A stretch of DNA of 64,000 nt from a virus: positions 110,137 to 174,136 of the IMG/VR virus record IMGVR_UViG_3300013102_000030; one strand, 5' to 3'. The position numbers and the translations under genes were made by a program. The first letter of the stretch is position 1; each line of letters begins with the position of its first letter. The notes under the pieces were generated by a model. The model made no database searches. It saw only the letters and a program-made list of their open reading frames with translations, and was not told the DNA's origin. Below are positions 1-64,000 of this stretch, piece after piece.

Positions 1-2
1 CC

Positions 3-1037
3 GGTATCTGGGCTGACCTTCTACGCGGAAAGGGAGTCAGCAAGCGCAACATCCACGCAGTGGAGATCTTTGAGCCGTACATCTCCCGGTTCGGTCTGGA
101 AGAGAAGTACAGCAAGATCTACCTAGGCGACTTCCAGACGCTGGGAATCCGTACCGATTACTACAACGTACTCATCATGGGTGACGTTCTGGAGCACTTC
201 AAGATGGAAGATGCCCTGAAAGTCTGGGAGAAGGCTCGACAGATCGTCGGCCCTCAGGGCATTGTCCTGCTATCAACCCCCATCATCGACTTCCCGCAGG
301 GTGAGGAAGAGGGGAACATCCACGAAGCACACCTGTCAGCGTTCGACATGGAAGCGCTCAAGGGCCTCTCAGGAGTCTACGGACACGCTGAGGGTACAAT
401 CATCGGCTCTATCGCTGCAAAGGGCGCAGATACGCCTGTAGCGCAGGATCTGAGTGTCCTGATCACCACCATCCCGACCCGGTCTGAACTCATGGTGGAG
501 GCTCATCGGAGTGTAATCCAGCAGTCCCTTCTTCCCAAAGAGATCATTGTTCAGGAGGACACCGAAAGACTAGGAGCGCCCGGCAACCGTGATGCCGGTA
601 TCGACAAGGTCAAGACGAAATACGTCGCGCTGCTGGATGACGATGACTACTTCTACCCGGACCACTTGGAAACACTATACCAAACTGCGCTTGACACAGA
701 TGCAGACATTGTGTATTCTTGGTTCGACGTTGACGGTGGAGAAGACCCCTTCCCGGAGAACTTTGGAAAGCCTTGGAACCCCAAGAAACCTGTCCAGACG
801 ACCGTAACTGTTCTTGCCAAGACCGATGTCATCCGCAAAGCCGGTGGATACACCAACAAATTCGATCTGAACATGGATGCTCTGGGTGAAATTGCCCAAG
901 GGAGCACTGCTGGAGAAGATTACCGAATGGTTTTCAATGCCAATTCTCAGGGTGCCAAGATCGTCCATGTGCCCAAAAAGACATGGGCCTACAGGCATCA
1001 CGATTCCAACACGTCAGGACACTCTGACCGCTGGTAA
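3..1037 (+). CDS. Methyltransferase-glycosyltransferase fusion (5' partial)
   Basis: The reading frame is open to the window edge, so the N-terminus is missing; a GTG at position 60 is an internal codon rather than a convincing start. The first ~135 residues look like the C-terminal half of a class I SAM methyltransferase (NVLIMGDVLEHF, then a strand with LLSTP), without the glycine-rich SAM loop, which should lie upstream. From about residue 140 a GT-A (family 2-like) glycosyltransferase begins (VLITTIPTR), with the nucleotide-sugar and metal site LLDDDDYFYPDH near residue 209 and a late GEDYRM motif. It probably modifies phage DNA, a virion glycan or a host surface glycan; the substrate cannot be told. 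Domain calls are from motifs only. Confidence 0.75.
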   Translation, partial: GIWADLLRGKGVSKRNIHAVEIFEPYISRFGLEEKYSKIYLGDFQTLGIRTDYYNVLIMGDVLEHFKMEDALKVWEKARQIVGPQGIVLLSTPIIDFPQGEEEGNIHEAHLSAFDMEALKGLSGVYGHAEGTIIGSIAAKGADTPVAQDLSVLITTIPTRSELMVEAHRSVIQQSLLPKEIIVQEDTERLGAPGNRDAGIDKVKTKYVALLDDDDYFYPDHLETLYQTALDTDADIVYSWFDVDGGEDPFPENFGKPWNPKKPVQTTVTVLAKTDVIRKAGGYTNKFDLNMDALGEIAQGSTAGEDYRMVFNANSQGAKIVHVPKKTWAYRHHDSNTSGHSDRW

Positions 1038-1047
1038 GATAAGTATG

Positions 1048-1075
1048 CTGACTGGATAAATCCACATGGTACACT
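1048..1075 (+). promoter_or_regulatory. Putative promoter
   Basis: CTGACT, 16 bases, TACACT, in the gap before the small membrane protein at 1112. It would drive the membrane protein and the RNA-repair genes behind it. Confidence 0.4.
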
Positions 1076-1111
1076 GGTTGGGGAGGCTCCATCACCAACT
1101 GGAGAATAATC

Positions 1112-1405
1112 ATGACCAAACCAGACTACGCTCTAGAGTACGTCTTTCGACGTAGCCAGTTCAACCGTACCATGTGGATTCTTGTCGCTATCTGGGTGGC
1201 ACTGCGCCTTTGCCGTGCCCTCATTATCCTCACTGTGGGACTCACATGGCTTGCGTCTATCCCTGCCATGATCATCTTCTGGGGATCAGGTCTCATCTGT
1301 GGACTGATCCTTGCCACATACTATGTATACCGCCGCTCCGTGCGTATTGATTCAATCGAGCGCGAGAGGAGTAACATAGCCAAGCTAAAAGAAAAGGTAA
1401 AATGA
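1112..1405 (+). CDS. Small two-span membrane protein
   Basis: 97 residues, ATG preceded by GGAG. Two hydrophobic segments (about residues 22-45 and 49-68) separated by a short turn, with charged ends, predict an inner-membrane hairpin protein; the C-terminal tail is basic and helical. It overlaps the RNA ligase start by 4 bases, so the two are co-translated. No family recognised. Confidence 0.75.
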   Translation: MTKPDYALEYVFRRSQFNRTMWILVAIWVALRLCRALIILTVGLTWLASIPAMIIFWGSGLICGLILATYYVYRRSVRIDSIERERSNIAKLKEKVK

Positions 1406-2175
1406 CCGAAACGTACATCTTTGACCTCATCAATGGTGCAGAGCTTTTCAAGATGCAGCAGGAAGGCCGCATCAACCGACAGGTTCACCCTAAGCTTCCG
1501 ATCTCCATCTTCAACTACACAGCCGCAGCACAGTTCAAGAACATCTGGACTGACGCTGAGCGGATCTGCCGTGGCTTGATCATTGAGGACGGAACCGGTA
1601 AGGTGATTGCCCGTGGACCGTCCAAGTTCATGAACTATGGTGACCCCAAGGCTGCTGAAGTCTCTCTGGAGGACGAGGTCTGGGTTACCCGGAAGGAAGA
1701 CGGCTCCCTAGGCATCGGCTGGGAGTACAATGGTGAGTTTGGTGTTGCTACCCGTGGTTCCTTTGACTCTCCTCAGGCACGACACGCTACGGCCAAGCTG
1801 ACTGAGGAAGAAAAGCAGGACATCCTGAGTGAGCGCACCAAGGGCCGAACCGCCATCTGGGAGATTGTCTACCCTGACAACCGAATTGTCCTAGACTATG
1901 GTGATAGGGATGAACTGATCAAGATCGGTGGAGTCCGCAACGATTCCGGCCTCATCTCTTTGCGCCCTTTCAAGCTCTTCATGTCCATCCGCAAGGGTGG
2001 AAATCCCGTGATGACCTTCAAGGAAGCCCTTGAGCTTCCAATTCCGGATGACCAAGAGGGTTATGTCATTGACATCCTGAAGGACGGATGGATTCAAGGC
2101 CACGTCAAGCTCAAGGGTGAAGCCTACAAGCTTCTTCACGGCCTGCTGACCAACACCAACGCTCGCCGGATCTGA
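1402..2175 (+). CDS. RNA ligase, T4 Rnl1-like, catalytic part
   Basis: 257 residues with the nucleotidyltransferase motifs of Rnl1-type ligases: RGLI near residue 57, KFMNYGD near 75, motif I KEDGS with the AMP-accepting lysine at about K98, AIWEIVYP near 150, motif IV EGYVI and motif V VKLKGEAY. Such enzymes seal broken tRNA in T4 (with Pnkp) after anticodon-nuclease attack. The frame ends with TGA at 2173-2175, and the C-terminal domain continues in the same frame from an ATG at 2176. All catalytic motifs lie upstream of the stop, so this part alone might adenylylate. Full-length T4 Rnl1 is about 374 residues; the two parts together give about 394. Confidence 0.85.
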   Translation: MTETYIFDLINGAELFKMQQEGRINRQVHPKLPISIFNYTAAAQFKNIWTDAERICRGLIIEDGTGKVIARGPSKFMNYGDPKAAEVSLEDEVWVTRKEDGSLGIGWEYNGEFGVATRGSFDSPQARHATAKLTEEEKQDILSERTKGRTAIWEIVYPDNRIVLDYGDRDELIKIGGVRNDSGLISLRPFKLFMSIRKGGNPVMTFKEALELPIPDDQEGYVIDILKDGWIQGHVKLKGEAYKLLHGLLTNTNARRI

Positions 2176-2586
2176 ATGCAGCTTGCGTGGAGGGCATGCA
2201 AGGATCTTCTGCCCAACGATCCCAAAGTGATTGCGTTCCGACTCGGAAACGACCCTCGGGACTTTGAGCGGATTGACACTACCAAGACCATTGAGGAGAC
2301 CTTCCTTGAGAAGGTTCCCGATGAGTTCTACGGATGGGTGACCAAGCAAATTGACAGCATTGAAGACAATGTGTACAGTCTTACAGGTCAGGCAAAAGTC
2401 CTGATTGACAAGATTGCTGATGTCTCGGACAAGCGTGAGCGCTGGGAAATGGCCAAGGATCACCCGCTCTGCACTGAGATTCTGAGGGCTAAGAACTCTG
2501 AAGACCTCTCCGGATGCACCGTCTTGGCTTGGAAACTGTCCCGTCCGGGTGACGAGACTCCCTTCAAATCAAAGGAAGAAGACTAA
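2176..2586 (+). CDS. RNA ligase C-terminal domain, split off by in-frame TGA
   Basis: 136 residues, same frame as the upstream ligase part; the ATG follows the TGA directly. No separate ribosome-binding site is evident, so expression would need reinitiation or TGA readthrough. The helical, charged sequence fits the Rnl1-type C-terminal domain. At the junction (NARRI-stop-MQL) a tryptophan would fit, so TGG to TGA is the simplest origin. TGA is used as a normal stop elsewhere in the window (e.g. 4042). Confidence 0.7.
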   Translation: MQLAWRACKDLLPNDPKVIAFRLGNDPRDFERIDTTKTIEETFLEKVPDEFYGWVTKQIDSIEDNVYSLTGQAKVLIDKIADVSDKRERWEMAKDHPLCTEILRAKNSEDLSGCTVLAWKLSRPGDETPFKSKEED

Positions 2587-2587
2587 C

Positions 2588-3082
2588 TTGAAGAAACTGA
2601 TCATTGCCGGTATTGCCGTCGCAGCGCTCGCGCTCACTGGATGTGGGGCCTCCGGCAGTCGCGGCTTTGAGAGTGACGATTACGACTACGGCGGATACTC
2701 CAGCAATGGAGGATGGACCGACTCTGATTGGGACATGGACCGAACAACGGTCTATAACAACAACACGTACTGCCAAGGCGGAACGTACATGCCTCTGGCA
2801 AACAACCAGTACTCGTGCAACCGGAACGGAGTCGTCACGGCTCCTCTGGTCCGTCCCAAGCAGATCATACCTCCCAAGTCCCAGCAGAAGGCTCCTGCCG
2901 ACGTTCTGAAGCGAGTGGAGCAGCAGAAGGCTGAACGCCTGAAGCAGCGTCAGGAAGCTGCAAAGAAAGCTGAGCAGCAGAAGCAGCAACAACAATCACA
3001 GAAGAATGCCCCAGCGCAGAAGGCACCGGCTCCCGCCAAGCCTCCTGCTCCTGCAAAGGCTCCTCCTGCCAAATCCAAGTAG
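2588..3082 (+). CDS. Lipoprotein with Gln/Lys and Pro/Ala tail
   Basis: The TTG at 2588 follows AAAGGAAG and gives a clean lipoprotein signal peptide: MKK, a hydrophobic run and lipobox LTGC (acylated Cys near residue 19). The upstream ATG at 2549 lies inside the ligase and would put 13 charged residues before the signal. The mature protein has a Gly/Asp/Tyr-rich start, a Gln-Lys helical stretch (about 105-140) and an Ala-Pro-Lys tail like a wall-spanning linker. It should be a membrane-anchored, outward-facing protein; role unknown (exclusion or surface change are guesses). Confidence 0.8.
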   Translation: MKKLIIAGIAVAALALTGCGASGSRGFESDDYDYGGYSSNGGWTDSDWDMDRTTVYNNNTYCQGGTYMPLANNQYSCNRNGVVTAPLVRPKQIIPPKSQQKAPADVLKRVEQQKAERLKQRQEAAKKAEQQKQQQQSQKNAPAQKAPAPAKPPAPAKAPPAKSK

Positions 3083-3091
3083 AAAGAGAAA

Positions 3092-4042
3092 ATGCTAAAC
3101 CCTAACCAAGAACTTCTGATCCTGCGCGGTTTGCAGGGTTCAGGTAAGACCACCTTCGCCCACCAGTGGGTAGCTGAAGATCCGGACTGGCGCTTCCGTG
3201 TCAACCGGGATGACCTCCGCAAGCAGGGCTACAACATGCTGTGGGGCCTGTCAAACCACATGGAGGGAACAATCTCCCTCATGGAGGAAGCCTGCGCCAA
3301 GGCAGCGCTCGCGGCTGGTTTGTCTGTCGTCATCGACGCAACGAACCTCAAGGCCCGTACCGTGAAGGAATGGTACGCAGTAGCTGAAAAGGCCGGAGTT
3401 CCCGTCCGTGTCCATGACATCGACACTCCTCTTGACATATGCATCGAGAGGGACAAGAATAGGGAGAAGAAGGTTGGCGAAGATGTCATCCGACGCTACA
3501 ACGACCGGTTCTTCCAGAAGGGGAAGCTGCCACCGGTTCCCGAGAATGTCAAGAAGGAAGGAGTTTCTGTGCAAGGCCGAGCTTACGTACCGAATCCTGA
3601 CCTTCCAAAGGCTATCTGGGTTGACGTTGACGGCACGCTGGCTGAGAGGGTCCATCCCGGAGCCAACCAGCCTGTCCGTGGACCGTTTGACGAAGACCGA
3701 GTGATGGAAGACGCACCGATCCCACACATCGTGGAACTGGTCCGAATCCTTCACGCTGCCGGATTCAAGATCGTCATCATGTCCGGACGTACAGATGGAT
3801 GCAAGGCTCTTACGGAACAGTGGCTCATCGAGCACGCTATCCCGTACGACGACATCTTCATGCGCCGTACCGTAGAAGATAAGAACCGCAAGGACAACAT
3901 TGTCAAGCACGACCTCTTCTGGGCGAACGTTGCCCCGAAGTACAATGTGGTCTACGCACTGGATGACCGTCAGCAGGTTGTTGACTTCACCCGTGATGTC
4001 CTGAAGATCCCTGTGTTGCAGGTAGCTCCCGGACTGTTCTGA
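3092..4042 (+). CDS. pnkp: Polynucleotide kinase/3'-phosphatase
   Basis: 316 residues. The N-terminal kinase domain has the P-loop GLQGSGKTT (about residues 13-21) and the nucleic-acid kinase signature VIDATNL near 80. The C-terminal HAD phosphatase domain has VDVDGTLA near 177-184 (two catalytic Asp), MSGRTDG near 232 and the late LDDR acidic motif. Order and length match T4 Pnkp, which makes 5'-phosphate and 3'-OH ends for ligation. It sits next to the RNA ligase, as expected for a tRNA-repair pair. ATG with a weak AAAGAGAAA ribosome-binding site. A strong terminator follows. Confidence 0.92.
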   Translation: MLNPNQELLILRGLQGSGKTTFAHQWVAEDPDWRFRVNRDDLRKQGYNMLWGLSNHMEGTISLMEEACAKAALAAGLSVVIDATNLKARTVKEWYAVAEKAGVPVRVHDIDTPLDICIERDKNREKKVGEDVIRRYNDRFFQKGKLPPVPENVKKEGVSVQGRAYVPNPDLPKAIWVDVDGTLAERVHPGANQPVRGPFDEDRVMEDAPIPHIVELVRILHAAGFKIVIMSGRTDGCKALTEQWLIEHAIPYDDIFMRRTVEDKNRKDNIVKHDLFWANVAPKYNVVYALDDRQQVVDFTRDVLKIPVLQVAPGLF

Positions 4043-4050
4043 TTCGACAC

Positions 4051-4094
4051 AAAGCAGGTTGAGAGGTATGATTATCTCTCAACCTGCTTTTCTA
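4051..4094 (+). terminator. Rho-independent terminator
   Basis: Perfect 15-bp inverted repeat (4051-4065 with 4076-4090), a 10-base loop and a run of T at the 3' side. Ends the ligase-lipoprotein-Pnkp unit. Confidence 0.85.
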
Positions 4095-4110
4095 TCATCT
4101 AAGGAGAAAT

Positions 4111-4431
4111 ATGACCACCGAAGTCATTGAGAAGGAACAAGAAGAGGCCACCGAAGTCTCCGACGAACTCAAGGTCATCGAGCTTGAGGCCAACAGCAAG
4201 AAGTTTGAATTCGATACCCGCCATCGTTGTGACCACAGCGGTGTTGAAGGTACCAGCACGTCCTGCGGTGCACAGGCATATATCCGTGCCACGCTGAAGA
4301 ACGGTGACACCCTCATCTTCTGCTCCCACCATGCCAACGAAGTAGAGGCCGCTCTGAAGCCGCTCTGCTCCGAATGGTACTCAGAGACCAGCCGCCTTGT
4401 CCATGACCGCAAGAAGGGATCAGAGAACTGA
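4111..4431 (+). CDS. DUF7455-like zinc-binding protein
   Basis: 106 residues. An acidic N-terminal 35 residues precede a compact domain with RCDHSG, CGAQAYIRATL and FCSHHANE, resembling the DUF7455 family common in actinobacteria and their phages; two Cys/His pairs suggest one zinc ion. AAGGAG precedes the ATG at good distance. Function unknown. Confidence 0.8.
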   Translation: MTTEVIEKEQEEATEVSDELKVIELEANSKKFEFDTRHRCDHSGVEGTSTSCGAQAYIRATLKNGDTLIFCSHHANEVEAALKPLCSEWYSETSRLVHDRKKGSEN

Positions 4432-4517
4432 CCACGATACTATATCCCGGACCATCCGCTCCAACGTACTTTCCTCACGTAGAGGGTCGCACCTTTGAAG
4501 AGGAACTGCTGAAAGGC

Positions 4518-5255
4518 TTGATTACTCCACCTGATATCAAGATCTACCTTGTAGGTGGAGCCGTACGTGAGATCACCCGTGGATTCCCTGAGAAGGTCAA
4601 GGACTGGGATTTTGCTGTGGAGGCTCCGAGCTACGAAGGTATGAAGCAGTGGCTGGATCACAAGGGCTTTGAGATCTTCGTTGAGACTCCGCAGTACTTC
4701 ACCATCCGCGCCCGAGCGCCCAAGGGACTCTTCAAGTTCGCTGGAATCGACATGTCACACAAGACGTTCGACTTCACGCTCTGCCGCACTGAAGGTGAGT
4801 ACTCAGACGGACGACGGCCTGATGAAGTCAAGCCCGGAACCCTGCTGGAAGATCTCTCGCGCCGTGACTTCACGATGAACGCAATGGCGCTGGATTCCCG
4901 TGGGACGGTCATAGATCCGTTTGGTGGTCAACAGGACATCAAGGATAAACTGATTCGTCTGGTAGGTGGTACAGACCGCCTGAAGGAGGACTCCTTGAGG
5001 ATGCTCCGTGCCATCCGCTTTGCTGTCCAGCTTGACTTTGAGATGGATAATGATGTCTACGCCTTCCTCTTCAAGGAAGATAATGCAGAACTTCTGAAGA
5101 ACGTTGACGAAAATCGAATCCGTGATGAACTCACCAAGTGCTTCAAGATCGACACGCTGGAAACCCTGTGGATGCTCCAGAGCTTCCCTGCTATTGCGGA
5201 CAGATGCTTCAGAGGAGACATCTGGCTCATGCCCACCGTCAAGGGAGCTAAGTGA
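4518..5255 (+). CDS. cca: CCA-adding-type tRNA nucleotidyltransferase
   Basis: Class II poly(A)/CCA polymerase family: YLVGGAVRE then DWDFAVEA (metal-binding acidic pair), RRDFTMNAMA, DPFGGQQDI and EDSLRMLRAIRFA. At ~245 residues it carries the head and neck but not the long C-terminal region of cellular enzymes. It would rebuild 3' CCA ends of damaged tRNA. The TTG at 4518 has GAAAGG only one base away, which is poor spacing. The frame stays coding-like back to a CTG at 4428 that overlaps the previous stop (CTGA) and lies 8 bases after GGGA, so the true start may be that CTG, adding 30 residues. Confidence 0.87.
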   Translation: MITPPDIKIYLVGGAVREITRGFPEKVKDWDFAVEAPSYEGMKQWLDHKGFEIFVETPQYFTIRARAPKGLFKFAGIDMSHKTFDFTLCRTEGEYSDGRRPDEVKPGTLLEDLSRRDFTMNAMALDSRGTVIDPFGGQQDIKDKLIRLVGGTDRLKEDSLRMLRAIRFAVQLDFEMDNDVYAFLFKEDNAELLKNVDENRIRDELTKCFKIDTLETLWMLQSFPAIADRCFRGDIWLMPTVKGAK

Positions 5256-5398
5256 CACCAGACCAAGAGCAAGAAAAACAAATCAACTACACTCAATTTC
5301 GACTTGACGAACTGAAGGTACGTCGTGATAAGATCGATGAAGAGATTGCCTACGAGCAGCGAGTGCTAGACAAGCTGCTCGGAGGAGTGGTAGAATAG
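5252..5398 (+). CDS. Small charged helical protein
   Basis: 48 residues from a GTG that overlaps the upstream stop (GTGA). Highly charged and helical (RRDKIDEEIAYEQRVLDKLL), probably a short coiled coil. Not recognised; kept because of translational coupling and codon pattern. Confidence 0.55.
   Translation: MTPDQEQEKQINYTQFRLDELKVRRDKIDEEIAYEQRVLDKLLGGVVE
5367..5396 (+). promoter_or_regulatory. Putative promoter for phoH
   Basis: TAGACA, 18 bases, TAGAAT. Lies in the end of the preceding small gene, about 50 bases before phoH. Confidence 0.5.
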
Positions 5399-5444
5399 TG
5401 TAGTAAGTCCTCACCAGAGGAAACTACCACAGTAAGTGACAAAC

Positions 5445-6716
5445 ATGGCAACAACCGTAGTTCTGGACACATCCGTTCTCCTCTCCGCAGGAAGGACGGC
5501 ACTGTATTCCTTTGGTGAAAACAACGTAGTCCTCCCCCTCGTAGTTGTAAGTGAGCTTGAGAAAAAGCGCAATGACCCGGATCTTGGTCTCGCGTCTCGC
5601 TCCGTTCTACGGGAGCTTGATATCCTCCGGTCACAGGGGGATTTGGCTAATGGAGTCTCCCTAGGGGAGGACTACGGCACACTTCGTGTTGAAATCAACA
5701 ACACTCACAATGTACCACTCGCGGTTCAGAACCGTAAGACTAACGATGCCGAGATCATCACAGTAGCACACAACCTTGGACGATTCCAAACGGTTGTGCT
5801 GATCTCCAAGGATATTCCGATGAAGATCCTTGCCGACATCGTTGGTGTCGAGACAGCAGACTTTGTTCCGGCCAATATCTCCGGAGACTTCATCGATAAG
5901 ACTGAGACCTACTGGGTAACGGCGGAAGAGATCAACCAGATTCACGAACACGGAACTGTCCGTCTGACTCTGGATGTGCCCCGCAACGTTGGTGTCATCC
6001 TTCGCTCCGAAGAGAATCCCAAGAATACAGCCCTTGCCATTGCAGGACCGGAGTTCAAGTTCAACAAGGTTCAGTCCTTCAACGTTTCCGGACTTGAGTC
6101 CCGTTCCGCTGAGCAGGCTATCGCCATTGACTACCTGATGGATGATTCTGTCAAGATCGTCTCCCTTGGTGGCCGTGCCGGTACTGGTAAGACTACTCTA
6201 GCACTCGCTGCCGCCATTGAGCAACTACAACAGTACAAGAAGATCACGGTCTTCCGCTCCATGCACGCTGTAGGTGGAGAAGAGCTTGGATTCCTCCCCG
6301 GATCTGAGGCTGAGAAGATGGACCCTTGGACTGCTGCAATCTACGATAGTCTAAACTCATTCCTCACACCGGCCCAGATCAATGCTCTGAAGACCAAGCA
6401 GGCCATTGAGGTTCTCCCGCTGACACACATCCGTGGACGTACGCTGAACAACTTCATCATCATTGATGAGGCCCAGAACCTTGAGCGTGCCACCATCCTC
6501 ACAGCCCTCTCCCGTATGGGTAAGAACGCAAAGGCTGTCATGTCGTGGGATGTCTCCCAGCGAGACAACTTCCGCGTAGGCCGACACGATGGTGTCTATG
6601 AGGTCACCAGCCGCCTACTGGGTGAAAAGCTGTTCGCCCATACGTCCCTCCAGAAATCAGAGCGCTCACCGGCAGCAGAGCTTGTTTCCCGCAAGCTGGA
6701 TGATTTCGACATCTAA
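5445..6716 (+). CDS. phoH: PhoH family: PIN domain plus PhoH ATPase
   Basis: 423 residues from ATG 5445 (a GTG at 5436 adds three). The N-terminal PIN-like nuclease domain begins VVLDTSVLL with the first acidic residue at D9 and carries VVSELEKKR; the C-terminal ATPase has Walker A GGRAGTGKTT near residue 243 and Walker B FIIIDEAQNL. This is the PIN-PhoH (PhoH2-like) arrangement, thought to be an RNA-unwinding and RNA-cleaving machine. The link to RNA metabolism suits the repair genes beside it. Monocistronic: own promoter and terminator. Confidence 0.9.
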   Translation: MATTVVLDTSVLLSAGRTALYSFGENNVVLPLVVVSELEKKRNDPDLGLASRSVLRELDILRSQGDLANGVSLGEDYGTLRVEINNTHNVPLAVQNRKTNDAEIITVAHNLGRFQTVVLISKDIPMKILADIVGVETADFVPANISGDFIDKTETYWVTAEEINQIHEHGTVRLTLDVPRNVGVILRSEENPKNTALAIAGPEFKFNKVQSFNVSGLESRSAEQAIAIDYLMDDSVKIVSLGGRAGTGKTTLALAAAIEQLQQYKKITVFRSMHAVGGEELGFLPGSEAEKMDPWTAAIYDSLNSFLTPAQINALKTKQAIEVLPLTHIRGRTLNNFIIIDEAQNLERATILTALSRMGKNAKAVMSWDVSQRDNFRVGRHDGVYEVTSRLLGEKLFAHTSLQKSERSPAAELVSRKLDDFDI

Positions 6717-6730
6717 CCACTACCACAGAG

Positions 6731-6761
6731 AAGCCATCGAGTCAAACTCGGTGGCTTTTTC
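6731..6761 (+). terminator. Rho-independent terminator
   Basis: 11-bp stem (6731-6741 with 6747-6757, one G-T pair), 5-base loop, then TTTTT. Follows phoH. A -10-like TAGAAT at 6775-6780, without a clear -35, could start the tail operon just downstream. Confidence 0.8.
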
Positions 6762-6824
6762 TGTACCCGTATGGTAGAATAGGATGGACTAACTTTATGC
6801 TTCTTTACTCTTTAGGAATAGCCC

Positions 6825-7634
6825 GTGGCGCTACCAACAAACATTAGCTATGGCACAGTAGTAGGACAGTTCTTGGCCGCGATTCAAGACGGGCCTGACC
6901 CTGACAAGCTCCCAGAAGGTATCCCTATGAAGGGTACCGTCACTTTTGTGGCTTCTCCTGTCTACGTTCTAGACTACACCGCCAACCCCAACCCTGTCAC
7001 GATCCTCAAGACACCTATCACATGCTCTCTGGACTCAGAGGGCTATCTGTGTGCACCTTACTCAGCGTCTGACTCTCCTCTGTCTCGTGGAGTTCCGCTG
7101 ATTGCTACGGACGATCCTGACATCCTGCCTATCGGCTGGACATGGAGTGTCATCTATAACCTCACGGACCCGTACGGCAACCGAGCCAACCTGCCAACAC
7201 AGAACATTGCTGTTCCATCCGGAGTCACTACTGACCTTACCACAGCAATGAACATTGCTGCTGCCAACGGCTCCATCATCACCAAGGGTGCCACCGGAGA
7301 TCCCGGAGACCTTGTCGGAGTCACCAACGGAGGATCATGGGGAAGCTCCGTCACGCTTTCCGCGTACCCTCAGACCTACATCTCCACCCTGTCTGCCTCT
7401 GTCACGTCCCTGACGCTGCCTACAGAGGTCTATCCGAATGAGTCTGGAACAATCACCCTCGTACTCACTCAGGACGCTACAGGAGGCCGTACAATCACGT
7501 GGCCTGCTTCCGTCAAGTGGCCTGAGGGAATTGCTCAGCAGCCAGCAGCGGCTGCAAATTCAATTTCGGTGATTCATCTTCTTTGGACAGGAACAACATG
7601 GCTGGGAATGCTAGGAGGTAAGAGCTTTGCGTAG
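6825..7634 (+). CDS. Tail-associated / receptor-binding protein
   Basis: 269 residues from a GTG with AGGA 8 bases upstream. The composition (Thr, Ser, Pro, Gly, beta-rich, few charges) and a TGATGDPGDL stretch followed by beta-strand repeats fit a minor tail or fibre-tip protein of actinophages. The first 120 residues, with a WTWSV core, resemble a small beta-sandwich. It overlaps the next large gene by 8 bases, so both parts probably assemble together at the tail tip. No enzyme motif seen. Confidence 0.7.
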   Translation: MALPTNISYGTVVGQFLAAIQDGPDPDKLPEGIPMKGTVTFVASPVYVLDYTANPNPVTILKTPITCSLDSEGYLCAPYSASDSPLSRGVPLIATDDPDILPIGWTWSVIYNLTDPYGNRANLPTQNIAVPSGVTTDLTTAMNIAAANGSIITKGATGDPGDLVGVTNGGSWGSSVTLSAYPQTYISTLSASVTSLTLPTEVYPNESGTITLVLTQDATGGRTITWPASVKWPEGIAQQPAAAANSISVIHLLWTGTTWLGMLGGKSFA

Positions 7635-10600
7635 AGACAACTTTGACAGCGGAAGTCAACCAGTCCGCAACCTTGCCTACATCCCAAGCTTTGAAGTTGC
7701 CAGCGGAACAGTCAACACCCGAACTAACCTGTACAAAGATCCTCACTGTGAGGGTGTCAGTGGGTCAGTAACTGTCCGTACAAACCTCTGCACAAACCCC
7801 GGACCACAGGCTGTAGGCGGAACCACAACAACCATCCGCACCAATCTAAGCACTAACTCACGTGGTGTCAGTGCCTTGCCCGACTACAACGGTGCTAGTT
7901 ATCAGACCATCACTACAGTAACAGGGATAACAGGGCATCCGGAAGGCATCACGACTGCCAACCGAGTAAGCTACAATGCAGGGGCAACCAATCCGGGAGT
8001 AGCTCTGCTCAATCCTGCTCAAGCAAACACTAAGTACACGATTAGTGCATGGGTATACCACGAGACCGTACCTCCAGCAGGAGGTCAAGCCTTCGCCATG
8101 GCAGGACTCACCAGCAGTACACCAACAACACCTGTAGCAGGGGTTTGGCAACGTTTGTCATGGACCTACACTACCACAGCATCACCTAGTTACTTTGGTT
8201 TCCGTGTAGCATCTCCTACAGGATCAGGAAGCTTCCTCATCACCGGAATTCTCATTGAGAGGTCCGGATTTCTTGGTGACTTCTTTGACGGTGCAGGAGC
8301 CAGTAGAACCAATCTCGCCAATGATCCCCGCGCTCTAACCATTACTGGCACTACGGGAGTAGGATGGCGCAATAGTCGTTGGTTCGGTGGGAACGGTACC
8401 ACTGTCGGTACTCATACTAATATCACCGGTATGCAGGATGGACCTACACCGCAACTAACCACCTATATCCGTAAGCAGTGGACTGGGGACAACCTCAGCA
8501 CCAGTAACGGTGACACCGGATTTGAGTTGTCCACAGGCTTCAACACTACAGCAGGCGTAGCTTATGCCGGAGGATGGAGTGTCCAAGCCGGTGTCACATA
8601 CTCTCTTTCAGCATGGCTGCGCCCCACCAGTGATAAAGGTAATGCTGGATTTGATATGACGTGGAGAGATAGTGCAGGATACTATATCACACGAAGTACC
8701 TTCTCCACGTATACGCTTCCCGCGAACGTCTGGACCCGTGTCACTGCCACAGTAACCGCACCCTCAGGAGCGATCACAGCAGGTCTCGTATTGGACGTAG
8801 ATGGCGGTTCGTTGTGGAAGTCAGGGGAATCTCTCGACGGCACTGGTCTCATCATTGAGCGCACAGACACTCCCAGCACTATCTTTTATGAAGGAACTGG
8901 TGACTTCAGCTACTCATGGACAGGAACAGCCAACAATTCGGCCAGTATCCAGACCGCCGCAGGTACTCCAGCTATCGGTGGAGCTAACAACGGAATAACG
9001 TACAGAAGTGGTATCTCAGGGAACTACTTTGCCCGAACTTTCTTCACCAGCGATCAGATCATGGACAGTGGTCCGAGCCTTCAGGGTACAGCCCCCGGAC
9101 TAACAGCCAGCAAGACCTATACCTTGTCTGTAGATGTATGGGTAGATCGAGACCGCACCTATAGACTAAGCGTACAAGGGAACGGTACCACCAACACTAG
9201 CACCAGCTTTACGCAGACCGCAGGAACCACCGTCCGCAGAATCATCACATTCCAGACGAATGTGTCGGCTACAGGACCATCAAACGTTGCACTGTACGTG
9301 CTCCGTAGTGATGTGCTGCCCGGATATATTGATGTATCTAAAATCCTCATCGAAGAGGCCCCCCAAGCTCTTCCATATTTTGATGGTAGCAATCCTGTCC
9401 GTAATCTTGCGGCAGGCACTAACCCTTCTGCACTAAGTGGTATTACAATGACCTCTGGGGTCTCCTACAAAGGAGATACATGGAGGCGAGCCAGTGTTGC
9501 CGCAGGAAACAGTGGTTGGATTGTTAGACAATACGTCAATCTTTTCGACCTGATTCCGGGGCAAACCTACACCGCAGCAGTCACCGTTGCCAATGACAGT
9601 ACCGCTGATAGTGTAAGCATTGCGCTGGATTGGTGCGACACAGCAGCAACTACTGTTACACTTGCCCCCGGTGAGGTACGTCGCCTCAGGGTCACTAACA
9701 GTAAGGCATCCTACAGCAACGTATACCGGTTTGCCGACCTACAGGTAAACCAGAATACCGCAGGTAGCCGCAGTGTACTTTTCAAGGATTTCACTGTAGA
9801 GTTTGGTGCTACACCCGGCTATCAAGGCGCAGCAGATTACACTACCGCGTGGACTGGTGTAGTCAACGGCTCCACTAGTACGATGACGGCTCCGCTTCCC
9901 GGAGGGTGGTCTAAATCTGGCAACACTGTCGTCATCCCGACCACTGAGGGAATCAGCGGTAAAGGTATCAAAATCATCAAGAATGGAGGGTACGGATTCG
10001 TTGGAACCACTCTCAGCGGTCTAGCTGTAAGCACTGCCTACACATGGTCAGCGGATATTTTGACGAGTCAGACCACTGTCAACACTGTGGACCGAAGCAG
10101 TCTCGTCGGCGGGTATAGCCCGAGTGACAGAACTGTCGTGTCCGATCTCGTGACCAGAATTCAAAGGACCTTTACCACTGGACCGAGTGAGACTACCAGA
10201 ACCATCAGTATCGCTGGATGGGAGAATGCTACCGTGCCGGATGGCAGCATCCTTATCATCGACAACATACAAGTAGAAGCTAACGGGCAGGCTACTCCCT
10301 TCTTCTCGGGAGACACACCAGCAGCTAATGAGTTCACCTACGCATGGACCGGAACTCAGCACGCCAGCACCAGCACCGAGACAGCACCGGGAGCCAGTGG
10401 ATACACTGGATCATACAGCAACCGTATCGCATGGCAGTCTACCCAGTGGAGCGCCAGTGGTACCAAGAGCCTTGCAGTTGCCGGTGGTGCCCCATCACAG
10501 GACAGCTTCAGCCAGTTCGGACAGCCGTATCCATTCCCAGCGGACTTCGCCGGGAAGACTTACACTATACTTGCCCGACTCCGTACTGAGGAAGCTTTCC

Positions 10601-11475
10601 CCGTAGGGGCAGACGGTCGAGCATGGGGCGTTCATATAGCCGTCAACACCACTGGGGCGCAGGTATTTTTTAGCCTCCGTCCAAACAACTATAACACTCT
10701 TCCGGCAGGGGTCTATGAGGTCCGTCAAACTATCACCATGCCTGCCAATGCCACAAACATCTCTTTCATGAGATTCTATAACGGCAGTCCAAACCGGACA
10801 ACCGTATGGTGGGACAACTTCATGGTGGTGGAAGGACGCTACGATGGAGGATATATCAACCCCGACCAAAACCCCCTTGCCAAATGGGACGGTGCGGCGA
10901 ACGTTAGCACAAGTGTAGGATATCCTCCTACCCTTCTTGAACTTGCCGGAAAACCTAGCCTTGAGTTGGTAGGGGAAGGCATCTCTCCTACGACTACAGT
11001 TGACGGTTTTGTTGCCAGAACGCTCTATGCTGTATACGAGGTAACAGATATCAACCAAGGTAGCTGGCAGGTTCCGATTATCTATGGAGTAGCAAGCAGT
11101 GAAGGATACACCCTTCAGTCCAACTCAGCAGGAACTATCCAGATGGTACCACGAGCAGACTTTGCTACTGGTGGCGGAAATACCAATGCCACCACTGGAT
11201 TCAATACAAGGACTTCGGGCAGAGTCCATGTTATGGCTTTTGCCTTCAATGATGGCTTGACGAGCATGCTTGGAATGGGAAACGGAGCTACTGATGTACA
11301 AAGAACATTGGTACCCGGAACTGTTGGGTGGACTAAGCATAAGCTTGAAATCCGCCCCGCAGCCCAAGGTATGCGTGGTGTGTACGCGTCTGTGTATATG
11401 GGGGAGCATTCCCGAGCTACCCGATTGGCTATTAGCCGATATCTCGGAAATAAATATGGAGCAAATGTCGCCTAG
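7627..11475 (+). CDS. Large minor tail protein with repeated carbohydrate-binding-like modules
   Basis: 1282 residues; the TTG start lies 8 bases after AGGAGG. The N-terminal 65 residues hold three RTNL-type repeats. At least five ~150-residue jelly-roll-like (CBM4/9-type) modules follow, each closing on a similar signature: FDGAGASRTNL, YEGTGDFSYSWTGTA, YQGAADYTTAWTGV, FSGDTPAANEFTYAWTGT and DQNPLAKWDGAANV. The last ~180 residues resemble a concanavalin/LamG-like lectin fold. This layout is typical of actinophage receptor-binding minor tail proteins that bind wall glycans; the repeats suggest copy-number change by recombination. Confidence 0.82.
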   Translation: MRRDNFDSGSQPVRNLAYIPSFEVASGTVNTRTNLYKDPHCEGVSGSVTVRTNLCTNPGPQAVGGTTTTIRTNLSTNSRGVSALPDYNGASYQTITTVTGITGHPEGITTANRVSYNAGATNPGVALLNPAQANTKYTISAWVYHETVPPAGGQAFAMAGLTSSTPTTPVAGVWQRLSWTYTTTASPSYFGFRVASPTGSGSFLITGILIERSGFLGDFFDGAGASRTNLANDPRALTITGTTGVGWRNSRWFGGNGTTVGTHTNITGMQDGPTPQLTTYIRKQWTGDNLSTSNGDTGFELSTGFNTTAGVAYAGGWSVQAGVTYSLSAWLRPTSDKGNAGFDMTWRDSAGYYITRSTFSTYTLPANVWTRVTATVTAPSGAITAGLVLDVDGGSLWKSGESLDGTGLIIERTDTPSTIFYEGTGDFSYSWTGTANNSASIQTAAGTPAIGGANNGITYRSGISGNYFARTFFTSDQIMDSGPSLQGTAPGLTASKTYTLSVDVWVDRDRTYRLSVQGNGTTNTSTSFTQTAGTTVRRIITFQTNVSATGPSNVALYVLRSDVLPGYIDVSKILIEEAPQALPYFDGSNPVRNLAAGTNPSALSGITMTSGVSYKGDTWRRASVAAGNSGWIVRQYVNLFDLIPGQTYTAAVTVANDSTADSVSIALDWCDTAATTVTLAPGEVRRLRVTNSKASYSNVYRFADLQVNQNTAGSRSVLFKDFTVEFGATPGYQGAADYTTAWTGVVNGSTSTMTAPLPGGWSKSGNTVVIPTTEGISGKGIKIIKNGGYGFVGTTLSGLAVSTAYTWSADILTSQTTVNTVDRSSLVGGYSPSDRTVVSDLVTRIQRTFTTGPSETTRTISIAGWENATVPDGSILIIDNIQVEANGQATPFFSGDTPAANEFTYAWTGTQHASTSTETAPGASGYTGSYSNRIAWQSTQWSASGTKSLAVAGGAPSQDSFSQFGQPYPFPADFAGKTYTILARLRTEEAFPVGADGRAWGVHIAVNTTGAQVFFSLRPNNYNTLPAGVYEVRQTITMPANATNISFMRFYNGSPNRTTVWWDNFMVVEGRYDGGYINPDQNPLAKWDGAANVSTSVGYPPTLLELAGKPSLELVGEGISPTTTVDGFVARTLYAVYEVTDINQGSWQVPIIYGVASSEGYTLQSNSAGTIQMVPRADFATGGGNTNATTGFNTRTSGRVHVMAFAFNDGLTSMLGMGNGATDVQRTLVPGTVGWTKHKLEIRPAAQGMRGVYASVYMGEHSRATRLAISRYLGNKYGANVA

Positions 11476-11478
11476 GGG

Positions 11479-11508
11479 TTGACACGTTGTCTTTCTGTAG
11501 AGTATCGT
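11479..11508 (+). promoter_or_regulatory. Promoter of the sortase-anchored protein cassette
   Basis: TTGACA, 18 bases, TATCGT. It starts four bases after the tail gene stop and lies 43 bases before the cassette ATG. Confidence 0.7.
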
Positions 11509-11540
11509 AATTCTTATCAGGAACACCGATACTCTACAGA
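11494..11540 (+). repeat. 14-bp perfect inverted repeat over the -10 and leader
   Basis: TCTGTAGAGTATCG at 11494-11507 and its exact complement at 11527-11540, 19 bases apart. The left arm covers the -10 box; the right arm ends 10 bases before the ATG. It could be an operator for a dimeric repressor or a hairpin that hides the ribosome-binding site. Confidence 0.8.
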
Positions 11541-11550
11541 AGGGCACATC

Positions 11551-12408
11551 ATGAAAAAGATCGCAAGCACCGCAACCGCTGTACTCCTCGCCTCCTCGGG
11601 GCTTCTCTTCGTAGGGCAGGCCGCGAACGCCATGCCCTGTGACCTCCCCGGAGCAGGATGTACGGGTGACAGCAACACCGGCTATCCCGGAGGAGTCGCA
11701 CCGACTCCCGATCCGGGGAAAGGACATGATCCTGTGACATTCTGCCACAACGGAATGCTGAAGACAACTGACGACGACGGAGAACTCCATGGTCACAAGA
11801 CCAAAAAGGGAGAGCACGTCAACGATGTCTTCCGCGAAGACCTTGGACGTGAGGTAACAGAAGCTGACTGTGCCGTCGTCACGGAACCGGTGAAGCCCCC
11901 TCAGCCTGCACCGGAGTTCCCGGAAGGCAACGTGGACATCACCTACCAGTGTGACGCGGTTCCCATGACCCGAACCGATCACATCACCTACAAGCGGATC
12001 GACTACGTCTACGACGCTCCCAGCAATTCGTGGGTGAAGGGTCCGGAGCAGGTCACGGACGGGGTCTACGTCTTCCCGCTGACTGACGAGCAGGCGCAAA
12101 CGTACTGCGGAGTTGCCGTCACCCCTCCCGTACAGGAGACTCCTCCGGCTGTGACTCCTGACGCTCCGGCTCCCGAACAGGCTGCACCGGAGGCTCCGGT
12201 AGCTCCTGCTGTCGTCCCTGCCGCTGAGCCTGCACCGCTGGCAAATCTCGGTGGACAGGTCCCTGCAAGCAACGTGGAGCAGGCAGCACAGACGCAGGCA
12301 CCCGCCGAACTTGCCTACACGGGCTTCAACTGGGGAATGTTCGGAGCCGCGATCCTCTCGCTGCTTGGCGGATTCGGACTCATGCGGCTGAAGCGGAAGC
12401 TCGCATAA
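11551..12408 (+). CDS. Secreted, sortase-anchored (LAYTG) surface protein
   Basis: 285 residues. The Sec signal peptide (MKK, hydrophobic core, AANA near residue 28) is followed by a Cys-containing domain with PVTFCHNGML and several His, a second Cys-paired domain, and a Pro/Ala-rich linker (about 185-245). It ends with sorting signal LAYTG, a hydrophobic helix and the basic tail RLKRKLA. LAxTG is the signal of actinobacterial class E sortases, so the protein should be attached to host peptidoglycan. The cassette has its own promoter and terminator, like a phage moron; superinfection exclusion or host surface change are plausible roles. Upstream in-frame starts lie before the promoter and were rejected. 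Confidence 0.85.
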   Translation: MKKIASTATAVLLASSGLLFVGQAANAMPCDLPGAGCTGDSNTGYPGGVAPTPDPGKGHDPVTFCHNGMLKTTDDDGELHGHKTKKGEHVNDVFREDLGREVTEADCAVVTEPVKPPQPAPEFPEGNVDITYQCDAVPMTRTDHITYKRIDYVYDAPSNSWVKGPEQVTDGVYVFPLTDEQAQTYCGVAVTPPVQETPPAVTPDAPAPEQAAPEAPVAPAVVPAAEPAPLANLGGQVPASNVEQAAQTQAPAELAYTGFNWGMFGAAILSLLGGFGLMRLKRKLA

Positions 12409-12422
12409 CTTCCACAAGGTAG

Positions 12423-12453
12423 ACCCTCTCCTTCGGGAGAGGGTTTACTTTTT
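12423..12453 (+). terminator. Rho-independent terminator
   Basis: 9-bp GC-rich stem (12423-12431 with 12436-12444) closed by a TTCG tetraloop, then TTACTTTTT. Ends the surface-protein cassette. Confidence 0.88.
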
Positions 12454-12472
12454 GCCCTGAAACTGCTAAGAT
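12444..12472 (+). promoter_or_regulatory. Promoter of the RlaP-type gene, overlapping a terminator
   Basis: TTTACT, 17 bases, TAAGAT. The -35 lies in the terminator tail. The -10 ends 7 bases before ATG 12480, so the transcript is probably leaderless. Confidence 0.55.
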
Positions 12473-12479
12473 GTACCGA

Positions 12480-13136
12480 ATGACCCAAAAAATCATTCTT
12501 GAAGCCGTCACTGGCTCAAAAGCCTACGGGCTGAATCACGCACAATCCGACACCGACAAGATGGGCATCTTCGTTGCCCCTACTGTACACGTAGCTGGCC
12601 TTGGATGGGCCTCAAAGCACGAGTCATGGTCCAATGCTGGACCGGAGGGTGATGACTACACCTTGCACGAGGTTGGCAAGTATCTCAAGCTTGTGCTAAA
12701 GTCGAACCCTACCCTTGTGGAACTGCTCTTCATCGACCAGTACGAGACTCTGACTGATGAAGGCAGAGCCATGATTGACCTTCGTGGGAAAGTCCTGTAT
12801 ACTAAGGGCATCCGCGAAGCCTACTATGGATACGCTAAGGCTCAGTACGAGCGTGTAATGAGGGAATACCCTCTCCATAAGCCCAAGATGGCACGACACT
12901 GTGTACGGATCGCCATTCAGGGGCATGAGCTTCTGACCACAGGGACCACGAACGTAAAGGTTCTTGACCCTCAATACCTGTTTGATCTGAATGACATGGG
13001 CCAAACAGATCTGTTCAACACTATGGCTAAGCATGTGCAATCCATTGATGATGCAAAATCTGTCCTTCGGGACGAACCAGACCGCAAGTCAGTTGCCGCG
13101 TTTCTGGAAGATATACGACGACAAAATCTAGGCTAA
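12480..13136 (+). CDS. RlaP-type nucleotidyltransferase (DNA polymerase beta-like fold)
   Basis: 218 residues. The signature GSKAYGLNHAQSDTDKMGI (G12 to about I30, with D24 and D26 as metal ligands) is that of PF10127, the RNA-repair-associated polymerase beta family (RlaP); this class is common in phages next to RNA ligases and Pnkp. The reaction is not established; adding nucleotides to RNA ends is inferred. ATG 12480 was chosen over 12471 because the -10 box overlaps 12471. It belongs functionally with the ligase, Pnkp and CCA genes 7-11 kb upstream. Confidence 0.8.
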   Translation: MTQKIILEAVTGSKAYGLNHAQSDTDKMGIFVAPTVHVAGLGWASKHESWSNAGPEGDDYTLHEVGKYLKLVLKSNPTLVELLFIDQYETLTDEGRAMIDLRGKVLYTKGIREAYYGYAKAQYERVMREYPLHKPKMARHCVRIAIQGHELLTTGTTNVKVLDPQYLFDLNDMGQTDLFNTMAKHVQSIDDAKSVLRDEPDRKSVAAFLEDIRRQNLG

Positions 13137-13147
13137 GAAAGAAGGAA

Positions 13148-14530
13148 ATGAAGGGACTTGAACGCCTCAAGGGCACTCTGAAGGAGGATGGTGAATCCCG
13201 CAAGGAAGCCACATTCCTCTCACGGGATGTGCTTGAACTCGCTATGCTTGCAGCAACCGCAAGCAAGAACCCCAAGCTCGCCAAGGCGGTCACCATTGGC
13301 TCTGCTGCCATTACGGTAGGCACTCTCGCCAAGGATATCTGGAAGTTCTACAGGAAGTCCACAGCGGACGAAACCTACACCATCAAGATCATGGAAGATG
13401 ACGGGATCTTTGAGGTTGTAGAAGACTGGTTCATGGAAGCTCTCCCTGAAGAGAAGCAGCGCTCCGTGTACGCACACTCAACTGTGCAGCGCCATGATCC
13501 TCATAGCCGTATGGCTGCTAGACTGGCGGCAGAGGAGGACCCTGAGAAGAAGGACAAGGTCAAGATCAACTACTCCTTTGACGGGACAATCGTACAGCAG
13601 CTTGACATTGCAGGACAGAAGGTCTCCATCTGGATCTCAGTTCCCGAGCAGTCGGCCAAGAGTACCGGCAGTGGAAAGAGCCTGCTCCAGCGCTCCATCA
13701 ACATCATCTGCCCCACGGTGGAAGCCAAGAGGGCTATTCAGGAAGAACTGGACAAGCAGTCCCAGTTCCTTTCCAAGTCCCAGCCGCGCATGTTTGTCTC
13801 CAGCAAGTGGGGCAACTTCAACAAGCGCTCCCACATCCAGACGCGCTCCGTGGAATCGGTCATCCTCAAGGAAGGACAGATGGAGCGTATCCTTGGTTAC
13901 CTGAACAGCTTCCTTGAAAACAAGGATGCCTATCTGAAGGCTGACCTTCCCTACCGCACGGGCATCCTGCTCTACGGTGAACCGGGAAGTGGCAAGTCGT
14001 CAACCGCGCTGGCAATCGCCAACGAACTGCGGATGAACGTCTTCATCATCTCCCTGACCTCACTGGACAGCGACGATGCTCTGAATGAGTGCTTCTCATC
14101 CATCCCTCCGAACTCGATCATCATCCTTGAGGATATCGATATCGCTCACTCGGTCAAGGACCGTGATGAGGATGACGGTGTCACCATGACCGGCATGCTG
14201 AACGTGCTGGACGGCTTCCAGTCCCCTCCGGGAGTCATCACCATCATGACCACCAACCGCCTTGACGTACTGGATGAGGCAATCATCCGTCCGGGCCGCG
14301 TGGATCTTCAGGAGGAACTGAACTGTCTGGATACCCACCAGCTTTCCCGAATGTGTGAGTACTTCACCGGATCGGTTCCCGAGAACCTTCCGGAGATCAC
14401 CCCTGCCGATGGTATCACGTCGGCTGAGATTGTGGGTGTTGTGCGGAAGCATCTTCCCAACTTTGAGAACGCTGGTGAGGACATTGTAACTTTTGTAAGT
14501 GACAAGCTCTTGACACCAGCCGCAGCATAG
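13148..14530 (+). CDS. BCS1-like AAA+ ATPase
   Basis: 460 residues. The C-terminal half is an AAA module: Walker A LYGEPGSGKSS near residue 280, Walker B IIILEDIDIA near 325, sensor region MTTNRLDVLDEAIIRPGRVD. The N-terminal half has a hydrophobic stretch (about 34-62) and a BCS1-like central region. BCS1-type ATPases move folded proteins or remodel membrane complexes in mitochondria; bacterial and phage members are uncharacterised. GAAGGAA sits just before the ATG. Probably co-transcribed with the RlaP-type gene. Confidence 0.82.
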   Translation: MKGLERLKGTLKEDGESRKEATFLSRDVLELAMLAATASKNPKLAKAVTIGSAAITVGTLAKDIWKFYRKSTADETYTIKIMEDDGIFEVVEDWFMEALPEEKQRSVYAHSTVQRHDPHSRMAARLAAEEDPEKKDKVKINYSFDGTIVQQLDIAGQKVSIWISVPEQSAKSTGSGKSLLQRSINIICPTVEAKRAIQEELDKQSQFLSKSQPRMFVSSKWGNFNKRSHIQTRSVESVILKEGQMERILGYLNSFLENKDAYLKADLPYRTGILLYGEPGSGKSSTALAIANELRMNVFIISLTSLDSDDALNECFSSIPPNSIIILEDIDIAHSVKDRDEDDGVTMTGMLNVLDGFQSPPGVITIMTTNRLDVLDEAIIRPGRVDLQEELNCLDTHQLSRMCEYFTGSVPENLPEITPADGITSAEIVGVVRKHLPNFENAGEDIVTFVSDKLLTPAAA

Positions 14531-14543
14531 AGTAGGCTACCGC

Positions 14544-14572
14544 TTTACATAAAAGCTGTCATAGTGTAGAAT
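14544..14572 (+). promoter_or_regulatory. Promoter upstream of whiB operon
   Basis: TTTACA, 17 bases, TAGAAT; 31 bases before ATG 14604. Confidence 0.65.
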
Positions 14573-14603
14573 GGAAGACATAAGTTTCTATCGAAGGACA
14601 CTA

Positions 14604-14888
14604 ATGTCTTCTACTGCTGACGCAACCCCCACATATAACTGGCTGGTCCACTACCAGTTTTCCTTCCCCAAGTCAGACCTCCGTCCAGAGGATCAGCGCT
14701 GGGGTACGGGCACCATTCCCATCCAAACGGATAAGGTTCCTGAAACTAAGGAAGAGTTCAAAGAAATTGCCAGAACCATCGGCAAAGAAGGTGGCTACGA
14801 GCGCGTAGCAATCACCAAGCTAGATGTAACCGATCACTTCGTTGAAGATAAGGCAGAGATCCTAGAAGGACTCATTGTCAATGACTAA
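14604..14888 (+). CDS. Conserved-looking small protein upstream of whiB
   Basis: 94 residues. ATG 14604 with GAAGGA upstream; an earlier in-frame ATG (14571) overlaps the promoter -10 and was rejected. The sequence alternates strand and helix, beginning with TYNWLVHYQFSF, and has no Cys or membrane segment. Unrecognised. It overlaps whiB by 8 bases and is probably translated with it. Confidence 0.7.
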   Translation: MSSTADATPTYNWLVHYQFSFPKSDLRPEDQRWGTGTIPIQTDKVPETKEEFKEIARTIGKEGGYERVAITKLDVTDHFVEDKAEILEGLIVND

Positions 14889-15309
14889 CGAAAATTGGAT
14901 CAAAGACGCGCCTTGTGCCCGACCTGTAAAGACGGATGACTCTGAAGAGCCTCGTATGATCGAGTTCTACAGTAGTGACCCGGAAGAGCAGAATCGGGCC
15001 AAGGCCGTCTGTGTTACATGCCCCTTCCGTCGTGAATGCCTTCAGTACGCGTACGATGGCAAAGAACGTTTCGGAGTCTGGGGAGGCGTAGGAGGGGAAG
15101 AGCTACGCAAGAATCAGGCCATCAATGCTCTTGGAGAAGCACACGTCTCCAAGCTGGGAAAGATCCGCTGTGCTTTCTGCGGTCCTCGTACTACGGACCA
15201 GCTAGAGGTAGTGGAGCGAAAGCGTACCCGAACGCACGTCATGTGCTCAGAGTGCGGCCTTTCGTGGACCGTCCGCAAGGCGATCAATAAGAAGGAAACC
15301 AACTGGTAG
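14881..15309 (+). CDS. whiB: WhiB-family regulator with C-terminal zinc ribbon
   Basis: 142 residues. The four Fe-S ligands are C12, C44, C47 and C53, followed by the RNA-polymerase contact motif GVWGG (65-69). WhiB proteins bind a 4Fe-4S cluster and the sigma subunit region 4 and occur only in actinobacteria and their phages. Unusually, a second Cys set follows (C97, C100, C122, C125), a zinc-ribbon layout absent from ordinary WhiB proteins of 80-110 residues. It may steer host RNA polymerase to phage promoters. A TTG at 14875 is an alternative start. Confidence 0.92.
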   Translation: MTNENWIKDAPCARPVKTDDSEEPRMIEFYSSDPEEQNRAKAVCVTCPFRRECLQYAYDGKERFGVWGGVGGEELRKNQAINALGEAHVSKLGKIRCAFCGPRTTDQLEVVERKRTRTHVMCSECGLSWTVRKAINKKETNW

Positions 15310-15310
15310 A

Positions 15311-15339
15311 TTGACACTGACGCGTCCTACCAGTACAAT
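15311..15339 (+). promoter_or_regulatory. Promoter of the helicase-primase operon
   Basis: Consensus TTGACA, 17 bases, TACAAT, two bases after the whiB stop and 34 before the helicase ATG. Confidence 0.85.
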
Positions 15340-15372
15340 GTACACGCAAATTACAAGATAAAAAGGTAGGAC

Positions 15373-17469
15373 ATGGCTACTCAGTGGTCTGATATTTTCG
15401 CGCCCGTAATGGGACAAGGCCGAGAGATCCGTCAAGGGCAAGCTATGCTTGGTCAGGCGATCATCGACGCAATAGAGAACAAGACGAGCCTTCTGGCTCA
15501 AGCATCAACAGGTACCGGTAAATCCTTCGCCACTCTCATCCCGATCATCGATGCCATTCAAAAGGCACATGCCAAGGGACAAATCTACCGTGGAATTGTA
15601 TCCACTGAGACGCTGACCCTTCAGGATCAGTTGGTGAAGAAGGATCTTCCATTCCTTTCAACACTATACAAAGACTTTAGCTTCCGCAAGCTTATGGGCC
15701 GTACCAATTACCTGTGCCTTGAGGTTGCCGACAACGCCTCTGTTGGTGACATCGTCATGAACAAGATGGTCGAAAAGCTGAAGATGCGTGCCTCCAATCT
15801 TGGGAACGGAGAGCGTGCAGACGTAGAGCGGGTTTTGGGCCGCGAGATCACCAACGACCAGTGGTCCAAGATCGCTTCCTCCTCCACCTTCTGCCCGGAC
15901 AACCAGTGCAGCGGTAAGGTGTGCTTCTCCACCAAGGCACGAGCAGAAGCAATGAGTGCTGACCTTGTCGTCGTCAACCATGCCATCCTTGCTACCGACC
16001 TTGAGATGAAGGCCGGAGACCCGCTGGCAGATGGTATGCTGGGAATCTTCAACGTCCTTGCAGTCGATGAGGGGCACCAACTGGAGCCTGTCCTTGTGTC
16101 CCAGTGGACCAAGGAACTGACGGAGCGCGAGCTTGAAACCATGGCCGGTTCCGTCACTGATGGCGTTGAGACTGCCAAGTCAGCGGTATCCAACGCACAG
16201 ATCTCCTACACTGCCAACACCGCCATGGACGCTGTCCGTGATACACTCGCCAACATCAAGAAGTTCTTCTTCCTGCTGGATGAAGCACAGGGTGGAGAAT
16301 GGCAGGACTCCTCCACAGCACTCTCCCTGAAGTACCCTGTAGGCATGCCTTCCGGTCCTGTCGCGTTCGCCATGAATGAGTTTGAGACCGAGAACCCTGT
16401 CCGCCTTGCTCAGGCTGAGAAGCAGCTTGAAGAGGTCATCAAGTACCTTGAGCCTGCCCTTCAGACGGCACGCGAGAACAAGATCAAGGGTGTCCGCAAG
16501 ATCAGCAAGGGCCTCCGTGCCTCCAAAGACCTGCTGGACACGGTCAGGATCATGTCTAAGGCTCTGGAAACTGACGATGGGATCATTTCCCAGTACGGCA
16601 CATACGGTGCGTTGGTGGATGGCTGGGTCCGTAAGAAGGACGGCACTCCGGGAATGACGATCCGTCTGGTTCCGCTGGATGTCTCCGCACGTGCCAAGGC
16701 TCTGTGGGGCAAGGAGGGTGGACAAACCAACATTCTGCTCTCTGCCACCCTGACTGACCTGACGGACGGCTCCTTCCGGTACGCCCGTGAGTGTGTCGCC
16801 TTCCCGCCATCGGCTGAGATCAACGTGGACACTCCATTCTCGCTCCAGACGCAGCAGCTTGTCTACATCACTCCTGCCACCGGTACTCAGGTGGAAGGTG
16901 CGCGGTACGACTTCCAAGAGCTTCTTCAACTGATCAATGCTTCCCGTGGCAGTGCTCTCGTGCTCTTTACATCCCGTAAGGAACTGGACTATGCTGCTGA
17001 ACAGATCCTTCGCCTGAAGGCGCTGGGACACTTCCCGTATGAGGTCTTCGTACAGGAGAAGGATTCCAACAAGGATAAGCTGATGAAGGGCTTCAAGGCC
17101 GATACGCACTCCGTGCTGCTGGCAACCAAGTCCTTCTTCGTCGGCATTGACGTTCCGGGTGAGTCCCTGTCCCTCGTGGTCATGGTCAAGTTCCCGCTGC
17201 CGCGCTTCTCTGCGGAGTGCCGCCAGCAGATTACCCACTGGAAGTCAAGAGGCTTCCACCGCTGGTATGAGCGTGAGGCTCTGACCATCTTCCAGCAGGC
17301 ATCCGGCAGGCTCATCCGCTCCTCAGGTTGTAAAGGAGTCGTTGCCCTGCTAGACTTTAGAGCCATGGACACCACTTCCAACGTCTACAAGACAATGAAG
17401 CTGGGTGTTGACAGTCTCGGATCTCCGGTCACTCAGAACATTGGAGCCGTCCAGCAATTTGTAGCGTAA
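15373..17469 (+). CDS. dinG: DinG/XPD-like superfamily 2 helicase
   Basis: 698 residues. Walker A ASTGTGKSF near residue 41; four cysteines (YLCLE, FCPD, QCSG, VCF, about residues 118-185) placed as in the Fe-S domain of XPD/DinG; VVVNHAIL; Walker B variant DEGH near 233; motif VI QQASGRLIRS near residue 640. These enzymes unwind DNA 5' to 3', including R-loops. AAAAGGTAGG precedes the ATG. It heads an operon with the primase and is likely part of phage replication. Confidence 0.9.
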   Translation: MATQWSDIFAPVMGQGREIRQGQAMLGQAIIDAIENKTSLLAQASTGTGKSFATLIPIIDAIQKAHAKGQIYRGIVSTETLTLQDQLVKKDLPFLSTLYKDFSFRKLMGRTNYLCLEVADNASVGDIVMNKMVEKLKMRASNLGNGERADVERVLGREITNDQWSKIASSSTFCPDNQCSGKVCFSTKARAEAMSADLVVVNHAILATDLEMKAGDPLADGMLGIFNVLAVDEGHQLEPVLVSQWTKELTERELETMAGSVTDGVETAKSAVSNAQISYTANTAMDAVRDTLANIKKFFFLLDEAQGGEWQDSSTALSLKYPVGMPSGPVAFAMNEFETENPVRLAQAEKQLEEVIKYLEPALQTARENKIKGVRKISKGLRASKDLLDTVRIMSKALETDDGIISQYGTYGALVDGWVRKKDGTPGMTIRLVPLDVSARAKALWGKEGGQTNILLSATLTDLTDGSFRYARECVAFPPSAEINVDTPFSLQTQQLVYITPATGTQVEGARYDFQELLQLINASRGSALVLFTSRKELDYAAEQILRLKALGHFPYEVFVQEKDSNKDKLMKGFKADTHSVLLATKSFFVGIDVPGESLSLVVMVKFPLPRFSAECRQQITHWKSRGFHRWYEREALTIFQQASGRLIRSSGCKGVVALLDFRAMDTTSNVYKTMKLGVDSLGSPVTQNIGAVQQFVA

Positions 17470-17483
17470 AGGAAAAAGTCTAA

Positions 17484-18767
17484 GTGCGAGTACAACTCTC
17501 CGATGTTCACGGAGATATCAAGATCGATGCCTCACAGGCGGTGAGCTTCCTCAAGGCATGGTTCAATCCGGATGACGTGATCTCCCTCGTGGGACGGGCA
17601 TCCGAAAAGAAGGGCAAGCTGGATACCCTCTCCCAGTTCGTACCCGTCAAGGATCTTTACTCCCTCACGAATGAGGATCTGGACTCACTGGTTTTCTCTG
17701 ACGGTGAGAAGTGGAACCTCTATTTCGGTGCTGCTCCCGTCAAGGAAGCTGTCTCCCTGTTCCGTCGTGGAACTGAGGACAACATAGCACGGTTGGTAGG
17801 GGTTTGGGCTGATATCGATGTGAAGGAGGGCGGGTTCAATTCTCAGGATGAGATCCTGCTCTTCCTTCAGACCCTTGCGCTCCAGCCTACCATTGTGGTA
17901 GCATCAGGTTCTGGAGGCATTCACGCCTACTGGAAGCTGGATGAGAAGTCATCCGCAGCAGGCAAGACCCGTGAGACCTACAAGGAACTCACTCTTCGCT
18001 GGTGGGCCTACATCGATGACGCAGCAGGAGAATCCCGCAAGATCGACCGTCTCTATGACCTGACCCGAATCTTCCGGCTTCCCGGAAGTGCGTACTTCCC
18101 TCGTGAAGGTTCCGGAGGAAAGGCAGGCAGTGTCCGTCTTCTCTCTGTGAACTCCAACGTCTACTCCGCTGAGCAGATCCTGTCAATCTCACAGGCTGCT
18201 CACGTGAAGAAGGAAGAGGAACGCAAGCGCGTTGCCATGGAAGACAAGCAGCTTCGTGAGCGGACCATCGGTGAAGCCATGCGGCAGGTCAAGCTGGGCC
18301 ACGGCTATAAGTTTGAGGAGTATCAGAACTGGTCCGATGTCATGGCGTATGCTGAGATTGAGGACTACGTCAACACCAGCTATACGTGGGACTTCCTGAG
18401 GGATTACGGCTGGACATTCCTGCGGACTCTGCGGGACGGCTCCGATGAGTGGGCGCGTCCGGGACGAAACGAACGCTCTGCGGTGGTCAACTACCGTGAA
18501 GATGACAGGGGACCGGCATCACCGGTCATGAGCCTGCTGTCCATGTCCGATGAAACCGGACTGCTGGATCTGTTCGATGCCAACGTACCTTTGACCAAGT
18601 TCAGAGTCATGCTACGCTACAAATATCAGGACAATGGGCTTGCCATGGTCGATGACATGCGGGATGAAGTTGTGTCCTTCATGAAGGCCAAGGAAGTAGC
18701 CCTCAAGCAGGAACAGGTCTACGCGCAGTACGCGCTCAATCTCACCAATCAATTCAGGAAGGCATAA
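17484..18767 (+). CDS. Archaeo-eukaryotic-type primase (RepB-primase-like)
   Basis: 427 residues from a GTG. The primase-polymerase core is visible as DxD in WADIDVK (D110, D112), the sxH motif in GSGGIHAYWKL (H147) and a later RIFRLPGSAYFP segment. This resembles RepB-type/AEP primases of plasmids and phages. The C-terminal ~200 residues are helical without clear motifs. Between the DinG helicase and the SF3 helicase it completes a phage replication set. Rejected alternative: a bacterial DnaG-type primase, because no zinc finger or Toprim motif is present. Confidence 0.8.
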   Translation: MRVQLSDVHGDIKIDASQAVSFLKAWFNPDDVISLVGRASEKKGKLDTLSQFVPVKDLYSLTNEDLDSLVFSDGEKWNLYFGAAPVKEAVSLFRRGTEDNIARLVGVWADIDVKEGGFNSQDEILLFLQTLALQPTIVVASGSGGIHAYWKLDEKSSAAGKTRETYKELTLRWWAYIDDAAGESRKIDRLYDLTRIFRLPGSAYFPREGSGGKAGSVRLLSVNSNVYSAEQILSISQAAHVKKEEERKRVAMEDKQLRERTIGEAMRQVKLGHGYKFEEYQNWSDVMAYAEIEDYVNTSYTWDFLRDYGWTFLRTLRDGSDEWARPGRNERSAVVNYREDDRGPASPVMSLLSMSDETGLLDLFDANVPLTKFRVMLRYKYQDNGLAMVDDMRDEVVSFMKAKEVALKQEQVYAQYALNLTNQFRKA

Positions 18768-18790
18768 CCATCTCTTACATCTACGACAAA

Positions 18791-18907
18791 ATGCTCTACG
18801 TCTACTGCTACATTGAGGTCTTCGTGTGGCAGCAGGTTGAACGGGTCCGGGACTTCCGTGCGAACGTCCAGTGGATCAAGAAGAACGGAGTCTACAGGGG
18901 GGAATGA
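18791..18907 (+). CDS. Small Tyr/Val-rich protein, start uncertain
   Basis: 38 residues from ATG 18791 (LYVYCYIEVF, then a basic helix). A strong AGGAAGG ends 7 bases before an in-frame ATC at 18770, which gives 45 residues; the ATG itself has no ribosome-binding site. It overlaps the next gene by 4 bases (ATGA). Unrecognised. Confidence 0.5.
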   Translation: MLYVYCYIEVFVWQQVERVRDFRANVQWIKKNGVYRGE

Positions 18908-19521
18908 AGCTCTTTGACAAGCTCTCCCGCCTCAAACCGGAGAGCGATACGGTAGAGGTCTTTGAAGCAACTTATGACCAGCTTCGGCAAGACATCAGTG
19001 GCTTCCTGAACCAACGTGAGATCCGTGGATACCTGCGGGGAAGTGGAAGGGATGAGGACACAACAGAATTCGAAGACCTGCTTATCGGTGCCGACGTTCT
19101 GTTCTGCTCCCTGAAGGCTGTCCTTGAGTCCATGAATGAGGCTCAGGAGATCATCAACAACTGGGATGAGGAAGACACAGAAGAGTCTCCTGAGTACGCT
19201 CAAGCGTTGGGAGAAGTCATGATGACCAAGCGACTCTTCCTCAAGCTTGTCCGTGATTACGAGCGGCTGGAGGATGCCCGAGCATACAGCATGCGGGACG
19301 CGCTGGAGAGGAGCCGTCCGGGTGCCTATGGGTACAACGGGGGCGCATCTAGGGTAGACAAGCAGACTGTCCGAGTATCCTTCTCCAGTGTCCAGTCCTA
19401 TCGACGTGATGGAGACAGGCGGGATATCCCTCATCCGCGCCAGTTCAAGGGGTACTCGTACACTACAAACAGGCCATCCTTCAGTACAACCACCCTTCCT
19501 AAAGACTGGAAGATCTTCTAA
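18904..19521 (+). CDS. Unknown acidic protein with basic tail
   Basis: 205 residues. ATG 18904 overlaps the stop of the small gene before it; a GTG at 18871 has no ribosome-binding site. The first 140 residues are acidic and helical (NNWDEEDTEESPEY); the last 60 are basic and Ser/Tyr/Arg-rich and look disordered, perhaps binding nucleic acid. Last gene of the helicase-primase operon; a terminator follows. Confidence 0.7.
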   Translation: MKLFDKLSRLKPESDTVEVFEATYDQLRQDISGFLNQREIRGYLRGSGRDEDTTEFEDLLIGADVLFCSLKAVLESMNEAQEIINNWDEEDTEESPEYAQALGEVMMTKRLFLKLVRDYERLEDARAYSMRDALERSRPGAYGYNGGASRVDKQTVRVSFSSVQSYRRDGDRRDIPHPRQFKGYSYTTNRPSFSTTTLPKDWKIF

Positions 19522-19527
19522 GCGTCT

Positions 19528-19555
19528 CCCCTCTCTGCTTGCAGGGAGGGGTTTG
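19528..19555 (+). terminator. Rho-independent terminator
   Basis: 10-bp stem (19528-19537 with 19542-19551, one G-T pair), CTTG loop, short T tract. Confidence 0.75.
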
Positions 19556-19585
19556 ACGTTTCAAGGTAAATGAAAGGCTAAAGAA

Positions 19586-19870
19586 ATCACTGTAACACGC
19601 GGTACAAGCAACTCAAACGAAAGGGGATCTGCTGAAGCCAGACGCATACGCAAGCAATGGCTGCTGGATGTCTTCGGCAACGGAACCATAGCGTTCTGCT
19701 GCTTCCATGGCTGCAAGGAAGCCCTCACCTTTGAGACTATCACAGTTGATCGAATCCAACCCGGATGTGAGGGCGGCACCTATCGTCGCGGAAACATCCG
19801 TCCCATGTGCGGATTCCACAACTCATCCACAGGCTCCAAACTGGGCCATGAGAGAAAGAAAAAGAAATGA
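19586..19870 (+). CDS. HNH endonuclease with apparent ATC start
   Basis: 94 residues: FCCFHGC (zinc side), TITVDRIQPG, GGTYRRGNIRPMC and HNSS, the core of the small phage HNH proteins I know. The frame opens after a TGA at 19571 and has no ATG, GTG or TTG before the catalytic core. From memory, related proteins begin M-T-V-T-R-G, and here I-T-V-T-R-G begins exactly at ATC 19586, eight bases after GAAAGG. So ATC is the best start. HNH proteins cut DNA and often assist packaging or homing. The stop overlaps the next ATG. Confidence 0.75.
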   Translation: MTVTRGTSNSNERGSAEARRIRKQWLLDVFGNGTIAFCCFHGCKEALTFETITVDRIQPGCEGGTYRRGNIRPMCGFHNSSTGSKLGHERKKKK

Positions 19871-20259
19871 CGAAACACTACAATGAACTCAACATCACCT
19901 ACAAGCATGGTGATGGACGAACGTTCCGCCTTGAACGTGGAAAGGCCACCATCGATCTCGGATATGAATCGCATGGGATGTTCGTAATGAAGCTCAAGTA
20001 TGACTGGGGAGCATACTGCTACAACTCCATCCTTCTTGATGACAAGGATGAGTTTGACATCCCCGAAGATAAGAAGTATATGGGAGACCTCATCAAGGCG
20101 GTCCTCAAGGTGTTCGGAACGGACTACCTCTCTACCATCAAGGATCTTGAGACGTACATCATCTTCAACGACAAGAGAGATCCTGTTGGTTTTGTCAACA
20201 TCAAGGACAGTCAGAACTACATCATCTTTGACGACTTCTTCAAACTGTATACCAAGTAG
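19867..20259 (+). CDS. Unknown small protein
   Basis: 130 residues, ATGA overlap with the HNH gene. Strand-rich with several Tyr/Phe and Asp (GAYCYNSILLDD, TYIIFND, NYIIFDDFF), low in Ala and Arg, so probably a compact alpha-beta fold. No motif recognised. Confidence 0.7.
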   Translation: MTKHYNELNITYKHGDGRTFRLERGKATIDLGYESHGMFVMKLKYDWGAYCYNSILLDDKDEFDIPEDKKYMGDLIKAVLKVFGTDYLSTIKDLETYIIFNDKRDPVGFVNIKDSQNYIIFDDFFKLYTK

Positions 20260-20275
20260 ACCCAAAAAGGAAAGT

Positions 20276-20326
20276 ATGGTATCATTGATTGTCCCCAAGG
20301 ACAAGGCAATATCAAAGAAATTTTAG
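20276..20326 (+). CDS. Possible 16-residue leader ORF
   Basis: ATG with AAAAAGGAAA just upstream, ending 6 bases before the next gene. Sequence MVSLIVPKDKAISKKF. Could be a coupling peptide or chance. Confidence 0.25.
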   Translation: MVSLIVPKDKAISKKF

Positions 20327-20332
20327 GAACCA

Positions 20333-20671
20333 ATGATCGACAAGACAAAAACACGAGCAGACTACGCCCCCAATGAGAAGAAAGTATGGCGCGGTGAATC
20401 TGCACAGCAGGTCTTCCTCCCTGAAGAGATGGAGAAGGAAGTCACTGAGGACGGGAAGCAGAAGTTCCCACCCGGAATCTACTTCCTCGCCATCGAAGAA
20501 CTACAAGGCGCATGGATTGACGGTGAGTGGGAAGAAGCTGGCTTTGATGCTGACGGCAACGAAATCCCCCGTTCCCGCAGGTACGTCCTGAAGCGCTTCA
20601 CCGAAACTGGCTTTGCCGAGAACGCGTTCTCTGCTGGCTATGCTGGACCTCGCAAGTACCAGAAAAACTAA
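20333..20671 (+). CDS. Unknown acidic protein before SF3 helicase
   Basis: 112 residues, ATG with TAGGAA upstream. Acidic first half (PEEMEKEVTEDG), then a Trp/Gly-containing centre and a basic end with SRRYVLKRF. No family recognised. Just upstream of the helicase and probably in its operon. Confidence 0.65.
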   Translation: MIDKTKTRADYAPNEKKVWRGESAQQVFLPEEMEKEVTEDGKQKFPPGIYFLAIEELQGAWIDGEWEEAGFDADGNEIPRSRRYVLKRFTETGFAENAFSAGYAGPRKYQKN

Positions 20672-20719
20672 TTGACGCAGTGACAAGGAAAATATGAATC
20701 TAAACACAAAAGGCACAAC

Positions 20720-22378
20720 ATGGGAGAAACCGAAACACTTCAAAACCTCTTCGTCACGCTCAAGCTTGACAAGTGGGGAGAAGAGCTTGTAGGTCAGAAA
20801 TTTGACTACAGCAACTTTGACATCACACTGGCAGAGAACACCCTTCCGCGTACCGAACTGAAGGCTGCTAAGGCTATTCGGGACAAGTTTGAGAGTGTCC
20901 TCTCCTACACAGAAGCACGTAACCAGTGGTATCTGTGGGATGGCCGTATCCACACTCCCTGTGAGGGTGATGGTATTGCCATCAAGGTAGCAAAGTACTA
21001 CTATAAAGCTATGGCGGATGCCCTTGAGTTCATCAAGGGTTACTACGATGTACTGGCCCGTCAGGCAGCTTCCTCCGGTAGTGCCACGGCAGCAGACGAT
21101 GCCAAGAAGATCCGCGCCCTGTACGACAAGGGAGAGATCGCCAAGCACAAGAACTTCCGTGATAGGATGGCAAGCGATTCAGGAATGAACGCGCTCATCC
21201 GTGTCATGAAGACCGAGTGTGACGTGCCTTCCGACTACTACGACAACGATCAGCGCTGGTTCGTCATGCGTGACTTCGTGTTGGATCTTGACGCTCTCCG
21301 TAACGGTGAGTGGAAGATGGTTCCGCATGATGCAGCACGGCCTGTCACCAAGTACTTTGATGCCAACTACGACGGCAAGAAGAACCTTGGCTACTGGGAT
21401 GAGTTTCTGGAACGGTCCATTCCCTCAAAGGAAGCACGTGACTACCTCCAGAAGGTCACAGGAGCCGCGTTCATGGGTGAGTCGAAGCTTCGTACCATCC
21501 TGAACCTGCACGGCCCTCCGGGGTCCGGTAAATCCGTCTTCATCAACACCTTCTTCAAGCTCGGGAAGTCCGGAGCAGGATACACCTGTATGCCTGACTC
21601 CAAGTCCATCATCAAGGTCTCGGGACAGAACTTTGAGCAGGACTCCTTCAAGGGCAGGCGCTTCATTGGTGTGTCCGAACCTCCCATGGGAGACTCAGTT
21701 GACAATGAGTTCCTGAAGAAGTTCACTGGTGATGAGTGGGTTGAAACCCGTACCCTGAACGTGAAGAGCGCTGGATGGGTTCCTCAAGGTGTACTCTTCG
21801 TGGCCTCCAACAAGCCACTGAAGATCAACACCCGTGACAAAGCCATCGTTGAGCGCGTGCAGATGATTGAGTTTCCTATCGAGTTCGAAAAGGATCACCC
21901 TGATCCCGCCCGTCGTCGTATCAAGGGACTTGAGGATCTGATCATGGAAGACCGTGAGCGTGTGCTTGCATGGGTAATCCGTGGTATGCTGGATTTCGTC
22001 AAGGAGGGAAGGCAACTGAATCCTCCGGCTGAAGTAATCCAGCTTCAGGCGAGTGTTGTCACAGAAGCTTCCACGGCCCTTCGCTGGGTTGAAGACTTCA
22101 TTGAAGACGGCCTGATTGTTGTGGATTTCGATGCACAGCCTCAGTACTTCATCCCCATCAACGATGCTTACGCACGTTACCAACTGTGGATCACCATGAA
22201 CGGTGAACACAAACCTCTTCCGAAGAGGTACTTCCAACAGGATATTGAGAACAAGTATGGCCTGAAGGTCCGTGAAGGCGGACAGGCAAGGTTCCTAGGT
22301 CTCACAGTCACAGCGGAATACAGGAGAGTGCACGGAGCACACGGGGTTGCGGCCCTTGCGAGCGCCGGAGCTTTCTAA
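20720..22378 (+). CDS. SF3 helicase (phage/plasmid D5-like)
   Basis: 552 residues. Walker A GPPGSGKSVF near residue 268, the D5-type segment around FKGRRFIGVSEPP (motif B region), and motif C VLFVASNKPLKI, then RVQMIEFP. This matches superfamily 3 replicative helicases of the poxvirus D5/P4-alpha group, which form hexamers. The N-terminal ~200 residues lack a visible primase motif; a separate primase lies 2 kb upstream. A Gly/Ala-rich tail ends the protein. AAAGG precedes the ATG. Confidence 0.87.
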   Translation: MGETETLQNLFVTLKLDKWGEELVGQKFDYSNFDITLAENTLPRTELKAAKAIRDKFESVLSYTEARNQWYLWDGRIHTPCEGDGIAIKVAKYYYKAMADALEFIKGYYDVLARQAASSGSATAADDAKKIRALYDKGEIAKHKNFRDRMASDSGMNALIRVMKTECDVPSDYYDNDQRWFVMRDFVLDLDALRNGEWKMVPHDAARPVTKYFDANYDGKKNLGYWDEFLERSIPSKEARDYLQKVTGAAFMGESKLRTILNLHGPPGSGKSVFINTFFKLGKSGAGYTCMPDSKSIIKVSGQNFEQDSFKGRRFIGVSEPPMGDSVDNEFLKKFTGDEWVETRTLNVKSAGWVPQGVLFVASNKPLKINTRDKAIVERVQMIEFPIEFEKDHPDPARRRIKGLEDLIMEDRERVLAWVIRGMLDFVKEGRQLNPPAEVIQLQASVVTEASTALRWVEDFIEDGLIVVDFDAQPQYFIPINDAYARYQLWITMNGEHKPLPKRYFQQDIENKYGLKVREGGQARFLGLTVTAEYRRVHGAHGVAALASAGAF

Positions 22379-22381
22379 GGG

Positions 22382-22409
22382 AATGCCCTGCTGGTCAGGG
22401 CATTTCTTG
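22382..22409 (+). terminator. Rho-independent terminator
   Basis: 9-bp stem AATGCCCTG (22382-22390 with 22396-22404), 5-base loop, then TCTTGT. Confidence 0.75.
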
Positions 22410-22447
22410 TACTATCAATCTAAACCATGAAAGAGAGCTATACACAT

Positions 22448-22732
22448 ATGTCAGAACTGTCCGGTGAAAAGATCGAGCGACTTCTCTGGAAGGCAGGGTG
22501 CGAAGTTGAACACAACGACGGCTTGGAAGAGATCAGCCCGATCAAGGTGACTGTGGGGGACACCGTAGTTATCATCTCGGAAGCATGGTTCGAAGAGGGA
22601 GAGTGGTTCGTTGACACTGACACCCTCACGCTGGATAAGCTGGTAGAGGGTGAGAAGGTCGATGAGGACTTGGACTTCATTGACACGGAGGAAGACCTCG
22701 TGGAACACATCCTGAAGCTGGGAGGGGAATGA
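22448..22732 (+). CDS. Small very acidic protein
   Basis: 94 residues from ATG 22448 (AAAGAGAG upstream); an in-frame ATG at 22427 is the alternative. Over a quarter of residues are Asp/Glu, mostly in the C-terminal half (EDLDFIDTEEDL). An acidic DNA-mimic role is possible but unproven. Overlaps the next gene by 4 bases. Confidence 0.65.
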   Translation: MSELSGEKIERLLWKAGCEVEHNDGLEEISPIKVTVGDTVVIISEAWFEEGEWFVDTDTLTLDKLVEGEKVDEDLDFIDTEEDLVEHILKLGGE

Positions 22733-22896
22733 AAGGCTCAATCGTCCGTATAGCTCCCAAGTTTCCCATGCCCACCGGCTACGAGCGCAGGGGCAAGGTC
22801 ATCGGAGAGAATGAGACCTCAGTCGTTGTCCAGATCGAAGACAAGCCTGTGTCCATCCTCGTCCGCAAGACCCACATTGCCGTGATGTCGGCATGA
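22729..22896 (+). CDS. Small basic beta-rich protein
   Basis: 55 residues from ATG 22729 right after GGAGGGG. Strand-like and basic (GSIVRIAPKFP, GYERRGKVIG, TSVVVQIEDK, SILVRK), a possible minimal SH3/OB-like barrel. Coupled on both sides by ATGA overlaps. Confidence 0.6.
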   Translation: MKGSIVRIAPKFPMPTGYERRGKVIGENETSVVVQIEDKPVSILVRKTHIAVMSA

Positions 22897-23039
22897 CATT
22901 CAAAGAAAAGTTCCAAAACTGGGTAGACCGTACCTATTACACGTGGTACGCTTGTCGAAGAGGCAAGCACTACATGAAGTTCAGTGGCTGCGTCTACTGT
23001 GGAAGCACTGAGTACCGGGCAACAAATTACCGGGATTAG
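22893..23039 (+). CDS. Small Cys-containing protein
   Basis: 48 residues. WYACRRGKHYMKFSGCVYC shows a Cys/His set that could bind zinc. ATGA overlap with the preceding gene. Unrecognised. Confidence 0.55.
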   Translation: MTFKEKFQNWVDRTYYTWYACRRGKHYMKFSGCVYCGSTEYRATNYRD

Positions 23040-23042
23040 CGC

Positions 23043-23071
23043 TTGACAGGGTTCCAGAACTCCGATAGTCT
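23043..23071 (+). promoter_or_regulatory. TAGTCT-family promoter
   Basis: TTGACA, 17 bases, TAGTCT, followed by TTAG. The AGAACTCCGA-TAGTCTTT core is almost identical to the promoter at 41306. Confidence 0.85.
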
Positions 23072-23116
23072 TTAGATATCAGAGCAACACCGACAACCAA
23101 CTGGGAGGAAAATACA

Positions 23117-23518
23117 ATGGCAAAGACAGCAGTCAAGGCAAAGCCCACCACTATCGCGGAGGAGCTTGCAGCGGTTGAAGCGGAACGCACGCGTCCGTCG
23201 AAGCCGATCTCACCGTCCGCCTACAAACTGGTGGAAGAGATGCACGACATCAACGAATTCCTCGCTCCGTACATTGCACGGAAGGAGGAGATCAAGGCCA
23301 AGGTCGCCGCCGAGATGGACCGCAAGGGCGTTGATGTCCTGACCCGCAGGGGCGTGGAAGTCGTCTCCCGTGACGAATACGAGTCCACGTCCTCCGACAT
23401 CAAGGGTCTGGAGAAGACCTTCCCGGAGATCGCTGCTCAGTTCATCAAGCACTCCAAGAAGTTCCGGTTCAACTGGAAGAAGCGGGTCACGTCGGCAGCA
23501 CCCGTCATCCCCGAATAG
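23117..23518 (+). CDS. Unknown helical protein with YqaJ-associated-like C-terminus
   Basis: 133 residues, ATG with GGGAGGAAA upstream. N-terminal charged helices, then VLTRRGVEVVSRDEY and DIKGLEKTFPEIAAQF, a pattern like the short segment found after phage exonuclease domains (D-x-K-x-L-K..P-E). No catalytic residues, so it may be a stand-alone accessory of that kind. First gene under its promoter; a hairpin follows. Confidence 0.65.
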   Translation: MAKTAVKAKPTTIAEELAAVEAERTRPSKPISPSAYKLVEEMHDINEFLAPYIARKEEIKAKVAAEMDRKGVDVLTRRGVEVVSRDEYESTSSDIKGLEKTFPEIAAQFIKHSKKFRFNWKKRVTSAAPVIPE

Positions 23519-23525
23519 CTGGTAC

Positions 23526-23549
23526 GGCGGTAGCTCTCGGGCTACCGCC
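23526..23549 (+). terminator. GC-rich hairpin, possible terminator without T-run
   Basis: 9-bp stem GGCGGTAGC (23526-23534 with 23541-23549), 6-base loop, no T tract. Such hairpins end transcripts in some actinobacteria, or stabilise the mRNA. Confidence 0.5.
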
Positions 23550-23572
23550 CCAGCCTGACCAAGGAAAAGAAC

Positions 23573-23830
23573 ATGACAACCCAGAACTACGATGTGCTCC
23601 GTGACCAGATCAAGAGCACCATCAGCAACATCGAACACAACACCGTCACCCGTGAGGACCGCGTCTTCATCACTCATCTGCTGGAAGAGGTCCAGTCCCA
23701 TCTTGACACCGTGGAGAATCCCGGATACTTCGGATTCGCCCTGATTGGTCAGGCGTTTCAAGATGTGGTAGGCTCAACGCAGGAACTCATCAACGACGGT
23801 CTGATACAGGAAGAGAAGACCTCCGAATGA
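23573..23830 (+). CDS. Unknown small helical protein
   Basis: 85 residues, ATG with CAAGGAAAAG upstream. Helical and acidic (FITHLLEEVQSHLDTV). Ends in a 4-base overlap with the next gene. No family recognised. Confidence 0.65.
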   Translation: MTTQNYDVLRDQIKSTISNIEHNTVTREDRVFITHLLEEVQSHLDTVENPGYFGFALIGQAFQDVVGSTQELINDGLIQEEKTSE

Positions 23831-24105
23831 TGATTCAACCCATGCTCCCGGCACTTCCACCAGCCATGAGCCACATCCCGGCCCGATCTCCTGAGTGGAA
23901 GAGCCACGAGAACATCGGCCATGCCAAGAACGCTGTCTCCCAGAAGGTACCACTGACCTCTTGGGGAAGCCGGAGGGCAGGCGCACTGTGTGACATGCAC
24001 ATCTTCGTCTTGGAAGATGGGCAGTATGTTCCCAAGTGGGTAATCCCTCAGGGAATGCAGTTCGCTGATCTTCCATGGAAGAACGAAAAGAAGCAACGCC
24101 CTTGA
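23827..24105 (+). CDS. Unknown small protein
   Basis: 92 residues starting MMIQPM at an ATGA overlap. Pro-rich start, then LCDMHIFVLEDGQYVPKWVIPQGM, suggesting a small strand-rich domain. Its stop lies within the -35 of the RNA promoter that follows. Confidence 0.6.
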   Translation: MMIQPMLPALPPAMSHIPARSPEWKSHENIGHAKNAVSQKVPLTSWGSRRAGALCDMHIFVLEDGQYVPKWVIPQGMQFADLPWKNEKKQRP

Positions 24106-24130
24106 CTTTCCAGTCGTGGTCCTGTAAAAT
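24102..24130 (+). promoter_or_regulatory. Promoter of a structured RNA
   Basis: TTGACT, 17 bases, TAAAAT: near consensus. No translatable start follows for over 150 bases. Confidence 0.8.
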
Positions 24131-24136
24131 GGATCA

Positions 24137-24247
24137 TGTTGGTAGCCAGTAAATCCCCTCCTAGTTTACTGGCGAACGATCCGGTTTGGTACCCGGATCG
24201 GGGAAGTCCCGCAGTTGTAGCCTTTGCTCCTGCGGGACTTCTTTTTT
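24137..24247 (+). ncRNA. Candidate structured small RNA ending in a terminator
   Basis: Three perfect hairpins in a row after the promoter: 24145-24153 with 24165-24173 (9 bp, C/T-rich loop), 24177-24184 with 24193-24200 (8 bp), and 24204-24214 with 24230-24240 (11 bp) followed by CTTTTTT. Together ~110 nt with no ORF. A phage regulatory RNA or a structured leader; terminator at the 3' end favours an independent RNA. No match to tRNA shape. Confidence 0.7.
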
Positions 24248-24288
24248 GACCAAAATCTCTAACAGAAACAACAAGTAAAGGATCTATC

Positions 24289-24539
24289 ATTTCCACTGCA
24301 ACCATCTCCGCTCCTGCTGCCACTGCCGATCAGGAAGTGCTGCACACCACGTCTGTAAGCTGGTAGCCAACACCAGCAACTGGCGCAAAGTCGCCAAGGA
24401 TCTCATCGGTGATGAGCCTGTGACGTACGCTGAGCGGTCCAAGAAGGACACCCTGAGGAAGTTCCCCATCATCAACATCTCCTCCTCCGACAAGGAAGCT
24501 CTGGATCGCGTGTTGACAAAGGCAGCAGAGGTCGAATAG
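24289..24539 (+). pseudogene. Frameshifted small gene with ATT/ATC start
   Basis: AAAGGA stands 6 bases before ATT 24289 (an ATC is at 24286); no ATG, GTG or TTG precedes the coding-like stretch STATISAPAATADQEV. That frame stops at 24366, but the -1 frame continues with LVANTSNWRKVAKDLI to a stop at 24539. One extra A near 24357 would join both into an ~83-residue basic protein. Either a one-base deletion, a sequencing error or frameshifting. Product unknown; DNA-binding style composition. Confidence 0.55.
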
Positions 24540-24542
24540 AGT

Positions 24543-24734
24543 ATGACTAAAGGAATGATCTGGACCGCGCTAATCACAGCGTTGGTCCTTCTGACCGGAG
24601 TCCTCATCGGACATGCACACCATGCTCAGAATGAGCAGGTCAAGAACTTCAACATGGAATGTATTCAGGCTGGCGGAACCATGGAAGTCCACAAGGACAT
24701 CGAAAAAGTCTTCTGCCAGAAGAACAAGAACTAG
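24543..24734 (+). CDS. Single-span small membrane protein
   Basis: 63 residues. TM helix about residues 5-23 (WTALITALVLLTGVLIG), then a His-rich juxtamembrane and an outer part with two Cys (MECIQAGG, FCQK). Similar Cys-x-n-GG layout occurs in other tiny exported proteins of this genome (e.g. 53051, 45683). Role unknown. Confidence 0.65.
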   Translation: MTKGMIWTALITALVLLTGVLIGHAHHAQNEQVKNFNMECIQAGGTMEVHKDIEKVFCQKNKN

Positions 24735-24744
24735 AAAGGACAAA

Positions 24745-25179
24745 ATGGGATACAAGAAAGACGTTGCAAAGGGCATCGGTGGAGGCACCCTTGTTCTGAT
24801 CGTGGTCCTCGTGATCGGCGGTCTCATCTCGGGAGGCATCTGGCTCTTCGGAGTAGCAACCTCCGGCATCAAGGGTCAGGGTGACGCTGTCAAGATCAAC
24901 AACAGCGCTGAGAACTGGACGAAGAACCAAGCGTACTTCCACAAGCAGTTCGAAGCTGTCAAGGCAGCGGACCAGAAGATCGGAACCTACAAGACCGTTC
25001 TGGACACCGACCCCAAGGACAAGACCGCGCTGACCAACTACACCAGCATGGTCAACCAGTGCAAGAACTACGTCGCTGAGTACAACGCCAAGTCGGCAGA
25101 TGTACTGGCCCGTTACTGGAAAGATCCGGAACTGCCGACCACCATCAACGAACTCAACCCCGCCACCGACTGCAAGTAA
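24745..25179 (+). CDS. Membrane-anchored helical protein
   Basis: 144 residues; ATG 24745 with AAAGGACAAA upstream (an earlier in-frame ATG gives an implausible N-terminus). Cytoplasmic MGYKKD, Gly-rich TM helix about residues 11-37, then an exported helical domain (QNWTKN-type start, DQKIGTYKTVL, NQCKNYVAEYNA), which recalls LemA-like coiled coils but is too short to call. Confidence 0.65.
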   Translation: MGYKKDVAKGIGGGTLVLIVVLVIGGLISGGIWLFGVATSGIKGQGDAVKINNSAENWTKNQAYFHKQFEAVKAADQKIGTYKTVLDTDPKDKTALTNYTSMVNQCKNYVAEYNAKSADVLARYWKDPELPTTINELNPATDCK

Positions 25180-25190
25180 AGGACAAACAC

Positions 25191-25670
25191 ATGAAGAGCA
25201 TTACCAAGAAAATCTCTGCCGTTGCTGTAGCCGGTCTGCTGGTCTTCAGCGCCACGGCCTGTTCCCCCAAGAGTGCGGAACTGAAGGAACGTGAAGCACT
25301 CCAGAACCAGTCCGCCAAGAAGGACTCGCTGGAACTGAAGAACCTCGCCGCCAAGCGGGATCTGGAGAACAACCCGGAGACGCTTCGCTACGTCTACATC
25401 ATGAACTTTGGTCAGATCGTCGGCTACTACACGGCCAAGGGCAAGATCTCCTCGTCGGCTTCCCAGATCGCCCCTGAGCAGGATCTGATCAAGATCTGTG
25501 AGAACTGCTCCGACCGCCTCATCATGGACTCTGCCAAGGATGACGGCTCCTACGGTGACGGTGATCCCGGAATCTTCTTCTTCACCCCGGATGGTACGAT
25601 GATCGAGACCAGCCTTGATTACATCGTCTCCACCAACCCCGTCGCCATCGACGTAAAGCGTCTGGGCTAA
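25191..25670 (+). CDS. Lipoprotein
   Basis: 159 residues. Signal MKSITKK, hydrophobic core, lipobox SATAC (Cys near residue 24). A charged coiled-coil stretch (KEREALQNQSAKKDSLELKN) follows, then a beta-rich C-terminal domain with an ICENC pair. The C-terminal part, with QIVGYYTAKG and TPDGTMIET, resembles an actinobacterial lipoprotein domain I cannot name. Predicted at the outer face of the host membrane. Confidence 0.75.
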   Translation: MKSITKKISAVAVAGLLVFSATACSPKSAELKEREALQNQSAKKDSLELKNLAAKRDLENNPETLRYVYIMNFGQIVGYYTAKGKISSSASQIAPEQDLIKICENCSDRLIMDSAKDDGSYGDGDPGIFFFTPDGTMIETSLDYIVSTNPVAIDVKRLG

Positions 25671-25674
25671 AACA

Positions 25675-25706
25675 AAAGACCCCTTCTCTTAGGAGAGGGG
25701 GTCTTT
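25675..25706. terminator. Bidirectional terminator between convergent genes
   Basis: AAAGACCCC (25675-25683) pairs with GGGGTCTTT (25698-25706), with further C/T-A/G pairing inside; A-run and T-run on either side. Serves the lipoprotein operon (+) and the terminase operon (-). Confidence 0.85.
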
Positions 25707-25709
25707 CGT

Positions 25710-27149
25710 TTATCGTCTGTAGAAGTTCTTTGTTCGGATCGAGCCGGAGATCCTGCTTCGTCCTGATCCCATCGTCTGGGGAAGCTTCCTGCTGGCTGCT
25801 GAAGAGGCCGCATAGCGTCCTGCCCTCAGTCCGGGAGGAGGAGTAATGACCGCTGCGGTCACGCCCCACACCATGGCATCCAGTCTGTCAGGGCTGTAGC
25901 GGCTGCTCTCCGGGTCCCAGAACAGGCACTGGTCTTCCAGTTCAGGCATGATGCCATTGAAGCGCACACGGCCCTGCTGCATGGCAATGACGACCGGTTC
26001 TGCACGAGTCTGCTTACCACGGGTAGCGACAACAGGGAACGTGATCAGTCCGTCATCAACAGCGTTGATCGCCATCTGGATCAGTGCGCCGCCTTGGTTT
26101 TTCTCATAGACTACGAACTTTGTGTTCCACTTCTTGGCTGCATTCACAACAACCTTGGACCAAACGTCCGGTCCAGCCTTGATTGAGAAATCTTCTAGGA
26201 CATATACCTTGCGTTGTGTGAGATCGCGTTCTTGGGTACAACCCATGACCATGATCCCACATTCGTCTTTTGGGTTTTCTGCCACTGAAGGGTCCACCGC
26301 CACAAACCTCAGGGGAAGGTACGGGGGCCTTCCGGATTTGTCGATGGCCTTGTCCAGCATCTCCTGTGTGAAGACGACACCCTCAGCATCCTCAAGCATC
26401 ATTCCGTCAAGCTCCTGCTTAGCCAGATCGGAGTTACCGTACTGGCCCACAAGGTTGTCGATGTAGTTCTTGGAGAGGGAGGTATTGTCAAACGTGGAAC
26501 CTGTGATAATCTTGATTCGACGTGAGGGATCTTTAGCGTTCTCCATCAGGTCGCGCATAACCGCAGTCCTCTTAGGAGTCGTTGCCAGCAGAAGCTGGGG
26601 GTTCTCTCCCAGACGGGTAGCAGCAACAAGGTTGGAGAACAGGGTAGCACCGGAAGCGTCAACGTTCGTCTTCCACGCCGCGAACTCGTCACCCACACCA
26701 TAGTGGAACTGGGGACCACGAGCGGAGTCAGGAGACTCAGAGGACAGCAGGAGGGCCTGTGATCCGTTGGGCCAGTGCAGTGTCTGGACGTGCTGCTTGT
26801 ACTCTGGACGTTCGTCTGGGTGGTGTACAGCCAGTACTCCGGACTCACCAAGGATCATTGTGTTACGTACGTCAGCGACGGTACGTGCAGCAATGGCGAT
26901 ACGGCATCCGGGATTCTCCAGAGCCTTGCGCCTGATCCACTGGGAGGCTGTCAGAGTCTTGCCGAAACCACGGCCAGCGACTAGGGCTGTGATGAACCAG
27001 TCACCATCGGGAACCTGTTGCTCCGGCCTCAGCCAGAACTTTGCGTCATACTGGAGATTTTCAAAATCCTTCTCCGTATAACCCTTGAAGATCTCAGCGC
27101 GTTCTGCATCAGACAGCGCTGCAATCTCCTCAGCTAGGGATTTTGCCAT
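25710..27149 (-). CDS. terL: Terminase large subunit
   Basis: 479 residues. Walker A ALVAGRGFGKT (residues 55-65), Walker B region GVGDEFAAW, coupling motif ATTPKR, and nuclease-domain acidic sites AVDPSV and later VYEKNQGG and DRLDAMVWG. It powers DNA packaging and cuts concatemers. It stands on the opposite strand from nearly everything else, with only one small gene in its operon, away from any recognisable capsid gene. The start overlaps the gene upstream by 20 bases. Confidence 0.93.
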   Translation of the reverse strand: MAKSLAEEIAALSDAERAEIFKGYTEKDFENLQYDAKFWLRPEQQVPDGDWFITALVAGRGFGKTLTASQWIRRKALENPGCRIAIAARTVADVRNTMILGESGVLAVHHPDERPEYKQHVQTLHWPNGSQALLLSSESPDSARGPQFHYGVGDEFAAWKTNVDASGATLFSNLVAATRLGENPQLLLATTPKRTAVMRDLMENAKDPSRRIKIITGSTFDNTSLSKNYIDNLVGQYGNSDLAKQELDGMMLEDAEGVVFTQEMLDKAIDKSGRPPYLPLRFVAVDPSVAENPKDECGIMVMGCTQERDLTQRKVYVLEDFSIKAGPDVWSKVVVNAAKKWNTKFVVYEKNQGGALIQMAINAVDDGLITFPVVATRGKQTRAEPVVIAMQQGRVRFNGIMPELEDQCLFWDPESSRYSPDRLDAMVWGVTAAVITPPPGLRAGRYAASSAASRKLPQTMGSGRSRISGSIRTKNFYRR

Positions 27150-27417
27150 TGTGTGCTCTTTCGGGTAGTGTGGACTCTGTTGCCGCCCATGGATTGACGA
27201 TTAGAACCGTTGATCCGTCACCCGCTTTCGCTCTCGTGGCCTCAATCTGATCGCGTAGATCGACTGGGACATGATCCGGTGTTGACTCATGTACCGTGAA
27301 GTGGTACTCTGAGTCTGGAAAGTAGGTGTCGCGTACAGCTTCAGCGATCTCGATCACACGAGTGGTGTCTGTCAGTACGAAAACGGCACTATTGAAGGAA
27401 GTCATAGAGTTAGTCAT
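27130..27417 (-). CDS. Small protein upstream of terL
   Basis: 95 residues; ATG 27417 (or 27405). On the minus strand a TAAAAT hexamer ends six bases before the ATG, so the mRNA is probably leaderless. An alpha-beta protein with VFVLTDTTRV and STVLIVNPW; it does not look like a helix-turn-helix small terminase. It overlaps terL and is co-translated; it may help packaging or be unrelated. Confidence 0.65.
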   Translation of the reverse strand: MTNSMTSFNSAVFVLTDTTRVIEIAEAVRDTYFPDSEYHFTVHESTPDHVPVDLRDQIEATRAKAGDGSTVLIVNPWAATESTLPERAHNGKIPS

Positions 27418-27455
27418 TACTCTATTTTACCATATTCAACCTAAAAGGAGTTCGA

Positions 27456-27926
27456 TTGAAAAACGTCACGCCCGTCCTGAACCGTCTTGAGTACATCGTG
27501 GAGAAGGAAAACGTGTACAGGAATCCGGGAGACGCAGCGGTTCGTGCCGTCAAGGAGATCGATGAGAAGTTCATCGTGATTGCACGCAACACCCTTCCCA
27601 TCGTTGAGAAGACGAAGGACCCGTCCGTCTGGGGATGCGGACAGGACATTCATCGTGTCGGTGGTGTCACCGATCAGAACTCCGATCCCGACTTCCACCG
27701 CAAGCGTGCAAAGGAGCACCTTGCCATGGCCGTCCATCTCATCCAGAAGAAAGAAGAGAAGGCTGAGAAGCTGACTGCACAGCGAAAGAAGATCTGGCTG
27801 GAACTCTTCCCGAGCGCAGTGGCTACAGATTCCTTCTCCTATGAAGGACAGCCCACTCACGTCAAGCTCGCCATCGATAAGATCGTCTCTCTGGAGAATA
27901 CGATTTCGACTTCCGCCCACTTCTAG
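27456..27926 (+). CDS. Unknown charged helical protein
   Basis: 156 residues; TTG with AAAAGGAG upstream. Starts divergently from the terminase operon, 38 bases away. Helical with a Lys/Glu-rich coiled coil near residue 90-115 (IQKKEEKAEKLTAQRKKI) and DxFSYEGQPTHVKLAI near the end. No family recognised. A Trp-Gly-Cys-Gly segment in the middle could be a structural turn. Confidence 0.7.
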   Translation: MKNVTPVLNRLEYIVEKENVYRNPGDAAVRAVKEIDEKFIVIARNTLPIVEKTKDPSVWGCGQDIHRVGGVTDQNSDPDFHRKRAKEHLAMAVHLIQKKEEKAEKLTAQRKKIWLELFPSAVATDSFSYEGQPTHVKLAIDKIVSLENTISTSAHF

Positions 27927-27934
27927 GCTAAGCT
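27906..27934 (+). promoter_or_regulatory. Putative promoter
   Basis: TCGACT, 17 bases, TAAGCT. The -10 matches those at 35757 and 63431. Confidence 0.45.
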
Positions 27935-27956
27935 AGATACCAACAGCAAGGACCAA

Positions 27957-28181
27957 TTGAAAAAGGAGAGCATGCAGATCATCACCAAGGGCGAAGCACT
28001 GGAAGCCCTGAATAATGTACGTCGGGATGAGCGGGAACAGTTCTCCATCAATGGTAATCCGCACCAACTTGGTCCGGTTACCATCTATTGTGTGACGGTG
28101 TGGTCCGAAGACAACGTGGACTTCCCGGAAGTAATGTTCGTTCGTGAAAAAGGAAAGGTCAAGGTACATGGCACAGCATAA
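27957..28181 (+). CDS. Small unknown protein
   Basis: 74 residues from TTG 27957, five bases after AAGGA; ATG 27972 is the alternative. Helix at the start, then strands (VTIYCVTVW, PEVMFVREKG). Shares 14 bases with the next small ORF. Unrecognised. Confidence 0.6.
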   Translation: MKKESMQIITKGEALEALNNVRRDEREQFSINGNPHQLGPVTIYCVTVWSEDNVDFPEVMFVREKGKVKVHGTA

Positions 28182-28254
28182 GGAAAGCGGTCTGGACGTT
28201 CTGGATCAGATGTTCGACGCACAGGAGTTCGGAGAGGCGGACTGTGGAGCGTAA
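28168..28254 (+). CDS. 28-residue peptide
   Basis: ATG 28168 after AAGG; acidic (DVLDQMFDAQEFGEADCGA). It bridges two overlapping genes, so it may serve mainly for translational coupling. Confidence 0.4.
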   Translation: MAQHKESGLDVLDQMFDAQEFGEADCGA

Positions 28255-28561
28255 CTGGGACAACATCATCACGGACCCGGAGACGGGCCTGCCGGATCTT
28301 CCCAGCAATATGTTCTGGCGGGTGAAGGAGACTTCCGTTGGATACTTTGAGGTCCGCCTCATCGAGAAGCGAGAGGTCCGCTACTTTATCTTCTGGAAGA
28401 AGGTCAAGGAGTTACCGTCTACCCACTACGGTGTAGGCAAGGTACTGGACAAGGAGACTATACGTGCCCGTGCCGAGTTCGCTTACAGCGACTGGCGCTC
28501 GTGGGTTCGGTTGCAGCGTGCCAAGGATCTTCTGGGAGACTACCCGCCGAAGTCCCTCTAA
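28244..28561 (+). CDS. TGLP-LP-FW paralogue 1
   Basis: 105 residues from GTG 28244 (GAGAGG 6 bases upstream). Begins with TGLPDLPSNMFWRVKE and ends GDYPPKSL. The same start and end motifs occur in the proteins at 32437 and 33006, so these are three members of one family with different middles. Trp/Tyr-rich with beta character. Function unknown. Confidence 0.75.
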   Translation: MERNWDNIITDPETGLPDLPSNMFWRVKETSVGYFEVRLIEKREVRYFIFWKKVKELPSTHYGVGKVLDKETIRARAEFAYSDWRSWVRLQRAKDLLGDYPPKSL

Positions 28562-28615
28562 TATACCCCTTGCGGAATATGATACAATGGAAGCTCACCA
28601 TTGATTGGAGAATCA

Positions 28616-28767
28616 TGAGTACCATTGCGTCTATTGCTGCACTTGTAATCGGAATCCTTCTCATCCTATGGACCGTCCACATTGTCGTCACCGTTCTTGG
28701 GTGGGCACTTGTGGTCATCGGAGCGATCTATCTACTGAACAACTTGCTTGGTAAGAAAAGTCCCTGA
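28616..28767 (+). CDS. Tiny two-span membrane protein
   Basis: 50 residues; ATG with TTGGAGAA upstream. Almost wholly hydrophobic (residues 3-43) with a basic C-terminus GKKSP. An extended -10 (TG-A-TACAAT, 28580-28588) lies 27 bases upstream, so it may be a single-gene unit closed by the terminator at 28789. Confidence 0.65.
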
Positions 28768-28788
28768 TCCATAGCATTGCGTGAGTAA

Positions 28789-28828
28789 CAGTGGCCTCAT
28801 CCGAGCAATCGGGTGAGGTCACTGCTTT
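28789..28828 (+). terminator. Rho-independent terminator
   Basis: 14-bp stem (28789-28802 with 28811-28824, two G-T pairs), 8-base loop, then CTTT. Confidence 0.75.
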
Positions 28829-28865
28829 ACCCAAAGAAAACATCAAAGACTAAAGAAAGAGTACC

Positions 28866-29081
28866 TTGAAAATCACCCTCAGCAAATGGGTTATGAACGT
28901 GAACATCTTTACCACCATCGTTCTCGTCATCGTCCTGTTCTTCGCTGCACCCGTTGTCCTCCCTTCCGTGCCGGTGCTGGCAATCCTCATGTGGATCTTC
29001 GCGGGATGGTTCTCGATCTCCACACTTCTGCTGATCCTCAGCCAGTGGCTGATCGACTCGATCAAGGAAGACGCAAGGTAG
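28866..29081 (+). CDS. Two-span membrane protein
   Basis: 71 residues; TTG with AAAGAG upstream. Hydrophobic segments at about 12-32 and 36-60, short charged tail SIKEDAR. Probably an inner-membrane hairpin. No enzyme or holin family recognised. Confidence 0.65.
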   Translation: MKITLSKWVMNVNIFTTIVLVIVLFFAAPVVLPSVPVLAILMWIFAGWFSISTLLLILSQWLIDSIKEDAR

Positions 29082-29107
29082 ACACAAGAATCCCAATCGT
29101 GTAAGTT
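29079..29107 (+). promoter_or_regulatory. Putative promoter
   Basis: TAGACA, 17 bases, TAAGTT, 42 bases before the HNH-like gene. Confidence 0.5.
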
Positions 29108-29149
29108 AGAAGCCTTGGTCTCAACGATACGAAAGGTCTACTGCCCTGA

Positions 29150-29866
29150 ATGATTGAATTTGTCATCAACTTCCTGAAGAAACTGTTCGGGAAGGAAGAA
29201 CCACCACCGGAGCCGGAAGCTCCACAAAAGTTCACTATCCCCCATCCTTGGCCCTTCAAGTCTGGCCCTCCCAAAGATGAAGACCCGCTCATCCGGGAGA
29301 TGATCAGAGGAGTCCAAACCATCCGTGGACATGCGTTCTATGTCTACAGAGGCCAGACTCGCAGGCATCTGAGGAATGAGAAGGGCCGCGAGACACATAT
29401 GGCCCGACACATCGTCTGGTGGATGGAAGGACGCAAGTTCCCAGACACCGCACGCGGCCTCACAACGACCTGTGGGGAGCCGAAATGCATCAAGCTGGAT
29501 CACCTTGCACTGGTCCCCAAAGGACCGGAACTGGGGCCTCAGAGGTCCAAGGAGATCCCCAAGGCCAACCACGTTGCAAAGCGCAAGCAGCCTCCGGCAC
29601 CATCAGCACCAAAGAACAAGACACAGCAAGAGAAGCCACACCTTGAGAAAGGTGACCGCAGCAAGTGCCCCACATCCAAGGTCTACTTCAAGACGCAGGG
29701 TGAAGCACGCAGGCGAGCCACCATCCTCAACGCTCCAGAAATCAGGGGAAAGGGCCGAAGGGTCTATCCTTACGACACACCATGCCCCTACTGCTTTGGC
29801 TGGCATCTCACCAAGATCAAACCGGGAACCTACAAGCGGAACCCGATCAAGAACTCCTCCTACTGA
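29150..29866 (+). CDS. HNH-like/zinc protein with CPYC-WH C-terminal domain
   Basis: 238 residues. After a Pro-rich start, ETHMARHIVWWMEGR, TTTCGEPKCIKLDHLALVPK resembles the degenerate HNH fold of phage homing-type nucleases (Cys pair followed by D-H). A Lys/Pro/Gln linker follows. The C-terminal domain TPCPYCFGWHLTKIKPG is a small zinc-type module often seen in phage proteins. A nicking or DNA-binding function is plausible; the second catalytic His is not certain. Confidence 0.6.
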   Translation: MIEFVINFLKKLFGKEEPPPEPEAPQKFTIPHPWPFKSGPPKDEDPLIREMIRGVQTIRGHAFYVYRGQTRRHLRNEKGRETHMARHIVWWMEGRKFPDTARGLTTTCGEPKCIKLDHLALVPKGPELGPQRSKEIPKANHVAKRKQPPAPSAPKNKTQQEKPHLEKGDRSKCPTSKVYFKTQGEARRRATILNAPEIRGKGRRVYPYDTPCPYCFGWHLTKIKPGTYKRNPIKNSSY

Positions 29867-29875
29867 AAGGTACAC

Positions 29876-30139
29876 ATGGCACAGCCCATTCCTGAATTTG
29901 TTATTGACCACCTTGGGAAGGAGGTTCGGCCCGGAGATTACGTCGTCTACGCGGTACGCTCGGGCAACACCGGAGCCATGGAACACGGAACCGTTGTCGG
30001 TTTTCAGTTCTCCAAGCCGAAGTACTGGGACACTCAGATCCTCAAGATCAAGATCCAAGGTCCGCACGCTGACCGTCGTCCGTCCCTCATCGAAGAGCAG
30101 CACAAACGTTTCGCAAAAGTAGAGCCTCCGAAGTTGTAA
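29876..30139 (+). CDS. Beta-barrel (SH3/KOW-like) protein
   Basis: 87 residues, ATG with GAAAGGTACAC upstream. RPGDYVVYAVRSG, then HGTVVGFQF, repeats the GD-x-V and G-x-V pattern of the many barrel proteins in this window. The C-terminal third is basic. Possible nucleic-acid or ribosome binder (inferred). Confidence 0.65.
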   Translation: MAQPIPEFVIDHLGKEVRPGDYVVYAVRSGNTGAMEHGTVVGFQFSKPKYWDTQILKIKIQGPHADRRPSLIEEQHKRFAKVEPPKL

Positions 30140-30162
30140 ATCTGGCAGGCATGCAGTACCAT
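30134..30162 (+). promoter_or_regulatory. Putative promoter
   Basis: TTGTAA, 17 bases, TACCAT, overlapping the end of the preceding gene. Confidence 0.45.
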
Positions 30163-30213
30163 TGAAATAGCGCAAGACGCTCACAACGTAAAGAACAAAT
30201 CGGAAGGAACAAA

Positions 30214-30531
30214 TTGTCCACTCTTGCAGAACCGAAAGCTCCTGAACATCTGACTGACGCGGAGCTTGACTTCTCGGTACTGGATGCACTCGATTACGCA
30301 CCGCCGTGCGAGATCCCCACCCACGCCACCAACAGCATGTGCAGCAAGTCTGACGCTGAATGGATCGTGGAAACCCACCACCTGTGCGCTCCGGCCACTC
30401 GCCTTGTCTGTGAAGGCTTCAAGGACTCCATGGTCCAGCACGGCAAGGATCTTGGCGGCAAATACACTTGCCGTAAGTGCGAGGAAACCGTAGACTTTGA
30501 GGAATTCTTTGACGTGATCGGCAAGATCTGA
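30214..30531 (+). CDS. Cys-rich small protein
   Basis: 105 residues, TTG with GGAAGGAACAAA upstream. Five Cys, of which CRKC near residue 88 and C/H pairs at CAPATRLVC and HHLC may hold zinc. Overlaps the next start by one base (TGATG). Unrecognised. Confidence 0.65.
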   Translation: MSTLAEPKAPEHLTDAELDFSVLDALDYAPPCEIPTHATNSMCSKSDAEWIVETHHLCAPATRLVCEGFKDSMVQHGKDLGGKYTCRKCEETVDFEEFFDVIGKI

Positions 30532-30821
30532 TGAGTGAATCAGATGTAATCGCACGTCTGGCTAGGGCCTGTGCCCGTGGAGAACGACAGCTAGCCTTTG
30601 TCAACGAACTGCTGGCTGATGAAGCCTACGTCAAGCTGGTACCGATCCCGGTATACTGGGGCGGAAGGCATCAGGCAGAAGGAACGTCCTACGGAAACTC
30701 CGGTATGGGCGGGGAAAGCTGGCGGTCCCTGAGGAAGCGCCTGATCTCCAACGGATTCATCATCAAGGGTGATCCATGGAAAGGCAAGTCACGGCAGATC
30801 CACATGAGGTTCAGTGTCTAG
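30531..30821 (+). CDS. Unknown small basic protein
   Basis: 96 residues. N-terminal helix, then YWGGRHQAEGTSYGNSGMGGESWRSLRKRL, rich in Gly/Arg/Trp, ending with a strand. The layout suggests a nucleic-acid-binding wing, but no fold is assigned. Confidence 0.6.
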   Translation: MSESDVIARLARACARGERQLAFVNELLADEAYVKLVPIPVYWGGRHQAEGTSYGNSGMGGESWRSLRKRLISNGFIIKGDPWKGKSRQIHMRFSV

Positions 30822-31038
30822 GGAGCCAGTCACACGCAGTGGCTGGTGCCTGAAGTATCCTGTCACCGAATGGAACCAAGCTGAGCATGACAAGTGTCCC
30901 ATGCACTTTCCACAGAGGTCTTGCACCTGTGACTGTGGGCATAAGGGTGAACGTACTCTTGAGAGTAGGGGCATGACATATCAGCCCTTCATCCCGCCCA
31001 AGGCAGTCATAGCGAAAGAAGAAAGTGAAGAGTCGTAA
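30814..31038 (+). CDS. Small Cys/His zinc-type protein
   Basis: 74 residues from GTG 30814, GAGG 4 bases upstream. WCLKY, HDKCPMHF, SCTCDCGH supply enough Cys/His for one or two zinc ions. The ORF at 38834 has a similar compact Cys/His set. Overlaps neighbours on both sides. Confidence 0.6.
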   Translation: MSREPVTRSGWCLKYPVTEWNQAEHDKCPMHFPQRSCTCDCGHKGERTLESRGMTYQPFIPPKAVIAKEESEES

Positions 31039-31396
31039 GACAAGGTCCCTGTCTCTGGGGATTGCTGGCCTGCTTGCCAGTGCCATGATCACCGGCTGTA
31101 CCCCTAGCGGTGAAGTCATCGATGCTGACTACGCCAAAGCCTGTCAGGACAAGCGGACTGAGATCCGAGTAGAAGACAACAACTGCTCTGAGAATGGCCG
31201 CTCCGGAGGCTACTACGGCTGGTACTTCTATCAGACCGGAGGAGGAACTGTTCCACCTGTTGGAAGCAAGATGACAGGAGGAAGCACCACTGCTCCTGCT
31301 GCTGGCAAGTCAGTTGCTCCGGCTCCTGTCAAAGGTGGAACTGTTGCCCGTGGTGGATTCGGAACCAGTGCAAAAGGTGGCTCCATCGGGGGTTGA
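31025..31396 (+). CDS. Lipoprotein with Gly/Ala/Pro-rich tail
   Basis: 123 residues from GTG 31025. Basic start KSRKTR, hydrophobic core, lipobox ITGC (Cys near residue 25). The small exported part has two more Cys and GGYYGWYFYQTGGG, as in surface proteins, then a low-complexity Gly/Ala/Pro tail. Predicted lipid-anchored, outward-facing. Confidence 0.75.
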   Translation: MKSRKTRSLSLGIAGLLASAMITGCTPSGEVIDADYAKACQDKRTEIRVEDNNCSENGRSGGYYGWYFYQTGGGTVPPVGSKMTGGSTTAPAAGKSVAPAPVKGGTVARGGFGTSAKGGSIGG

Positions 31397-31421
31397 CATC
31401 CCGGCTCTCCTCAATTAGTCT
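31393..31421 (+). promoter_or_regulatory. TAGTCT-family promoter
   Basis: TTGACA, 17 bases, TAGTCT; overlaps the stop of the preceding lipoprotein gene. Confidence 0.8.
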
Positions 31422-31461
31422 AAGTGTATCGAAGTTACCAACGATTGAAGGAGGAGAAGTC

Positions 31462-31878
31462 ATGACGGAATGGATGGACAGGGAACCCAAGGCCGAAGAG
31501 CCTGAGGAGATCAAGCGGGACAGGTGGGGAGGTATCGTCGGTGCCACCAATGAAGTTCCCGGCATGGTCCGCTGGGTCTCTGGAGAGTCCCACTACTTCC
31601 TGAAGCACAACTCGCCCGGACGGCCCATCTTCGCTCTGGGGCTGGAGCACCGGATCGGAGACATGGCCTACATCTTTGACACGTCCATTGAGTTCGATGA
31701 CGACGAAGCTGTAGACCTGATCGACCGGATCGCCTCATTCCAAGACCTGCCCACGTACTCCGAACTGATGGATGTCAGCAGCAAGCTCAACGCTCTGCTG
31801 TTGGAGACCGAACGCATGGACCGGCCCGAGGACCGCTACTTCCGGGACAAGCTCCGGGACATTCTGGGCAAGTCATGA
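31462..31878 (+). CDS. Unknown acidic protein
   Basis: 138 residues; ATG 31462 after GAAGGAGGAGAAG. The longer in-frame ORF would start inside the promoter. Strand-rich middle (PGMVRWVSGESHYFL, AYIFDTSIEF) and charged helical end. Heads a run of overlapping genes to 33915. No family recognised. Confidence 0.7.
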   Translation: MTEWMDREPKAEEPEEIKRDRWGGIVGATNEVPGMVRWVSGESHYFLKHNSPGRPIFALGLEHRIGDMAYIFDTSIEFDDDEAVDLIDRIASFQDLPTYSELMDVSSKLNALLLETERMDRPEDRYFRDKLRDILGKS

Positions 31879-32108
31879 AGCACGTCATTGCCATCAACGT
31901 CCTCCGGGATGAGATTGAGCAGACGCAGAAGGACATCCTGTACCTTCAGTCCTGTCTCGCCAAGTCCAAGATCAAGTCGGCCCTCATGCCCAACCGTGAG
32001 GCCACCATCCTCAGCGTCAGCTTGCGCTGGAAACGACAGATGAAAGAAAAAGTCAAGAAGGTGAAGGCCCTTGAAGAGGCAGTCGCCGCGCTGGAAAGGG
32101 ATATTTGA
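31875..32108 (+). CDS. Small coiled-coil protein
   Basis: 77 residues, ATGA overlap. Two charged helices (IEQTQKDILYLQSCLAKSK and KEKVKKVKALEEAVAALE) predict an antiparallel coiled coil. Basic overall. Confidence 0.6.
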   Translation: MKHVIAINVLRDEIEQTQKDILYLQSCLAKSKIKSALMPNREATILSVSLRWKRQMKEKVKKVKALEEAVAALERDI

Positions 32109-32422
32109 AAGACGCAATTCGCTTGCAGGGTCTCCGGTTCGTCGGCTTTGAAGAAGCCAGCGAGCCGGAACCTCGCATGTCCTACCCCATCAAGACACAA
32201 CAGCAGTACGAGTTCCTGTTCCACAGTCTCAGCATGGGACGGAACTGGATGCAGATCTTCTTCCCTCCGCGTGAGGAACTGTTGACCCGACTCAACCGCA
32301 GACTCAAGGGGTTCAAACTGGATGAACCTCACAACTGGCGCGGCCTCCGTGAGGAAGATCTGATTGACAAACAGCAAAAGTTCCCCTATAGTGGAACAAG
32401 TGCCCGAAACCATACCAAGTAA
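32105..32422 (+). CDS. Unknown small protein
   Basis: 105 residues, TTG start in a TTGA overlap with the coiled-coil gene. Aromatic-rich (YEFLFHSLSMGRNWMQIFF), basic C-terminus. Its end contains the promoter for the next gene. Confidence 0.6.
   Translation: MKDAIRLQGLRFVGFEEASEPEPRMSYPIKTQQQYEFLFHSLSMGRNWMQIFFPPREELLTRLNRRLKGFKLDEPHNWRGLREEDLIDKQQKFPYSGTSARNHTK
32364..32392 (+). promoter_or_regulatory. Promoter within the end of the previous gene
   Basis: TTGACA, 17 bases, TATAGT: near-perfect consensus, 45 bases before the 32437 start. Confidence 0.75.
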
Positions 32423-32436
32423 AGGATCAAACACTT

Positions 32437-33009
32437 TTGAAGATTGACGAAAAGACCGGCCTTGTCCAGCTTCCCGAAGACCTGTTCTGGAGGGTAGAGG
32501 AAGACAACCGCAAGGCCGATGTCTACGACAACCGCAGGGAACTCAAAGGACTGAAGCTAGCACTCGTCCGCAAGACCACCACGACCGTTCCGGGTGAAGA
32601 AATCACCACCACCGAACAGGTTGAACGGACGGGCTTCTGGAACCGCCTGTTCCACGGCCCGTATGAGACCAAGACTGTCGTCACAAAGGGGGAGGACAAA
32701 GAGGAGCCGGATGAGGATGTCATCTACACCAAGTCCTCCTTTGAGACCTACTCCACTAAGGAAGACTACAGCGATCACAAGGTCCGAGAAGGATTCTCCT
32801 ACTGGCATCAGGACACATGGAGCAACCGTCTCTACTACATCAAGCAGTTGCCCACCAGCGCTGAAACCCTGACCAAGCTCTCTGAAGAGATCTTCAGCCT
32901 GTGGATCGACCGTGAGCATGGACGTGCCCTTGCCGAAGATGCAGCACGTTACCGTGACTCCTTCGTCGGTGACTACCCGCCCAAGTCTCTTGTAGGTGCC
33001 TCCGCTTGA
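32437..33009 (+). CDS. TGLP-LP-FW paralogue 2
   Basis: 190 residues from TTG (AAAGGATC upstream). N-terminal KTGLVQLPEDLFWRVEE and C-terminal GDYPPKSLVG match the proteins at 28244 and 33006. This member has a long insert with basic, Thr-rich and acidic segments (VRKTTTTVPGEE, EDKEEPDEDV). Likely a variable middle on a common scaffold. Confidence 0.75.
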   Translation: MKIDEKTGLVQLPEDLFWRVEEDNRKADVYDNRRELKGLKLALVRKTTTTVPGEEITTTEQVERTGFWNRLFHGPYETKTVVTKGEDKEEPDEDVIYTKSSFETYSTKEDYSDHKVREGFSYWHQDTWSNRLYYIKQLPTSAETLTKLSEEIFSLWIDREHGRALAEDAARYRDSFVGDYPPKSLVGASA

Positions 33010-33434
33010 TCGACATTACAACCGGCCTTCCTGAGCTTCCTGAAGGGTACTGGTGGGAGGTCAAGAGTGATCGGAAGATCAGCCAGTGGATTGACACGGC
33101 TGCTGTCTACGATGAGGGATACTCCGTCAACATCATGAAGATGTTCACTGAAACCATCGCTCTGAAGAGGAAACACTGGTGGAGTATCCGGAAGACTTAT
33201 GAACCCGTAACCCCCTATGAGCGGGAGTTGACTGTGGAGAAGACGTTCATCCTCAAGCATGATGTCTTCAGCGCGTTTGACTCCACGGACCTCTCTGCCA
33301 CCATCACACCGGAAGGTGTCCTGAAGGCAGCACAGCGCTGCAAGGATACATATGACCGACGAGTAGGCTCCTACCATCTGGTCGGTGTATACCCACCCAA
33401 GAAACTCGTAACGACGAAAGATGACAATGCTTGA
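33006..33434 (+). CDS. TGLP-LP-FW paralogue 3
   Basis: 142 residues, TTGA overlap with paralogue 2. Starts DITTGLPELPEGYWWEVK and ends VGVYPPKKLV. Tandem position after paralogue 2 indicates duplication and divergence. Middle portion is basic and beta-rich. Confidence 0.75.
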   Translation: MIDITTGLPELPEGYWWEVKSDRKISQWIDTAAVYDEGYSVNIMKMFTETIALKRKHWWSIRKTYEPVTPYERELTVEKTFILKHDVFSAFDSTDLSATITPEGVLKAAQRCKDTYDRRVGSYHLVGVYPPKKLVTTKDDNA

Positions 33435-33573
33435 TTTTGATGCTATGGTGGAAGCAGCAACAGAGATCCTGATGCCAGCCGCCGAAGAGACACTGAACGG
33501 TGTCACTGATCTGATTCCGGAACTGGATGACGTTTTTCCTCTGGATGAGTTCGGTACGGAGGGCCTGTGGTAA
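33427..33573 (+). CDS. Small acidic protein
   Basis: 48 residues, ATG 33427 inside the end of the preceding gene. Very acidic helix (MVEAATEILMPAAEETLNG) and DxVFPLDEF tail. No Lys or Arg in the entire sequence, a mark of possible DNA mimicry or antitoxin-like binding (speculative). Confidence 0.5.
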   Translation: MLDFDAMVEAATEILMPAAEETLNGVTDLIPELDDVFPLDEFGTEGLW

Positions 33574-33728
33574 GCTTACGACAGGAGATCGCTGAAGCAC
33601 TGTACAACCACTGGAGGAGTTCCGACAGTGAACTCAAAGTGTCGTGGGCCGATGCTCCCGACAACCTGCGTGGTGTCTTTCTCCGACAGGCCGACGTGGT
33701 TGAGAAGGTGATCGATGGCGGGTCCTGA
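33567..33728 (+). CDS. Small helical protein
   Basis: 53 residues, GTG 33567, overlapping both neighbours. Sequence with LRQEIAEALYNHWRSSD and DVVEKVIDGGS; resembles the short helical regulators in phage arrays. Unrecognised. Confidence 0.5.
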   Translation: MVSLRQEIAEALYNHWRSSDSELKVSWADAPDNLRGVFLRQADVVEKVIDGGS

Positions 33729-33915
33729 GGAGAAGATACGCAAAGTTCTTGAAGAGCACGAGGCATACACCGTTATCCGGTACAAGGACAACGACGCTGA
33801 CAATCGTGTAGGCTATCAGTGCAGATGCGGAGAAGAGGATGCTCCCGATGGAGAACTCTGGGGCCGATCATGGCTCATCAACCACCAGACGACAGAAATT
33901 GTCAAAGTACTATAA
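33715..33915 (+). CDS. Small protein with CRC motif
   Basis: 66 residues, ATG 33715 with GAAGG upstream. N-terminal helix PEEKIRKVLEEHEAYTVI, then GYQCRCGEED, a half zinc knuckle. Unrecognised. Confidence 0.55.
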   Translation: MAGPEEKIRKVLEEHEAYTVIRYKDNDADNRVGYQCRCGEEDAPDGELWGRSWLINHQTTEIVKVL

Positions 33916-33931
33916 GAAAAGGGTAAGAGAA

Positions 33932-34765
33932 ATCGCTAATCATACTTTCGCACTAAATGACCTTGTCCACGTCACGCGTGGATTCTACAAGGGACAGGCT
34001 GGCCGGATCATCTCCAAGAGCCTGAACTCCGTCTCCATCAAGTCCTCGCAGGGAATTGTCACGGTGAACGTCGGAGATGTGGCCGCAGGGTCTTCACCGA
34101 TCCCCATTCCTCCGGCAGAGAACGTCTACCCGTTCAAGCCCGGACAGACCGTCAGGGTCAACCGCAGGACCAGCCAGCACGACGGGAAGTCCGCCATTTA
34201 TCTTGGCCCCGATCCGGATTACTCTGCCATTGCACGAGTACGTCTGGCAATGTCTCCCTACACCATTGTCACGTTCTACTTCAGTGATCTGGTGGAAGTT
34301 CCTGAAGTCACGGCCAAGCCGAAGGAAGCTCCTTTCCTTTCAACCACCAGCCGCGTTGAAGGCAAGCAGATCCATTTTGATGATGTGAAGATCGGTGATA
34401 CGATTACATCAACGCGCACCTACAAGAGCGGTGACGTGGAGACATCGGTTATCCATACGGGTGTCGTCTCCAAGCGTGGCTTCTCGGGTCTGTACACCAG
34501 TGACTCAAACTGCATCAACCCTCGGGGCACTGAAACCCTGACGCTGGTCAAGGCCGCTGTGGAGAAGGACGAACTGCTGGAGACGCTGAAGAGCTTCCAG
34601 TCCAATACGGTTCTGGTGTTCAGTACTTCTGTCACGTTCTCCTACACGGCTGTGAAGACCGGCCAGAGTTGGATTCTGACAGCATCTTCTGGCTCCACCC
34701 GAACCATCACCAGCGGTAAGCTCCGAGAGATCATCGGAAACCGCAAGTACACCAAAGTCAACTAA
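33932..34765 (+). CDS. Multi-barrel protein (KOW-like plus DIK-GD domain), ATC start likely
   Basis: 277 residues from ATC 33932, eight bases after AAAAGGG. An in-frame ATG at 33839 has GGAG nearby but would read 77 bases of the previous gene in another frame as basic low-quality sequence. Barrel 1 starts FALNDLVHVTRGFYKGQAGRI, barrel 2 FKPGQTVRVNRRTS, and barrel 3 IHFDDVKIGDTITSTRT. The third matches the DIK-GD paralogues. Presumed binder of nucleic acid or of a translation/transcription complex. Confidence 0.72.
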   Translation: MANHTFALNDLVHVTRGFYKGQAGRIISKSLNSVSIKSSQGIVTVNVGDVAAGSSPIPIPPAENVYPFKPGQTVRVNRRTSQHDGKSAIYLGPDPDYSAIARVRLAMSPYTIVTFYFSDLVEVPEVTAKPKEAPFLSTTSRVEGKQIHFDDVKIGDTITSTRTYKSGDVETSVIHTGVVSKRGFSGLYTSDSNCINPRGTETLTLVKAAVEKDELLETLKSFQSNTVLVFSTSVTFSYTAVKTGQSWILTASSGSTRTITSGKLREIIGNRKYTKVN

Positions 34766-34786
34766 CAAACGAAAGGTCCACACTTT

Positions 34787-35653
34787 ATGACTATCAAAAT
34801 TGGCGATTACATCCGCGTAGACATTGACAACGAATGGCTCCGCTCCGGCTGGCAGGGCATGGAAGGCGTTGTCACGGGCTTCTACCAGTCGTGGTCTGAC
34901 AAGCAGCCGCTGGTCCAGTTCAAGGTCACCAAGGAAGCTCCCGGAGGCTCCTCATCCCGCAAGGTCGGTGACGTGGTCAACGACATGGGCCTGCGTCAGC
35001 CCAAGGTCAAGGTTCTCTCGTCCAAGTTCAAGCTCGGTGACCGTGTCAAGTACGTCGATCCCATGTACTTCTCCTCCTACAACCCGATTGACTACGAGAT
35101 CGTAGATTTCGTTCATGCATACGACGGCCTGTACCACGTTCGGTGCGCTGAGATCCGGAATGGCTCCCGTACCGGTCTGATTCACACTCACGGTCAGAAG
35201 GAACTGGCGCTCGCTCCCAAACAGCCCAAGGAGGGTGATGAAGTCTTCCTGAAGGACATCAAGGAGGGACAGACCATCCGGATCTCCGGTACCCGCCACG
35301 GTATCAAGATCGTCCGTGAGGCTGTCGTTGGATCGATCTCCGAGTACGGCATCTACTCTCACGATGGCTCGCGGATCGACCACACCGGAGTCCAGTGGAA
35401 GTACGTTCTGGTCAAGGAAGCACCGGAGAAGGGTCCGAAGAAGGAGACGCTGAGCAAGATCGCCAATCTTCCCGGACATCACGTCGTCTACCAGAGTGGC
35501 AACGGCCACTTCGTGCAGGCCCTTACGAAGATCGGTGGTGAGTGGTCATGGCTTCACGTCAAGCCGCGCAACTCCGGTACCGAAATCGTGACCAACAAGG
35601 AAGTCGCTGAAGCCCTTGAGGCCGGTGCAGTGATCCTGAAGCCTGCCTCCTAA
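34787..35653 (+). CDS. Multi-barrel protein (KOW-like plus DIK-GD domain)
   Basis: 288 residues, ATG with GAAAGGTCC upstream. Three to four GD-type barrels: KIGDYIRVDIDNEW with GMEGVVTGF, FKLGDRVKYVDPM with YEIVDFV, and LKDIKEGQTIRISGT; a C-terminal alpha-beta piece ends the protein. Same layout as the preceding gene, so the pair is a tandem duplication. Function unknown. Confidence 0.75.
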   Translation: MTIKIGDYIRVDIDNEWLRSGWQGMEGVVTGFYQSWSDKQPLVQFKVTKEAPGGSSSRKVGDVVNDMGLRQPKVKVLSSKFKLGDRVKYVDPMYFSSYNPIDYEIVDFVHAYDGLYHVRCAEIRNGSRTGLIHTHGQKELALAPKQPKEGDEVFLKDIKEGQTIRISGTRHGIKIVREAVVGSISEYGIYSHDGSRIDHTGVQWKYVLVKEAPEKGPKKETLSKIANLPGHHVVYQSGNGHFVQALTKIGGEWSWLHVKPRNSGTEIVTNKEVAEALEAGAVILKPAS

Positions 35654-35709
35654 TGGAAGGTACGCTGATCATCATCTTCCAGCTGCTCATCATTGCAGCT
35701 TCCCAGTAA
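35653..35709 (+). CDS. Possible 18-residue hydrophobic peptide
   Basis: TAATG overlap with the preceding stop; MEGTLIIIFQLLIIAASQ, nearly all hydrophobic. Might insert in the membrane; could also be chance. Confidence 0.3.
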   Translation: MEGTLIIIFQLLIIAASQ

Positions 35710-35718
35710 TAACTACAC

Positions 35719-35754
35719 GTGAAAGGGCGGGGCTTGACGGTCCCGCCTTTTCAC
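35719..35754 (+). terminator. Long terminator-type hairpin whose loop holds a -35 box
   Basis: 13-bp stem (35719-35731 with 35742-35754, one G-T pair), 10-base loop containing TTGACG. Confidence 0.75.
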
Positions 35755-35762
35755 TGTAAGCT
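35734..35762 (+). promoter_or_regulatory. Promoter overlapping the terminator hairpin
   Basis: TTGACG, 17 bases, TAAGCT; 22 bases before the GTG of the next gene. Confidence 0.65.
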
Positions 35763-35784
35763 AATAACAACGCGAAAGGAACAT

Positions 35785-36015
35785 GTGAAAGTCTGGCTCA
35801 CGCTGCTGACCCTTGTAGGAATCATGGCAGCAACCGTTATTACGATGGCGCTGGTGATGATTTTCAGCGCTCCGGTCTGGACCGCAGTACCTGTCACACT
35901 CGTGACCGTCGTGGGACTGGCGTGGCTGGGCACACGAGAAAATGTTGCCCCTCCGCTGGTCATGAAAGAATCCGTCTGGAATGACGAAGACAACGAACAG
36001 AAAGAAGACAAATGA
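35785..36015 (+). CDS. Two-span membrane protein
   Basis: 76 residues; GTG with GAAAGGAACAT upstream. Hydrophobic segments about 4-28 and 31-49; acidic cytosolic tail (NDEDNEQKEDK). ATGA overlap with the next membrane gene, suggesting a pair that works together. Confidence 0.65.
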   Translation: MKVWLTLLTLVGIMAATVITMALVMIFSAPVWTAVPVTLVTVVGLAWLGTRENVAPPLVMKESVWNDEDNEQKEDK

Positions 36016-36284
36016 CCTTCCCTTACAGCACCAACCGTGACGACTACACCGGCCCTCTGCTGCCTAAGCGCAGCATCAACACCATCCAGAAGGGTGTCTC
36101 TGTCTTTGCCGGAGCCGTTACCCTCGTGGTAACCCTGCTGGCCGCTGGCTCCTTCGCTCTCGCCATGACCATCAGCCCGGGGTGGTTCATTGCCGTAGCA
36201 GTATTCGGCGGCTACGCGCTCATCTCAGCCATCTGGCTCTACGTCGTGCGGATGATGCTGAAGTCCGCTGGACAATGGCGGTAG
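36012..36284 (+). CDS. Two-span membrane protein
   Basis: 90 residues. Polar N-terminal 30 residues, TM segments about 36-57 and 62-82, basic end. Second of an overlapping membrane pair. Unrecognised. Confidence 0.65.
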   Translation: MTFPYSTNRDDYTGPLLPKRSINTIQKGVSVFAGAVTLVVTLLAAGSFALAMTISPGWFIAVAVFGGYALISAIWLYVVRMMLKSAGQWR

Positions 36285-36285
36285 T

Positions 36286-36543
36286 ATGTGCATAAACTGT
36301 GTAGACCATAACGTTCCCGGACTGCTGTTTCCGGAGCGTCCGGTCATCGGATCGGAACTGTGGCTGTCGGCTGTACGTGCTGTCTCCATTCAGGAAGACT
36401 ACGTCAAGTCACTGGAGCGGAAGCTGGAAGATCCCAACAGGGATGTATTCCAGCGGCAGTTCATCAAGTCTCTAATTGACACCGCGTCAACAAAGCTGGT
36501 AACGTTGCGTGCAGCACTGAAGGAAATCGATGAAGGGGGATGA
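36286..36543 (+). CDS. Unknown helical protein
   Basis: 85 residues beginning MCINCVDHNVPG (a Cys pair), then long charged helices. The N-terminal Cys-x-x-Cys could bind metal. Close packing with neighbours indicates the same transcript. Confidence 0.6.
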   Translation: MCINCVDHNVPGLLFPERPVIGSELWLSAVRAVSIQEDYVKSLERKLEDPNRDVFQRQFIKSLIDTASTKLVTLRAALKEIDEGG

Positions 36544-36544
36544 C

Positions 36545-36754
36545 ATGAGCGAACAGAGCTTGAACAAAGACCTGCTGGATGGTAGGATTGCAGCACTGGA
36601 TACTGATGTATCCGACCTGACGGAGATGCTGGAAACGGATGACTCGATTCCTCCCGCAGCCATGGAAGTCTATGAGAGAAATCTTGAAGCAACCAAGAAG
36701 CGGCTGGAAGGGCTGAAGAACTTCCGGGAGATCATTGAGGATCTGGATGGCTGA
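36545..36754 (+). CDS. Small coiled-coil protein
   Basis: 69 residues from ATG 36545, six bases after AAGGGGG (an ATG at 36530 lies inside the ribosome-binding region). Acidic helices with heptad-like leucines (LLDGRIAALDTDVSDLTEML). Confidence 0.6.
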   Translation: MSEQSLNKDLLDGRIAALDTDVSDLTEMLETDDSIPPAAMEVYERNLEATKKRLEGLKNFREIIEDLDG

Positions 36755-36944
36755 CTTCAGCGCAGAGATCGTTATCAACTTCCCGACCGATAAGGGTCCG
36801 GCCAAGAAAGGTATCCTACTGGAGGCCAACTCCATTCAGGCGCTCAAGCACAAGATCTATCTGCTGAGCTTTGAAGAGGTTTGGGGAGAGAACGACGCAA
36901 CACTGCGTCAGTGGAAAGCCGACAACCAGATCAGGACCAAATGA
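36747..36944 (+). CDS. Small alpha-beta protein
   Basis: 65 residues; ATG 36747 six bases after GAGG. AEIVINFPTDKG then a helix and KADNQIRTK tail. Overlaps neighbours by 4-8 bases. Confidence 0.6.
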   Translation: MADFSAEIVINFPTDKGPAKKGILLEANSIQALKHKIYLLSFEEVWGENDATLRQWKADNQIRTK

Positions 36945-37090
36945 TAGCACTCCTCCTGACCCTCGCATGCGCGGCAGTCGGCTGGTGGAACATTGTCAAC
37001 GGAGTGTTCTGGATGGCATGGATCTGCTTCTTTATGTCCGCCCTCTGCCTGCTGCATTTCATTGAATGGCTTGTGCGGGACGCACGCTAA
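36941..37090 (+). CDS. Tiny two-span membrane protein
   Basis: 49 residues, ATGA overlap. Two hydrophobic helices rich in Trp and Cys (LLLTLACAAVGWW, VFWMAWICFFMSALCLLHF). No family recognised. Confidence 0.6.
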   Translation: MIALLLTLACAAVGWWNIVNGVFWMAWICFFMSALCLLHFIEWLVRDAR

Positions 37091-37121
37091 GAAATTTTTG
37101 TAACCGATATAGTAAGGAAAA

Positions 37122-37553
37122 ATGACAGAAACACTGAAGTACACCGAGATCTATTTCCACGACATCAAGGTTGGGGATGAGATCAAGGCAGTCTACACCT
37201 ACGACGATGGCTCCACCAGTGAGCGTACCGGTAAGGTTACCCGCAAGGATCACCTTGGAAACTTCACCAGTGAAGCCGGAAACCCCATTGCTCAGACACT
37301 TGACGTTACGTCGTGGAACAAGGTCTCACAGAGGGCCTTCTACCGCAAGGCAAAGCCTTACGTCTTCCCGAAGAATCCGGGAGCGGTCATCCTCGCGGAC
37401 ATTACCGGTGGCACCATCCGTGACCGCAGGTTCGTTTTCAACGGTGTTGTCTGGCACTGCGCCGGTATCAACGACCCGCGTCACCGCTCGGAGAGTTCGC
37501 TCCGAAGTGACTACACCAACTTCCGCACCATCTACGAAGGAGTCTCAGCTTGA
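37122..37553 (+). CDS. DIK-GD barrel paralogue A
   Basis: 143 residues, ATG with TAAGGAAAA upstream. IYFHDIKVGDEIKAVYTYDDG and a later FYRKAKPYVFPKNPGAVILAD segment are repeated in the proteins at 37970 and 38388. Each holds an N-terminal and a C-terminal small beta-barrel. Function unknown; barrel folds of this type bind RNA, DNA or proteins. Confidence 0.75.
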   Translation: MTETLKYTEIYFHDIKVGDEIKAVYTYDDGSTSERTGKVTRKDHLGNFTSEAGNPIAQTLDVTSWNKVSQRAFYRKAKPYVFPKNPGAVILADITGGTIRDRRFVFNGVVWHCAGINDPRHRSESSLRSDYTNFRTIYEGVSA

Positions 37554-37966
37554 TCAAGATCCGCAAGAAGGCTATTGCAGCCGCAGCCGTTGCACTGGTA
37601 GGTGCAGCCGCCCTGACCGCCTGTGGTCCGGGTACCTCAGACCGCGACATGGCAAACAAGAACATGTCCACCGCAGCGGACAACTTTGAGATCACCCGCC
37701 ACATCGTAGGCATCAACGGCATCACCGACAAATACCTCTTTGAGGTTGTCGGCAAGTGCTCCATCAACGATCAGGGCAACCAGCTTGAGGTCTTGTGTAA
37801 GGAAGGGAACAACCAGTACAAGAAGTACATGATGGGTATCTCTGACAACGTGACCTACATGGTTACTCCGCTGGACAACACCGACGTTTCGGTCACTCAC
37901 ACCCGCGTGATCTTCAAGCCGGAAACCCTCATCCCCGAAATCGAACTCTCTCTCGGAAAGCAGTAG
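37550..37966 (+). CDS. Actinophage-type beta-sandwich lipoprotein
   Basis: 138 residues from TTG (TTGA overlap). Lipobox LTAC (Cys near residue 25). The exported domain with NFEITRHIVGINGITDKYLFEVVGKC, YMMGISDNVTYMV and RVIFKPETLIPEIEL belongs, by recollection, to a lipoprotein family widespread in actinophages with unknown role. It is embedded between DIK-GD genes. Confidence 0.78.
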   Translation: MIKIRKKAIAAAAVALVGAAALTACGPGTSDRDMANKNMSTAADNFEITRHIVGINGITDKYLFEVVGKCSINDQGNQLEVLCKEGNNQYKKYMMGISDNVTYMVTPLDNTDVSVTHTRVIFKPETLIPEIELSLGKQ

Positions 37967-37969
37967 AAC

Positions 37970-38395
37970 TTGACAAACACATCAGCATGGGAAACCATTA
38001 CCTTTGACCAGATCAAGATTGGTGACAAGATCCGCACCGTCTCCAAGGAGCCGGATGGTACCAAGCGAACCATTGTAGGTACCGCAAAGAGCAAGTCCAC
38101 CATGTGGCGAGCGTACTACTCAGATGGTGGCAACACTCTGGTAGACGCTGACAACAAGTACTTGGTCTCGCTTGAACGCAAGCGCACGGATGTCTTCGTG
38201 CTTCCGAAGCGCGTTGCTGCCGTCGTTGAGGCTGTGCGTATCTCCTCAGGTGAAACGACCCGCCTTGTGCTGGCCGATCCGGAGGATGAGGACAAGTGGC
38301 ATGACGTGGTCAACCAGTCGTGGATGAGTGATGACGAAGTGAAGAGCCGTTACCGCTCCCACAAGGTCATCAGCAAGGGGGTCAAGAATGCCTAA
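37970..38395 (+). CDS. DIK-GD barrel paralogue B
   Basis: 141 residues, TTG with GGAAAG upstream. WETITFDQIKIGDKIRTVSKE starts the first barrel; DVFVLPKRVAAVVEAVR starts the second. Same organisation as the genes at 37122 and 38388. Basic overall. It overlaps the next paralogue by 8 bases. Confidence 0.75.
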   Translation: MTNTSAWETITFDQIKIGDKIRTVSKEPDGTKRTIVGTAKSKSTMWRAYYSDGGNTLVDADNKYLVSLERKRTDVFVLPKRVAAVVEAVRISSGETTRLVLADPEDEDKWHDVVNQSWMSDDEVKSRYRSHKVISKGVKNA

Positions 38396-38837
38396 TCCCG
38401 AGAAGTGGGAAGGGATCACCTTTGACGAGATCAAGAAGGGTGATGAAATCCGCTGCATCATCACTGATGAAGGCGGATACCGCACTGACACCCGTGGATT
38501 TGCCAACGAATACAAGGCAGGCTATCCGGGACCGCGCTGGGTTCATGGCAGCGGCTGGGTAGCAGCCCGTAAGGAAGGCACCGGCACCAGTAAGTCAACC
38601 TTCTACCGGAAGAAACCGCCGCCGTTCGTCTTCCCGCAGAAGTCCCTTGCTGTGATCGAAGGATACAACAGGGGTGTGGGATCTCGGGTCAAGCTGTTCA
38701 AGCCTGTCCGCTCCCAACGAAGCAGGGAGAACGTCTGGCTCCCCGTCAATCCTGAAGGTGTCAGTTCCCGGTACACCGAGGAATACATCATCGGGTGGTC
38801 TGACCTGAAGGTACTGCACGAAGGCGTAGACCTCTGA
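38388..38837 (+). CDS. DIK-GD barrel paralogue C
   Basis: 149 residues. WEGITFDEIKKGDEIRCIITDEG and STFYRKKPPPFVFPQKSLAVIEGY repeat the pattern of the two preceding paralogues; this copy is the most basic (RSQRSREN). Third in the tandem set. Confidence 0.75.
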   Translation: MPNPEKWEGITFDEIKKGDEIRCIITDEGGYRTDTRGFANEYKAGYPGPRWVHGSGWVAARKEGTGTSKSTFYRKKPPPFVFPQKSLAVIEGYNRGVGSRVKLFKPVRSQRSRENVWLPVNPEGVSSRYTEEYIIGWSDLKVLHEGVDL

Positions 38838-39007
38838 GTGTACAGCCCGGAGAAGGCATTCATGATCCCAGAGCCGAATGGGACACCTGCATAGCCGTCA
38901 AAGGCGAACACATTTGCTGGCGGCGACATGGACATGAGCGTGATCATGGCTGTGCCTGTGGTGAAGATTGGCCCTACGGAATAGGACACGACGAATACGA
39001 CTGGTAG
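38834..39007 (+). CDS. Small Cys/His protein with apparent CTG start
   Basis: 57 residues. The frame has no ATG, GTG or TTG. A CTG overlaps the previous stop (CTGA), with GAAGG about ten bases upstream. The product has CIAVKGEHICWRRHGHERDH and GCACGEDW, enough Cys/His for zinc, and is similar in type to the protein at 30814. Non-AUG initiation is inferred; a terminator follows its stop at once. Confidence 0.5.
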   Translation: MSVQPGEGIHDPRAEWDTCIAVKGEHICWRRHGHERDHGCACGEDWPYGIGHDEYDW

Positions 39008-39009
39008 AG

Positions 39010-39040
39010 AAAGACCCTCTGGAAACAGGGGGTCTTTCTT
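39010..39040 (+). terminator. Rho-independent terminator
   Basis: 12-bp stem (39010-39021 with 39026-39037, one G-T pair), GAAA tetraloop. A promoter begins five bases later. Confidence 0.85.
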
Positions 39041-39041
39041 G

Positions 39042-39070
39042 TTGACAGGGATCTGGTTCTCCTATAGTCT
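39042..39070 (+). promoter_or_regulatory. TAGTCT-family promoter
   Basis: TTGACA, 17 bases, TAGTCT, followed by TTCTATAC. Confidence 0.85.
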
Positions 39071-39101
39071 TTCTATACAAGCCAAAGAGAAAGGGAATGA
39101 G

Positions 39102-39377
39102 ATGAAGGCCACCAAGACCAGCAGCGTCCAGACCGAGATCTTCCAAATTGAGGATGGTCCGATCATGCACTCCGATCCCAACCGAATCCGTCACGTACGG
39201 TTCCGGGTCCAGATCCTGTCGATCTCAACCAACGATGGAGTTGTCCGGTCGGCATTTGTCCGTGGCCCCAACATCCTTTCGGACGGCAGTGAAGGCAAGC
39301 TGTATCACGACCGCACGCTTCTTCCGTCCTCCTTCCCGTACTGGCTCAAAGACTTCCTCGCAGAAAAGGACAAGTAA
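39102..39377 (+). CDS. Unknown small basic protein
   Basis: 91 residues; ATG 39102 with AAAGGGAATGAG upstream. Earlier in-frame start lies in the promoter. Beta-rich centre (RHVRFRVQILSISTNDG) and SYFPYWLKDFLAEK-type end. TAATG overlap with the next gene. Confidence 0.65.
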   Translation: MKATKTSSVQTEIFQIEDGPIMHSDPNRIRHVRFRVQILSISTNDGVVRSAFVRGPNILSDGSEGKLYHDRTLLPSSFPYWLKDFLAEKDK

Positions 39378-40075
39378 TGATTGACAAGAACCGCAAGTTC
39401 CGCGTAGGGGATACGCTGGCTCAGGACACCGACAACGCTCTTCCGAACAACGGACGGATTCTGTACAGGGTTCTGAAGGAGGAAACCCAAGGCGGGAAGG
39501 TCTACCTTCAGATCATCGAGCAGGACCCTGCCCGGTTCACCGAGAACGCCCATCACGTCTCCTCCGACTACCTGCGTCGGGCTACGGAACTGATCTCCGA
39601 AGGTCCGGAACCGGAACCCAGCAACAGGGTTACGCACGTCCGTGGAGACCATGTCCGACTGGGAGAGACCATCCGGCACGAGAGCCACTACCCTCACCTG
39701 TCCGGAGACTTCCTCGTGGAGGGCATCGAGTACAAGGGTGACACTGTCCAGATTCTGACCCGTGACAAGCCCGATGGAGTACTGCTGACAGTGCCCCAGC
39801 CGGTGAAGCTGCCCTTCATGAAGTACTCCATGATTCAGGTCATCGGAAAGCGTGCCAAGAAGCATCCTCCTCTGGTACACTGGAACAAGCACACTGAGAA
39901 GGATGCTGACGTGAAGGTCACCAACCGATCAGGGATGCACTGGAGTATGCACTGTGGTGTCAAGCCTGCTGTTGGTGTTATGGCCCGGAACGCTGACTTT
40001 GTCACGTGCCCTCGCTGTCACGCAGATGCACTGGAATTTCGACGCACGAGCCTTGGAAGGGATTGGGGAGTCTAA
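39377..40075 (+). CDS. Double barrel protein with C-terminal zinc motif
   Basis: 232 residues. FRVGDTLAQDTDN and HVRLGETIRHESHY begin two GD-type barrels. The C-terminal 45 residues with MHWSMHCGVKP and VTCPRCHADAL form a likely zinc-binding module seen in other phage proteins. Such a combination suggests a nucleic-acid-binding role. Confidence 0.7.
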   Translation: MIDKNRKFRVGDTLAQDTDNALPNNGRILYRVLKEETQGGKVYLQIIEQDPARFTENAHHVSSDYLRRATELISEGPEPEPSNRVTHVRGDHVRLGETIRHESHYPHLSGDFLVEGIEYKGDTVQILTRDKPDGVLLTVPQPVKLPFMKYSMIQVIGKRAKKHPPLVHWNKHTEKDADVKVTNRSGMHWSMHCGVKPAVGVMARNADFVTCPRCHADALEFRRTSLGRDWGV

Positions 40076-40293
40076 TGGAACCTGAAGTGGATATCCAGAA
40101 GATCAAGAAGGGCGACTTCTTTTGGAAGGGCACCAGCCCTACCGTTTACGAAGCGCTCAGTGACGAAACCCAGCGCGGCTACGTCAAGTGCCGTGCACCA
40201 TGGATCTCCGTGGCTCGGGACATGCGCTTCAACACCACCATCGATGACCTGACGATTCTGAAGGAGGCTGACCGTGTCCGCCTTGGGATCTAA
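40075..40293 (+). CDS. Small IK-GD barrel protein
   Basis: 72 residues, TAATG overlap. VDIQKIKKGDFFWKGTSPTVYEAL is a single GD-type barrel. Shares 20 bases with the next gene. Confidence 0.65.
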   Translation: MEPEVDIQKIKKGDFFWKGTSPTVYEALSDETQRGYVKCRAPWISVARDMRFNTTIDDLTILKEADRVRLGI

Positions 40294-40570
40294 GATCGCA
40301 CAGCGACTGGTGGATCTGGGCCGGATCGATCCTGATGTCTATGACATCGAGAAGACCGGCATCCACCGGACTCGGGCAGGTCACTGGCAGCGCTCTCAAG
40401 GCGCATGGGTCTGGGATCTGGAACTGGTTCGCAAAGACGGAGGTATCGTGTATGATTCCTACGGGAGCCAGTACACGGCCACCGACTGCGCCAAAGCCAA
40501 GGCGTGGGATTTCTATTCAACAGGCATCGACCACGGGATCATTCCCATGAAGGAGGAACACAATGGCTGA
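40274..40570 (+). CDS. Unknown small protein
   Basis: 98 residues from GTG 40274, well placed after GAAGGAGG. Trp-rich strands (GHWQRSQGAWVWDLEL). Overlaps both neighbours. No family recognised. Confidence 0.65.
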   Translation: MSALGSKIAQRLVDLGRIDPDVYDIEKTGIHRTRAGHWQRSQGAWVWDLELVRKDGGIVYDSYGSQYTATDCAKAKAWDFYSTGIDHGIIPMKEEHNG

Positions 40571-40781
40571 GAACGACGACTACGAGTACGCGGTACAGCG
40601 CACTGAGGTAGGACACAGCATGATCGTCGGGGATCACTGGGGGAGCAGGACTTCCGCAGACCGTACGTTTGCTCGGGAGGAACTGATTCAGGCGGCTCGG
40701 GAAGACGGCGGACGCGTCAAGTACGGGACCAGCTTCAAGGTGGTCAAGCGGCGCAAGGCAGGACCCGTAGAGGACGCATGA
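40563..40781 (+). CDS. Unknown small protein
   Basis: 72 residues, ATG with GAAGGAGGAACACA upstream. Acidic start, basic end (YGTSFKVVKRRKAG); a helix EELIQAAREDG in the middle. Confidence 0.6.
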   Translation: MAENDDYEYAVQRTEVGHSMIVGDHWGSRTSADRTFAREELIQAAREDGGRVKYGTSFKVVKRRKAGPVEDA

Positions 40782-41050
40782 CACCACCCGGCAAGACTCG
40801 GGGGAAGAAGTTCTCCCCGGAGCGAGCAGCACTGCTGGCTACGCTGATCGAAGACGAATGGCCGATCCGGCAGATCACCAAGACTCACGGTTACAACTTT
40901 TCCACCATCAAGCGTCTCTACCCTGACTACAAGGGAATGACGCAGCAGGAGGGAGGTAGGCTCTCGTGGGCCATCAAGCAGGCTGACGAGAAGATGCGCG
41001 TCAGCTATTCCCTTGTTGACAAACACTACTGGAGGAAAACAAATGTCTGA
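40778..41050 (+). CDS. Helix-turn-helix DNA-binding protein
   Basis: 90 residues. RAALLATLIEDEWPIRQITKTHGYNFSTIKRLYP has the spacing of a homeodomain-like helix-turn-helix; basic ends. Probably a small regulator. ATGA overlap with the preceding gene. Confidence 0.6.
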   Translation: MTPPGKTRGKKFSPERAALLATLIEDEWPIRQITKTHGYNFSTIKRLYPDYKGMTQQEGGRLSWAIKQADEKMRVSYSLVDKHYWRKTNV

Positions 41051-41309
41051 ATGTCAAATCTCTGATCCGTCCCTGCGGGAACTGCTTCCATGCAAGTTCA
41101 CCGATTCCGGAGGAGTGCAATGTGAGCGCATGGACTTCCATACTGAGGCTGGGCACCGGATCTCCGGTCACACCATCCAGCACTCCATCTCTGGTAACGC
41201 GTGGGACTGCACGGCCTTCAATGAGCCGGTGGATACCGCAGCGTACCGCCTCAGGCTCAGGCGGCAGATCAAGGAACTGACAGAGGAATTGAAGTCTCTG
41301 GAGGGTTGA
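41043..41309 (+). CDS. Cys-containing small protein
   Basis: 88 residues; ATG 41043 with GGAGGAAAAC upstream. CKFTDSGGVQCERMDFH and H-x-x-SGH with WDCT suggest a zinc site; a coiled coil ends the protein (LRRQIKELTEELKSL). Confidence 0.65.
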   Translation: MSECQISDPSLRELLPCKFTDSGGVQCERMDFHTEAGHRISGHTIQHSISGNAWDCTAFNEPVDTAAYRLRLRRQIKELTEELKSLEG

Positions 41310-41334
41310 CACCCTGCTAGAACTCCGATAGTCT
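41306..41334 (+). promoter_or_regulatory. TAGTCT-family promoter
   Basis: TTGACA, 17 bases, TAGTCT, followed by TTCATTA; overlaps the preceding stop. Confidence 0.85.
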
Positions 41335-41370
41335 TTCATTACCAACAACCCGTTAGGAGAGGAGCTAGAC

Positions 41371-41823
41371 ATGAAGATCAGGCGCATGAAGGCCGGAGAC
41401 CGCAGCTACTACTTGGTGGACACCGGCACCGGAGAGATCATTGCCACCGCTGCACAGACCGGCGAACGCGGACGGGATGACTACCCGTGGGAATGGTCAC
41501 TCAGCAATGACATGATCTTCGGCAAGCTGAGCGCTCGGACTGGGCACAGTGTGGAGACGCTTCGGGAAGCCATTGACATTGTGGAGACCGGAGCCAACCA
41601 GTACGGACTGCTCAAGCCGGTCGGCCCTGTCGATCCGTTCGACATCAAGGAGAATCAGGTCTTCCGTGTCATGCAGGGCGGACGGTTCAACTACTACCGC
41701 TCCACGCAGAGCGCCTACGGGACCGGCTGGAACATCGAGATCCCTGCCAACCACTCCTCCGGTGAACTGACGGAAGTCCATCTCACTCGGGACCAGCACG
41801 TCACCTTGTACGAACCCATCTAA
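41371..41823 (+). CDS. Unknown two-domain protein
   Basis: 150 residues, ATG with GGAGAGGAG upstream. N-terminal strands (RSYYLVDTGTGEIIATA), helical middle, then PFDIKENQVFRVMQGGRFNYYRS, a barrel-like end. The C-terminal part ends with a beta hairpin. Unrecognised. Confidence 0.65.
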   Translation: MKIRRMKAGDRSYYLVDTGTGEIIATAAQTGERGRDDYPWEWSLSNDMIFGKLSARTGHSVETLREAIDIVETGANQYGLLKPVGPVDPFDIKENQVFRVMQGGRFNYYRSTQSAYGTGWNIEIPANHSSGELTEVHLTRDQHVTLYEPI

Positions 41824-41834
41824 CCCGCTACACT
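41806..41834 (+). promoter_or_regulatory. Putative promoter
   Basis: TTGTAC, 17 bases, TACACT, overlapping the end of the preceding gene. Confidence 0.55.
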
Positions 41835-41855
41835 CATCTTAGAAAGGAGCAGGAC

Positions 41856-42113
41856 ATGAACAAGGAACAGGTGGAGAAGATCGCTGAGATCATCCACAAC
41901 ACCAACCCTGAGATCTCCAGCAACGCTGAGGCTCAGAAGATCGCCCGGAATCTGGTCGAGCATGGAGTCCTGCTCGTAGTGGATACCAACGGTGATCCCA
42001 TGCCGATCCGGCGCATTCAGGACCACGCGTGGATGCAGGGCTACGGCGCTTGCCGGGAAGGCCAGCAGCCGCACAGCCCGTACCGTCAGACCAAGTTCAA
42101 GGAGGAACAGTGA
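41856..42113 (+). CDS. Unknown small helical protein
   Basis: 85 residues; ATG with AAAGGAGCAGG upstream. Helical first half (VEKIAEIIHNTNPEIS, QKIARNLVEHG), then DPMPIRRIQDHAWMQGYGACREG. Overlaps the next GTG. Confidence 0.65.
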   Translation: MNKEQVEKIAEIIHNTNPEISSNAEAQKIARNLVEHGVLLVVDTNGDPMPIRRIQDHAWMQGYGACREGQQPHSPYRQTKFKEEQ

Positions 42114-42427
42114 ACACGTTCAAGCAAGGTGACCGAGTCCGGGTCAACAAGCCTGACTTCTGGAATAATGGCAAGCAGGCCACCGTCAGGAACCACCACC
42201 CGAACGGGATGGTGAACGTGGTCTTTGATGCCAGCCCGAGGGACCATGTCTCGGCTGTCTGGCACGAGGATCTGGAACATATCCTGACCGATGAGCAGGA
42301 GGTCCAGAAGATCATGGATGTCCTGAAGGAGGTCATCCGGGACTGGACTGAGGACCAGTACCGGGAGACGGCACAGGGGATCTACGACAACGGTCTCCGG
42401 TACGATCAGAAGGCCACACGTGGTTAG
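42110..42427 (+). CDS. KOW-like barrel protein
   Basis: 105 residues from GTG 42110 (AAGGAGGAAC upstream). FKQGDRVRVNKPDFWNNGKQATV and NGMVNVVFD form a classic KOW/SH3-like barrel; the C-terminal half is a helical, acidic segment. Member of the genome-wide barrel expansion. Confidence 0.7.
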   Translation: MNTFKQGDRVRVNKPDFWNNGKQATVRNHHPNGMVNVVFDASPRDHVSAVWHEDLEHILTDEQEVQKIMDVLKEVIRDWTEDQYRETAQGIYDNGLRYDQKATRG

Positions 42428-42497
42428 GGACTTCATCATCGGCGCTGTCCTGTGGACGGCACTCATCGTCTTGGTCATCATCTTCAAGGTGGGTTGA
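42420..42497 (+). CDS. 25-residue single-span membrane peptide
   Basis: GTG 42420, six bases after AGAAGG. MVRDFIIGAVLWTALIVLVIIF is one TM helix. Overlaps the previous gene by 8 bases. Confidence 0.5.
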   Translation: MVRDFIIGAVLWTALIVLVIIFKVG

Positions 42498-42522
42498 CAC
42501 CCGGCACGAAGTTCCATAGACT
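42494..42522 (+). promoter_or_regulatory. TAGTCT-family promoter (TAGACT variant)
   Basis: TTGACA, 17 bases, TAGACT, followed by ATCTATAT. Confidence 0.8.
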
Positions 42523-42557
42523 ATCTATATCTTACCAACACCAATCAAGGAGAACTG

Positions 42558-42809
42558 ATGATCCAGAACAAGGGTGACAAAGTCAAGGTCATCTCGGGAC
42601 AGCACACAGGCAAGCGTGGGGTCGTTGACTCCTTCTGGCTGGAGATGTTCTGCCCTGACGGCAGGACGGTGGAAGTCGAACTGGACTCGGGCCAGATCGA
42701 AGCCTTCAAGCCGGAAGAGCTTGCAGAGGATCTGACCGAGGAGCAGGAAGCTCGCAAAGCTGAGTACGATGTGACACAGACCATTCTTGGATTCCCTGAG
42801 GAGGACTAA
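42558..42809 (+). CDS. KOW-like barrel protein
   Basis: 83 residues, ATG with AAGGAGAACTG upstream. NKGDKVKVISGQHTGKRGVV is very close to ribosomal L24/NusG-type KOW motifs; a short acidic helical tail follows. Possibly binds RNA or the ribosome (inference). Confidence 0.75.
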   Translation: MIQNKGDKVKVISGQHTGKRGVVDSFWLEMFCPDGRTVEVELDSGQIEAFKPEELAEDLTEEQEARKAEYDVTQTILGFPEED

Positions 42810-43037
42810 ATGAGGACCGGACGACACCTGATCACGGGCAGTAAGGTAACCCTGAACCGAGACATCACCACTCTGGACATCACCACGAAGGCTCAGAAGG
42901 TCTTCGTCAAAGGCACTCCGGGGATCGTGGATGCCGTCTACCGCAAGGACGGGGAGCAGCGGTTCTACGTCGTGCTGGAGGGCACGGTTGTTGCCTTCTT
43001 CCACGCTCAGGATCTTGACGATGCCGACGAGCAGTGA
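42810..43037 (+). CDS. Barrel protein
   Basis: 75 residues, ATG immediately after the preceding stop. ITGSKVTLNRDITTLD, GTPGIVDAVY and RFYVVLEG make a strand-rich barrel of the same general type. The acidic tail overlaps the next gene. Confidence 0.65.
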   Translation: MRTGRHLITGSKVTLNRDITTLDITTKAQKVFVKGTPGIVDAVYRKDGEQRFYVVLEGTVVAFFHAQDLDDADEQ

Positions 43038-43239
43038 GCGGCTGATAGCCCGATCCAATGCCTATATGGAGGCAGCGTCTTCCATGGAGGTACTTGCAGA
43101 GCGGACCAATGATCCGCTAGAGTCAGAAGAGTACGAAAGACTTGCAGAGAAGCTGTGGGCCGAATGCACCCGGATCAACGGTCTGGCATTCAAACGACAA
43201 GAGAAGGAGAAGCACCTTGAGCACCGACGTAAAACCTAA
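43021..43239 (+). CDS. Small helical protein
   Basis: 72 residues from ATG 43021, eight bases after AGGA. Charged helices (ERLAEKLWAECTRIN, KRQEKEKHLEHRRK). Shares 17-23 bases with both neighbours. Confidence 0.6.
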   Translation: MPTSSERLIARSNAYMEAASSMEVLAERTNDPLESEEYERLAEKLWAECTRINGLAFKRQEKEKHLEHRRKT

Positions 43240-43573
43240 TCTGGCGGTACGGACGCTGTCCAACGCCTATGATTCCAAGCGGGAGTACCCGCAGGCCAAG
43301 GTGGAGATCAAGTCATGGGTGGCCGCTGACCTGCTGGACTACGTTCAGGAGCTTGAGGCCAAGGTGGCATCAGCCAAGGTTGACGCGCTCCGTGAAGCTG
43401 CTGCCGCTGTCCATGAGAAGGGCACTGGTGTGGACGGGATCGAGTCCCGGACCTACGACGGCTACCGTGGGGAGCCTCGTGGCTTCTTGCAGCGCCACAA
43501 CGTGACCTCTGTCGGGAAGTGGCTCCAGTTCCGGGCAGAGAAGATCGAGCGTGGAGAACTGGACACTCCCTAG
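43217..43573 (+). CDS. Unknown helical protein
   Basis: 118 residues from TTG 43217 (AAGGAG upstream). Helical start VEIKSWVAADLLDYVQELEAKV, then GIESRTYDGYRGEPRG and a Trp-containing end. Unrecognised. Confidence 0.65.
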   Translation: MSTDVKPNLAVRTLSNAYDSKREYPQAKVEIKSWVAADLLDYVQELEAKVASAKVDALREAAAAVHEKGTGVDGIESRTYDGYRGEPRGFLQRHNVTSVGKWLQFRAEKIERGELDTP

Positions 43574-43589
43574 ACTTCTCTGATAGTCT
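43560..43589 (+). promoter_or_regulatory. TAGTCT-family promoter
   Basis: TGGACA, 18 bases, TAGTCT, followed by TTAGGTATT. Overlaps the preceding stop. Confidence 0.75.
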
Positions 43590-43622
43590 TTAGGTATTGC
43601 AGGAACAACAAAGGAGAAAAGC

Positions 43623-43979
43623 ATGGCAACGGAACCCACACTCATGAAGCTGAGGCTTCAGCAGATCAACAAGATCGTGTCCAAGTTCGACCGCTTTCCC
43701 TCGCTGAAGGGGGTCAGTGAGATTGTTCAGGGGAAGCGGATCGGGGAGAGCGACCTCGCTACTGAGATCCGTGATGTCCTGAACAGCATGCCCAAGGGCT
43801 ACACCGTTCGGGACCGCTCGCTGAAGACTCGGGCCAAGATGCGCTTCGTGCAGTGGCGCGAGATGCAGGCCAAGGGCGAGTGGCGTAACCTCTCTGAAGA
43901 GGAGCAGGCCCGTTGGATGGCCTACGCTGAAGCTGGTACCGACCTCGGGACGATCTACAAGAAGGAGACGTATCGATGA
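43623..43979 (+). CDS. Unknown basic helical protein
   Basis: 118 residues; ATG with AAGGAGAAAAGC upstream. Helical, with RQRDRSLKTRAKMRF-like basic centre and WRNLSEEEQARWMAYAEAG, an HMG-box-like helix pair in appearance. DNA binding is possible but not shown. Confidence 0.6.
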   Translation: MATEPTLMKLRLQQINKIVSKFDRFPSLKGVSEIVQGKRIGESDLATEIRDVLNSMPKGYTVRDRSLKTRAKMRFVQWREMQAKGEWRNLSEEEQARWMAYAEAGTDLGTIYKKETYR

Positions 43980-44182
43980 GCAAGCCGCTGAAGAACCCGG
44001 ACAACGTTGACCTGTCAGACCCTCACTACCGGATCGTGGAGTCCTTGGGAGTCCACGTAGTTGTCACGGTGCAGGATTTCGACTATGCTGATTACAACGG
44101 ATTCTCCACGCGGAGGATCTACAAGTACACCAACAAGGGTTTCAGGAAGGCCAGCAAGAAAGCCAGCCGCCTGAACGACTAG
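43976..44182 (+). CDS. Small basic protein
   Basis: 68 residues, ATGA overlap. Strand VHVVVTVQDFDYADY then a very basic tail (KYTNKGFRKASKKASRLN). Unrecognised. Confidence 0.6.
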   Translation: MSKPLKNPDNVDLSDPHYRIVESLGVHVVVTVQDFDYADYNGFSTRRIYKYTNKGFRKASKKASRLND

Positions 44183-44196
44183 ACCTAGGAGGGGAA

Positions 44197-44628
44197 ATGA
44201 TCAGGACCAAGATCAAGTTCGAAGACATCAAGGCCGGTGACATGCTGTATGTCGTCGGCAAACACGCTGGTCTGAAGATGGAGACCACCGGCATTGCCTT
44301 TGAGAAGACAGGCAACGATACTGCCGGTCACTACTGGATGACTTCGGAGGGTGGCACACTCATCGATGACCGGTACGATGATGAGGTTATCTACCGGCTC
44401 GATCTTGTGACTGCGTTCTTCTCCGACATCAAGCAGGGAGACCGCGTTCGCGTCTCGGAGAAGGTTGGGAATGTCGTGACCAGCCGGGAAGACACGTGCG
44501 TCTTCAAGGTCAGTGCCGGAAATGAGTACTGGCTCAACGACATGGGGCAGGTTGTCGTGATGGAACACGTTGCCCCCGACATTGACCGCAACATCGAGAT
44601 CTTGGAACGGAAGGAAACGGGTGAGTAA
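44197..44628 (+). CDS. DIK-GD double barrel paralogue D
   Basis: 143 residues, ATG with AGGAGGGGAA upstream. IKFEDIKAGDMLYVVGKH and FFSDIKQGDRVRVSEKVG are two copies of the same barrel in one protein, showing internal duplication. Related to the trio at 37122-38837. Confidence 0.75.
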   Translation: MIRTKIKFEDIKAGDMLYVVGKHAGLKMETTGIAFEKTGNDTAGHYWMTSEGGTLIDDRYDDEVIYRLDLVTAFFSDIKQGDRVRVSEKVGNVVTSREDTCVFKVSAGNEYWLNDMGQVVVMEHVAPDIDRNIEILERKETGE

Positions 44629-44923
44629 GACCCTAGAAGAAGTCATCTATCAGGTCCGATGGGTGGACGGGATCAAGAAAGATCCTGCCATGGTGTCGGA
44701 CGCTGGTCTGGCTAAGGCCATCGAAGAGGCTGGCTGGACTCAGGACCCGCTGGAGGACAAGATCCGGGAGAGGATCGAGACGCTGAAGGAGCGCAGGAAG
44801 GCCCTGTGGCAGGAGATCCTTCGCTGTACACAGTACGACTATCGTATCCGGGAGTCAATGGTCAGGGCTGAGTACGAAGAGGCCCGTGTTGAGCAACGTG
44901 TACTGGAGTCGCTTCTCCCGTGA
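44621..44923 (+). CDS. Small helical protein
   Basis: 100 residues from GTG 44621 (GGAAGGAAACG upstream). Acidic N-terminal half, then a long coiled coil (KIRERIETLKERRKALWQEI). Overlaps neighbours by 8 and 4 bases. Confidence 0.6.
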   Translation: MSKTLEEVIYQVRWVDGIKKDPAMVSDAGLAKAIEEAGWTQDPLEDKIRERIETLKERRKALWQEILRCTQYDYRIRESMVRAEYEEARVEQRVLESLLP

Positions 44924-45681
44924 CCTACGACTTTCAAAACTTTCATAACCGTTCCCGTTTGACTGAAGAGCAGCGATATGCTATTCTGGATTTGCTGGAA
45001 GAAGACCCGCATATCTCGATGGCTGAAGTTGCCCGTCAACTGGACATCAAGTACTCGTCCGTCCGCATGGGATTCGAATATCTGAAGGGACGCGACTCAC
45101 ACCAGAAGAGCATTCAGTCGGCTGAAGATCTTCGGATCGCTCAGGCTGTCACGCCTCTGATGAAGCAGGGCAAGACCTTCACGGAGATCAGGAAGCTCAC
45201 AGGCTTCAGCAGCAACCGTATCAGGAGTGCTGCGCGTCGTCTGGGCCGCAAGGATCTGATGAATCCGGCAACCATTGTGCCGCACGGAACTGCTTCAGGC
45301 TATGGCTACCACGGGTGCCGCTGCCTTGAGTGCATCACCTTCAACACCAACCGGAGCAAGAGGCTGTACGAAGACCGCAAGGCACGTGCAGCCACCGATG
45401 CTCCGCACGGAACTGAGACGGCCTACCGAAACTGGGGATGCCGGTGCAGGCCCTGTATCGACGCAGGGAACAAGTCCAACAAGGAAGCTCTCACTGTCCC
45501 TAATCTGGACAAGTTCCGGGATCACATCGTGTGGACTCGGGAAGAGGATGAGCAGATATTCGACTACTCCTTGACGGCTAAGCAGTTGGCTGTCAAGCTG
45601 GGACGTGGAGTCTCTGCCATCAATCTGCGCCGGTCTGGGATGTGGGTTGGGCGTGAGCCTGCTGCTGTGGTAGGCTCATAG
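44920..45681 (+). CDS. DNA-binding protein: HTH plus two HGT-GCRC zinc repeats
   Basis: 253 residues from GTG. An N-terminal helix-turn-helix (MAEVARQLDIKYSSVRMGFEYL) is followed by a second (FTEIRKLTGFSSNRIRSAARRL). Two zinc-type repeats follow: PHGTASGYGYHGCRCLECI near 126 and PHGTETAYRNWGCRCRPCI near 167. A third SANT/HTH-like part closes the protein (WTREEDEQIFDYSLTAKQLA). Likely a transcription regulator or a nuclease-associated DNA binder. Confidence 0.72.
   Translation: MTYDFQNFHNRSRLTEEQRYAILDLLEEDPHISMAEVARQLDIKYSSVRMGFEYLKGRDSHQKSIQSAEDLRIAQAVTPLMKQGKTFTEIRKLTGFSSNRIRSAARRLGRKDLMNPATIVPHGTASGYGYHGCRCLECITFNTNRSKRLYEDRKARAATDAPHGTETAYRNWGCRCRPCIDAGNKSNKEALTVPNLDKFRDHIVWTREEDEQIFDYSLTAKQLAVKLGRGVSAINLRRSGMWVGREPAAVVGS
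45647..45676 (+). promoter_or_regulatory. Putative leaderless promoter
   Basis: TTGGGC, 18 bases, TAGGCT, then exactly six bases to ATG 45683. Confidence 0.5.
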
Positions 45682-45682
45682 C

Positions 45683-45856
45683 ATGAAGAAGATCTTGTGT
45701 GCAGGGGCCGTAGCCCTGAGCGTTTTGTTCGTGACAGGCTGTGGCGACACCGTTGAGGATGTACGCAAGAAGGCAGAGTTCGTCAAGGTCTGCAAAGACA
45801 GCGGTGGTGACATAGCCTACGATGGGTTCAACGGCATGCACTGCTGGTTCAAGTAA
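45683..45856 (+). CDS. Small lipoprotein
   Basis: 57 residues. MKK start, hydrophobic core and lipobox VTGC (Cys near residue 19); the short exported part has two Cys (KVCKDSGGD, MHCWF). Seemingly leaderless. Similar in size and Cys spacing to the exported peptide at 53051. Confidence 0.7.
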   Translation: MKKILCAGAVALSVLFVTGCGDTVEDVRKKAEFVKVCKDSGGDIAYDGFNGMHCWFK

Positions 45857-45883
45857 CAATCAAACGATAGAGGAGAAATAATT

Positions 45884-46510
45884 TTGGGTTTCAACAAGGG
45901 TGACATCGTCCGTCTCAAGGCTGGACAGCAGACCCACAACAGGGACTTCTACGGCATTGACCTTGAGGTCGTGAAAGATGAACCCGGAGCGTCCAGCCGT
46001 GAGCGTCTGATCTCGGTGAAGAAGGTCGGCTCCGATGGGACTAGCTGGAAGGACGCGACGGAGTTCTTTGACTGGCGGCTGGAGAAGGTACGGGTCAAGC
46101 GCGTCGTCGGTGAGAAGATCGCTGCTGCTGACATCAAGGTCGGAGACACCATCCATGCCGAATGGGTGAACGACGATCTGAAGCTGATGCGTGAAGGTGT
46201 TGTTGCCCGTATCACTCCGCTGGGCAGTCTTCTCACCGCTGGGAACCGCCACATCGACATCAGCGTTGCGGATGACACCTACACCCTGATCAAGGCCGCG
46301 CCGGAAGTTGATCTGCTGCTGGAGAAGATCAAGGATACCCCCACGGGCGGTGTTGTCCAGTTCCACCTTCCGACTCCCCGTTTCGCCCGTAAGGGGATCT
46401 TCGGCTGGGACATCTACGGTGCAGGCGGTGTGTTGACAAAGTCAAGCGCTGAGCTTGCTCAGATGCTGCGTCCGCTGGATGGCACCCGCTCCCTGAAGTG
46501 GCTTTCTTGA
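45884..46510 (+). CDS. KOW plus DIK-GD double barrel protein
   Basis: 208 residues from TTG 45884 (GAGGAG upstream). FNKGDIVRLKAGQQTHNRDF is the first barrel; IAAADIKVGDTIHAEWVNDD the second; a C-terminal alpha-beta part follows. It combines both motif types of the expansion in one protein. Its last bases form a TTGA overlap with the next gene. Confidence 0.72.
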   Translation: MGFNKGDIVRLKAGQQTHNRDFYGIDLEVVKDEPGASSRERLISVKKVGSDGTSWKDATEFFDWRLEKVRVKRVVGEKIAAADIKVGDTIHAEWVNDDLKLMREGVVARITPLGSLLTAGNRHIDISVADDTYTLIKAAPEVDLLLEKIKDTPTGGVVQFHLPTPRFARKGIFGWDIYGAGGVLTKSSAELAQMLRPLDGTRSLKWLS

Positions 46511-47103
46511 GCGAGGGCGTAGGAGTCATCGGCCCGGAGCAGTCCGCTGCTCTGGATGCGCTGGAGGAAGTGTTCGGCCCTGTCGATCCGCTGCTCCACA
46601 ACGTGAAGGACTCGCATGGTTTGAAGTCTGAGTACGGCTACAAGCACTGGATCGAGCGTAGCCTGAAGGAAGCGCTGATTCACTGGGGCCAGTACAAGCA
46701 CGCGCTGACGGTGGACTGGGAAGAGGTAGAGCGCAAGCGCCACGAAGCCTACATCAAGCAGCAGCTTGAGCGTGGAGACAAGGTCCGTGACAACGTCGTG
46801 GGCGGTGCGTTCAACCAGTTGATGAGCCGTGCGCGTGCGTCCAAGACGGTTGCTACCCTTCAGTACGAAGAGGACGGCTACTGGAACCTGATCGCCTATG
46901 GCGCTGAGGATGTCAACAAGGAACTGTTCTCCATGAGCTACATGCCTGCTGACATGGAGGTCACGGTCACGATTGGACAGGACACGGTGATCACTGATAG
47001 TGTTTCACGCATGGTGGGTAGTTGTTCACCGCGTCAGCAGTTGAAGGGTTTGGACGCTGTGTTGACTTGGCTGGATGAAAAGGATTTCCTTGTTTCAAAT
47101 TGA
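46507..47103 (+). CDS. Unknown protein
   Basis: 198 residues from TTG 46507; no strong ribosome-binding site, so coupling to the preceding gene is likely. Acidic helical start (GPEQSAALDALEEVFGPVD), basic middle, beta C-terminal part with MEVTVTIGQDTV. No family recognised. Confidence 0.65.
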   Translation: MSEGVGVIGPEQSAALDALEEVFGPVDPLLHNVKDSHGLKSEYGYKHWIERSLKEALIHWGQYKHALTVDWEEVERKRHEAYIKQQLERGDKVRDNVVGGAFNQLMSRARASKTVATLQYEEDGYWNLIAYGAEDVNKELFSMSYMPADMEVTVTIGQDTVITDSVSRMVGSCSPRQQLKGLDAVLTWLDEKDFLVSN

Positions 47104-47359
47104 TGGGTTGCTGGGGCCGGTCGTCTGGCGTGATGCTGAAGACATCATTGATGAGATCGGCCTCGCGCCTCTCGATCTGATAGCTGAGATTCAGCGACTG
47201 GACAACAAGATCGCTCTGGCTTATCAGATGGCGAACCACTTCCACGGGAACGGAAATATGATACAGTCGAATGGCAGGCCGTTCCCCAAGGACGCGACTG
47301 ATCGGGCTTGGGAAGCCGCCGCACGGATGCTGAAAGGAACACTGGACAATGCACGCTGA
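47090..47359 (+). CDS. Unknown small protein
   Basis: 89 residues, TTG 47090 with AAGGA upstream. Mostly helical, ending in AWEAAARMLKGTLDNAR. Overlaps both neighbours. Confidence 0.6.
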   Translation: MFQIDGLLGPVVWRDAEDIIDEIGLAPLDLIAEIQRLDNKIALAYQMANHFHGNGNMIQSNGRPFPKDATDRAWEAAARMLKGTLDNAR

Positions 47360-47702
47360 TCCGAGAAACCCGTTTGAGGTCTATGAGGCCATGTGCAGGC
47401 TGAGGGCAGCATGCAAGCAGAGCATGTACGTGACCGTCTACCACAGCCGTGACCCCCGCGTCAAGGAGGCACTGGAGCGTCACGCTACGGCCATGCGGAA
47501 GATCGGTGAATCGATACGGGCGGTGGATGGCTGCTGCTCTGCCCATGTGGATATCCTCTGGTGGGGTGAACTGACTAAGTTCAAGTGGTGGCAGTGGCGT
47601 GCAGAGCGTAAGTTCATAGACGACTCTGCCGAATGGAAAAGGAACAAGACAGAAGAACTTCGGGCTGCGGCCCGTTCGATCAAAGAATTGGAGTTGGTTT
47701 GA
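47349..47702 (+). CDS. Unknown small protein
   Basis: 117 residues, ATG with GAAAGGAAC upstream. Helical, with a Trp-rich centre (VDILWWGELTKFKWWQWRAE), possibly a membrane-surface or protein-binding segment. Confidence 0.6.
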   Translation: MHADPRNPFEVYEAMCRLRAACKQSMYVTVYHSRDPRVKEALERHATAMRKIGESIRAVDGCCSAHVDILWWGELTKFKWWQWRAERKFIDDSAEWKRNKTEELRAAARSIKELELV

Positions 47703-48664
47703 CAATCAAGAGTGCGTCAATCATTCTGGGTGAACAGCGCCAGAGTGTGACGAATGTTGACACGTGCGTGAAGGCTGATGAGCTTCGCGGGAGGAAGGAA
47801 GGATCTGCCTCTATCAAGGATCTCCGGAATGTGGTGGACTACGTTCGTCATATGGAGAAGGAGCTTGAGAAGGCTCCCAAGCCTGAGAAGATGCTCGCTT
47901 CGGGTGGCTGGTCCACTCCTGCCGACAAGACGTACGATCTGACACCGGCCAAGAAGCCTACCGACTACATGTCTCAGGGCTACACATCCAGCATCCGCAG
48001 GGTCCGCTACGGCTCCCGCTACTGGATGGACTGGACGGTCAAGTGGGGCGGTGTACAGGTCGCTGAAGGATCTGACCTGACCACTGAGGATGCTGAGCGC
48101 CACATCGTGCAGGCGATTGAACAGGAGATCAAGCGCCGCAAGGAACTGAACCGCAAGGAGACCTCCTACATTGCTGAGTCGGGCCGGAAGTACATGTTCT
48201 CCCACGAGGTCAAGCGTTTCCTGTACGGTGGAATTTCGTGGAGCGTCTGGAACGCTGAAGGCAAGATGATCGCCACTGGAATCACCCGCTCTCTTGCTGA
48301 TGGCGATAAGGAAGTCATGCGCTCAATGAAGGAATGGGTCAAGGACAAGGAAGGCTCCAAGCCTGTCCACCGGAACGTTGAAACCGTTCGTGGAGACCGG
48401 ACCTACAAGCACTCCTACGTGGTGATCAATCGTGGCGCTGGTGAGTTCCAGTGGACGGCTTTCGTTGAGACAGCGTTCCGGAACGGGACTACGACACTGC
48501 CTCTCGCAAATGGCAAGGCATCGTCTCTTGCACAGGCTGAAGCTAACGCCAAGTCGGAGATCAACACGGACTGCAACCATCGGGAGATCAAGCTCTCGGT
48601 GCAGGCTGTGAAGGATCGGTACACAGTTCCGCTTCCTCCTGCTTCTCTGTTCTCTCTCCGCTAG
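47699..48664 (+). CDS. Protein with three tandem beta-beta-beta-alpha domains
   Basis: 321 residues from TTG 47699 (TTGA overlap). After a helical N-terminus, three similar ~75-residue units begin near SIRRVRYGSRYWMDWTVKW, VKRFLYGGISWSVWNAEG and KHSYVVINRGAGEFQWTAF, each with W-x-V, G-x-x-x-A-x-G and a closing helix. The single-domain proteins at 49348, 49963 and 52027 look related. The unit resembles small beta-alpha modules that bind nucleic acid, but no named family fits with certainty. Confidence 0.65.
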   Translation: MTIKSASIILGEQRQSVTNVDTCVKADELRGRKEGSASIKDLRNVVDYVRHMEKELEKAPKPEKMLASGGWSTPADKTYDLTPAKKPTDYMSQGYTSSIRRVRYGSRYWMDWTVKWGGVQVAEGSDLTTEDAERHIVQAIEQEIKRRKELNRKETSYIAESGRKYMFSHEVKRFLYGGISWSVWNAEGKMIATGITRSLADGDKEVMRSMKEWVKDKEGSKPVHRNVETVRGDRTYKHSYVVINRGAGEFQWTAFVETAFRNGTTTLPLANGKASSLAQAEANAKSEINTDCNHREIKLSVQAVKDRYTVPLPPASLFSLR

Positions 48665-48667
48665 GAA

Positions 48668-48696
48668 AGGGCGTGACCTTCGGGTTGCGCCTTTTT
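48668..48696 (+). terminator. Terminator overlapping the next promoter
   Basis: 9-bp stem GGCGTGACC (48670-48678 with 48683-48691), TTCG loop, then TTTTT. Confidence 0.85.
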
Positions 48697-48713
48697 CTGG
48701 GTTCTGATAGTCT
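48685..48713 (+). promoter_or_regulatory. TAGTCT-family promoter
   Basis: TTGCGC (in the terminator stem), 17 bases, TAGTCT, followed by TTGGTTATT. Confidence 0.7.
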
Positions 48714-48742
48714 TTGGTTATTGGCACCGACTACAGGAGGAC

Positions 48743-49288
48743 ATGATGAATCTCAGCATTGCAGCACTGGAACGTCTTGTGGCTTACTACGTACGTCACC
48801 ACCTGAAGGATGTGGAGCTTCCCATGGGGGAAGGTGTCTTCATCTCCACGGTCGCTGAGCGCATTCAGGAGGAGATCATGTTCGGCACGGAGACTGTCCG
48901 GGAACATCTGGTTCGGGGTAACACGGACGAGTGGATCGAACTGGGGATGATCATCGATGAGACGCTGAATCCTGCGTACCTTGACGGTGTCGAGTCGGAG
49001 TACTGGATGACCGATGACTCAGAAGAGATGCGCCTGCCTCTGGGTGATGGTCTGGGGACCGCAACGGACAAGTTCATTGCTCGCTGCGCTCATGAGAACT
49101 GCGCTATGTATCTGGAGGACAGTGAAGGTCGCGTCCTGCTCATCTGGGGCGGATCTCAGAGCGTGGAAGATGAGGGTCTTGTCGATCCCATGGCACCTGT
49201 GATGGGTGGCTGGCGGCTGGCTGAAGAGAAAGCCATGCTTCACTACTGGAACGTGGAGCGCCACTTGGAAGGTCGGCCCGAGTTGTAA
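48743..49288 (+). CDS. Unknown acidic protein
   Basis: 181 residues; ATG 48743 or 48746, GGAGG upstream. Acidic, helical N-terminal half with FISTVAERIQEEI; then CAHENCAMYLEDSEGRVLLIWGG, a strand hairpin with a Cys pair. Unrecognised. Confidence 0.65.
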   Translation: MMNLSIAALERLVAYYVRHHLKDVELPMGEGVFISTVAERIQEEIMFGTETVREHLVRGNTDEWIELGMIIDETLNPAYLDGVESEYWMTDDSEEMRLPLGDGLGTATDKFIARCAHENCAMYLEDSEGRVLLIWGGSQSVEDEGLVDPMAPVMGGWRLAEEKAMLHYWNVERHLEGRPEL

Positions 49289-49347
49289 TTGCTCGGGAAG
49301 TGTGTTTGAATAGTTGAAGACTTGTTGGATAAGAAAAGGAGAAGGAC

Positions 49348-49932
49348 ATGCCTGTAGGTGGAACGATCACGCTCAAGGGAAGGATCTGGCAGGAGCGAGG
49401 ATGCTCGATGATCAACTGGGAGATTCGGGACGGGTCGGATGTCAATGCGCGGATCGCCGGAGGACAGGTGAACAACCGTCAGGCCGCACACAACAAGATC
49501 ATGGGCCACGTCCAGTTGATGTCAGGCCGCTACGGCTGTAAGGTAGGGATCGACGTTGAGACCGCCTTTACCCCTGACCTCTCGGATCTGGAGAAGATCA
49601 AGGAGAACGCGCTGGAGATGGCCGGTGCGCGTGGTGCCCACATCGAAGAGGCAACGGAAACGATTCTGGCTCTCGTGGAGGAGCTTCAGAAGACACAGCG
49701 GACGCTTCGGATGTATGAGCAGCGGACTGTCAACACCGTTGCCCGGAACCTGTTCCTTGACCGGAGCCGCCACAACACGGAGCAGGAGTGGGCGCACCTG
49801 CCCCTTCAGGCCGCGCAGGAGTGGTTCAAGGAAGCACGTCGTGTGCTGGAGATCAGAGAGCCGCGTGTGCTGGTGACGGGTGATACCACACCTGTTCGGC
49901 ATCTGCCGCTGTCCCTGATCCGCCGTAAGTAA
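49348..49932 (+). CDS. Beta-alpha domain plus coiled coil
   Basis: 194 residues, ATG with AGGAGAAGG upstream. The N-terminal unit SMINWEIRDGSDVNARIAGG matches the repeated domain of the protein at 47699; a long helical segment (EKIKENALEMAGARG, ETILALVEELQKTQ) and a basic C-terminus follow. The C-terminal layout is shared with the next gene, so the two are paralogues. Confidence 0.65.
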   Translation: MPVGGTITLKGRIWQERGCSMINWEIRDGSDVNARIAGGQVNNRQAAHNKIMGHVQLMSGRYGCKVGIDVETAFTPDLSDLEKIKENALEMAGARGAHIEEATETILALVEELQKTQRTLRMYEQRTVNTVARNLFLDRSRHNTEQEWAHLPLQAAQEWFKEARRVLEIREPRVLVTGDTTPVRHLPLSLIRRK

Positions 49933-49962
49933 GTTTTGTAAGTACTAGAGAAGGAGAAAATT

Positions 49963-50622
49963 TTGCACGATCTGTTTGATTTTGGTGTCCAGAAGTGTGC
50001 TGTTCGACCGGTGTTCCCGCATGTGGTGCACGACTTGAAGAAGTCGGACTCGCGGTTTCCGGGCAAGAGCTTCAAGGCCACGATCACGGCGCACGCTGAT
50101 GCCAGCTTCACCTATGAGGCACGGAACGCTGAAGGCCGTGTCATGTGGCACGGCAATGGGACGAACCTTGACGCGCTGAAGATACGCGTTGACAACCTGT
50201 CGCGGGTGTACTTCGGTCGGCTGGAGTCGGGCCTCATGTATGAAGAGGAGCGCAGGGCCAAGCGCCCGAACGTCAAGACCGATGCAGGTCTGGCTGCGCT
50301 GAAGGCGCTCGCCATCGATCTCTCTGCCGGTTCGCCGTCGAACTCATCTGAGGAGACTCTTGCTGAGTCGGCCCACAGCCTGATCAATGAGGTCCGGGAG
50401 CTTCGCCGTCGTGTGCGGATCAAGGAACATGATGAGAAGATCTACGTGCAGCGCACGGCCCAGATGATGTTCCTGAACAAGGACAAGGCCAACACGGTAG
50501 CGGAGTGGGACAACATGGCTACTGCCGTCCGTGAAAAGTGGAAGGTGGCTGCTGCAAAGTTCTTGGGGATCAGCTACGTCCCTGCTCCAGCAGCGGCTGT
50601 TGAGGACCGGTTCCTGCCGTGA
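49963..50622 (+). CDS. Beta-alpha domain plus helical C-terminus (paralogue of 49348)
   Basis: 219 residues from TTG (GAAGGAGAAAA upstream). Domain with SFTYEARNAEGRVMWHGNG, then SLINEVRELRRRVRIKEHDEKIYVQRTAQMMFLNKD, which parallels LALVEELQKTQRTLRMYEQRTVNTVARNLFLD of the preceding protein. Tandem duplicates. Confidence 0.68.
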   Translation: MHDLFDFGVQKCAVRPVFPHVVHDLKKSDSRFPGKSFKATITAHADASFTYEARNAEGRVMWHGNGTNLDALKIRVDNLSRVYFGRLESGLMYEEERRAKRPNVKTDAGLAALKALAIDLSAGSPSNSSEETLAESAHSLINEVRELRRRVRIKEHDEKIYVQRTAQMMFLNKDKANTVAEWDNMATAVREKWKVAAAKFLGISYVPAPAAAVEDRFLP

Positions 50623-50888
50623 AGTGGCTGAAGCAGATCACGTACATGACGTGGTGGGATCTGCTGGGCTGCTTTGTGCTGCTGCTTGGTGCGTCCTTGC
50701 TGGTGCTGATCGGCTCGCTGGCTTTGGTGACAGGGTTCGGTATGGCCTACGTCCTGATGTGCTTCGGAGCCGCTGGACTGCTGCTCTATGCGCTGTGTGT
50801 CATGGGCTGGGCCTGTATCGGGATGGGCAAGATGTACGGCTGGGGAATCCGGTTCGGAAAGAACAAGAAGGGAAAGAGGAGAGCATGA
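50619..50888 (+). CDS. Two-span membrane protein
   Basis: 89 residues from GTG (4-base overlap). Hydrophobic segments about 13-37 and 41-68, then a basic tail (GKNKKGKRRA). Unrecognised. Confidence 0.65.
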   Translation: MKWLKQITYMTWWDLLGCFVLLLGASLLVLIGSLALVTGFGMAYVLMCFGAAGLLLYALCVMGWACIGMGKMYGWGIRFGKNKKGKRRA

Positions 50889-51133
50889 GAGATCCAATCG
50901 AGAGTTACCACAAGACCCGTGAAGCCACGGAGCGGCTACGGGTCCAGATCGACAATCTGGAAGAGACCGGAATCGATGGTCTGAACATCGAAGACGTGAA
51001 GATCCTGCTGGAAGAACGGGAAGAACACTACGCGACTGTTGACCGGGCGGTACAGTTCATGTCTTCAGGTGGTGCTGACTCTCTGGGTTCGGCCATGGCT
51101 GCTGACTTCGCACGTCTGAGAGGAGAAGGCTGA
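50885..51133 (+). CDS. Small coiled-coil protein
   Basis: 82 residues; ATG 50885 (AAGAGGAG upstream) overlaps the previous stop. Charged helices, heptad-like (RLRVQIDNLEETG, VKILLEEREEHYATV). Confidence 0.6.
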   Translation: MRDPIESYHKTREATERLRVQIDNLEETGIDGLNIEDVKILLEEREEHYATVDRAVQFMSSGGADSLGSAMAADFARLRGEG

Positions 51134-51483
51134 TGCCAGTACTTGACCCCACGGGGAAAGTTTTCAAGGATGCACGCGGAGCCGTGCTGGAACTCGGTGA
51201 CATCTGTATCAAGGGATCTGCCGGGGATTCGGTGACGCTCTCTGTCGTACAGATCTTGGGCTTCAAGAGCAAGGTCAAGATCGGCAAGCGTGACGGTCTG
51301 TATGGTGACTACCGGGAGGCCATGCGTAAGCTGGAAGAGCATGGCTGGGAGAACGAAGGCACGTGGGCGGATCGAACGTCCCTGATCAAGGTGACCGGCC
51401 TGCCGGAGGTAGCTGAGAGGCTGAACACTCCGCGTCCTGTCGTGTCGCTGGTGATGCCTGAACCGACTGTTGCGTTCGAATAG
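51133..51483 (+). CDS. Barrel-type protein
   Basis: 116 residues, TGATG overlap. VLELGDICIKGSAGDSVTLSVVQILGFKSKVKIG is a GD-type strand-rich unit; helical middle and Pro-rich end. A divergent member of the barrel group. Confidence 0.6.
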   Translation: MPVLDPTGKVFKDARGAVLELGDICIKGSAGDSVTLSVVQILGFKSKVKIGKRDGLYGDYREAMRKLEEHGWENEGTWADRTSLIKVTGLPEVAERLNTPRPVVSLVMPEPTVAFE

Positions 51484-51498
51484 AGATCCTGATAGTCT
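51470..51498 (+). promoter_or_regulatory. TAGTCT-family promoter
   Basis: TTGCGT (inside the preceding gene), 17 bases, TAGTCT, followed by TTAGTTATT. Confidence 0.75.
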
Positions 51499-51531
51499 TT
51501 AGTTATTAGCCGCCTAGAGAAGGGAAGAGCA

Positions 51532-51957
51532 GTGACTGAATACAAGAACGGTGACAAGGTCCGTGTCAATGAGGGAGACCTTGAAGGACTGACCGGAGAG
51601 GTTGCCAGTGTACTCGATGGCGGGTACAAGCTGCTGGTCACCTTTGACATTGCCATGGGTGAGGGAAGCATGCTGATGCCTTCGGCCATCGTGTCTCCTG
51701 CGTCGGTGGATCATCCTGCGCTGGCGAAGATGAAGCGGCTCTACCCGGACTTCCTGAAGTCGAGCAGCTACCGCTACCGGCTCACGACGTACCTGAACGG
51801 GGTCTTCTATGAGTCCCACCCGATCACGGCGGTGGAACTGATGAACGTACTGGGCAAGAACCCGCCTGCCGGTCTGGAGAAGCTGGAGTTCATGCTCAAG
51901 AAGGATGACCCGTCTCGTGGTCTGGCGTGGAAGCTGCTCTGGGCTGACGGAGAGTAG
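51532..51957 (+). CDS. KOW-like barrel protein
   Basis: 141 residues from GTG (GAAGGGAAGAGC upstream). YKNGDKVRVNEGDLEGLTGEVASVLDGGYKLLV is a clear KOW motif; a second alpha-beta region with DFLKSSSYRYRLTTYLNG follows. Member of the barrel expansion. Confidence 0.72.
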   Translation: MTEYKNGDKVRVNEGDLEGLTGEVASVLDGGYKLLVTFDIAMGEGSMLMPSAIVSPASVDHPALAKMKRLYPDFLKSSSYRYRLTTYLNGVFYESHPITAVELMNVLGKNPPAGLEKLEFMLKKDDPSRGLAWKLLWADGE

Positions 51958-51985
51958 TTGACAGGGGGAGAGTACTTGGTACTCT
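51958..51985 (+). promoter_or_regulatory. Promoter with palindromic -10 region
   Basis: TTGACA, 16 bases, TACTCT. A perfect 7-bp palindrome (AGAGTAC-TTG-GTACTCT, 51969-51985) covers the spacer and -10: a likely operator. Confidence 0.65.
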
Positions 51986-52026
51986 TTTCTTGTAAGCAAT
52001 TACCAAAGACTATAGAAGGAGAAGTG

Positions 52027-52206
52027 ATGTTCGGCATCAAGGTACATGAAGGCAAGCGCTCGTGGTGGATCACGGAGACCGGAGCGTCCAACCGCAGGAA
52101 CGCCCGTGGGATCTGGAAGTTCGACTCACAGATGGGTGCTGAGATGGCCCGTGGCTCGTTGCAGAAGATGAACCCGGATGCTACGCTCACGGTGGAGAGG
52201 TTCTGA
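52027..52206 (+). CDS. Small beta-alpha protein
   Basis: 59 residues; ATG 52027 after AGAAGGAGAAG. KRSWWITETGASNRRNARG resembles one unit of the repeat protein at 47699. Under the palindrome promoter. TGATG overlap with the next gene. Confidence 0.6.
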   Translation: MFGIKVHEGKRSWWITETGASNRRNARGIWKFDSQMGAEMARGSLQKMNPDATLTVERF

Positions 52207-52583
52207 TGGCAAACTTGCAGAAGGAACTGGCCGCTGAGTTCGCAAAGCATAAGTTCGACACCGCCTATGAGGCATTTGTCTGGGAGTGCATTTGTGGATG
52301 GCGCGGAATCCACAAGCATGAACACCTTGCAGAAATTGCAACGCGTAGGATTGGAGCAAACAAGCGCTTCTCTGAGGCTGAGCTTTCAGCGGAGGCGTAC
52401 CGGCAGATGGCTCGGGCTGGTGCGCTGGCTGGGATGGCCTCTCTGGTTGAGGAGGATGGCAGACTGCTGATGGCACCGATGGACTCCATGCGGGACTTCA
52501 TTGGACCGATGAGGAAAGATACGTATATGCTGGCTGTGGTCAACAGGTTTGAGCGCCTGCCGCACTTTGATGAGGAGGAGTAA
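52206..52583 (+). CDS. Unknown helical protein
   Basis: 125 residues. CICGWRG near residue 29-35 (Cys pair with following His) suggests a zinc site; Ala-rich helices follow. TAATG overlap with the next gene. Confidence 0.6.
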   Translation: MANLQKELAAEFAKHKFDTAYEAFVWECICGWRGIHKHEHLAEIATRRIGANKRFSEAELSAEAYRQMARAGALAGMASLVEEDGRLLMAPMDSMRDFIGPMRKDTYMLAVVNRFERLPHFDEEE

Positions 52584-52783
52584 TGCCTAGAGCAAGAGTC
52601 AACTCGACTAAGGTGTCCCTGACTGCTGTGGAACTGGAGCAGTTGAGCGCCCTGTACAATGTGGCGTGGGGGAGTTCGTACAACCCGGACAAGACACAGC
52701 GCAAGCTGGCTAAGGCGCTTGAGCGCGTAGCGCAACAGCAGGACCGTGCTGAGGAAAGAAGGAGGGCACGTGACGGAGCTTGA
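52583..52783 (+). CDS. Small basic helical protein
   Basis: 66 residues. TAVELEQLSALYNVAWGSSYN then a strongly basic helix (ALERVAQQQDRAEERRRARDG). Possible nucleic-acid binder. Overlaps the next GTG. Confidence 0.6.
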   Translation: MPRARVNSTKVSLTAVELEQLSALYNVAWGSSYNPDKTQRKLAKALERVAQQQDRAEERRRARDGA

Positions 52784-52889
52784 ACTGCTGAATCGGATTG
52801 TTGCAATCCGGGACGCGTGCACTGATGAGAAGACGCGGGAGGAATTGAATGCGCTTGCTATGGAGCGGTGGGGTCGTGCGTCGGTGTGA
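52770..52889 (+). CDS. 39-residue acidic peptide
   Basis: GTG 52770 with an excellent AAGGAGG four bases upstream. One amphipathic helix pair (TELELLNRIVAIRDA, EELNALAMERWG). Good ribosome-binding site supports expression. Confidence 0.55.
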   Translation: MTELELLNRIVAIRDACTDEKTREELNALAMERWGRASV

Positions 52890-53037
52890 CTGGTGTGCAG
52901 TTCGGCTGCGCTGGTGGCAGGCCACAGGGTGGTGCAGGAAGTGCCGGAAGTATCTGATCTACTCGGTCAGTCCGCCCTGTCCTGAAGGGTATCGTATGTA
53001 TCAAAGCCCGGACAGGTTGTTCGGGATTCACTGGTAA
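52849..53037 (+). CDS. Small zinc-ribbon-like protein
   Basis: 62 residues from ATG 52849 (GGGAGGA upstream) or GTG 52876. CDWC and CRKC pairs 12 residues apart make a likely zinc ribbon; Arg/Trp-rich. Overlaps the previous gene by 41 bases. Confidence 0.6.
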   Translation: MRLLWSGGVVRRCDWCAVRLRWWQATGWCRKCRKYLIYSVSPPCPEGYRMYQSPDRLFGIHW

Positions 53038-53050
53038 GAAAGGTTTGTAA

Positions 53051-53212
53051 GTGCGTCGTAGTGTAGGATTGTTCTTGATCGGGCTGGGGATTGTGATCGT
53101 GGTGGTGGGAGCCATCAATGGCTTCGGTCAGTACAAGGCATGTGTGGATCGCGGAGGAGTCTCCGTCTCGGGCCAGTGCATCAAGGCTGAACGGATTGAT
53201 ACCTCGCAGTGA
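53051..53212 (+). CDS. Small exported single-span protein
   Basis: 53 residues; GTG preceded by GAAAGGTTTGTAA. TM helix about 6-24, exported tail with two Cys (YKACVDRGGVSVSGQCIKAE). The Cys-x-n-GG-x-n-Cys form recurs in other tiny exported proteins here (24543, 45683). Confidence 0.6.
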   Translation: MRRSVGLFLIGLGIVIVVVGAINGFGQYKACVDRGGVSVSGQCIKAERIDTSQ

Positions 53213-53355
53213 AGCTGGTAGAGTCTGGAGGGAAGAGATACCTCGTGGACTCTGATGAGTGGATGGATGTAAGTCCGCCTGCTATGGTGTATCGTGAGTG
53301 TCTGGAAGTTTTTCACCCGCTGACCTGTCTGGTGGCTGGGTGTCGCTATGAATGA
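53209..53355 (+). CDS. Small protein with Cys-rich end
   Basis: 48 residues, GTG overlapping the previous stop. Strand-type start (KLVESGGKRYLVDSDEW), three Cys near the end (YRECLEV, LTCLVAGC). Unrecognised. Confidence 0.5.
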   Translation: MKLVESGGKRYLVDSDEWMDVSPPAMVYRECLEVFHPLTCLVAGCRYE

Positions 53356-53366
53356 AAGGTTTGTAA

Positions 53367-53903
53367 TTGACAACGATTGGAACCGCGACGGTGGACGTAC
53401 GCGTAGAGGTTGAAGAACTGGATGAGAGTCCTGCCGAGACGCTGGGCCGTCTGGTGGAGGATGAGTACCGCAAGGTACTGGCCCGGAAGCAGATTCTTCA
53501 GCGCCGGATTCGGCTGGCAAAGCCGGAGCTTGAAACCGTGTCGGAACGGCTCGACGCCCTGAAGGTGATCTCCGGTGACAAGCGTGACCGGTTCGGTGTG
53601 GACGCGTACGTACGTCGGACTGACAGCACCCTGAAGCGCTGGGAGCCAACGTATGGCGGATCGGCATGGAGTGGAGTTACGTCGGGGTACCTGAACGGCA
53701 AGATCCACTCGCTGTTCGGTGAGCCTACTGTGGCGGAACTGGAGGAGAACTCGGAGAAGATCGCTGACCTGCTGGAGTTCTTCCATCACGTGGAGGTTCC
53801 TGCGTTCTGGTACTGGCTGCGCGTCAAGTACAATGACGACGTGAACAAGATGCTGGAAGAGAACGCTACGGTGTTCGGGATTCGGAAGAAGGTTCGTGTA
53901 TGA
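53367..53903 (+). CDS. Unknown charged protein
   Basis: 178 residues; TTG preceded by the same GAAAGGTTTGTAA box as the gene at 53051. Helical with EELDESPAETLGRLVEDEYRK, basic middle, and FFHHVEVPAFWYWLRVKYNDD near the end. No family recognised. Confidence 0.65.
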   Translation: MTTIGTATVDVRVEVEELDESPAETLGRLVEDEYRKVLARKQILQRRIRLAKPELETVSERLDALKVISGDKRDRFGVDAYVRRTDSTLKRWEPTYGGSAWSGVTSGYLNGKIHSLFGEPTVAELEENSEKIADLLEFFHHVEVPAFWYWLRVKYNDDVNKMLEENATVFGIRKKVRV

Positions 53904-54181
53904 AGTGCGTAGAGAAGGTGCCCACGTTCGACTGCATGAAGTGGGACGGGGTTCGGGACAGTGGCTCGCATGGCTGGTTCAAGAAGCGCTTTGCGTCGGC
54001 CTCTGTGTATCGCGGAGAGCTTTCGGTGTCATGGTGGAACGGAAAGGTCTTCACTGACTTTGTCCTGCCCGTGGGACACTGGATGGTCATCAACGAACTG
54101 ACCGGAAAGCCTGAGAGCATGAACCCTGCTGAGTGGCGCTCGCGCTTTGAAGAAGTGAAGGGAGCGCCGGAGGATGATTGA
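53900..54181 (+). CDS. Small conserved-type phage protein
   Basis: 93 residues, ATGA overlap. The C-terminal segment FVLPVGHWMVINELTGKPESMNPAEWRSRFEEV has the pattern of a small phage domain (P-G/V-x-W/Y-x-V with a following helix) often listed as PGDYG-like. Function unknown. Confidence 0.65.
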   Translation: MKCVEKVPTFDCMKWDGVRDSGSHGWFKKRFASASVYRGELSVSWWNGKVFTDFVLPVGHWMVINELTGKPESMNPAEWRSRFEEVKGAPEDD

Positions 54182-54566
54182 GGTACCTCGGGAGGAGTTC
54201 ATCGTCCTGCCCATGATGGCGCATGAGGGACCGATGTCTCTGGATGCCATTGCCACTGCTGAGTACGGACGGACGTACCGTGGACAGCAGACAGGGGAGA
54301 TGATTCACAACGACTCGTACAAGGTGTATGATCTCTCTACGGAGAAAGATGTGGAGAGGTCATGGTACAACGCTGATGCTGATATCTCGCTGTGGCTGGG
54401 ACTCAAGATCGGAGACCGCAAGATGGGATGGCGGGATCGTGGCGACTTAATCACGCATGAGATTGACATCGAACGTTCTGCCCCGGAGCCGCACAAGATT
54501 CTGGCGGACCTGATCAAGAGAGGGAAGCTGCCTATGGGCAAGTACCTCTGTCGGGTATGGTGGTGA
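54174..54566 (+). CDS. Unknown small protein
   Basis: 130 residues, ATG overlapping the previous gene by 8 bases. Mixed alpha-beta with ADADISLWLGLKIGDRKMGWRDRGD. Its end leads into the tiny membrane-protein cluster. Confidence 0.6.
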   Translation: MIEVPREEFIVLPMMAHEGPMSLDAIATAEYGRTYRGQQTGEMIHNDSYKVYDLSTEKDVERSWYNADADISLWLGLKIGDRKMGWRDRGDLITHEIDIERSAPEPHKILADLIKRGKLPMGKYLCRVWW

Positions 54567-54664
54567 GAGTGCGTAAGTATTTCTGGCTGATCTACGCGCT
54601 GTCGGCCCTGATGATATTCGTGACGTTCGGGATCGTTGTGTCCCGACTGATAGGAGGGGTATAG
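54563..54664 (+). CDS. Tiny membrane protein 1 of 4
   Basis: 33 residues, GTGA overlap. Basic start VRKYF then one TM helix (WLIYALSALMIFVTFGIVV). Confidence 0.5.
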   Translation: MRVRKYFWLIYALSALMIFVTFGIVVSRLIGGV

Positions 54665-54760
54665 TTGCCTAGAAGTGTTCTGTGGGCATTGTGTATGCTC
54701 TGGCTGGTCATCGGTGTATTGTTCGGAGTGGGAATCACTCTGCTGACGAGAGGGATGTAA
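54665..54760 (+). CDS. Tiny membrane protein 2 of 4
   Basis: 31 residues, TTG with AGGAGG upstream, directly abutting the previous stop. One TM helix (VLWALCMLWLVIGVLFGVG). Confidence 0.5.
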   Translation: MPRSVLWALCMLWLVIGVLFGVGITLLTRGM

Positions 54761-54855
54761 TGAGAGGGTATGGAGGATGGCTGCTGGTCTGCCTGTTGTG
54801 CTGGCTCGGTGGAGGGTTGTTCTGGATCGGTGTGACCGGATTGGTGGGTCGCTGA
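54760..54855 (+). CDS. Tiny membrane protein 3 of 4
   Basis: 31 residues, TAATG overlap. Gly/Trp/Leu-rich TM helix (GWLLVCLLCWLGGGLFWIG). Confidence 0.5.
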   Translation: MRGYGGWLLVCLLCWLGGGLFWIGVTGLVGR

Positions 54856-54968
54856 TGGCTCGTAGGCGGTTGACTAAGGCTCAGTGGGAGCGTGTGTCGA
54901 TGTGGCTGGCGGTGGTGCAGGTCGTGGCGCTGCTCGGTTTTGTCGTGTCCATGCTCATGCACTGGTAG
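54855..54968 (+). CDS. Tiny membrane protein 4 of 4
   Basis: 37 residues, TGATG overlap. Basic start ARRRLTKAQWERV and a TM helix (MWLAVVQVVALLGFVVSML). Ends one base before the terminator region. Confidence 0.55.
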   Translation: MARRRLTKAQWERVSMWLAVVQVVALLGFVVSMLMHW

Positions 54969-54971
54969 TGA

Positions 54972-54997
54972 AAAGCTCTCCTGAGGGAGGGCTTTTT
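54972..54997 (+). terminator. Rho-independent terminator
   Basis: AAAGCTCTCC (54972-54981) pairs with GGAGGGCTTT (54986-54995), then TTGCG; one G-T pair. Ends the long accessory array. Confidence 0.8.
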
Positions 54998-55474
54998 GCG
55001 TGTCAAAACTGGCCGATTTTCGTTCAATCGCGTGCCAATCGAAATCGGTGTTTTTGGCCTGTTTTCTTTATCATGTACACTGGTGAGAGGTTACGTCAAT
55101 TGACAGGACTGCTCGCTGGGTGCAGTGATAAGACGGTAGTTTTCTGAGTCCGGAACTGAAGCGAAGAGATCCGTACTATCATGCAGATCTGTGATTGTGC
55201 AGAAGTTTGTGCGCTTTTTGAAATCTGGCTGATGAGGGGTTTTGAGGCTTGTTCTAGGGGAAGTTGCTCTGTTTTACAGATTTTGTTTTGCCAAACTGTT
55301 TTCTCCTAAGGGAAGATCTTGAGAGAAAGAATAGAGGGTATATGGTACACCCTTCCTACATACGCTCTTTTTTTTACATCTATGGCTCTCTTGTTCAGAA
55401 ACCACTTTGGCAAAATGGGGTCTCAAAAATGGGTGGTCTGAGGGGTTGATCTTGAGGGTGTGATTGGGTACGAT
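54998..55474. other. AT-rich gene-free region
   Basis: About 480 bases without a credible gene. It has an imperfect inverted repeat (CCGATTTTCG near 55013 with CGAAATCGG near 55039), T-runs (e.g. TTTTTTTT near 55370) and -35-like TTGACA near 55099. The only longer ORF (55264-55449) lacks a ribosome-binding site. Candidate origin or control region; nothing conclusive. Confidence 0.6.
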
Positions 55475-55503
55475 TTGACTTAAGAAGTGCCATGGGGTAC
55501 AAT
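55446..55503 (+). promoter_or_regulatory. Two abutting promoters
   Basis: P1 TTGATC-17-TACGAT (55446-55474) is followed without gap by P2 TTGACT-17-TACAAT (55475-55503). P2 ends six bases before ATG 55510, so its mRNA should be leaderless. Confidence 0.75.
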
Positions 55504-55509
55504 AGATAC

Positions 55510-55932
55510 ATGAGCGAAATTACTACCATGATGACCAAGCTGGGCAACAAGCGTATTGCCGTCCGAAAGGACGAAGAGAAGATCAAGAGCCTTGACAATC
55601 AGATCGAGATCTATCAGAACGCACGTGCCAAGACCGTTGCCTCTCTCGACCAGAAGAAGGTTGAGATTGAGAAGATGGACGAACTGGTTGCAGAGTACAA
55701 GCGACTTGAGTGGGACAAGAAGACTCTGATCGGTCGCATGAACAGGCTTCAGGAAAAGTACAATGCCATTCCGTGGAGGCCGGATCTGCTGCCGGAAGAG
55801 AAGATCGAGAACTCGGAGTTTGACTCGCTCGCTGCCAAGGTCGCTGTGATTCAGGAACGGTTGAACGTGATCCCCAAGGATGCGAACCGTGTGTACTACC
55901 GGAGGGTTGTGGATGAAGTCTCTGGAGAATGA
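55510..55932 (+). CDS. Coiled-coil protein
   Basis: 140 residues from ATG 55510. No ribosome-binding site; the promoter position implies leaderless translation. Long charged helices (RKDEEKIKSLDNQIEIYQNA, KVEIEKMDELVAEYKRLEWDKK). A structural or scaffolding role is possible. It overlaps the next gene by 20 bases. Confidence 0.68.
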   Translation: MSEITTMMTKLGNKRIAVRKDEEKIKSLDNQIEIYQNARAKTVASLDQKKVEIEKMDELVAEYKRLEWDKKTLIGRMNRLQEKYNAIPWRPDLLPEEKIENSEFDSLAAKVAVIQERLNVIPKDANRVYYRRVVDEVSGE

Positions 55933-56335
55933 GTTCAAGGAGACTAGCGCTCAGGTAGGGTACATGCTACGCTGGTTGAAGTACCAGCAGGAGAACAAGG
56001 GCTTTGTCGGGAAGGATCTGGAAACCACCCAGAACTTTATCGATGGGATCAAGCAGTGTGAACGCTGGCGGGACAAGATCTACAAGCGGAAGCGTGGCTT
56101 GGAAGAGTTGAAGGGGAAGGTCGCCTCCCCTCACTATCCGGAAACGGAAGTTGATCTGAGACACTGTGTTGGTGATATGTGTTACTACATGCTGATGATC
56201 GGTGCGGTGTTCAGGTCGTTCTATCTGGCTCAGGGGAATTTCCCTCCCATGCCTCCCAGCACTCGGAAGAAGGAACGGGAAGCGGAAGAGTTCCTTGGGT
56301 TCGGATTTGAGTATGATCCGGAGAAGTACGCTTGA
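55913..56335 (+). CDS. Unknown helical protein
   Basis: 140 residues; ATG 55913 seven bases after GGAGG. Helical, with YMLRWLKYQQENKG and DLRHCVGDMCYYMLMIGAVFRSF (hydrophobic, two Cys), Pro-rich then acidic end. No family recognised. Confidence 0.65.
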   Translation: MKSLENEFKETSAQVGYMLRWLKYQQENKGFVGKDLETTQNFIDGIKQCERWRDKIYKRKRGLEELKGKVASPHYPETEVDLRHCVGDMCYYMLMIGAVFRSFYLAQGNFPPMPPSTRKKEREAEEFLGFGFEYDPEKYA

Positions 56336-56360
56336 CGTGAATGGTATACTTAGGTAAGAT
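56332..56360 (+). promoter_or_regulatory. Putative promoter
   Basis: TTGACG, 17 bases, TAAGAT, 19 bases before ATG 56380. Confidence 0.65.
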
Positions 56361-56379
56361 TTGTTCTACTGGAGGTACC

Positions 56380-56955
56380 ATGGAAAGCATTGAGCGCGGA
56401 GAGCACGTTATCGTCACTGCCTACGGTGATGGCGAGTCACTGGAAAAGTTCGGTGGGATTCTTGCTGAGGTTGCGGATGACGGTTATGTCTTCTTTGTGA
56501 CTCACAGGATGATGCCGATTGAGAAGGTTCTGCCGGTGGATGCCTTGACAGTGATCAAGGACATCGTTGACAAGATGCCGGTGTGGCGTGTACGATGGGC
56601 TGGTGCCCTTGAGAAGATTTCGGGTTGGCGGACGATGCCCGTGGCGGAACTGCGGGACAAACTCCGTGGCCTGATCGAAGTGCGTACCTTGGAGGGTATG
56701 CCCCAGATGGCAAGGCTGAGTCCTTTGACTTCTCCGGTCAAGACCTTCTACAGTGAGGTCAAGACGATGGAGGTCACAGAGGATGTGAACCGAGTCTTTG
56801 AGCAGGACCAGACGGTGGCAGAGGCTGTTGCCGGAATGGATGACGAAATTGAAGCACTATTGACTGCGGCGGATGCCGAGAAAGAGACGAATGACGACAT
56901 ACACCCCGAGCCGGGAAGCAAAGACGTTCCGGGAAGCAGTGCAGATAGCCATTGA
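56380..56955 (+). CDS. Barrel-type protein with acidic tail
   Basis: 191 residues; ATG 56380 after GGAGGTACC. IERGEHVIVTAYGDGESLEKFGGILAEV is a GE/GD-type barrel start; mixed middle; C-terminal 50 residues acidic and disordered-looking. The tail overlaps the next gene by about 65 bases in another frame, unusual here. Confidence 0.65.
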   Translation: MESIERGEHVIVTAYGDGESLEKFGGILAEVADDGYVFFVTHRMMPIEKVLPVDALTVIKDIVDKMPVWRVRWAGALEKISGWRTMPVAELRDKLRGLIEVRTLEGMPQMARLSPLTSPVKTFYSEVKTMEVTEDVNRVFEQDQTVAEAVAGMDDEIEALLTAADAEKETNDDIHPEPGSKDVPGSSADSH

Positions 56956-57298
56956 GGATGGCATGCGGGATGGCAAGGCACTTGGTGAAGCCAAGAAGGC
57001 CAAGAAGAGCGTTGCCGAGCGGGTAGCCAGTCTGAGGACGGCAACTCGTATTGGCCGAACGATTGGGTTCTTTGTTGGAACTGCACTGTTCGTGGTCACT
57101 GCCCTTGTGGTGATCGGACTGGGTCTTCCTGCGTGGTTGGTCTGGGCATGGGCCTTTGTGTTCTGGATGCGTTGGCAGATCAAGGTCGCGGAGAATCTTC
57201 GGGTCAGGCGAGCCGAGTACTCCCTGATGCTTGGTGAGTATCCGGGCTGGAAGGCTTCAGGATACCTGACTCGTCAGGAATGGGAAGCACAGAAGTAA
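56891..57298 (+). CDS. Basic two-span membrane protein
   Basis: 135 residues from ATG 56891 (AAAGAGA upstream); ATG 56873 is an alternative. Basic helical N-terminus (KTFREAVQIAIEDG, KKAKKSVAERV), TM segments about 60-80 and 82-102, then a cytosolic tail. Unrecognised. Confidence 0.65.
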   Translation: MTTYTPSREAKTFREAVQIAIEDGMRDGKALGEAKKAKKSVAERVASLRTATRIGRTIGFFVGTALFVVTALVVIGLGLPAWLVWAWAFVFWMRWQIKVAENLRVRRAEYSLMLGEYPGWKASGYLTRQEWEAQK

Positions 57299-57302
57299 AC
57301 AG

Positions 57303-57334
57303 ATCCCCTACCGTTTGGTGGGGGATTTTGTTTT
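57303..57334 (+). terminator. Rho-independent terminator
   Basis: 10-bp stem (57303-57312 with 57317-57326, one T-G pair), GTTT loop, then TTTGTTTT. Confidence 0.82.
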
Positions 57335-57360
57335 GCCCGGAAATGGTGTAGGCTTGAGGT

Positions 57361-57552
57361 ATGAAGACTTATTGGAGGACGCTGAAGGAAGAACCCGGAA
57401 TCACGGTGTTCTACACGGTAGTGACGATTGCATTCCTGATTTGTATCGGAATGGTTGCAACGACTGATCCCGGAACAGCAGCAGTGATATTCTGCTTGCT
57501 CGGGATTCCGATGTTCTTGGCATGGTGCGAACTGATTGAGATGGCTTCCTGA
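57361..57552 (+). CDS. Two-span membrane protein, leaderless
   Basis: 63 residues. TAGGCT at 57349-57354 lies six bases before the ATG and there is no ribosome-binding site. TM segments about 14-31 and 36-57. One-base overlap (TGATG) with the next gene. Confidence 0.62.
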   Translation: MKTYWRTLKEEPGITVFYTVVTIAFLICIGMVATTDPGTAAVIFCLLGIPMFLAWCELIEMAS

Positions 57553-57908
57553 TGATGATTGCACGGATTATTGGAACCGCTCTCGGGATTCTGTTGGGAG
57601 TCGGTGGTGCTGCCGCTATCGGAATGCATGCCGCTGAGCTTGAGCATGAGAAGCGTGTGCAGTGGGAGCAGGAAGGACGCTGTTGGGAGAAGGGTGGCGT
57701 GTACAAGGATGGCACGTGTTCCTACTTCTCCGGTGCCTACTCCGATGAGGCGAAGGTCTGCATGGCAATGAAGGGTTACTATGCCGTGACTGATGACAAG
57801 TTCACCTGCTATGACACCGATGGCAAGGTGAAGGAGATGCCGAGCCTTGAAGGTAAGGAACTCCGGATCATGGACGATGGCACGCTTGTACTGCTGAGCA
57901 AAAGCTGA
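57552..57908 (+). CDS. Exported Cys-rich protein with TM anchor
   Basis: 118 residues. Hydrophobic anchor about 3-26 (Gly/Ala-rich), then an exported part with four Cys (GRCWEKGG, GTCSYF, KVCMAMKG, FTCYDTDG) probably making two disulfides. Gly/Asp turns between them. Outer-face protein of unknown role. Confidence 0.65.
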   Translation: MMIARIIGTALGILLGVGGAAAIGMHAAELEHEKRVQWEQEGRCWEKGGVYKDGTCSYFSGAYSDEAKVCMAMKGYYAVTDDKFTCYDTDGKVKEMPSLEGKELRIMDDGTLVLLSKS

Positions 57909-57914
57909 TAGGCT
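57886..57914 (+). promoter_or_regulatory. Leaderless promoter
   Basis: TTGTAC, 17 bases, TAGGCT, then six bases to ATG 57921. Confidence 0.6.
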
Positions 57915-57920
57915 GAAGGC

Positions 57921-58172
57921 ATGAACAAGAGATACTTCCTGAGCGAGTACAAGAAGAACCGTCGATCCCTGCTGATGGGATGGGGATGCGTTGTACTGGT
58001 TACGACGTTTGCGGTGTTGGCATGGACTGTGTTGATGCCGGAGAAGTTTGAGAACAACCTGTGGCACACTGCGGTGATGGCTCCCGTAGTGGTGATCCTC
58101 GTGCTGTACCTGATCAAGATGGCGAAGCACCAGAAGGAAATGAAACAACTGATTGTCAACTGGGGAAACTGA
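57921..58172 (+). CDS. Two-span membrane protein, leaderless
   Basis: 83 residues. Basic start NKRYFLSEYKKNRRS, TM segments about 18-38 and 48-68, charged end. No ribosome-binding site; promoter six bases upstream. Confidence 0.62.
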   Translation: MNKRYFLSEYKKNRRSLLMGWGCVVLVTTFAVLAWTVLMPEKFENNLWHTAVMAPVVVILVLYLIKMAKHQKEMKQLIVNWGN

Positions 58173-58184
58173 AGGAGAAGACTG

Positions 58185-58355
58185 ATGGACATTATGGATC
58201 TGATCAACCCTGCGCCTAAGAAGCGCACGATGATTGACTTCCTGCGTGAAGAGGCTGCGTTCAATGAGAAGCAGGCTGAAGCGAAGCGGAAGAAGGCAGA
58301 GGCTGCTGATGCTGTGGATGATCCGATGGATCTGATGGATCTGGGGGCACTGTGA
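58185..58355 (+). CDS. Small charged helical protein
   Basis: 56 residues; ATG with GAAGGAGAAG upstream. A long helix (FLREEAAFNEKQAEAKRKKAEA) flanked by repeated MDL motifs (DIMDLI at the start, DPMDLMDLGAL at the end), an intriguing symmetry that may be a binding motif. GTGA overlap with the next gene. Confidence 0.55.
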   Translation: MDIMDLINPAPKKRTMIDFLREEAAFNEKQAEAKRKKAEAADAVDDPMDLMDLGAL

Positions 58356-58735
58356 AGCTAGCAGATCTGGTACCGGGAGAAGGCTGGAACCACATCAACA
58401 AATGGATTCGTGGGAATCTGGTCAAGAAGGCGGGGGACACTCAGTGGCGTGAGCCAACTGAGGTCGATTGGTACGTGGTGCACGGCAAGATGTGGCTGTA
58501 CCGAGCGCTCAAGGCTGGCCGGTTCAATGAGCGGAAGTGCACGTATCGACAGCCCAAGCGTCTGTGGTACGGAGACAAACTGCGGTCATCGTATGATCCC
58601 TTGTGGGGAGGCTTGGCTGTTCCCGGACATCTGTACGTCCGTCCCGCTCAGAGGACTTTCCAAGGGAAGAAGGTCCCGATGTCATGGATCGACTACCTGT
58701 ACAGTGGTCCTCGTGCCTACTGGCATGCGGCCTAA
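58352..58735 (+). CDS. Unknown basic protein
   Basis: 127 residues from GTG. Basic and Trp/Tyr-rich (EVDWYVVHGKMWLYRALKAG, RQPKRLWYGDKL). Compact alpha-beta appearance. No family recognised. Confidence 0.62.
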   Translation: MKLADLVPGEGWNHINKWIRGNLVKKAGDTQWREPTEVDWYVVHGKMWLYRALKAGRFNERKCTYRQPKRLWYGDKLRSSYDPLWGGLAVPGHLYVRPAQRTFQGKKVPMSWIDYLYSGPRAYWHAA

Positions 58736-58759
58736 AGTCGTAGGGAGTTTGTGACAAAT

Positions 58760-58788
58760 TTGACTTACATGGTTGGGTCGGGTACAAT
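58760..58788 (+). promoter_or_regulatory. Leaderless promoter
   Basis: TTGACT, 17 bases, TACAAT, then six bases to ATG 58795. Almost the same as the promoter at 55475. Confidence 0.82.
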
Positions 58789-58794
58789 AGGTAT

Positions 58795-58977
58795 ATGACA
58801 AAGAGAAAGATTGATTACAAGGACGAGTTCTATGCCCTCTTGATCTTTGCTCTGATCTACCCGCTCGTGACTCTTGGAGTCATTGCTGTGCTGGGTGGTG
58901 GCGTGGTCAGCGTTGTCAGTGCGATGGTGACGGCTGTGCCGTTTTACCTCGTCTGGAGATTCATACTGATTCGGTAA
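58795..58977 (+). CDS. Two-span membrane protein, leaderless
   Basis: 60 residues: basic start TKRKIDYKD, then two TM helices (about 13-34 and 38-57). Alone between a consensus promoter and a short AT-rich gap (58978-59056) that holds TATAGT and TATACT -10-like boxes. Confidence 0.65.
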   Translation: MTKRKIDYKDEFYALLIFALIYPLVTLGVIAVLGGGVVSVVSAMVTAVPFYLVWRFILIR

Positions 58978-59056
58978 CGAAACGGTAACGGATGTATAGT
59001 ATTCGTGGTAGTGTATACTTACTCTAAGACAGACGCTTCTTAGATAGGGCAATCCC

Positions 59057-59665
59057 ATGGTACACAATCCATTTGACGATGACATGAATGTCATGCCACC
59101 ACCACCGCCTCAGACCGATGGCTCACCGGAGACCAAGTACTCCAACTGGCCCTCTGCGGAAGGCTACGAAACTGTTCCTGAAGACTGGAAGCCAAGGGCA
59201 GGGCGAGAGCTACCGGCTCTGCGCTGCACCTTCGTGCGTCCGGATGATACCCGATGCAAGAACTTCGGTGTGCGTGGGACAGGATTCAACGGAACGCCTG
59301 CCATGTGTTTCATCCATGGCGGCTCACTTCCGAACGTAAAGAAGAAAGCGGAAGCGACTCTGCTTGCCGCTCGTATGCGTCTTGTGCAGCATGTGCCGAC
59401 TGCTCTGGAAGGTCTGATTGACCTCTCAGAGAATGCGTCTGCCGATGCCATCAAGCTCAAGGCCATCACAGAACTTCTCGACCGTGCCGGTATCAAGGGC
59501 GGATTCGATGTGAACGTAGAAGTCCAGCACGGTATCTCCGCTGCGGATGAAATCGGCAAGAAGTTAACCCTGATGCGTGAGCGCATGGGTGCGGACACTA
59601 AGGCCGAGCTTGAAGAACTTGAAGATCAAGGCGAGATCCTTGACGAACCAGAGAAAGTAGTGTAA
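59057..59665 (+). CDS. Candidate small terminase-like DNA-binding protein
   Basis: 202 residues. Pro-rich start, then RCTFVRPDDTRCKNFG and AMCFIHGGSLPNVKKKAEATLLAARMRLVQHVPTALEGLIDL with DAIKLKAITELLDRAGI. The C-x-x-H-G-G zinc-like part followed by helices and A-x-x-x-L-L-D-R-A-G is common in phage proteins near terminases, often annotated as small terminase or DNA-binding. The acidic C-terminus fits a TerL-interaction tail. Tentative; terL is 30 kb away. Confidence 0.45.
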   Translation: MVHNPFDDDMNVMPPPPPQTDGSPETKYSNWPSAEGYETVPEDWKPRAGRELPALRCTFVRPDDTRCKNFGVRGTGFNGTPAMCFIHGGSLPNVKKKAEATLLAARMRLVQHVPTALEGLIDLSENASADAIKLKAITELLDRAGIKGGFDVNVEVQHGISAADEIGKKLTLMRERMGADTKAELEELEDQGEILDEPEKVV

Positions 59666-60030
59666 TGGAACATCCAGAAGCCAAGTTCGTACGTGGCGAT
59701 AGAGTACAGGTTACTGCGGAGTCCACTGTCGAACTGGAGCATCTGTTCCCTGAAGGCTTTGAGACTTATGAAGGAATTGTAAGGACCGTCCGACTTGACT
59801 ATTCGGGTGGATGGGGTACCCGTCCTAAAGTCTTCAAGGCTTGGGTTTATACCGTTAGCCTTGATCAGGACCCGTCAAAGGGTGGCCTGTACTTCCTTGA
59901 GACGGACTTGACACTTGTCCGCCCGTATGTTGTGGGCAAGCTCGATGAGATCGTGGAAGGGCTTGAGGCACGCATTGCCGACATCCGTCAGGCGCAGCAG
60001 GAAGAACTCAAGCGCCGAGGACTTGCCTAA
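59665..60030 (+). CDS. Barrel-type protein with coiled-coil end
   Basis: 121 residues, TAATG overlap. FVRGDRVQVTAESTVELEHLF and YEGIVRTVRL make a GD-type barrel; the end is a helix (LDEIVEGLEARIADIRQAQQ). Member of the barrel expansion. Confidence 0.68.
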   Translation: MEHPEAKFVRGDRVQVTAESTVELEHLFPEGFETYEGIVRTVRLDYSGGWGTRPKVFKAWVYTVSLDQDPSKGGLYFLETDLTLVRPYVVGKLDEIVEGLEARIADIRQAQQEELKRRGLA

Positions 60031-60114
60031 CAGTCCAGCGTATCAGAAGGATGTACACTTGTCAAGTTACAAAACTTTCTGAAAAGGGCCTGATCCGAAG
60101 ACCAGACCCTCTTC

Positions 60115-60354
60115 CTAGCCGACTACGGAGAGTCTGGCCTTAGCGTCAGCGACTCCAGCAGCATTCAGGACGGCTTCCTTGCACTCCACGCAGAGATCCC
60201 GTTCGAATACCAGCTTGTTGCCGGTGTTGCCTTCTATGTGCAGCCAGCCCTTCGGCAAGATGTAGTTGCCGTTCTTGATGCCGTCTGATAGTGGTGTTGT
60301 TTCGCTCTTATGGCACTGGTCACATTCCGAGTGCACTACTTGTTGTCTAGCCAT
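60115..60354 (-). CDS. Zinc-ribbon protein
   Basis: 79 residues. CDQC near residue 11 and CVEC near residue 55 form a split zinc ribbon with basic surroundings. On the minus strand TATCGT lies six bases before the ATG, so the mRNA is probably leaderless. Convergent with the barrel gene; a weak hairpin (AGGG..CCCT) separates the two ends. Confidence 0.68.
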   Translation of the reverse strand: MARQQVVHSECDQCHKSETTPLSDGIKNGNYILPKGWLHIEGNTGNKLVFERDLCVECKEAVLNAAGVADAKARLSVVG

Positions 60355-60379
60355 ACGCTCACGATATCAGCTATACTCA

Positions 60380-60570
60380 GGGCCAGGAAGTCCCTTTCGG
60401 GTCCAGCGGCTTAGCCCAGTTATCTATCCGGAGGGGACTTCCCCTTTGCCGTTGTGACCTGTACCATTAGCTCTGAGGGACCGGAGATCCCTCTGGCGGA
60501 CGATTAGCCTCTCCCGCCTACCTGAAGGGGTCATCCGGTGTCAATCCCCCAGATCCACCGGATGGCCTCT
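60380..60570 (+). ncRNA. Candidate structured non-coding RNA region
   Basis: No ORF. After TATACT (60372-60377) come nested or serial stems: GGAAGTCCC 60386-60394 with 60434-60442; GAGGGA 60475-60480 with TCCCTC 60488-60493; GGCGG 60495-60499 with 60514-60518; CATCCGGTG 60532-60540 with 60556-60564 (9 bp), then a C/T-rich tract. The GGAAGTCCC stem also occurs in the RNA at 24137. Strand is inferred from the T-rich 3' side. Confidence 0.5.
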
Positions 60571-60661
60571 TCTCTTTTGCCTCTCCCCTGACATCTACCG
60601 TAGCACATCCCGCTGAAATGGGAACTGTGATATGATGAGCCAGCGTGTCTAGCCGCGCACC

Positions 60662-60699
60662 GAAAGGCCCCGAAACCCTTGCAGATTCCGGGGCCTTTC
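60662..60699. terminator. Terminator-type hairpin after the DGQHR gene
   Basis: Perfect 11-bp stem GAAAGGCCCCG (60662-60672 with 60689-60699), 16-base loop. It lies 20 bases past the minus-strand gene end. An extended -10 (TGATATGAT, 60628-60636) precedes it on the plus strand, so a ~65-nt plus-strand RNA ending here is also possible. Confidence 0.65.
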
Positions 60700-60719
60700 T
60701 GGTGGGGTACCTCTATTGG

Positions 60720-62192
60720 CTACTCTTCGTTAGCCGACACGCCCGGTGCCTGATCAAGGTAGACCAGATCGTAGAGCATCTTGTAGAGGCCGGTCTGACC
60801 GGCGAAGCCAGCGCCTGCGGATGTCCACGGGTTGCCCTGACGCTTCTCCCAGTCCACCTGACCGAGCTTGGAGACCAGAGACGCTACCGCGCTCCAGAAC
60901 TCTTCCTCAGTCTTGGACTGTTCCAGTGCCGAAGACAGGATGTCCGCACCGAGCCGGGAGACGGAGGCAACGCCTGCCAGATCCTTGAGGCGGTACTTGA
61001 CCGGCTCTTCGATCTGTGCGCCAGTCTCGTCGGTGGTGATGCGGGGACGTTCCTGCCAAGCCGGAGCGCAAGCCCGAGCAACCAGTTCCCAGTACTTCTT
61101 GGCTGCGGACTCCAGAACGATGCCGCGACGGTTGAGCCGTCCGATCAGCTTCTCCTGAAGCATGTTGCCGGTAGCGCGTCGGAGACCTTCGTAGGTCACC
61201 GGCTTCTCCGGATCGCGTGCACCGGTCATGTTGACCTTGCCAGCCCACGGGCTGTTGCCGTCCTGTGCCAGAGCGAATGCCGCCTCACGGATGGTCTGTG
61301 CGTGAGTGGGTTCACCGTGTTCCATGTGAACCTTCGTGGCTTCGATCAAAGCCTTGGGAAGCTTGCGCTGGTTGGTGTTGATGTCATCAAACAGCGTGGC
61401 TTCGTCAGCGTACCGCAGGCCGTAGTAGAGCATGACCGGCACGTCCGGGTTGAACTTTGCCTTGGTTTCCCAAGCCCAGTACAGACCGCCCATGCGGTGC
61501 TGGCCGTCCACGATGGAGAAGACGGAAGGTCCGAACTCCTTGTGGATCTTGACGATGTCACCCTTGTTGAAGAGTTCGTTGAAGCGCTGCTGCTCCTTGG
61601 GGGAGTAGACGCGGACGGAGGCAATGATCGGAGTGATCAGGTGAGCGTGGGTGTGCTTCGTGTCACCCTTCTCCCCTTCCTCCTGAGCGAAGTACCGACC
61701 GATGGCGGGGAACCGTGCCGCGAGCGGATCGCGCTGGTAGCCGTGCTGGCGCGGTGAGCTTGACTGCTCATCGATGCTGTTGTACGTTGAGACGAATGCC
61801 AACGACTTCAGCGCGTCCGGAGTGAGGGTGGCGAGTGCCGTCTTGCCGGGAACGAACTCCACCTGAATCTTCATGTGGCGTTCCTTGGGTTCGATGGGCG
61901 TGACCACATCCTCCGAGTTGAGTTCGGCTGCGGCCTCAGCGTCTTCCGGCTTTCCTTCCGGATCGACCTCTTCTTCCGAGTTGTCCGAGAACATCGGGGT
62001 CACTGCCGGTGCGGTGGACTTGCGGGGCCGACGTGTGGTAGCTTTGGGTGTTGCCTTCTCCGGTGCCGATGCGGCTTCCGGTGCTGCGGTCTCTTCCGGA
62101 GTCAGGATCTCATCGATCTCTGCGTTCTTGGCCTTGGCCTCTGCGGAGAGGGTCTTTGCCGAAGTGCGAGCCTGAGTTGCGGTGCGTGCCAT
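60720..62192 (-). CDS. DGQHR-domain protein (DndB/ParB-Srx-like)
   Basis: 490 residues. The first ~105 are Ala/Glu/Lys/Pro-rich and disordered. The core has SIVDGQHRMGGL (DGQHR at 229-233), YGLRYADEATLFDDINTNQRKLPKAL near 260-285, then a long helical region. DGQHR proteins include DndB of DNA phosphorothioation and DpdB of 7-deazaguanine modification. No other Dnd or Dpd component is in the window. It may belong to a DNA modification path encoded elsewhere or interfere with a host one. Strong AAAGGAAG before the ATG. Confidence 0.78.
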   Translation of the reverse strand: MARTATQARTSAKTLSAEAKAKNAEIDEILTPEETAAPEAASAPEKATPKATTRRPRKSTAPAVTPMFSDNSEEEVDPEGKPEDAEAAAELNSEDVVTPIEPKERHMKIQVEFVPGKTALATLTPDALKSLAFVSTYNSIDEQSSSPRQHGYQRDPLAARFPAIGRYFAQEEGEKGDTKHTHAHLITPIIASVRVYSPKEQQRFNELFNKGDIVKIHKEFGPSVFSIVDGQHRMGGLYWAWETKAKFNPDVPVMLYYGLRYADEATLFDDINTNQRKLPKALIEATKVHMEHGEPTHAQTIREAAFALAQDGNSPWAGKVNMTGARDPEKPVTYEGLRRATGNMLQEKLIGRLNRRGIVLESAAKKYWELVARACAPAWQERPRITTDETGAQIEEPVKYRLKDLAGVASVSRLGADILSSALEQSKTEEEFWSAVASLVSKLGQVDWEKRQGNPWTSAGAGFAGQTGLYKMLYDLVYLDQAPGVSANEE

Positions 62193-62274
62193 GATTGGTA
62201 CTTCCTTTCGTGTTTGTGATGCGGATTATGTTTTCACTGGTTGGCCTCCTTAGCGGCTGCTTTCCATGTCTCAA

Positions 62275-62304
62275 GCATTACGCTCCGTCTTTTCGATGCG
62301 TCAA
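62275..62304 (-). promoter_or_regulatory. Putative promoter of the DGQHR gene
   Basis: Minus strand TTGACG (62304-62299), 18 bases, TAATGC (62280-62275), about 80 bases before the ATG. Confidence 0.5.
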
Positions 62305-62453
62305 CAGATTTGCAAAAGAATTTTTTGTAGTGGTGCCGATTTTTGCCCAAAAACCCCTAGATCTAGCGGATCTTGCCGGGAAAGATTCCTAAACACAGGT
62401 AGTGCGGTGAAGTCAAACTGAGTACACTTGCTAGTCCATCTAAGTACATCGAG

Positions 62454-62482
62454 TTGCGAAACTGAGTAGTGCCGGGTATGCT
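62454..62482 (+). promoter_or_regulatory. Leaderless promoter
   Basis: TTGCGA, 17 bases, TATGCT, then six bases to ATG 62489. The gap 62305-62453 before it is AT-rich with no gene. Confidence 0.6.
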
Positions 62483-62488
62483 TGAAGC

Positions 62489-62695
62489 ATGATCAAGCAG
62501 GGAGAGTTCGTCCGGATCACTGCCGGTCCCTATGAAGGGGATGAGGGAGTGGTTGAAGATGTACAGCCTGAATGCAGTGCGGTGCGGGTAGGTACCAGAG
62601 AAGGTAACTCCTACGCCATGCTGGATGACCTGAGGAAGATTCCGCCGCTGACTCCACAGCTAACCTCAGGGAAGCGTCCGTTACGGCGGAAGTGA
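62489..62695 (+). CDS. KOW-like barrel protein, leaderless
   Basis: 68 residues. IKQGEFVRITAGPYEGDEGVVEDV is a textbook KOW motif, then a second strand pair and a basic end (SGKRPLRRK). One barrel and nothing else: the minimal member of the expansion. Confidence 0.75.
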   Translation: MIKQGEFVRITAGPYEGDEGVVEDVQPECSAVRVGTREGNSYAMLDDLRKIPPLTPQLTSGKRPLRRK

Positions 62696-62719
62696 TGCGG
62701 GACACAACTGAATAAGCGA

Positions 62720-62782
62720 CAGGACTAACTGGGGGAGTCCTGACCGTGCCGTATCCCAGTAATGGGATGCGGCTTCTTTTTG
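62720..62782 (+). terminator. Two-hairpin terminator
   Basis: CAGGACT 62720-62726 pairs with AGTCCTG 62736-62742; GCCGTATCCCA 62748-62758 with TGGGATGCGGC 62763-62773, then TTCTTTTTG. CTGGGG at about 62729-62734 could instead pair with CCCCAG just past the T-run, an alternative fold. Confidence 0.78.
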
Positions 62783-62826
62783 TCCCCAGACAAATCACAC
62801 CGTTGTAACTAGTAGAGGGAACGCTT

Positions 62827-63159
62827 TTGAAGGTCTCAGTTTTTCGCGTGGAGGATGCTAATGGGGAAGGGCCGTACAGCAACTCCAGTCCCGTCAAGGA
62901 CAAGCTCACCGCTCTGTATGCTCACCCTGCCCCGGAGAATGATCCGCTGCTGAAGCTGATCCGCCCGGATGAGGTATGCGGCTTCGCTACCCTGTGCGCT
63001 CTCACTGAGTGGTTTGCCGGGTATGAGGATGAGCTTGCCGATGCCGGTTTCGAAATCTCCATCTACACTCTGCCGCGTGATCACGTGCGGTTCGGCAAGG
63101 AGCAGCTTGTGTTCCGGAGGGATGACTTCTACCCGGTACGAACTATGACGATGATGTAA
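62827..63159 (+). CDS. Small protein with GPY motif
   Basis: 110 residues from TTG (GAGGGAACG upstream). VSVFRVEDANGEGPYSNS resembles the start of a small phage and bacterial protein type (x-R-x-E-x-x-x-G-x-G-P-Y); then helix and FEISIYTLPRDHVRFGKEQLVFRR. Function unknown. Confidence 0.65.
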   Translation: MKVSVFRVEDANGEGPYSNSSPVKDKLTALYAHPAPENDPLLKLIRPDEVCGFATLCALTEWFAGYEDELADAGFEISIYTLPRDHVRFGKEQLVFRRDDFYPVRTMTMM

Positions 63160-63203
63160 GTAACAATGCGGTAACTCACATGCGGATGCGGTAGGCTGGA
63201 TAC

Positions 63204-63404
63204 ATGATGCGGATCTCAATGATCGTTATTGTCTTTGTCCAGCTTGCCGTCTTCTTCATTCTCTCCGGTTCCACAGGAACCTATAACCACACTGTCAAGG
63301 CTGTCTACGAACAACCGGCCATGCCGTCAGATCCTGACGATGATGAAGACGAGAACCGCGTGCGGGTAAGACGGAATGCGGATGCGGTTACAAATCTTTC
63401 ATAG
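63204..63404 (+). CDS. Single-span membrane protein, leaderless
   Basis: 66 residues. TAGGCT lies six bases before the ATG, no ribosome-binding site. TM helix about 5-21, then a polar exported tail ending acidic-basic (DPDDDEDENRVRVRR). Confidence 0.6.
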   Translation: MMRISMIVIVFVQLAVFFILSGSTGTYNHTVKAVYEQPAMPSDPDDDEDENRVRVRRNADAVTNLS

Positions 63405-63407
63405 ACT

Positions 63408-63436
63408 TTGACAATGCAGATGCCGTGCCGTAAGCT
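63408..63436 (+). promoter_or_regulatory. Promoter
   Basis: TTGACA, 17 bases, TAAGCT, 30 bases before ATG 63467. Confidence 0.75.
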
Positions 63437-63466
63437 GAAAGCACATCAACCAACGAAAGGGAGACC

Positions 63467-64000
63467 ATGGCTCACAAGATTCCGGAAGCGAACATCACCT
63501 ACAAGAAGGGTGACCGAGTACAGGGACTACACAGCGGAAGGTTCGGTACGGTCAGCCGGAGCCTGAGCGGTGATGCCGTGCAGTTGGAATGGGACGGCCA
63601 CCCCGGAGAGGTCCATGATGTCTGGAGCCGGGACCTCCGTCCTGCACCGTGGCACGGTATCGGATTCGCTCCGATCAGCTTCATCGATCTCCGGGCCGTC
63701 CTTGCTGACTACGGCAAGCTCGATGATGACGTGGAGATCACCGATGCCGGTACCGTTGGCGGTGCCGAGAAGGCTTTCATGTACAAGAAGGGCGACCGCG
63801 TCAAGCTGAAGTACAACCGCAACAACGGCACCATTGCGGAGGATCAGCGTCATCTGGATAACCGCACCATCCGGGTCATCTGGGACAAGGACCGGAACGT
63901 GGCTGCGGTGGAAGAGATCGCGGATCTCTACACTCTGCACGCTCCACGGGATACGGATGCCGTGAACCCGAATCAGGAGGCCATCGATGCCATCGAGAAG
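63467..64000 (+). CDS. Double KOW-like barrel protein (3' partial)
   Basis: At least 178 residues, open to the window end. ATG with GAAAGGGAGACC upstream. Two nearly parallel barrels: YKKGDRVQGLHSGRFGTV near residue 12 and YKKGDRVKLKYNRNNGTI near 105, each followed by a strand pair ending in V/L-x-W. The repeat indicates internal duplication. Belongs to the barrel expansion. Confidence 0.75.
   Translation, partial: MAHKIPEANITYKKGDRVQGLHSGRFGTVSRSLSGDAVQLEWDGHPGEVHDVWSRDLRPAPWHGIGFAPISFIDLRAVLADYGKLDDDVEITDAGTVGGAEKAFMYKKGDRVKLKYNRNNGTIAEDQRHLDNRTIRVIWDKDRNVAAVEEIADLYTLHAPRDTDAVNPNQEAIDAIEK

What the first reader, a model, noticed from the sequence alone, without database searches (positions are those of the whole stretch)
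24102..24247. Promoter followed by a three-hairpin RNA with terminator
A near-consensus promoter is followed by ~110 bases without an ORF but with three perfect stems, the last a terminator. The C/T-rich loop of the first hairpin (TCCCCTCC) could pair with ribosome-binding sites of the GGAGG type. That would make a trans-acting translational regulator.
Basis: partly seen in the sequence, partly recalled or inferred. Interest (0 to 1): 0.66.

Follow-up and report, generated by a model that had tools for sequence, protein, structure and literature searches.

The report
Phage small RNA silencing early genes
A family of large viruses of soil bacteria (Arthrobacter) carries an unannotated small RNA whose shape has been kept by evolution, and two of its exposed stretches are mirror-complements of a start-up sequence found in front of dozens of the virus's own genes, so it probably acts as a master switch that turns those genes off.

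Summary
At window 24102-24247 a near-consensus promoter drives a ~110-nt unannotated RNA with three hairpins, the last a terminator. It is a real structured-RNA family: every phage found with a terminase at least 62% identical has exactly one copy (Arthrobacter phages Racecar, Mimi, Talia1610, Atuin; five IMG/VR contigs), in the same neighbourhood. Sixteen of 35 base pairs show changes on both sides. It matches no Rfam family and was not found in bacteria.

Unbiased scans then identified likely targets. The reverse complement of its invariant 5' end (GUUGGUA -> UACCAAC) is the most enriched of ~16,000 heptamers upstream of genes in these phages (86 observed, 15.6 expected), placed at the inferred mRNA 5' end. 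Loop 1 (CUCCUA/G) matches the unusual Shine-Dalgarno UAGGAG(G) of the same gene class. In Atuin the loop reads CUCCUCA and the Shine-Dalgarno shifts to GAGGAG. Phages lacking the RNA do not show UACCAAC to this degree.

Best reading: a trans-acting phage sRNA that pairs with leader 5' ends and Shine-Dalgarno sites of many of the phage's own, probably early, mRNAs and blocks their translation. The RNA, structure and complementarity are shown by sequence; transcription, pairing and repression are inferred.

The parts
24102..24130 (+). Sigma-70-type promoter: -35 TTGACT (24102-24107), 17-nt spacer, -10 TAAAAT (24125-24130)
   Evidence: 10 of 12 consensus positions; all 7 aligned relatives keep a TTGAC -35 and a -10-like hexamer with the usual spacing
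24138..24247 (+). The small RNA, about 110 nt, from inferred +1 to the end of the U-tract
   Evidence: Covariance models R1/R2 find one significant copy per phage at E 1e-14 to 1e-33; 16 of 35 pairs change on both sides
24138..24144 (+). Seed A: invariant unpaired 5' end GUUGGUA
   Evidence: Identical in all copies; reverse complement UACCAAC is the top pooled heptamer upstream of genes (86 vs 15.6 expected)
24145..24173 (+). Stem-loop 1, GCCAGTAAA / TTTACTGGC
   Evidence: Predicted fold; 3 of 9 pairs have two-sided changes
24154..24164 (+). Seed B: loop 1, TCCCCTCCTAG, anti-Shine-Dalgarno-like
   Evidence: Reverse complements of CCTCCTA/CTCCTAG are enriched before starts in this genome (z 6.3 and 8.1)
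24178..24199 (+). Stem-loop 2, GATCCGG-TTTGGTAC-CCGGATC, with invariant loop UUUGGUAC
   Evidence: Loop invariant; 3 of 7 stem pairs have two-sided changes; loop can form 6 bp with UACCAA
24203..24247 (+). Stem-loop 3, intrinsic terminator with a conserved inner motif (CAG-UU-G(U)AGC ... GCUC-CUG) and T6
   Evidence: 9 of 12 outer pairs have two-sided changes, 100% paired; same inner motif in the copies listed
41340..41373 (+). Best predicted target leader inside the window: UACCAACAACCCGUUAGGAG... before a 150-aa ORF starting at 41371
   Evidence: UACCAAC at 41340-41346, TTAGGAG at 41353-41359, -10-like TAGTCT just upstream
42533..42560 (+). Further candidate leader: UACCAAC before an 83-aa ORF starting at 42558 (SD AAGGAG)
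31436..31464 (+). Further candidate leader: UACCAAC before a 138-aa ORF starting at 31462 (SD AAGGAGGAG)

Best explanation
The element is the gene of a phage-encoded, trans-acting small RNA, independently transcribed and intrinsically terminated. Its free 5' end (GUUGGUA) pairs with UACCAAC at the 5' ends of many of the phage's own mRNAs, and its loop 1 (CUCCUA/G) pairs with the Shine-Dalgarno sequence UAGGAG(G) of the same class of mRNAs. Pairing covers the ribosome-binding site and so represses translation, acting as one switch for a regulon of small genes. These lie mostly in a tandem block in the terminal, presumably early, part of the genome, plus some further genes. Shown by sequence: the conserved structured RNA, its promoter, one copy per phage, and the statistically strong, strand-specific complementarity. 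Inferred: that it is transcribed, that the pairings form, that the effect is repression, and that the target genes are early.
For: Structure: 97.9% of cells paired and 16 pairs with two-sided changes, against 5.8 in shuffles and 2-5 in slid registers. Trans arrangement: own promoter and terminator in the copies, and a different downstream gene in Atuin. Seed A: UACCAAC ranks 1, 1, 2, 1 and 3 among upstream heptamers in five genomes. Pooled it is first of 15,944, z 17.8, 86 vs 15.6. It is strand-specific (GTTGGTA not enriched) and lies 5-7 nt after the -10, i.e. at about +1. A scan of every heptamer of the RNA gives its main peaks at the 5' end and at loop 1. The 79 leaders belong to 64 protein families with 2 within-genome paralogue pairs, so gene duplication does not explain the motif. 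Seed B: about 19 of 22 tandem genes at G000 1-10 kb have UAGGAG. Base N of NAGGAG is U in 28/90, 34/75, 19/61 and 32/93 sites of four RNA-bearing phages, but 1/28 in Arthrobacter plasmids and 5/54 in Pumpernickel. In Atuin, whose loop reads CUCCUCA, N shifts to G (22 G, 10 U; Fisher p 3e-7 vs the other four), and its loop binds GAGGAGG (-12.7) better than UAGGAGG (-8.8). Controls without the RNA show little UACCAAC: Pumpernickel 2/22, DSL-LC01 2/13, ArV1 0/3, plasmids 0/7, Big4 4/9.
Against: No transcript data exist here. Seed A never varies, so it cannot show compensatory change. The loop 1 match is partly forced, since any CCUCC fits Shine-Dalgarno sites; averaged over whole leader sets, own-loop energies are not consistently best (Racecar's loop binds Atuin's sites as well as Atuin's own), and UViG13102's loop ends CUCCUAA while CUAGGAG is its commoner site. 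Big4 shows a small UACCAAC excess on small numbers (4 of 9). The invariance of loop 2 is only partly explained. ORF starts were called by a heuristic. The five genomes are related, so p-values overstate independence.
Confidence: 0.66

Rival explanations
1. UACCAAC is a DNA-level signal at +1 of phage promoters (operator or initial transcribed sequence) read by a protein or by RNA polymerase; the RNA gene bears it in inverted orientation at its own +1, and there is no RNA-RNA pairing.
For: The motif lies at a fixed distance after the -10 (5-7 nt) and GTTGGTA lies at the same place in the RNA gene.
Against: UUGGUA recurs in loop 2 in mid-transcript, which a promoter element does not explain; the motif is strand-specific; loop 1 independently fits the Shine-Dalgarno class of the same phages, with a matching shift in Atuin.
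Confidence: 0.15
2. Cis-acting element: a 5' leader with transcription attenuator (riboswitch-like) controlling the gene just downstream.
For: A 58-75-aa protein family lies directly downstream in most copies.
Against: In Atuin the next gene is unrelated while the RNA is kept; no alternative antiterminator pairing was noticed by inspection; the trans complementarities are genome-wide.
Confidence: 0.08
3. General anti-Shine-Dalgarno decoy against host translation: loop 1 blocks host mRNAs with GGAGG sites and spares the phage.
For: Loop 1 resembles the 16S anti-Shine-Dalgarno CCUCC core.
Against: Phage sites match loop 1 better than the Arthrobacter plasmid genes used as a host proxy (Racecar loop mean -6.80 vs -5.95); UAGGAG is a phage, not host, feature (9.7% vs 0.9%); seed A has no sites upstream of plasmid genes (0 of 7).
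Confidence: 0.07
4. The RNA pairs with these leaders but activates or stabilises the mRNAs (for example by protecting their 5' ends), or the leaders act as a sponge for the RNA.
For: Seed A sits at the inferred mRNA 5' end, where pairing could protect against exonucleases.
Against: Loop 1 pairing would cover the Shine-Dalgarno site, which normally represses.
Confidence: 0.15

Closest known systems
6C / B11 sRNA of actinobacteria (M. abscessus B11: PMC10470900)
   Same: Actinobacterial setting; hairpin loops rich in C pair with G-rich ribosome-binding regions of many mRNAs and repress; shown there with compensatory mutations
   Different: B11/6C is a bacterial chromosomal RNA with two C-run loops; this one is phage-borne, has a single pyrimidine loop plus a 5'-end seed, and does not match its Rfam model
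P1/P7 c4 RNA (reviewed in PMC12197685)
   Same: Phage RNA that blocks translation of phage mRNA by pairing around the ribosome-binding site, with the complementary stretches probably in loops
   Different: c4 is described as controlling ant mRNA; this RNA has dozens of predicted targets across the genome
T4 RegA translational repressor (own knowledge; T4 review PMC3014915 listed, not read)
   Same: One phage factor silencing many early mRNAs at their ribosome-binding sites
   Different: RegA is a protein; this would be an RNA doing the same job
GcvB silencing of leaders with translation-enhancing ACA motifs (PMC3879156, abstract only)
   Same: Multi-target sRNA pairing just upstream of the Shine-Dalgarno; the leaders here are also CA-rich
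   Different: Enterobacterial host sRNA; no relation by sequence
Lambda PreS, VP882 VpdS (reviewed in PMC12197685)
   Same: Phage-encoded trans-acting sRNAs
   Different: Hfq-dependent and described mainly for host mRNAs and sRNAs (VpdS also affects phage mRNAs); here the predicted targets are the phage's own mRNAs and the RNA is highly structured

Membership tests
Trans-acting base-pairing sRNA (functional class) | Independent transcription unit with own promoter and terminator, no conserved ORF | tested here: met
   By sequence only:
Trans-acting base-pairing sRNA (functional class) | Unpaired conserved seed complementary to multiple unlinked mRNAs near the start site, above chance | tested here: met
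Trans-acting base-pairing sRNA (functional class) | Compensatory change between seed and targets | tested here: inconclusive
   Seed A invariant; loop 1/SD shift seen in Atuin but the energy matrix is not cleanly diagonal
Trans-acting base-pairing sRNA (functional class) | Expression and measured effect on targets | not testable with these tools
   No transcriptome or proteome held
Rfam 6C RNA | Match to the covariance model | tested here: not met
   No Rfam match at gathering score in the window
Rfam 6C RNA | Two hairpins with runs of C in the loops | tested here: not met
   Only loop 1 is C/T-rich; loop 2 is UUUGGUAC
cis-acting riboswitch or attenuator | Fixed association with one downstream gene | tested here: not met
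   Atuin has a different downstream gene
cis-acting riboswitch or attenuator | Mutually exclusive antiterminator pairing | not tested
   No systematic search; none noticed by eye

The most novel reading that the evidence does not exclude
A single phage small RNA is the off-switch of a whole class of viral genes: dozens of separately promoted mRNAs begin with the same 7-nt tag UACCAAC, the exact complement of the RNA's own 5' end, and carry a matching Shine-Dalgarno, so 5'-end to 5'-end pairing plus Shine-Dalgarno masking shuts the class at one stage of infection. This would be an RNA counterpart of T4 RegA and an address-tag system for viral mRNAs.
Probability: 0.5. Interest if true: 0.85.

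Novelty: new variant of a known kind. Interest (0 to 1): 0.72.

Why it matters
Most described phage sRNAs act on one or a few genes or on host mRNAs, and RNA regulation in phages of Gram-positive soil bacteria is little explored. This case offers a conserved RNA, a defined two-part seed and about 13-18 exact UACCAAC leaders in each of the five genomes read, in a group with cultured laboratory phages (Racecar, Mimi, Talia1610, Atuin). It makes a direct test possible of whether a phage can use one RNA to time a whole gene class, and of how sRNAs work in actinobacteria.

Tried and rejected
Rfam and tRNA search: nothing. A pattern scan of 84,980 bacterial genomes gave 103 stretches; none inspected had the structure. 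Host-shutoff by SD choice: expected phage SDs to avoid the loop; found the opposite. A generic hairpin scan around all GGA sites was too noisy; a stricter test of the mini-hairpin GUCC-UAGGA-GGAC around the SD shows moderate excess (10/90, 14/75, 6/61, 8/93, Atuin 3/68; 2/57 in Big4, 0/54 in Pumpernickel), kept as a side observation. CACCAAA, Big4's top heptamer, was followed as a possible analogous system: no leader or RNA pattern. Weak covariance hits in DSL-LC01 (E 0.03-0.5) and Atuin 150483 (E 0.33) were judged chance. A coding reading of the RNA was rejected. Pfam and PHROGs on ten predicted targets gave only unknown-function families.

Full report
WHAT IS THERE. The window is part of a 174,136-bp virus record. 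Its closest relatives are the ~194-kb Arthrobacter phages Racecar, Mimi, Talia1610 and Atuin (terminase 77-82% identical). At 24102-24130 lies TTGACT-17-TAAAAT, followed from 24138 by an RNA-like segment with three perfect stems ending in T6. Its predicted fold is 6.9 standard deviations more stable than dinucleotide shuffles. No Rfam family or tRNA matches.

IT IS A CONSERVED STRUCTURED RNA. DNA similarity, pattern searches and covariance models found copies in Racecar, Mimi, Talia1610, Atuin and five IMG/VR contigs. Each whole record searched with the model has one significant copy. Among viral contigs, all five with terminases 62-80% identical have the RNA, and those at 28-36% do not. Related Microbacterium phages Pumpernickel and Big4 have none. 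A scan of 84,980 bacterial genomes gave only stretches judged to be chance. Across 7 distinct sequences, 97.9% of the cells of 35 pairs are paired and 16 pairs have changes on both sides; shuffles give 5.8 and slid registers 2-5. That alignment was made with a model of four of the sequences, so it leans to the structure, but the slid controls fall to 32-49% paired. Invariant parts are the 5' end GUUGGUA and loop 2 UUUGGUAC, with an inner motif of stem 3 also well kept; loop 1 is always rich in CUCC. Every copy has a promoter and GUUGGUA begins 6-7 nt after the -10, so it is the likely 5' end. Downstream is usually the same small protein family, but not in Atuin, which argues against a cis leader. 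The frame open in the window is broken in relatives.

WHAT IT PAIRS WITH. In Racecar, genes of the 20-kb terminal repeat (the same genes are annotated at both ends) have ribosome-binding sites such as GTCCTAGGAGGACACCATG and leaders with TACCAAC. TACCAAC is the exact reverse complement of the RNA's 5' end. In an unbiased count of all heptamers 12-60 nt upstream of SD-led ORFs, TACCAAC ranked 1, 1, 2, 1 and 3 in Racecar, Atuin, UViG13102, UViG25728 and the window's genome. Pooled over the five it was first of 15,944 heptamers (86 observed, 15.6 expected, z 17.8); the wobble-pairing variant TATCAAC was also raised 2.8-fold. GTTGGTA on the sense strand is not raised. Where a good -10 is visible (36 cases) it ends 5-7 nt before TACCAAC, so the tag is at the inferred mRNA start. 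The 79 leaders precede proteins of 64 families with only 2 within-genome paralogue pairs. Phages or replicons without the RNA show little: ArV1 0/3, DSL-LC01 2/13, Pumpernickel 2/22, Arthrobacter plasmids 0/7; Big4 4/9 is a small excess.

Scanning every heptamer of the RNA for enrichment of its reverse complement in gene leaders gives main peaks at the two unpaired places, the 5' end and loop 1. Loop 1's fit goes beyond any anti-Shine-Dalgarno: these phages use UAGGAG unusually often (28/90, 34/75, 19/61, 32/93 of NAGGAG sites, against 1/28 in Arthrobacter plasmids, 5/54 in Pumpernickel and 13/57 in Big4), and Atuin, whose loop reads CUCCUCA, uses GAGGAG instead (22 G vs 10 U). In the window's genome, positions 1-10 kb hold about 22 consecutive small genes, apparently with their own promoters; about 19 have UAGGAG, and about half carry UACCAAC or a near variant. 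Isolated duplex energies are -7.4 kcal/mol for seed A, about -12 to -15 for loop 1 with its own sites, and -10.2 for the 16S tail (sequence from memory) with the same window-type site.

HOW IT PROBABLY WORKS (inference). The RNA accumulates during infection, its 5' end captures the 5' end of target mRNAs, loop 1 masks the Shine-Dalgarno, and the 30S subunit is excluded. The targets are small proteins of unknown function in the terminal block, presumably early genes. Loop 2 can form 6 bp with the same tag and may be a second capture site; its strict invariance is not fully explained. Timing, direction and any protein partner are unknown.

COMPARED WITH WHAT IS KNOWN. In function it resembles the actinobacterial 6C/B11 RNA (C-rich loops on ribosome-binding sites, PMC10470900), P1 c4 RNA (PMC12197685) and, at the level of strategy, T4 RegA (own knowledge). 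It is not a member of Rfam 6C. Literature searches found no description of this RNA; only one held paper names Racecar at all, and the held library lacks most subscription journals.

LIMITS. ORF starts were called by a simple rule, the five genomes share ancestry, and seed A does not vary, so the decisive compensatory evidence must be experimental.

Noticed in passing
window 24285-24540: The ORF just downstream (homologue of Racecar gp205) appears 1 nt short relative to relatives (at about 24356) and lacks an ATG/GTG/TTG at the expected start: an assembly error, a decayed gene or a rare start.
   Followed up: partly
L142 (IMGVR_UViG_3300009408_000004) 2534-2603, - strand: An intergenic terminator hairpin in another phage contig carries the same inner motif as stem 3 (CAG-UU-GAGC ... 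GCUC-CUG) without the rest of the RNA; perhaps a recurrent terminator or protein-binding module.
   Followed up: partly
window 24185-24192: Loop 2 UUUGGUAC is invariant in all copies although its stem covaries; 6-bp pairing to UACCAA explains it only in part. It contains the self-complementary GUAC, so dimerisation is possible.
   Followed up: no
L185 (G000 1-10 kb), L156 (Racecar 1-20 kb): Tandem small genes apparently with their own promoter each (-10 region ATAGTCTTT); a second leader class has a GGTTC...GAACC hairpin before the UUAGGAG site, and many sites sit in a mini-hairpin GUCC-UAGGA-GGAC.
   Followed up: partly
L156 (Racecar terminal repeat): A repeated element TAGTTACAAAACTTG occurs upstream of several genes.
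   Followed up: no
window 24513-24542: Promoter-like TTGACA-18-TAGAGT inside the 3' end of the downstream ORF, also present in L006.
   Followed up: no
Racecar genes 116-169 (L157, L158): Over 25 tRNA genes with RNA ligases, polynucleotide kinase and tRNA nucleotidyltransferase: a large RNA-repair set.
   Followed up: no
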